From an uncultured Clostridia bacterium (GTDB lineage Bacteria > Bacillota_A > Clostridia > TANB77 > CAG-508): DNA of 13,704 nucleotides. A model generated the notes under the pieces. That model was given only the letters and a program-made list of their open reading frames with translations, had not been told where the DNA came from and did no database searches. The stretch lies in assembly GCA_944393165.1 (NCBI GenBank), contig CALXZF010000141.1, positions 1 through 13,704 on the forward strand, given 5' to 3'. Both the position numbers and the translations under genes were made by a program. Positions 1-13,704 of this stretch are shown here, in pieces; position 1 is the stretch's first letter; the number at the start of each line of letters is the position of its first letter.

Positions 1-97
1 TGTAAGCCGCCTGAGTCGGGCAACTAAATGTTAGAAATATCTAACTGCCTTGAATTTATGCTTAGCGAGTATACATATAAGAGGAGGTGTACATATA
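1..97 (+). promoter_or_regulatory. Structured leader and RBS of rplU
   Basis: The 97 bases before the L21 start fold into a hairpin. GGCA at 19-22 pairs with TGCC at 46-49, and inside it GTTAGA at 30-35 pairs with TCTAAC at 40-45, with a 7-base bulge on the left. A strong ribosome-binding site, GAGGAGG at 81-87, lies 10 bases before the ATG. An autoregulatory leader of L21 operons is known in Firmicutes; that this is one is inferred from position and foldedness. The promoter lies outside the window. Confidence 0.45.
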
Positions 98-346
98 ATG
101 TACGCAATAATTGAAAGCTGTGGAAAGCAATACAAAGTAGCAGAAGGAGATGTAGTATTCTTTGAAAAACTAGATGTTGAAGATGGTAAAAAAGTTACAT
201 TTGACAATATAGTTTTAGTATCTGATGACAAAAAAGTAGAAGTAGGAGCTCCTTATGTTAAAGGTGTAAAAGTTGAGGGAAAGGTAGTTTCTCATGGAAA
301 AGGAAAGAAAGTTTTAGTTTACAAATATAAAGCTAAAAAGAAATAG
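98..346 (+). CDS. rplU: 50S ribosomal protein L21, cut short by an in-frame TAG
   Basis: L21 binds 23S rRNA in the large ribosomal subunit. The ORF opens with the family N-terminus MYAIIESCGKQYKV and runs 82 codons to the basic stretch YKAKKK, where TAG at 344-346 ends it. The family normally continues with an aromatic or aliphatic residue and then a QGHRQPY-type C-terminus, and exactly that follows in the same frame (see 347-517). The TAG therefore sits where a tyrosine codon is expected, one base away from TAT or TAC. The start is ATG 98, behind GAGGAGG; an upstream in-frame ATG at 50 lies in the leader and has no such site. rpmA follows, as is usual. Identification is secure; whether the TAG is real is open. 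Confidence 0.93.
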   Translation: MYAIIESCGKQYKVAEGDVVFFEKLDVEDGKKVTFDNIVLVSDDKKVEVGAPYVKGVKVEGKVVSHGKGKKVLVYKYKAKKK

Positions 347-517
347 AGAAGAAATCAGGGACATAGACAACCATATAAAAAGGTTGAAATCACAAAAATT
401 AAAACACCTGCTGAAAAAGCTGAAACAAAAGCTACTGCAAAAACAGAAACAAAATCAGCAGAAAAGAAAGCAACAGCAACAAAAACAGCTGCTAAAAAAG
501 AAACAGTAAAAGAATAA
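347..517 (+). pseudogene. rplU: C-terminal part of L21 beyond the TAG
   Basis: Directly after the TAG, in the same frame, come RRNQGHRQPYKKVEITKI and then an extension rich in Lys, Ala, Thr and Glu, ending at TAA 515-517. The QGHRQPY segment is the most recognisable part of the L21 C-terminus, so this is the rest of the same gene and not a new one. It has no start codon or ribosome-binding site of its own. The 56 codons without a further stop show that the break is recent, an error, or read through. The K/A/T/E-rich tail goes beyond the usual end of L21. Confidence 0.85.
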
Positions 518-579
518 TATTAAAATAAAAATTAAAGCTGAGATTTAATAAAAATCAAAATCGAAGGGAGTTGAGATAA

Positions 580-852
580 ATGGCTCATAAGAAAGGTCAA
601 AGTAGTGTTAAGAACGGTAGAGATAGTGAATCAAAGCGTTTAGGTCTAAAAAGAGCTGACGGACAATTAGTTCTAGCTGGAAATATTCTAGTAAGACAAA
701 GAGGAACTAAATTCTATCCAGGAACAAATGTAGGTAAAGGAAGCGATGACACTTTATATGCAAAAGTAACTGGAATAGTTAAGTTCGAAAGACTTGGTAA
801 AGATAAAAAACAAGTTAGCGTTTATCCAGAAGAGAAAGCGGTTAACGCATAA
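580..852 (+). CDS. rpmA: 50S ribosomal protein L27
   Basis: L27 lies at the peptidyl-transferase centre of the large subunit. The 90-residue protein shows the family signature MAHKKGQSS followed by [11 protein letters not shown], and later [18 protein letters not shown] site at 565-569 precedes the ATG. Many Firmicutes make L27 with a cleavable extension of about nine residues and encode the cysteine protease Prp between rplU and rpmA. Here the protein starts directly at MAHKKG and no prp-like frame lies between the two genes, so both parts of that system are missing together. It is presumably cotranscribed with rplU and ends at the terminator at 908-952. Confidence 0.97.
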
Positions 853-884
853 ATAGAATTTGGTCAAAAGGGACACTCCTTTTC

Positions 885-952
885 GTCCAAGTTCTTGGAC
901 ATTTGGGACACACCTCATCTTTGTATGTTATACAAAGCAAGGTGTGTTTTTT
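885..952 (+). terminator. Rho-independent terminator after rpmA
   Basis: ACACACCT at 908-915 pairs with AGGTGTGT at 940-947. Inside it, CTTTGTAT at 919-926 pairs perfectly with ATACAAAG at 930-937. A run of T at 947-952 follows, the classic form. Just upstream, GTCCAAGTTCTTGGAC at 885-900 is a separate perfect 16-base palindrome that could form a second small hairpin. This ends the rplU-rpmA unit. Confidence 0.88.
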
Positions 953-1049
953 GTTTATGAGTAGATGATTCAATGAAAAGGTAATAGATAATGATTCATG
1001 AAATTTTAATTGAAAATACAAAAAATTAGTCTCAAAATGAATAATAGTA

Positions 1050-1078
1050 TTGCAAAAAATAAAAAGTTAGTATAAAAT
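1050..1078 (+). promoter_or_regulatory. Sigma-A-type promoter upstream of the first (AG)11 module
   Basis: TTGCAA at 1050-1055 and TAAAAT at 1073-1078 are separated by 17 bases. The same pair of hexamers at the same spacing precedes sufC (6366-6394). It would transcribe the small ORF at 1160. Apart from this the stretch 953-1159 is AT-rich and shows no gene. Confidence 0.5.
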
Positions 1079-1159
1079 GGAATTAATGTTTTGATAGAGA
1101 AAACTTAACGATATAAAAAATAACAAAATGTTACAGTAAAATATTTCAAGGAGAAACAC

Positions 1160-1225
1160 ATGAAAAAAACGAGAAAACATGAAAGCGTTGAAACACTAAG
1201 AGAGAGAGAGAGAGAGAGAGCATAA
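1160..1225 (+). CDS. Small ORF ending in an Arg-Glu repeat (module copy 1)
   Basis: A 21-codon ORF starts at ATG 1160, 8 bases after a clear AAGGAG site (1148-1153). It reads through the (AG)11 tract as alternating Arg and Glu and stops at TAA 1223-1225 just after it. A second module with the same plan lies at 13483-13554: an RBS, an ATG a whole number of codons before the tract, (AG)11, then a TAA two codons on. I recognise no family. The short peptide may be the product, or this may be the off state of a longer phase-variable protein, since one more AG unit would join the open frame at 1221-1388. The translation signals are good; the function is unknown. Confidence 0.5.
   Translation: MKKTRKHESVETLRERERERA
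1199..1220 (+). repeat. (AG)11 dinucleotide tract, copy 1
   Basis: Eleven uninterrupted AG units lie inside the small ORF at 1160. A gain or loss of one unit shifts the frame. Plus one unit joins the ATG to the open frame 1221-1388; minus one leads to a stop about a dozen codons on. Confidence 0.95.
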
Positions 1226-1388
1226 TTTTAAAGAAAAAGGCGTTGTGTGTGATATAAAAAATGTATGTGAAATAATATCAAACAATGAAGAATTAAAGAA
1301 TAAAAAAACAATGTGTCAAAAGGACAGACTTTTGTGCAGTAGAGAAAAAAAGATAACTCTACTACATGATAGCCTGTCCTTTTGGTGA
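1221..1388 (+). other. Latent reading frame after the AG tract (55 codons)
   Basis: This frame starts HNFKEKG directly after the AG tract and ends with ITLLHDSLSFW before TGA 1386-1388. It has no start of its own and is one base out of frame with ATG 1160. Its counterpart at 13550-13699 matches at both ends: HNFKE against YNLRE, and KDRL, SR, KITLL and DSLSF near the C-terminus. Several of the matching codons differ only in the third base (GAC/GAT, AGT/AGC, CTA/CTG, AGC/AGT), and one copy has a whole extra codon, as expected of protein-coding sequence. The middle has diverged. No known family recognised. Confidence 0.5.
1318..1383 (+). terminator. Hairpin closing module copy 1
   Basis: AAAAGGACAG at 1318-1327 pairs perfectly with CTGTCCTTTT at 1374-1383. 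An inner stem AGTAGAG (1338-1344) pairs with CTCTACT (1357-1363). The TTTT at the end could make it a terminator. The same two-stem plan recurs at 13628-13692 with a changed inner stem. It overlaps the end of the latent reading frame. Confidence 0.5.
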
Positions 1389-1432
1389 TAAAAACAAATA
1401 ATATTAGTAAATAAAAAAGAGGAGGAATTAAA

Positions 1433-3250
1433 TTGAAAAAAAACGAAAGAGTAGGTAATACTTTAAAAGGTAGCCAAGGAATAACCTTGCTAGCGCTTGT
1501 AATAACAATAATTGTGCTAATCATTTTAGCAGTAGTAACATACAACTTAACATTTGGAAATAGTGGAATAATAACAAGAGCAAATGAAGCAAAATATATG
1601 ACAATACTAGCACAGTTTAAAGATGAAGTAGAACTATTTAAGGCAGAGAAATTGTTGGAAAATCCAGATTTTAATGCGAATAGCTTAACTGCAGGATATA
1701 ACGAATTAAACTATGAGCCACAGCCTGAAGGAGAAACAGGGACAATATATGATGTAATACCAAGCCTGCAAGGAAGCATTTTTGACGGGAAAATGGAAGT
1801 GATAAAAGGGGAACTGTTACTTAACTCAACAGAGCTGGATGAAATAAGAGTGGCACAAACATTAAATATACAAGTAAATCCATATCTAATAGTTGACGGT
1901 GTACTACTATCAGCTAATACAAATCTAGCGTTAATGGATGAAAGTGGAACATTAGTAATACCAGATTCAGTAACAGCAATCGGAGAAGGAGCATTTGCAG
2001 ATTTATCAGGGTTAAAAACAATCATTATCCCAGGAACAGTAAAAGAGATAAGGCAAAATGCATTTAGAAATAATGCGGATTTGGAAACTGTAATATTACA
2101 AGAAGGTGTGGAGACAATTGGTATTTGTTCATTTGCTGGCTGTAACAAAATAGTAGATGTGGAATTACCAGAGAGTTTGACAAAAATTGGATCAATGGCA
2201 TTTTTTCAGTGTAGCAGTTTAAAAAGTATAGACATACCAGCCAAGGTTGAAATTATTGACAATCAAGCCTTTCAAGAATGTGTTAATTTATCTACAGTGA
2301 CATTTTTAGAAGGATTGAAACAAATTAATTATGGTGCATTTATGAGTTGCAGTAAATTAGACAACATAGTTATACCTAGTAGTGTACAATCTATAAATGC
2401 AGGAGCTTTTGCAGGATGTACTAGTTTAGCTAATATTTCAACAGAAAATAATAATTATTATGAATATGATTCAAACAGTGGATTACTAATGACAAAAGAT
2501 AAGACAGACATAATTTTTGTATCTTCAAGTGTAGTATCATCAAATGAAGTATTTGAAATACCAGAAGGAGTGACAAGTTTTAATACAACCATAAATACTT
2601 ATTATAATATAACCAAAATAATAATACCAGCTAGTTTACAAAGCATTTCACAGGCATATATATTTCCTACATCTATAAACGAAATTGAAGTAAATCCAAA
2701 TAATAATTATTATATAGTAGAAAATGATTGCTTATATACAAAAGACAAAAAAACTTTGATAGTATGTTTTACAAAGCAAGAAACAGTAGAACTGGCAGAA
2801 GGTTTGGAAACTATAGGTGCTTATTCTTTTAGATTAGCTACAAATCTAACTGATGTGGTTTTACCAGACTCGGTAACGACAATAGAAGGATTCTCATTTA
2901 CTGAAGAAAATAATAAATTAAAAAATTTAAGAATAGGCCCAAATGTAAGTTCAATATCTGCAACATTTAAAGCAGGCGTTTTCTCGGTAACGGTTAATAT
3001 AGATCAGGATAATCCTTGCTATTGTATAGAAAATAATGTATTATATAATAAAGAAAAAACAAAATTAATAACAGTATGCTACAAAATAGATGGCGAATTT
3101 ATAGTGAATAGCAATGTTACCCAGATAACAACTTATGCATTTCAATCTCAAGATCAGATGACTGAAGTGAGGTTGCCAGAAGGTTTAATGATAATTGAAG
3201 ACTTATCTTTTGCTGGCTGTAATAAATTAACATATATATATACCCAATAG
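1433..3250 (+). CDS. Pilin-like leader fused to BspA-type leucine-rich repeats
   Basis: The start is TTG 1433, seven bases after GAGGAGG (1419-1425). Residues 16-36 form the hydrophobic segment GITLLALVITIIVLIILAVV, of the type IV pilin-like N-terminal kind common in Clostridia, preceded by Lys, Arg and Gly. A coiled region of about 120 residues follows, then many BspA/TpLRR units with the pattern IPxSVxxIxxxAFxxCxxLxxI, giving 605 residues so far. Such proteins are anchored at or exported to the cell surface; a binding or adhesion role is inferred. The frame ends artificially at TAG 3248-3250, because loss of two bases in a TA run at about 3231-3242 leaves the last repeat and the C-terminus in another frame (3243-3392). 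Confidence 0.85.
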   Translation: MKKNERVGNTLKGSQGITLLALVITIIVLIILAVVTYNLTFGNSGIITRANEAKYMTILAQFKDEVELFKAEKLLENPDFNANSLTAGYNELNYEPQPEGETGTIYDVIPSLQGSIFDGKMEVIKGELLLNSTELDEIRVAQTLNIQVNPYLIVDGVLLSANTNLALMDESGTLVIPDSVTAIGEGAFADLSGLKTIIIPGTVKEIRQNAFRNNADLETVILQEGVETIGICSFAGCNKIVDVELPESLTKIGSMAFFQCSSLKSIDIPAKVEIIDNQAFQECVNLSTVTFLEGLKQINYGAFMSCSKLDNIVIPSSVQSINAGAFAGCTSLANISTENNNYYEYDSNSGLLMTKDKTDIIFVSSSVVSSNEVFEIPEGVTSFNTTINTYYNITKIIIPASLQSISQAYIFPTSINEIEVNPNNNYYIVENDCLYTKDKKTLIVCFTKQETVELAEGLETIGAYSFRLATNLTDVVLPDSVTTIEGFSFTEENNKLKNLRIGPNVSSISATFKAGVFSVTVNIDQDNPCYCIENNVLYNKEKTKLITVCYKIDGEFIVNSNVTQITTYAFQSQDQMTEVRLPEGLMIIEDLSFAGCNKLTYIYTQ

Positions 3251-3392
3251 TGTTGAAACAATAGGAATTAATTCCTTTGCAAATGCAACGAATCTACAAC
3301 AAATTCAAATCGACAAAGCGCCAGGAGAAATAGTAGGCTCTCCATGGGGAGCAATAAGAGGAGACAGAATAGTAGAGTGGTTAAGAGATTAA
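3243..3392 (+). pseudogene. Frameshifted C-terminal end of the LRR protein
   Basis: This frame continues the interrupted repeat with IPNSVETIGINSFANATNL, then the closing segment IDKAPGEIVGSPWGA and IVEWLRD, before TAA 3390-3392. The IDKxxGxIxGxPWGA form is typical of the last unit of clostridial LRR proteins. Adding one TA unit to the tract before 3243 makes a single continuous protein of about 653 residues. It has no start signal of its own. Confidence 0.85.
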
Positions 3393-3400
3393 CCACTCTA
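3373..3400. terminator. Hairpin between the LRR gene and dapB
   Basis: TAGAGTGGTTAA at 3373-3384 and TTAACCACTCTA at 3389-3400 form a perfect 12-bp stem with a GAGA loop. It overlaps the stop codon of the LRR gene and lies between two convergent genes, so it may act in both directions. The T run is weak on either side. Confidence 0.6.
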
Positions 3401-3411
3401 TTGTGTATAAC

Positions 3412-4171
3412 TTATAGTAAATCACTCATATCGTACATTCCATTTTTCTTTGTAATAATAAATTGGGCAGCTCGCAAAGCACCTTCTACATAAATATTTC
3501 TAGAATAAGCAGTATGAGTGAGCTCGATACTTTCGTTGTCACCTAAAAACAAAACGGAATGTTCGCCTACAACACTTCCGCCTCTTACAGAAGAAAAACC
3601 TATTTCATTTTTTGTTCTTGCATAAGAATTATTGGAAGCTATGTAAGCATTTTTGGAACTAACATAAGAGTTTCTACTAAAAACATACTTATACCTATTA
3701 TTACATCTTTTATTAATTCTATCTGCAATCATTAAAGCGGTTCCGGCTAGGTGCATCTAGCTTATTTCTATGATGTTTTTCAATTATTTCAATATCCATA
3801 TTATTTAGATTTTTGGCAAAATCTGCCACCATGTTTGAAAAAACATGAATACCATAGGACATATTAGAAGATTTAAAAATTGGAATAGCTGCTGAAAATT
3901 CTTTTATTCTTTTTTCTTCAATAGGACTAAAACCTGTAGTTGCGACTACAATTGGTACTAATTCTCTTACTGCATAATTGAGTGCTATAAAAGTAGAATA
4001 AGTGGAAGAAAAATCTATAATAACATCAGGTTTTTGGCTTATAGAAGAAAATAGTTTACAATTTTGCTTATCTATACTATACAGTAAATTATATTCATTG
4101 GAATTTTGTATATACTTAGAAAGTGCCATACCCATTTTTCCATTACAACCATTTAATAAAATGTTAATCAT
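3412..4171 (-). pseudogene. dapB: 4-hydroxy-tetrahydrodipicolinate reductase, frameshifted
   Basis: DapB reduces the product of DapA to tetrahydrodipicolinate with NAD(P)H. The N-terminal nucleotide-binding loop reads GCNGKMG, followed by NMSYGIHV and the catalytic EKHHRNKLDAPS. There the frame breaks: the + strand reads GGCT at 3744-3747, where removing one of the paired bases restores the family sequence DAPSGTALMIADRI. The rest contains IGFSSVRGGSVVGEH, the normal C-terminal signature, and ends at TAA (3412-3414). The repaired protein is about 252 residues, a little short because of a compact N-terminal half. ATG 4171 follows an AAAGGA site. An unusual tandem heptad insert lies at 3616-3678. 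dapA lies upstream on the same strand. Confidence 0.9.
3616..3678 (-). repeat. Three 21-bp tandem repeats inside dapB
   Basis: Three imperfect 21-base units (3658-3678, 3637-3657, 3616-3636) encode the heptads SRNSYVS, SKNAYIA and SNNSYAR. They fall just before the IGFSSVRGG signature, in a loop where related DapB proteins are shorter. The units keep the frame. An in-frame tandem duplication is the simplest origin. Confidence 0.7.
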
Positions 4172-4260
4172 TTTCTATCACTATCCTTTATAAAATTAGA
4201 ATTTACGATTAATGAGGAGTATATCTCTTAATCCAAACGCAGAAAGCATATATTAAATAA

Positions 4261-4292
4261 AAAGATATAACTATAAATTAAGTTATATCTTT
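4261..4292 (-). terminator. Terminator after the HD-domain gene
   Basis: AAAGATATAACT at 4261-4272 and AGTTATATCTTT at 4281-4292 form a perfect 12-bp stem with an 8-base loop. On the minus strand the stem runs into a T-rich stretch, so it would end transcription from the HD-domain gene before dapB. Confidence 0.65.
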
Positions 4293-4315
4293 AATATATT
4301 CTATTAATAAATATT

Positions 4316-5026
4316 CTATGCAATTCTAAAAAATATCATACTTAAGAAAATATATGCATATCTGTAAAATGTTTTTGTTTCTAATTTGCTTTGTAAATAT
4401 AAATAAGTTTCTAAGCATGCACTGTATTTATCCATGACAGTGACTATAAATGTTTCTCTATAGCGAGGCATACCAAATGTTACAGGCCACATATGCTTTA
4501 AAATAATATCTCGCTCAATATCATTTAGTTCAAAGAGCTTGCTGGCATTTTTAAAAGCAATTTGAGGATGTATAAATGCATGTAAACCAGGTAAATCAAT
4601 GTCTCTGTGCTTTTTACGCCAATCATATAAAAACAAATCATGTAGCATTGCGGCACGAGTGGCAGATATATAATCGAGCTTTAACTTCTTGCATGCTATA
4701 TATGTAAAATATGCTACTTGCATGCAATGTTTGTAACATGAAGTGTTACAATGTTGTCTGTAATTTTTCATTTGCTTGACCGTATCATTTGAAATAATAT
4801 CATCTATAATAGTAAAAAATTCTGTTAGTTGATATTTTTTATGCATCCTTGAGTGAATATCTTTATTTACATATGAATCTATTTGAGTACCAATATTTGT
4901 GTAAATATCCTCGTTTTCAATACTTTCAGTATTTTTAATTAATTTATTTTGTGAATCGTCTATTTTAACTACTTGTTTATTATGTTTTACTTTAATAAAC
5001 ATTTCTTTTAAAGAGTGTAAACTCAT
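4316..5026 (-). CDS. HD-domain metal-dependent hydrolase
   Basis: A 236-residue protein. The first 60 or so residues are polar and unassigned. From about residue 88 it carries an HD-superfamily core: H100 in HCMQVAYFTYIA, the doublet H129-D130 in AAMLHDLFLYDW, H153 in AFIHPQIA, H178 in LKHMWP and D199 in VMDKYSA, which together would bind a metal pair. The LHDLFLYDW and HMWP motifs mark a widespread clostridial subfamily of predicted phosphohydrolases; the substrate is unknown. An AAGGAG site lies before ATG 5026, and a good promoter lies at 5060-5088. It sits between dapA and dapB with its own promoter and terminator, so no role in lysine synthesis is implied. The gene ends with TAG. Confidence 0.85.
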   Translation of the reverse strand: MSLHSLKEMFIKVKHNKQVVKIDDSQNKLIKNTESIENEDIYTNIGTQIDSYVNKDIHSRMHKKYQLTEFFTIIDDIISNDTVKQMKNYRQHCNTSCYKHCMQVAYFTYIACKKLKLDYISATRAAMLHDLFLYDWRKKHRDIDLPGLHAFIHPQIAFKNASKLFELNDIERDIILKHMWPVTFGMPRYRETFIVTVMDKYSACLETYLYLQSKLETKTFYRYAYIFLSMIFFRIA

Positions 5027-5059
5027 TTTCTTCTCCTTAAAAATTTACTTTACATATTT

Positions 5060-5088
5060 ATTATAGCACGAAAACATAATAATGTGAA
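5060..5088 (-). promoter_or_regulatory. Promoter of the HD-domain gene
   Basis: On the minus strand TTCACA (5083-5088) and TATAAT (5060-5065) are spaced by 17 bases, 34 bases upstream of the start codon. Confidence 0.65.
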
Positions 5089-5262
5089 CAAATTAAGAAA
5101 GTTTTAAGAAGTTTTATTTTATGTGGAAAGTTGTGGGTAGCTTAGGGTACATTATTTACAAATATATTTTATACAAAGTAACATTTTATAAAAACATTTC
5201 GAATATGTTGGTCAAGCATTAGTTTAATAATAAGAATACTTATAAAAAAGTATGACTTGTAA

Positions 5263-6144
5263 CTAAAGGTTAAATTTGCTAATTAGCAAATCAAGTTTTT
5301 CTTTGTTTTTATCTGTTAGTTCTACAAGTGGTAAACGAGGTAAACCACAATCAAATCCTATTTTATTTACTGCGTATTTAATTGGTATAGGGTTTACTTC
5401 ACAGAATAGTGCATTAATAAGAGGGAGCGCGTATATTTGGGAAGCTGTGGCTTTTTGCCAATTACCAGTCAAATAATCCATTACCATTTCATGAACAAAT
5501 TTTGGATAAATATTTGACAATACAGAAATAACACCTAATCCGCCAAGAGAAAGAACTGGTAATATTTGGTCATCATTTCCAGAATAGATAGTAAGCTCAT
5601 CACTGCAAAGATTAGCAATTTTGGCTACTTGTGAAATATTTCCACTTGCTTCTTTCGCTGCCACAATGTTAGGAATTTTAGCTAGTTCGTAAAAAGTCTC
5701 TGGTTCTATATTTACACCTGTTCTGCTAGGAACATTGTATAGAATTATAGGTAAATGAACACTTTGGGCAATCTTCGAATAATGTGACACAAGGCCAGCT
5801 TGTGTTGTTTTATTATAGTATGGAGTTACAATAAGCAAAGCATCTATACCAACAGATTCAGCATACTTTGACATTGTAATCACATCCTTAGTGTTGTTTC
5901 CACCAGTGCCTGCAATAACAGGAACTCTGTTATTTACAATTTTTACACTAAAATCAATAACAGCTTTTTTCTCTTCTAAGCTCATTGTAGCAGATTCTCC
6001 TGTTGTGCCACAAATTACTAAGCTATCAACCCCTTCCAAAATTTGAAATTCAATTAACTTCCTTAGTTCTTCAAAATTTATTCCGTCATTAGTAAAAGGT
6101 GTAACCAATGCAGTTCCGCATCCTTTAAAAACAACATTCTTCAT
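5263..6144 (-). CDS. dapA: 4-hydroxy-tetrahydrodipicolinate synthase
   Basis: DapA condenses pyruvate with aspartate semialdehyde, the first committed step of the diaminopimelate/lysine pathway. The 293-residue protein has the usual length and the family residues: the GTTGES loop at 46-51, Y136 in LYNVPSRTGVN with R141 that holds the carboxylate, and the Schiff-base lysine K164 in VAAKEASGN. The start chosen is ATG 6144, behind an AAAGGA site. An in-frame start further upstream would add 13 residues not seen in the family. Its promoter (6195-6222) faces the suf promoter across a large palindrome. The gene ends with TAG. Confidence 0.96.
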   Translation of the reverse strand: MKNVVFKGCGTALVTPFTNDGINFEELRKLIEFQILEGVDSLVICGTTGESATMSLEEKKAVIDFSVKIVNNRVPVIAGTGGNNTKDVITMSKYAESVGIDALLIVTPYYNKTTQAGLVSHYSKIAQSVHLPIILYNVPSRTGVNIEPETFYELAKIPNIVAAKEASGNISQVAKIANLCSDELTIYSGNDDQILPVLSLGGLGVISVLSNIYPKFVHEMVMDYLTGNWQKATASQIYALPLINALFCEVNPIPIKYAVNKIGFDCGLPRLPLVELTDKNKEKLDLLISKFNL

Positions 6145-6194
6145 AATAAAATTTATTCCTTTCTTGCTTTTATGAAAAAGCATTAAATAGTTTA

Positions 6195-6222
6195 ATAATA
6201 TATATGAATAAAACTATGTAAA
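6195..6222 (-). promoter_or_regulatory. Promoter of dapA
   Basis: On the minus strand TTTACA (6217-6222) and TATTAT (6195-6200) are spaced by 16 bases. The -35 box lies two bases from the palindrome at 6225-6362. Confidence 0.6.
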
Positions 6223-6224
6223 AA

Positions 6225-6362
6225 TTCTGGGACAAGGGGACGGAGCTTTTGTCCCAATTTTGGGAAATGGGGACAGACCTGTGTACATTTTGATAAAAGA
6301 ATATATAGGTCTGTCCCTTCGTCCCATTTTTGGGACAAAAGCTCCGTCCCCTTGTCCCAGAA
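6225..6362. repeat. 138-bp REP-like palindrome between divergent promoters
   Basis: Perfect 33-base arms at 6225-6257 and 6330-6362 enclose a second stem, GGGACAGACCT (6270-6280) with AGGTCTGTCCC (6307-6317), and a 26-base AT-rich loop. The arms carry GGGACAAGGGGACGGAG and TTTTGTCCC, a wording I know from dispersed GGGAC-rich palindromes in Clostridia that resemble REP sequences mobilised by IS200-like (RAYT) transposases. No transposase lies in the window. It is far more G+C-rich than its surroundings. It could form a cruciform or, in RNA, a bidirectional terminator. Confidence 0.85.
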
Positions 6363-6365
6363 CTG

Positions 6366-6394
6366 TTGCAAATTTTTTTGAAAAATGGTAAAAT
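6366..6394 (+). promoter_or_regulatory. Promoter of the suf genes
   Basis: TTGCAA (6366-6371) and TAAAAT (6389-6394) are spaced by 17 bases and start four bases after the palindrome ends. The leader to sufC would be about 150 bases. It holds a small hairpin, GCATAC 6502-6507 with GTATGC 6517-6522, shortly before the AGGAGG at 6541. Confidence 0.6.
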
Positions 6395-6550
6395 GTATGC
6401 GGTTAAAAAACCAAATGTTTACAATCCAAATAAAACAATCCGAAAATCTATAAAATATAACTCCAAAGGGTACAAATATATAGCAGACTTTATAGAACAC
6501 AGCATACTACAAAAGGGTATGCAAAAAAGTATAAAAAAATAGGAGGAAAT

Positions 6551-7294
6551 ATGTTAGAATTAAAGGATATATGTTTTTCAAGAGATAATAAAAACATCTT
6601 GAAAGATGTAAATTTAAAAATAGATAACAACAAAATGATTGTTATCACAGGACCAAACGGTTCAGGAAAATCAACACTTGCAAAAATTATTATGGGAATC
6701 GAAAACCCAGATTCCGGAAAAATAATTTTTGACGGTAAAGATATAACTAATTTGTCTATAACAGAAAGAGCAAAGGCGGGAATTGGTTTCGCATTCCAAC
6801 AGCCTGTGAGGTTTAAAGGATTAACAGTAAAAGATTTAATCGAAATATCTGCAGGAAACAGCATAAAGGTGTGTGATGCATGTGATGTTTTGGCAGATGT
6901 TGGATTATGTGCACAAGAATATTTAAATAGAGAAGTGAATAGTGAGCTTTCTGGAGGAGAATTAAAGAGAATAGAAATAGCTATGCTTGCTGCTAAAAAA
7001 TCTAAACTTACTATATTTGATGAACCAGAAGCAGGAATTGACTTATGGAGCTTTAATAACTTAATTTCTGTATTTGAAAAAATGCATGATGATATTAAGG
7101 GCTCAATTGTTATAATTTCACACCAAGAGAGAATATTAAATATTGCGGATGAAATTGTATTGATAACAAATGGTAGTGTAGAAAAACACGGACCAAGAGA
7201 AGAAATTTTACCACAAATATTTAATAAAGTTAAGCCTTGTCATAAAATAAATGGCAACCAAAAATGTGGCAGAGAAGAAGGGGGGCTTGACTAA
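6551..7294 (+). CDS. sufC: Fe-S cluster assembly ATPase SufC
   Basis: SufC is the ABC-type ATPase that drives the SUF scaffold building Fe-S clusters in the cytosol. The 247-residue protein shows Walker A GPNGSGKST (34-42), the ABC signature LSGGE (133-137), Walker B LTIFDEP (153-159) and the switch histidine H191. The C-terminus ends in a Cys- and Gly-containing tail with CHK and KCG. AGGAGG at 6541-6546 precedes ATG 6551. The next gene, sufB-like, starts one base after its stop, so they form one operon. No sufD, sufS or sufU lies nearby, which fits a two-gene minimal SUF arrangement. Confidence 0.93.
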   Translation: MLELKDICFSRDNKNILKDVNLKIDNNKMIVITGPNGSGKSTLAKIIMGIENPDSGKIIFDGKDITNLSITERAKAGIGFAFQQPVRFKGLTVKDLIEISAGNSIKVCDACDVLADVGLCAQEYLNREVNSELSGGELKRIEIAMLAAKKSKLTIFDEPEAGIDLWSFNNLISVFEKMHDDIKGSIVIISHQERILNIADEIVLITNGSVEKHGPREEILPQIFNKVKPCHKINGNQKCGREEGGLD

Positions 7295-7295
7295 T

Positions 7296-8214
7296 ATGGA
7301 TAAAATAGAAAAGAATTTATTAAAGCAAATTGCAGATATTGAAAAAACACCAATGGGTGCATATAATATAAGAGAAAATGGAAAAGGAATTGCTAGAAAT
7401 ACTACAGCTAATATAGATATAGTCACCAAAGAAGATAAGCCCGGAATTGATATAATAATTAAACCAAACACGAAAAACGAAAGTGTGCATATACCAGTTA
7501 TATTAACTCAAGGGCGGGCTAACAGATGTGGTATATAACGATTTCTATATTGGAGAAAACGCAGATGTAGTCATAGTTGCAGGCTGTGGAATACATAATA
7601 ACACATGTAATACAGCTCAGCATGACGGAATACACACATTCCACTTGGCCAAAGGGGCAAAAATAAAATATATTGAGAAACATTATGGTGAAGGAGAAAG
7701 AACAGGAGATAGAGTTCTAAATCCACAAACCATTATAAACCTTGATGAAAATGCTACAATGGAAATGGAATCAGTACAAATAAAAGGAGTAACATCTACA
7801 ATTAGGGAAACATTTGCACACATGAAAAAAGGAAGTAGTTTAGTGATTTCTGAAAGGATAATGACAACAGGAAAACAAACAGCGAAAACTGTGTTTGATG
7901 TAAGTTTAGACGGAGAGGATTCAAGTGTACATGTTGCATCTAGGTCTGTTGCAGAGGATGACTCCGTACAAGAATTTATATCAAATGTAAAAGGAAACAC
8001 AAAATGTTTTGGACATGTTGAATGTGATGCAATAATTATGGGAAATGCTAGAGTAATTTCAGATCCAAAAATTGAAGCAAATGATGTAGATGCAAGTTTG
8101 ATTCACGAAGCAGCAATAGGAAAAATTGCAGGAGAGCAATTAACAAAGCTTATGACATTAGGACTTACAGAAAAAGAAGCTGAAGAGCAAATTATAAATG
8201 GATTCTTGAAATAA
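7296..8214 (+). pseudogene. SufB/SufD-family Fe-S scaffold, frameshifted
   Basis: This is the only SufB/D-like partner of SufC here and would be the scaffold on which clusters are built. The first part (ATG 7296) ends in VILTQ and then leaves frame. The second part resumes with GLTDVVYNDFYIGENADV and continues through IVAGCGIHNN, ETFAHMKKGS and HVECDAIIMG to the family ending GKIAGEQL and GLTEKEAEEQII. Removing one G from the GGG at 7512-7514 joins both into a protein of about 305 residues. That length is much shorter than classical SufB and suits the single SufBD of minimal two-gene systems. The cysteine in VECDA lies where SufB has its cluster-binding Cys. Without repair, a GTG at 7528 would be the only start for the second part. 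Confidence 0.88.
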
Positions 8215-8308
8215 ATTAAAAATGGTTTAAGAGTAAAGGATAGAGAAAGACCATAATATAGTGTAGTAAATTTGATTAACAATAAACACGAGATTTACTG
8301 CAAAACCA

Positions 8309-8347
8309 AAAGAGATTTAAGAGTAAAAAACTTTTAAATCTCTTTTT
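8309..8347. terminator. Terminator between suf and asd
   Basis: AAAGAGATTTAA (8309-8320) and TTAAATCTCTTT (8334-8345) form a perfect 12-bp stem with a 13-base loop, followed by T residues to 8347. It lies between two converging genes and could serve both. Confidence 0.75.
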
Positions 8348-8366
8348 CATCTAAAACATGCACTAT

Positions 8367-9446
8367 TTAATCTGATTCTAACATCTTTTCTACAATCTGC
8401 ACTGCATTTGTTGCTGCACCCTTACGAATGTTATCAGCTACAACCCAAAGGTTTACACCAGATTTAACACTATCATCTCTACGAATTCTACCAACAAATA
8501 CTTCATCATGACCAGAAGCTTTTATAGCTAATGGATATATAGAAGATGCCACATCATCTTGAACTATCAAGCCAGGAAAATCTTGTAATGTTTGCATTAA
8601 ATCATCCATTTCAAAATCTTTTTCAAACTCAACATTAATTGATTCACTATGACAATTAAATACTGGAACCCTTACTGTTGTCGCTGTAATTCTCAAATCA
8701 GGTCTTTTTAAAATCTTTCTAGTTTCATTAACCATTTTTTCTTCCTCTTTAGTATACCCATTATCTAAAAATACATCTATATGAGGCAAACAATTAGAAA
8801 AAATAGGATAATTAAACTTTTCCAAAGTATATGAAGCATTGCTATTATCCAAATCTTCCATAATACTATCTTTAATTTCATCTTCCTCGTTAGAGTAAGC
8901 TTTATGGGTCAAAAAATTCTTAACTCCATTTTCTAAATCAATTACACCACTTCTTCCTGCACCAGAAACAGCTTGATAAGTAGAATATACAATTCTTTTA
9001 ATTTTGTATTTATCATCTAATGGTTTTAATGCTACAACAGCTTGTATTGTTGAACAATTTGGATTTGCAATTATTCCATGGTTATTAGCAATTTCCTCAG
9101 GATTTACTTCAGGAACAACCAAAGGAACATCTGCATCCATTCTAAAAGCACTGCTATTGTCTACAACAACACAACCTTTTGATGCTGCTATTGGAGCAAA
9201 TTTTTTAGATGTAGAACCACCTGCAGAAAAAATTGCATAATCAAAGCCACTATCAAAAGAATCCTCCTTAAGTTCTTGAACAACATATTCTGTGTTCATA
9301 AAATTAATTTTTTGTCCAGCAGACCTTTTTGAAGCAAATAATACATATTCTGTAATTGGCAAATTCCTTTCTTCTAAAACTTTCAAAACAGTCCTACCAA
9401 CTATGCCAGTTGCACCTACAACGGCTAATCTTGTTTTTTTCACCAA
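8367..9446 (-). CDS. asd: Aspartate-semialdehyde dehydrogenase
   Basis: Asd reduces aspartyl phosphate to aspartate semialdehyde with NADPH, supplying DapA and the threonine/methionine branch. The protein of about 359 residues has the nucleotide loop GATGIVG (11-17), the catalytic cysteine C131 in NPNCSTIQ, SGAGRSG (161-167) and the catalytic histidine H266 in PVFNCHSES. No ATG is in frame; the start is TTG 9446 or the adjoining GTG 9443, both after AAAGGA. A TATAAT on the minus strand at 9470-9475 may be its -10 box, but I see no good -35. It lies apart from dapA and dapB, with the suf genes between. Confidence 0.95.
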   Translation of the reverse strand: MVKKTRLAVVGATGIVGRTVLKVLEERNLPITEYVLFASKRSAGQKINFMNTEYVVQELKEDSFDSGFDYAIFSAGGSTSKKFAPIAASKGCVVVDNSSAFRMDADVPLVVPEVNPEEIANNHGIIANPNCSTIQAVVALKPLDDKYKIKRIVYSTYQAVSGAGRSGVIDLENGVKNFLTHKAYSNEEDEIKDSIMEDLDNSNASYTLEKFNYPIFSNCLPHIDVFLDNGYTKEEEKMVNETRKILKRPDLRITATTVRVPVFNCHSESINVEFEKDFEMDDLMQTLQDFPGLIVQDDVASSIYPLAIKASGHDEVFVGRIRRDDSVKSGVNLWVVADNIRKGAATNAVQIVEKMLESD

Positions 9447-9629
9447 ACATCATCCTTTACAAATATTTTATTATACTATATTACAGATATAATAAAATTG
9501 TTAAATAAATATGTGAATCGATTTAATCAAATCAAAACGCATGTATATTATATAAAGAATATGTGCAGAAAGCAAGTGATTTTTTTGAGGAGTTAACAAA
9601 CTATTACAATTTATAGTTTATTATAAATA

Positions 9630-9777
9630 TTGAGCAATGTATATTAAAAAAAATTATTTTCGGCCCCCAACTGCGTACAAACTGTAAATGCTCCAATTCT
9701 TTTCGCATAACAGTTTGTAGACTTGTCGGTCCCCACCTTGAGCACTCAAATAAATTTTTTTAATATACATTGCTCAA
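9630..9777 (-). ncRNA. Structured repeat, copy 1 (possible minus-strand RNA)
   Basis: TTGAGCAATGTATATT at 9630-9645 pairs with its exact complement at 9762-9777, and the stem continues through A/T runs to about 30 bp. Inside lie a stem ACAAACTGT (9678-9686) with ACAGTTTGT (9710-9718), a stem ATGC/GCAT within it, and CCAAC with GTCGG. The core of about 85 bases matches the copy at 11924-12074 at all but a few positions, while the outer stem differs but stays paired. Mismatches on the plus strand become G-U pairs on the minus strand, which suggests an RNA read from that side. I cannot assign a known family. A palindromic mobile repeat is the alternative. Confidence 0.5.
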
Positions 9778-9796
9778 ACAAAAATCAAGGCTGCAA

Positions 9797-9824
9797 ATTC
9801 TAACAAATCACCACATAATAACAA
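9797..9824 (-). promoter_or_regulatory. Weak candidate promoter facing structured repeat copy 1
   Basis: On the minus strand TTGTTA (9819-9824) and TAGAAT (9797-9802) are 16 bases apart and would start RNA about 10-15 bases before the element. The -35 match is poor, and no equivalent as good is seen at copy 2. Confidence 0.25.
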
Positions 9825-9853
9825 TTGAATAAACTTAAGGTTGGTGGTATAAT
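9825..9853 (+). promoter_or_regulatory. Promoter of rsmE
   Basis: TTGAAT (9825-9830) and a perfect TATAAT (9848-9853) are spaced by 17 bases. The start of transcription would be near 9860, leaving a leader of about 110 AT-rich bases in which I see no clear structure. Confidence 0.75.
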
Positions 9854-9971
9854 GGAAACAGCCATGCGTAATTAGATGTTTACCTAGATGAATTGTGAAA
9901 TAATAGTGGTTTAATAAAATAGACAAAAGAATTAAAAAATTAATTAATGCATTATGAAAGGAATGAAAAAG

Positions 9972-10715
9972 ATGCATAAATTTTTTGTACCAACAAATCA
10001 AATAGAAAATAATGAAATAAAAATAACAGGAGAAGATGTAAAACATATGGCAAATGTGTTAAGACTTAAAACCAGTGAAAAAATAATAATATGCGATAAA
10101 GAGTTAGGCGAAAGTTATATTGCAGAAATAAGCGATATAAACAAAGAATATGTTGTGTGTAATATAATAGAAAAAATAACTGAGAGCACTGAAAGCAATG
10201 TGAATGTTGATATATTTCAAGGGCTTCCAAAAGCAGACAAGATGGAATATATTATTCAAAAAACAACAGAAATTGGTGTGAAAAATATTTATCCGGTTGA
10301 ATTAGAAAGATGTGTAGTAAAACTTGATAGCAAAACAAAGCAGAAAAAAATAGATAGGTGGCAAAAGATAGCTGAATCTGCTGCAAAGCAAAGTAAAAGA
10401 GACATTGTTCCAAAAATAAATAATGTGATAAATCTTGAAAATGTTTGCAAGAACATAGCAAAATATGATATCATATTGTTAGCATATGAAAATGAAGAGA
10501 AAAATACAATAAAAAGAGAATTACAAAAATTAGACAGAAATAAAAAATTGAGTATTGGAATAGTGGTAGGACCAGAGGGAGGAATTAGTGAAAATGAAGC
10601 TAAAACTCTTATTGAAGCGGGAGCTAAATGTGTAACACTTGGCAAAAGGATTTTAAGAACAGAAACAGCACCACTAGTAATGCTTAGTGACATTATTTAC
10701 GAATTTGAATTGTAA
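9972..10715 (+). CDS. rsmE: 16S rRNA m3U1498 methyltransferase RsmE
   Basis: RsmE is a SPOUT-fold enzyme that methylates N3 of U1498 in helix 44 of 16S rRNA with S-adenosylmethionine. The N-terminal PUA-like part starts MHKFFVP and has HMANVLRLK; the C-terminal SPOUT part has GLPKADKMEYIIQKTTEIG, the SAM-binding VVGPEGGIS and LGKRILRTETAPL, all in family order. The start ATG 9972 is chosen because the family begins at MHKFF and AAAGG lies at 9957-9961; two ATG codons upstream (9954, 9963) are in frame but badly placed. It is 247 residues, the normal length. prmA, the frequent upstream partner, is absent. The next gene follows after 26 bases. Confidence 0.95.
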   Translation: MHKFFVPTNQIENNEIKITGEDVKHMANVLRLKTSEKIIICDKELGESYIAEISDINKEYVVCNIIEKITESTESNVNVDIFQGLPKADKMEYIIQKTTEIGVKNIYPVELERCVVKLDSKTKQKKIDRWQKIAESAAKQSKRDIVPKINNVINLENVCKNIAKYDIILLAYENEEKNTIKRELQKLDRNKKLSIGIVVGPEGGISENEAKTLIEAGAKCVTLGKRILRTETAPLVMLSDIIYEFEL

Positions 10716-10741
10716 TAAAATATTGATATGGAGGAAAAGAA

Positions 10742-11860
10742 ATGCCTAAAACTGCTCAAAAAGAAAAAAATCAGGAAACGGAAGTAAAACAAAATGCTAA
10801 TGAAAATCAAAAAGTAGAAAAAAAGCCTAAAACTACTAAAAATGCTTCATCTAGTAAAAAAAGTACGACTAGTAAAGCAAGTAAATCTACTTCAAATAAA
10901 AAAAGTAAAGAGAATTCAGCAAAAGCAAATTCGGTTAAGGTGGATTTAACTAATAGAGATAAAGCTAAAGTAGGAAGCAGCAAAACGAAAAAAGCTAATT
11001 CTAGCAAAAAGGTAGAAAAGAATGAAGCTAACCAAAAAAACGAAAATAGCAAAAATGCTAACAAAGACATGAGCAATAATAAAAAGACAGAAAAGAAAAA
11101 AGTGACTAATTCTAAAAACAAGGTAGAATCAAAGAAAAATACAGCTCAAAAAAATAAAGAAGTAGAAAAACAAAAAAATGGTGAAGTAAAACTAGAAAAT
11201 AATACAAAAAAGTTAGAAGAGAAAACTAATAAAAAGGAAAATTCAAAAAAGAACAAGGGAAAAAATAAACAAAAGGACGATAAGAAATTAAATAGAAGCA
11301 CAGAAAATGCAAAAGAAGAATTAGACGAAAATACAGACAATAAAGAAGAAGCATTAGTTGAAGAAAAAGAACATGTAAAACTTATTAAATTTGAAGAAAT
11401 AAAAAATATATTTAAAAGAAAAAAGAAAATCCCAAAAGAAGATTTAAAAAGAATCAATAAACCTGTTTTTCAGAACATATTAGTGGCTATAATAGTTATG
11501 ATATATTTTATATTTATAATTCTAGGCTTTTATAACATAGAAGGTAGTGTTTATCAAACAGATCTAAAAGTGTTTGCAATGTGCATTTTACTTACTGCAA
11601 TAGTCGTACTAGAAAAAGCATATAAAAAGGACAGTGGAACACTTGCAATTTATGGAATAGAGACAATAGTTATAGCAATAATAACCCTGGCTTTGATATA
11701 TATTCACTTAATGCTATCATCTAGATATATAAACATAGTATTATCAATTTCATATGTTTTAGCAATATATTATGTAATTAAATCAATAATAGTATACATA
11801 AGAGGAAGAAAAAAATATTTTGTTGATGACATGAAAGAAATGATTAATACAGATGAATAG
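10742..11860 (+). CDS. Lysine-rich membrane protein of unknown function
   Basis: A 372-residue protein in two parts. Residues 1 to about 235 are low in complexity, rich in Lys, Asn, Ser and Glu, and start with blocks such as KKSTTSKASKSTSNKKS, which predicts a disordered, charged cytosolic region. From about residue 242 come four hydrophobic segments (roughly 242-264, 276-294, 301-325, 330-352), separated by short loops, with a charged C-terminus. GGAGG at 10731-10735 precedes the ATG by six bases, and rsmE lies just upstream, so they are likely cotranscribed. I recognise no family. The Lys-rich part could contact nucleic acid or acidic surfaces, but that rests on composition only. Confidence 0.8.
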   Translation: MPKTAQKEKNQETEVKQNANENQKVEKKPKTTKNASSSKKSTTSKASKSTSNKKSKENSAKANSVKVDLTNRDKAKVGSSKTKKANSSKKVEKNEANQKNENSKNANKDMSNNKKTEKKKVTNSKNKVESKKNTAQKNKEVEKQKNGEVKLENNTKKLEEKTNKKENSKKNKGKNKQKDDKKLNRSTENAKEELDENTDNKEEALVEEKEHVKLIKFEEIKNIFKRKKKIPKEDLKRINKPVFQNILVAIIVMIYFIFIILGFYNIEGSVYQTDLKVFAMCILLTAIVVLEKAYKKDSGTLAIYGIETIVIAIITLALIYIHLMLSSRYINIVLSISYVLAIYYVIKSIIVYIRGRKKYFVDDMKEMINTDE

Positions 11861-11899
11861 GGGCTATTATTTACAGTCTAATAGTATGTTTTATAAAAG

Positions 11900-12100
11900 T
11901 TATAATTCACAGTCGTTTTTGGGGTAAAGCAATGTATATTTTGTATTTTCTGTTTTCGGCCCCCAACATCGTACAAACTGTAAATGCTCAAATCCTTTTC
12001 GCATAACAGTTTGTAGACTTGTTGGTCCCCACCTTCAGCACTCAAACAGAAATAAAAAATATACACTGCTTTACATATTAATATCAACTGTGAATTATAA
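11900..12100 (-). ncRNA. Structured repeat, copy 2, with an extra outer stem
   Basis: The element proper spans 11924-12074: GTAAAGCAATGTATATT pairs with AATATACACTGCTTTAC apart from one A-C mismatch that becomes G-U on the minus strand. The core from CGGCCCCCAAC to AGCACTCAAA nearly repeats copy 1. Unlike copy 1 it is wrapped by a further perfect 14-bp stem, TTATAATTCACAGT (11900-11913) with ACTGTGAATTATAA (12087-12100). No T run follows on either strand, so a simple terminator is unlikely. Function and family unknown; minus-strand RNA is an inference from the wobble pairs. Confidence 0.5.
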
Positions 12101-12141
12101 TCATAAAAGTAATTCGAATGATAAAATATAATGCGTAGAGC

Positions 12142-12169
12142 TTGAAAAAAACAAGATTTGTGATATAAT
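12142..12169 (+). promoter_or_regulatory. Promoter of remA
   Basis: TTGAAA (12142-12147) and TATAAT (12164-12169) are spaced by 16 bases, about 38 bases before the remA start. The -35 lies 41 bases after the outer stem of structured repeat copy 2. Confidence 0.75.
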
Positions 12170-12206
12170 TTATTAGAGTATTTAATTGCTCGAAAGGGAG
12201 GTACTA

Positions 12207-12482
12207 ATGCAACTAATAAATATTGGATTTGGAAATATTGTTTCTGCAAATAGAATAATTGCAATAGTAAGCCCAGAATCGGCACCAATTAAAAGAATTG
12301 TTCAAGAAGCCAAAGATAGTGGGACTGCAATAGATGCTACTTATGGAAGAAAAACAAGAGCTGTTCTTATTATGGATTCGGGGCATGTTGTACTTTCTTC
12401 AATTCAACCAGAGACTGTTGCTGGAAGATTAGATAGAGATGATGATAGTACAAGTTTAACAGAGGATAATAAAAATAGTTAA
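12207..12482 (+). CDS. remA: RemA-family DNA-binding regulator (DUF370)
   Basis: In Bacillus RemA binds DNA and activates biofilm-matrix and osmoprotection genes; in Clostridia the role is less known. The 91-residue protein starts [12 protein letters not shown], followed by [39 protein letters not shown] and QPETVAGR, the conserved body of the family. The last 15 residues are acidic and variable. The start ATG 12207 follows AAAGGGAGG; a TTG at 12186 would add seven residues and overlap that site. The remA-gmk-rpoZ neighbourhood is usual in Firmicutes; here yicC is not seen upstream and rpoZ comes before gmk. Confidence 0.93.
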
Positions 12483-12605
12483 TTAAATATGAACTGTAAT
12501 AATACAGAATGTACAAATATAGTAAAACATGAAAAAACAAAATCGACTTGTAATAACCATATAAGTGTTGATTAATTAGAAGTTTGGAATAGGAGTGATG
12601 TAATT

Positions 12606-12794
12606 ATGATGGTAAAACCATCTGTAAAAGAATTATTAACAAAGGTGGATAACAGATTTGAACTAGTAGTAATAACCGCTAAGAGAGCAAGACAAATAGC
12701 AGCAGGTGCACCAGTTCTAACAGATGCAAATGAAGAATCTCCAGTTACTTTAGCAGCTAATGAAATAGCTGAAGGAAAGGTAACACTATGTTAG
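12606..12794 (+). CDS. rpoZ: RNA polymerase omega subunit
   Basis: Omega helps fold and assemble the beta-prime subunit of RNA polymerase. The 62-residue protein carries PSVKELLTKVDNRFELV and the defining ITAKRARQIAAGA, and ends soon after NEIAEGKVTL; Firmicutes omega is typically this short. AGGAG at 12591-12595 precedes the ATG by 10 bases, and a second ATG follows directly at 12609. Its last seven bases overlap the start of gmk, so the two are probably translationally coupled. The 120 bases between remA and rpoZ hold no supported gene. Confidence 0.92.
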   Translation: MMVKPSVKELLTKVDNRFELVVITAKRARQIAAGAPVLTDANEESPVTLAANEIAEGKVTLC

Positions 12795-13363
12795 TATTAT
12801 TATCAGGAGTTTCAGGAGCAGGCAAAGACACAATAAAAAAAGAATTAATAAAGAGAATGGAAAATGTGGAATCATTACCTTCATATACAGATAGAGCTCC
12901 AAGAGCAAATGATGTAGCAGGAGTAACATACAATTTTGTTAGTACAGAAGAATTTGAAAGAATGATAAAAGACGGCGAATTATATGAGTACTCAGTACAT
13001 CATGAGCATTATTATGGAACTTCTAAAAAATTGTTAAACGAGAAAATAAATAATGGAAAAATTATTGTAAAAGATATTGAAGTAAATGGAGTAGAAAATC
13101 TTTTAAAACTATTAAAAGACGATGTAAAGATTATTACAATCTTTTTAAGAGTGCCAAAAGAAGAATTGCAAAGAAGACTAGAACAAAGAATCGATAAACC
13201 TAGCTTAAAAGAAATACAATTACGATTAAATAGATTTGATTATGAAGAATCAAAAATAGGAATTTATGATTACATCATAAAAAACAATGACTTAGAAAAA
13301 ACAGTGCAAATTATTATGACAATAATAAAAAATGAATACAATCTAACAGATGCTGAATTCTAA
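12788..13363 (+). CDS. gmk: Guanylate kinase, somewhat divergent
   Basis: Guanylate kinase phosphorylates GMP to GDP with ATP. The 191-residue protein has the P-loop GVSGAGKDT (7-15), SYTDRAPR and GVTYNFVSTEEF in the GMP-binding part, YEYSVHHEHYYGTSK, KDIEVNGVENLL, and the lid-side sequence LQRRLEQR. Length and order match the family. Details differ from the usual form: Asp follows the P-loop lysine where Ser or Gly is common, STTRxPR appears as SYTDRAPR, and DIDVQG as DIEVNG. The start overlaps the end of rpoZ. Guanylate kinase is the best call; a related nucleoside monophosphate kinase cannot be excluded by eye. Confidence 0.88.
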   Translation: MLVLLSGVSGAGKDTIKKELIKRMENVESLPSYTDRAPRANDVAGVTYNFVSTEEFERMIKDGELYEYSVHHEHYYGTSKKLLNEKINNGKIIVKDIEVNGVENLLKLLKDDVKIITIFLRVPKEELQRRLEQRIDKPSLKEIQLRLNRFDYEESKIGIYDYIIKNNDLEKTVQIIMTIIKNEYNLTDAEF

Positions 13364-13482
13364 CAAACCGAAACAAAGAAAAAAAGATGCTTTGATGACA
13401 AAAAATAGAAAAAAGATTAAAAAACAAAAAGAGATAGTATAGAATAAAGAAGTAAAGAATAAAAAACAGGAGAGAAAATATT

Positions 13483-13554
13483 ATGACAACAAAAGAAACT
13501 AAAAACCCTAAAACTATTGAGGTTGTAAGAGAGAGAGAGAGAGAGAGAGTATAA
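13483..13554 (+). CDS. Small ORF ending in an Arg-Glu repeat (module copy 2)
   Basis: A 23-codon ORF starts at ATG 13483 after an AGGAG site (13468-13472), reads MTTKETKNPKTIEVV, then alternating Arg and Glu over the (AG)11 tract, and stops at TAA 13552-13554. It has the plan of the ORF at 1160-1225, with the tract the same length and in the same frame; the sequences before the tract differ. One more AG unit would join it to the open frame 13550-13699. A clear promoter is not seen in 13364-13482, which is otherwise A-rich and empty. Unknown function. Confidence 0.5.
   Translation: MTTKETKNPKTIEVVRERERERV
13528..13549 (+). repeat. (AG)11 dinucleotide tract, copy 2
   Basis: Eleven uninterrupted AG units, the same count as at 1199-1220, lie inside the small ORF at 13483. 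A length change switches the downstream frame. Confidence 0.95.
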
Positions 13555-13699
13555 TCTTAGAGAATTAAGCTTTGTTAATTATGCCCAAAAAACAAGAAAA
13601 AAAGTAAAAATAGATAAGATTAATAACAAGGATAGACTTTCAAATAGCAGAAAGAAAAACAAAATAACTCTGCTATATGATAGTCTGTCCTTTTTGTAG
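13550..13699 (+). other. Latent reading frame after the AG tract (49 codons)
   Basis: This frame reads YNLRELSFVNYAQKTRKK from the tract and ends KITLLYDSLSFL before TAG 13697-13699, within five bases of the window end. It parallels 1221-1388 at both ends and is open throughout, but is one base out of frame with ATG 13483. It is basic (many Lys and Arg). No known family recognised. Confidence 0.5.
13628..13695 (+). terminator. Hairpin closing module copy 2
   Basis: AAGGATAGACT (13628-13638) pairs with AGTCTGTCCTT (13682-13692) through one T-G pair; inside, TAGCAGA (13645-13651) pairs with TCTGCTA (13669-13675). A T run at 13691-13695 follows. The inner stem differs from copy 1 (AGTAGAG/CTCTACT) yet stays paired. 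It may end transcription of the module. Confidence 0.55.
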
Positions 13700-13704
13700 T
13701 TTGA

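Follow-up and report, generated by a model that had tools for sequence, protein, structure and literature searches.

Two AG-tract loci in the window

The window, i.e. the whole stretch of 13,704 nucleotides analysed here, contains two short ORFs that each run from an ATG with a ribosome binding site (RBS) into an (AG)11 tract (Table 1). These are the only AG/GA tracts of at least five units found by a whole-window scan, and even an (AG)8 is expected 0.00 times according to 200 dinucleotide shuffles of the window. The ATG frame of copy 1 encodes MKKTRKHESVETLRERERERA, with TAA as the second codon past the tract. An earlier note on this DNA had described this locus as an RBS and ATG leading into (AG)11, a stop two codons on and a 55-codon frame one AG unit off, and had placed a second locus of the same plan and tract length at 13483-13699, with both copies OFF at 11 units. 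The coordinates and plan of both copies are confirmed; copy 2 combines (AG)11 with a 49-codon frame, and TAA ends the ATG frame shortly after the tract in each. The copies align with each other over 84 nt (75%) and 51 nt (80%) in a repeat search. Since this alignment lies outside the tract, they represent one element rather than two chance tracts. Each ends with a hairpin of the type AAGGAYAGACT...AGYCTGTCCTTTT. A mobile element was considered and set aside, as no terminal repeats flanking the two window copies emerged from the repeat search.

The gene downstream of copy 1 encodes a surface protein with the N-terminus GITLLALVITIIVLIILA and has its own RBS, AGGAGG, directly upstream. The window ends before any downstream gene of copy 2. 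A promoter pattern scan returned four promoter-like sites against 2.5 expected, which is not significant alone. We also rejected a promoter-spacing switch: [CT]ATAAT occurs past the window tract, but the TTGA hexamer is 27 nt upstream, and [CT]ATAAT is kept in only six of the first 19 copies of the element.

Several housekeeping frames of the window (intervals 98-514, 3412-4171 and 7251-8214) are interrupted. L21 (98-514) contains an in-frame TAG at 344-346, beyond which the family profile resumes; DapB is split over two frames; and SufBD is probably broken, its core match beginning part-way into the profile, in a second ORF. Such interruptions suggest errors in the sequence or decay, and the precise tract length given by this assembly may therefore not be reliable.

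Table 1. Features of the two AG-tract loci (window coordinates)
Feature	Position	Strand	Basis
Promoter-like hexamers TTGCAA-17-TAAAAT upstream of copy 1, weak candidate	1050-1078	+	
RBS AAGGAG, leader copy 1	1148-1153	+	sequence
Leader ORF copy 1, present OFF form, 21 aa, TAA 1223-1225	1160-1225	+	ORF reading
(AG)11 tract copy 1, presumed switch	1199-1220	+	tract search, shuffle test
Long post-tract (ON) frame copy 1, 55 codons + TGA 1386-1388, crosses hairpin	1221-1388	+	
Terminator-like hairpin copy 1, short U run (UCCUUUUGG)	1317-1384	+	folding, covariation over 15 copies
Surface-protein gene downstream of copy 1, BspA-type LRR_5	1433-3250	+	LRR_5 E 3.4e-61
RBS AGGAG, leader copy 2	13468-13472	+	sequence
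Leader ORF copy 2, OFF, 23 aa, TAA 13552-13554	13483-13554	+	
(AG)11 tract copy 2	13528-13549	+	tract search, shuffle test
Long post-tract frame copy 2, 49 codons (13550-13696) + TAG	13550-13699	+	
Terminator-like hairpin copy 2	13626-13694	+	repeat 80% to copy 1

A multi-copy family in Clostridia

The element recurs in other Clostridia. A pattern scan of species genomes returned five stretches, three of which carry the same element in uncultured Clostridium or Clostridia; in the other two (L003, from Bartonella, and L004) the remaining parts of the element are missing, and both were discarded as chance matches. With a looser anchored pattern, 36 of 243 genomes from one Clostridia family gave matches, up to 21 in one genome, and a control pattern had no match in any genome listed for that draw. 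A draw from the order, which overlaps the family draw, gave matches in 13 of 143 genomes. Two scans of viral sequence gave no exact match to the pattern. The kinship of the window to the surveyed genomes rests on the element itself.

We analysed 15 and then 80 further regions, from 20 of the 36 matching genomes (mostly those with several copies) plus G003. Parsing yielded 97 tracts, two of them flagged as duplicates; copy 1 of the window fell outside the parsing regular expression and was added by hand, and L038, with an interrupted tract, did not fit it either. Requiring at least 180 nt past the tract left 83 of 96 copies and removed copy 2 of the window. A simple rule (an ATG with an RBS and an open frame to the tract) predicts a translated leader in 77 of these 83, the remaining six having no start codon under it. 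Frame state was assigned by the same rule, and the long frame is ambiguous in L045 (second tract) and L050.

At L002 (about 3052-6307), a tandem duplication with a repeat period of about 3.2 kb covers the cassette together with the gene downstream of it and accounts for the two copies there. Genome G057 contains eight copies by pattern; the seven analysed (L081-L087) are uniform at 11 units and share one OFF frame, which sets them apart from the copies of other genomes. Recent duplication or reduced slippage could explain this uniformity.

Tract length and reading-frame state

Tract length varies widely. The scored tracts range from 8 to 20 units and peak at 11 (29 copies) and 12 (18 copies). 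Outside the scored set, seven uninterrupted units are present in L038 and L098, and 21 in L120, which lies at a contig end. The first Clostridia matches were all (AG)11, seemingly against phase variation, because the pattern itself selected for that length; a general search of the same genomes gave n = 7 to 20, and a strictly fixed tract length was rejected. The long frame is in frame with the ATG (ON) in just 10 of the 77 copies with an identified ATG, so that OFF dominates; the binomial P for this count (4e-5) is indicative only, since paralogues are pooled and the start rule is simple.

Public proteins include ON versions. A profile search in which 7990 candidates sharing most words were scored gave at least 84 matches. 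An RE tract occurs in 73 of the 84, the query profile itself containing the tract, and 56 have the typical leader, RE tract and long frame of a natural ON form according to a regular expression. The protein database favours ON versions, since an OFF leader is too short for gene calling. A single-sequence search with copy 1 gave one significant match, P0001 (46%), an ON protein of 74 aa in which RERERERE is followed by a frame ending DSLSFL, close to the size that the earlier note had predicted for the switched form. Three further proteins (P0029, P0030 and P0074) share the same kind of post-tract part and have a different start and an extra unexplained segment; one of the three contains HTHTHTHTHT, which suggests that (AC)n replaces (AG)n there.

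Several loci are represented by versions that differ in the tract. Four are OFF in the genome and ON in a public protein (L047, also seen as L104, with P0002; L105 with P0022; L106 with P0025, P0026 and P0032; and L149 with P0079). The leader is the same or nearly so in each pair, and identity past the tract is 98-100%. P0048 and P0054 are identical past the tract and differ by two residues, equivalent to three AG units. One more locus, L117, is ON in both genome and public protein. The tract lengths of all public versions are inferred from protein residues. This variation between copies and between versions of one locus, together with the open downstream frames of other copies, supports the phase-variable frame that the earlier note had suggested, and runs counter to the invariant tracts and stop-filled downstream frames that the note had named as refuting it. 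Slippage would presumably generate these versions within a population.

Surface-protein genes next to the tracts

Most tracts lie close upstream of a surface-protein gene. A profile search of six genomes, chosen for their high copy number, placed the start of a GITLxALV-type (GIT[LIV]xALV) gene match at most 800 nt downstream and on the same strand for 50 of 76 tracts, compared with 2 of 76 in the upstream control. Among the remaining tracts, at least 17 are at contig ends, a lower bound because lengths are known for only part of the contigs, and nine have neither a gene match nor a known contig end nearby. Conversely, 50 of the 138 GITLxALV-type matches in these genomes carry a tract, and up to 13 tract-linked surface genes were counted in one genome. 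We refer to the downstream genes as prepilin-like, an assumed label that we take from the G-ITLxALV-hydrophobic pattern.

Domain scans covered four downstream products: the window protein and those of L036, L119 and L139. The product at L036 is an fn3 protein. Those of L119 and L139 have only sub-cutoff NCBIfam matches, for L119 including GspG (E 0.011), and the window protein has no N_methyl Pfam match at E 0.1. The leucine-rich repeat (LRR) part of the window protein (1433-3250) also matches the NCBIfam adhesin HupY/LrrG (E 9e-25), but is not HupY/LrrG itself, given a score of 86.9 bits against a cut-off of 1250.

The copies fall into two architectures. The open post-tract frame exceeds 400 nt in 11 of the 83 scored copies. 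In type A, represented in genomes G124, G065 and G119, this frame enters a hydrophobic N-terminus of the GITLxALV type. An example is L119, in frame at n = 13, which reads MKIVEAV-RERERERE-SSNLENAKGVTLIALVITIIVLLILAG... In type B (72 of 83), the post-tract frame belongs to the leader, and a qualifying hairpin (see next section) follows in 68 and is absent in four. L114, L160 and L143 are intermediates that combine a strong hairpin with a continuous ORF.

The hairpin and the long frame

The arms of the hairpin covary across copies. We aligned 15 of 19 copies, leaving out L039 (diverged hairpin), L040 (truncated), and L050 and the second L049 copy (near-duplicates). Paired bases fill 92.7% of the cells of this alignment, from which the scored structure was itself derived, and 43 cells carry double changes compared with 17.3 in shuffled and 1-13 in slid controls. 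G-U pairs are frequent (UG in 12 of 15 copies at one pair), giving standard pairs only on the strand of the leader. The strand cannot be told from folding energy alone: the RNA hairpin of copy 1 has a minimum free energy of -30.3 (z -6.9) and the opposite strand -35.0. The hairpin of copy 2, folded in part only, reaches -18.0 (z -4.7). A short U run of 4-5 follows the hairpin, and an intrinsic-terminator pattern that requires a loop of 3-8 nt called none. We infer that the hairpin may terminate transcription.

The position of the hairpin is related to the reading frames. We compared the longest of the three post-tract frames with the hairpin in 71 copies whose hairpin lies within 300 nt and folds at -15 kcal/mol or better. 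The long frame enters the hairpin by at least 12 nt in 67 of them, against 10.1 expected from dinucleotide shuffles. Among type B copies, it does so in 64 of 68, the exceptions numbering four, and in all 68 a distance of 15 nt or more separates the end of the next-longest frame from the hairpin that follows; the median long frame overruns by 67.5 nt, and the median next-longest frame ends 64.5 nt before the hairpin. Across 71 copies, a set chosen differently from that of the shuffle test and including paralogues, the end of the long frame tracks the hairpin position (Spearman 0.45), and for the two shorter frames the correlations are weakly negative (-0.23 and -0.26). Both off-frames close within 30 nt in 63 of 71 copies; given the 53.8 expected from shuffles, this slight excess is no evidence alone.

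These results bear on a neutral reading, in which the tract would be a microsatellite within a leader in decay or a repeat that is spreading, its length and frame without consequence. The predominance of OFF copies, the many tracts at contig ends and the scored copies without a start codon would all suit this reading. It would leave unexplained a long frame that is open far above shuffle expectation, the order of leader, tract and hairpin in most scored copies (20 genomes and the window) and the link to a downstream gene, and we give it hardly any credence.

Constraint on the leader peptide

The earlier note took the switched product to be the ~76-residue peptide itself. Codon-position counts in 11 leader groups generally show no sign of purifying selection on such a peptide: changes are flat over the three positions in most groups (e.g. 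121/130/144 in G057 and 73/55/69 in G103), as opposed to a third-position excess in type-A coding sequence (23/9/50). The exceptions are three G088 groups that lean to the third position (21/22/46, 7/5/14 and 8/8/14), where some leader peptides may matter and be under constraint. The flat codon positions and the open long frame together indicate that what is generally kept is a ribosome path into the hairpin.

A peptide product could still be imagined, namely a small phase-variable Arg-Glu-tagged protein with its own terminator, next to a surface gene that is expressed independently. The good RBS and ATG, the 56 full-length ON proteins in the databases and the third-position excess in G088 speak for such a product, which nevertheless seems quite unlikely to us: changes are about even over codon positions in the other groups, post-tract sequence and length vary widely between genomes, and type A copies place the tract directly in surface genes. 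The phase variation proposed in the earlier note is supported, and the ~76-residue peptide is probably not what is switched; conserved instead are the open frame into the hairpin and the neighbouring surface gene. The hairpin, the downstream-gene link, the copies with a tract inside the surface gene and the multi-genome family go beyond that earlier reading.

A proposed model for surface-gene switching

We propose that every copy serves as a slipped-strand cassette for phase variation of the adjacent surface-protein gene, a reading based on comparative sequence analysis to which we assign a probability of about 0.78. In type B copies, the AG tract within the short leader ORF would set the frame of the ribosome. 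When the repeat number fits (in the window, arithmetic gives n = 0 mod 3, e.g. 12), ribosomes would enter the hairpin sequence and hold the 5′ arm open as a single strand, and RNA polymerase would pass into the LRR surface gene (ON). At other numbers, e.g. n = 11, ribosomes in copy 1 would stop at most 37 nt past the tract, the hairpin would form ahead of them and transcription would end early (OFF). Type A copies, with the tract in frame with the surface protein, would switch the protein directly.

The surface gene is equipped with an AGGAGG and a start of its own, so the leader frame must act through transcription or through coupling. Under frame-dependent translational coupling or polarity, reinitiation after the long leader, or a block to Rho while it is translated, would aid the gene that follows, and the hairpin would be incidental. 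Such a mechanism would need the frame too and could dispense with a terminator, and the ON stop of copy 1 lies 44 nt before the surface-gene start. We consider it very improbable in view of the AGGAGG that the downstream gene already has, of a hairpin kept with compensatory changes and of long-frame ends that track the hairpin. Translation-dependent relief of a hairpin terminator is the mechanism that we favour over coupling, with translation of the leader presumably providing the relief; the short U runs after the hairpin are a weak point of this mechanism.

For the Clostridia family as a whole, we tentatively suggest, at somewhat less than even odds, a genome-wide contingency system in which many surface genes would each be gated by AG slippage and antitermination, most being OFF and few displayed at once, with two interconverting forms (leader attenuator and in-frame fusion). 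If the model is correct, a mechanism known from two pilus loci of a single streptococcus would exist in Clostridia as a portable module with many copies. AG counts per locus in metagenome reads would then allow the ON/OFF state of surface antigens to be tracked without culture, and the short RERERE proteins in sequence databases would be explained.

Relation to known systems

Frame switching by dinucleotide repeats occurs in Helicobacter pylori, in which oipA and sabA have CT repeats near the start of outer-membrane protein genes. Unlike the AG cassettes, these repeats read CT on the coding strand, lie in the signal-sequence region and belong to a Gram-negative bacterium; we know of no leader attenuator at these genes. 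The type III methyltransferase gene mod of Mycoplasma mycoides, an R-M gene, has an (AG)10/12 tract (PMC3498834). As in the AG cassettes, the tract lies in an ORF, TAA follows directly in the off frame, and the full product arises at another repeat number, according to the consulted parts of that report (PMC3498834). These parts mention neither a leader nor a hairpin, and mod is comparable only to type A.

The closest known system, judging from our sequences and from the consulted parts of the report describing it, is the Pil1/Pil3 attenuator of Streptococcus gallolyticus, in which a (GCAGA)n repeat in a leader-peptide gene forms a phase-variable attenuator (PMC3894217). The Pil1 mechanism is experimentally supported there; a short leader leaves 39-49 nt between its stop and the terminator, and the ends of longer leaders fall immediately upstream of the terminator, within it or beyond it (PMC3894217). 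Both systems have a simple repeat in an RBS-bearing leader ORF with surface-appendage genes next to it, short leaders that end tens of nucleotides before a stem-loop and long ones that end near, in or after it, and a low-expression state, presumed in the AG cassettes, that is the majority (PMC3894217). The likeness is one of working principle rather than orthology: the AG cassettes have a dinucleotide repeat and lack GCAGA, occur in another host with up to 21 pattern matches per genome, and precede single GITLxALV-type surface genes (LRR and fn3 proteins among those examined) rather than sortase pili. Moreover, the tract is fused into the surface ORF in some copies. The logic is the same, with another repeat, host and cargo, and with many copies per genome. 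The papers listed by searches of open-licence PMC full text include none on leader cassettes with an AG tract, nor any on a comparable family in Clostridia.

Other features of the window

Matches of the window to known RNA families are all below gathering scores, with miRNA types at the hairpin. The frame of the LRR surface gene appears to shift near its 3′ end (3229-3250), at a short (AT)5 run, past which LRR-like sequence, judged by eye only, seems to go on in another frame. Inverted repeats occur elsewhere in the window, at 6210-6377 (76 nt arms, 82%), 9630-9777 (30 nt arms, 97%) and 11924-12074 (25 nt arms, 92%). The latter two enclose a direct-repeat pair, 9657-9774 and 11953-12070, with 87% identity.
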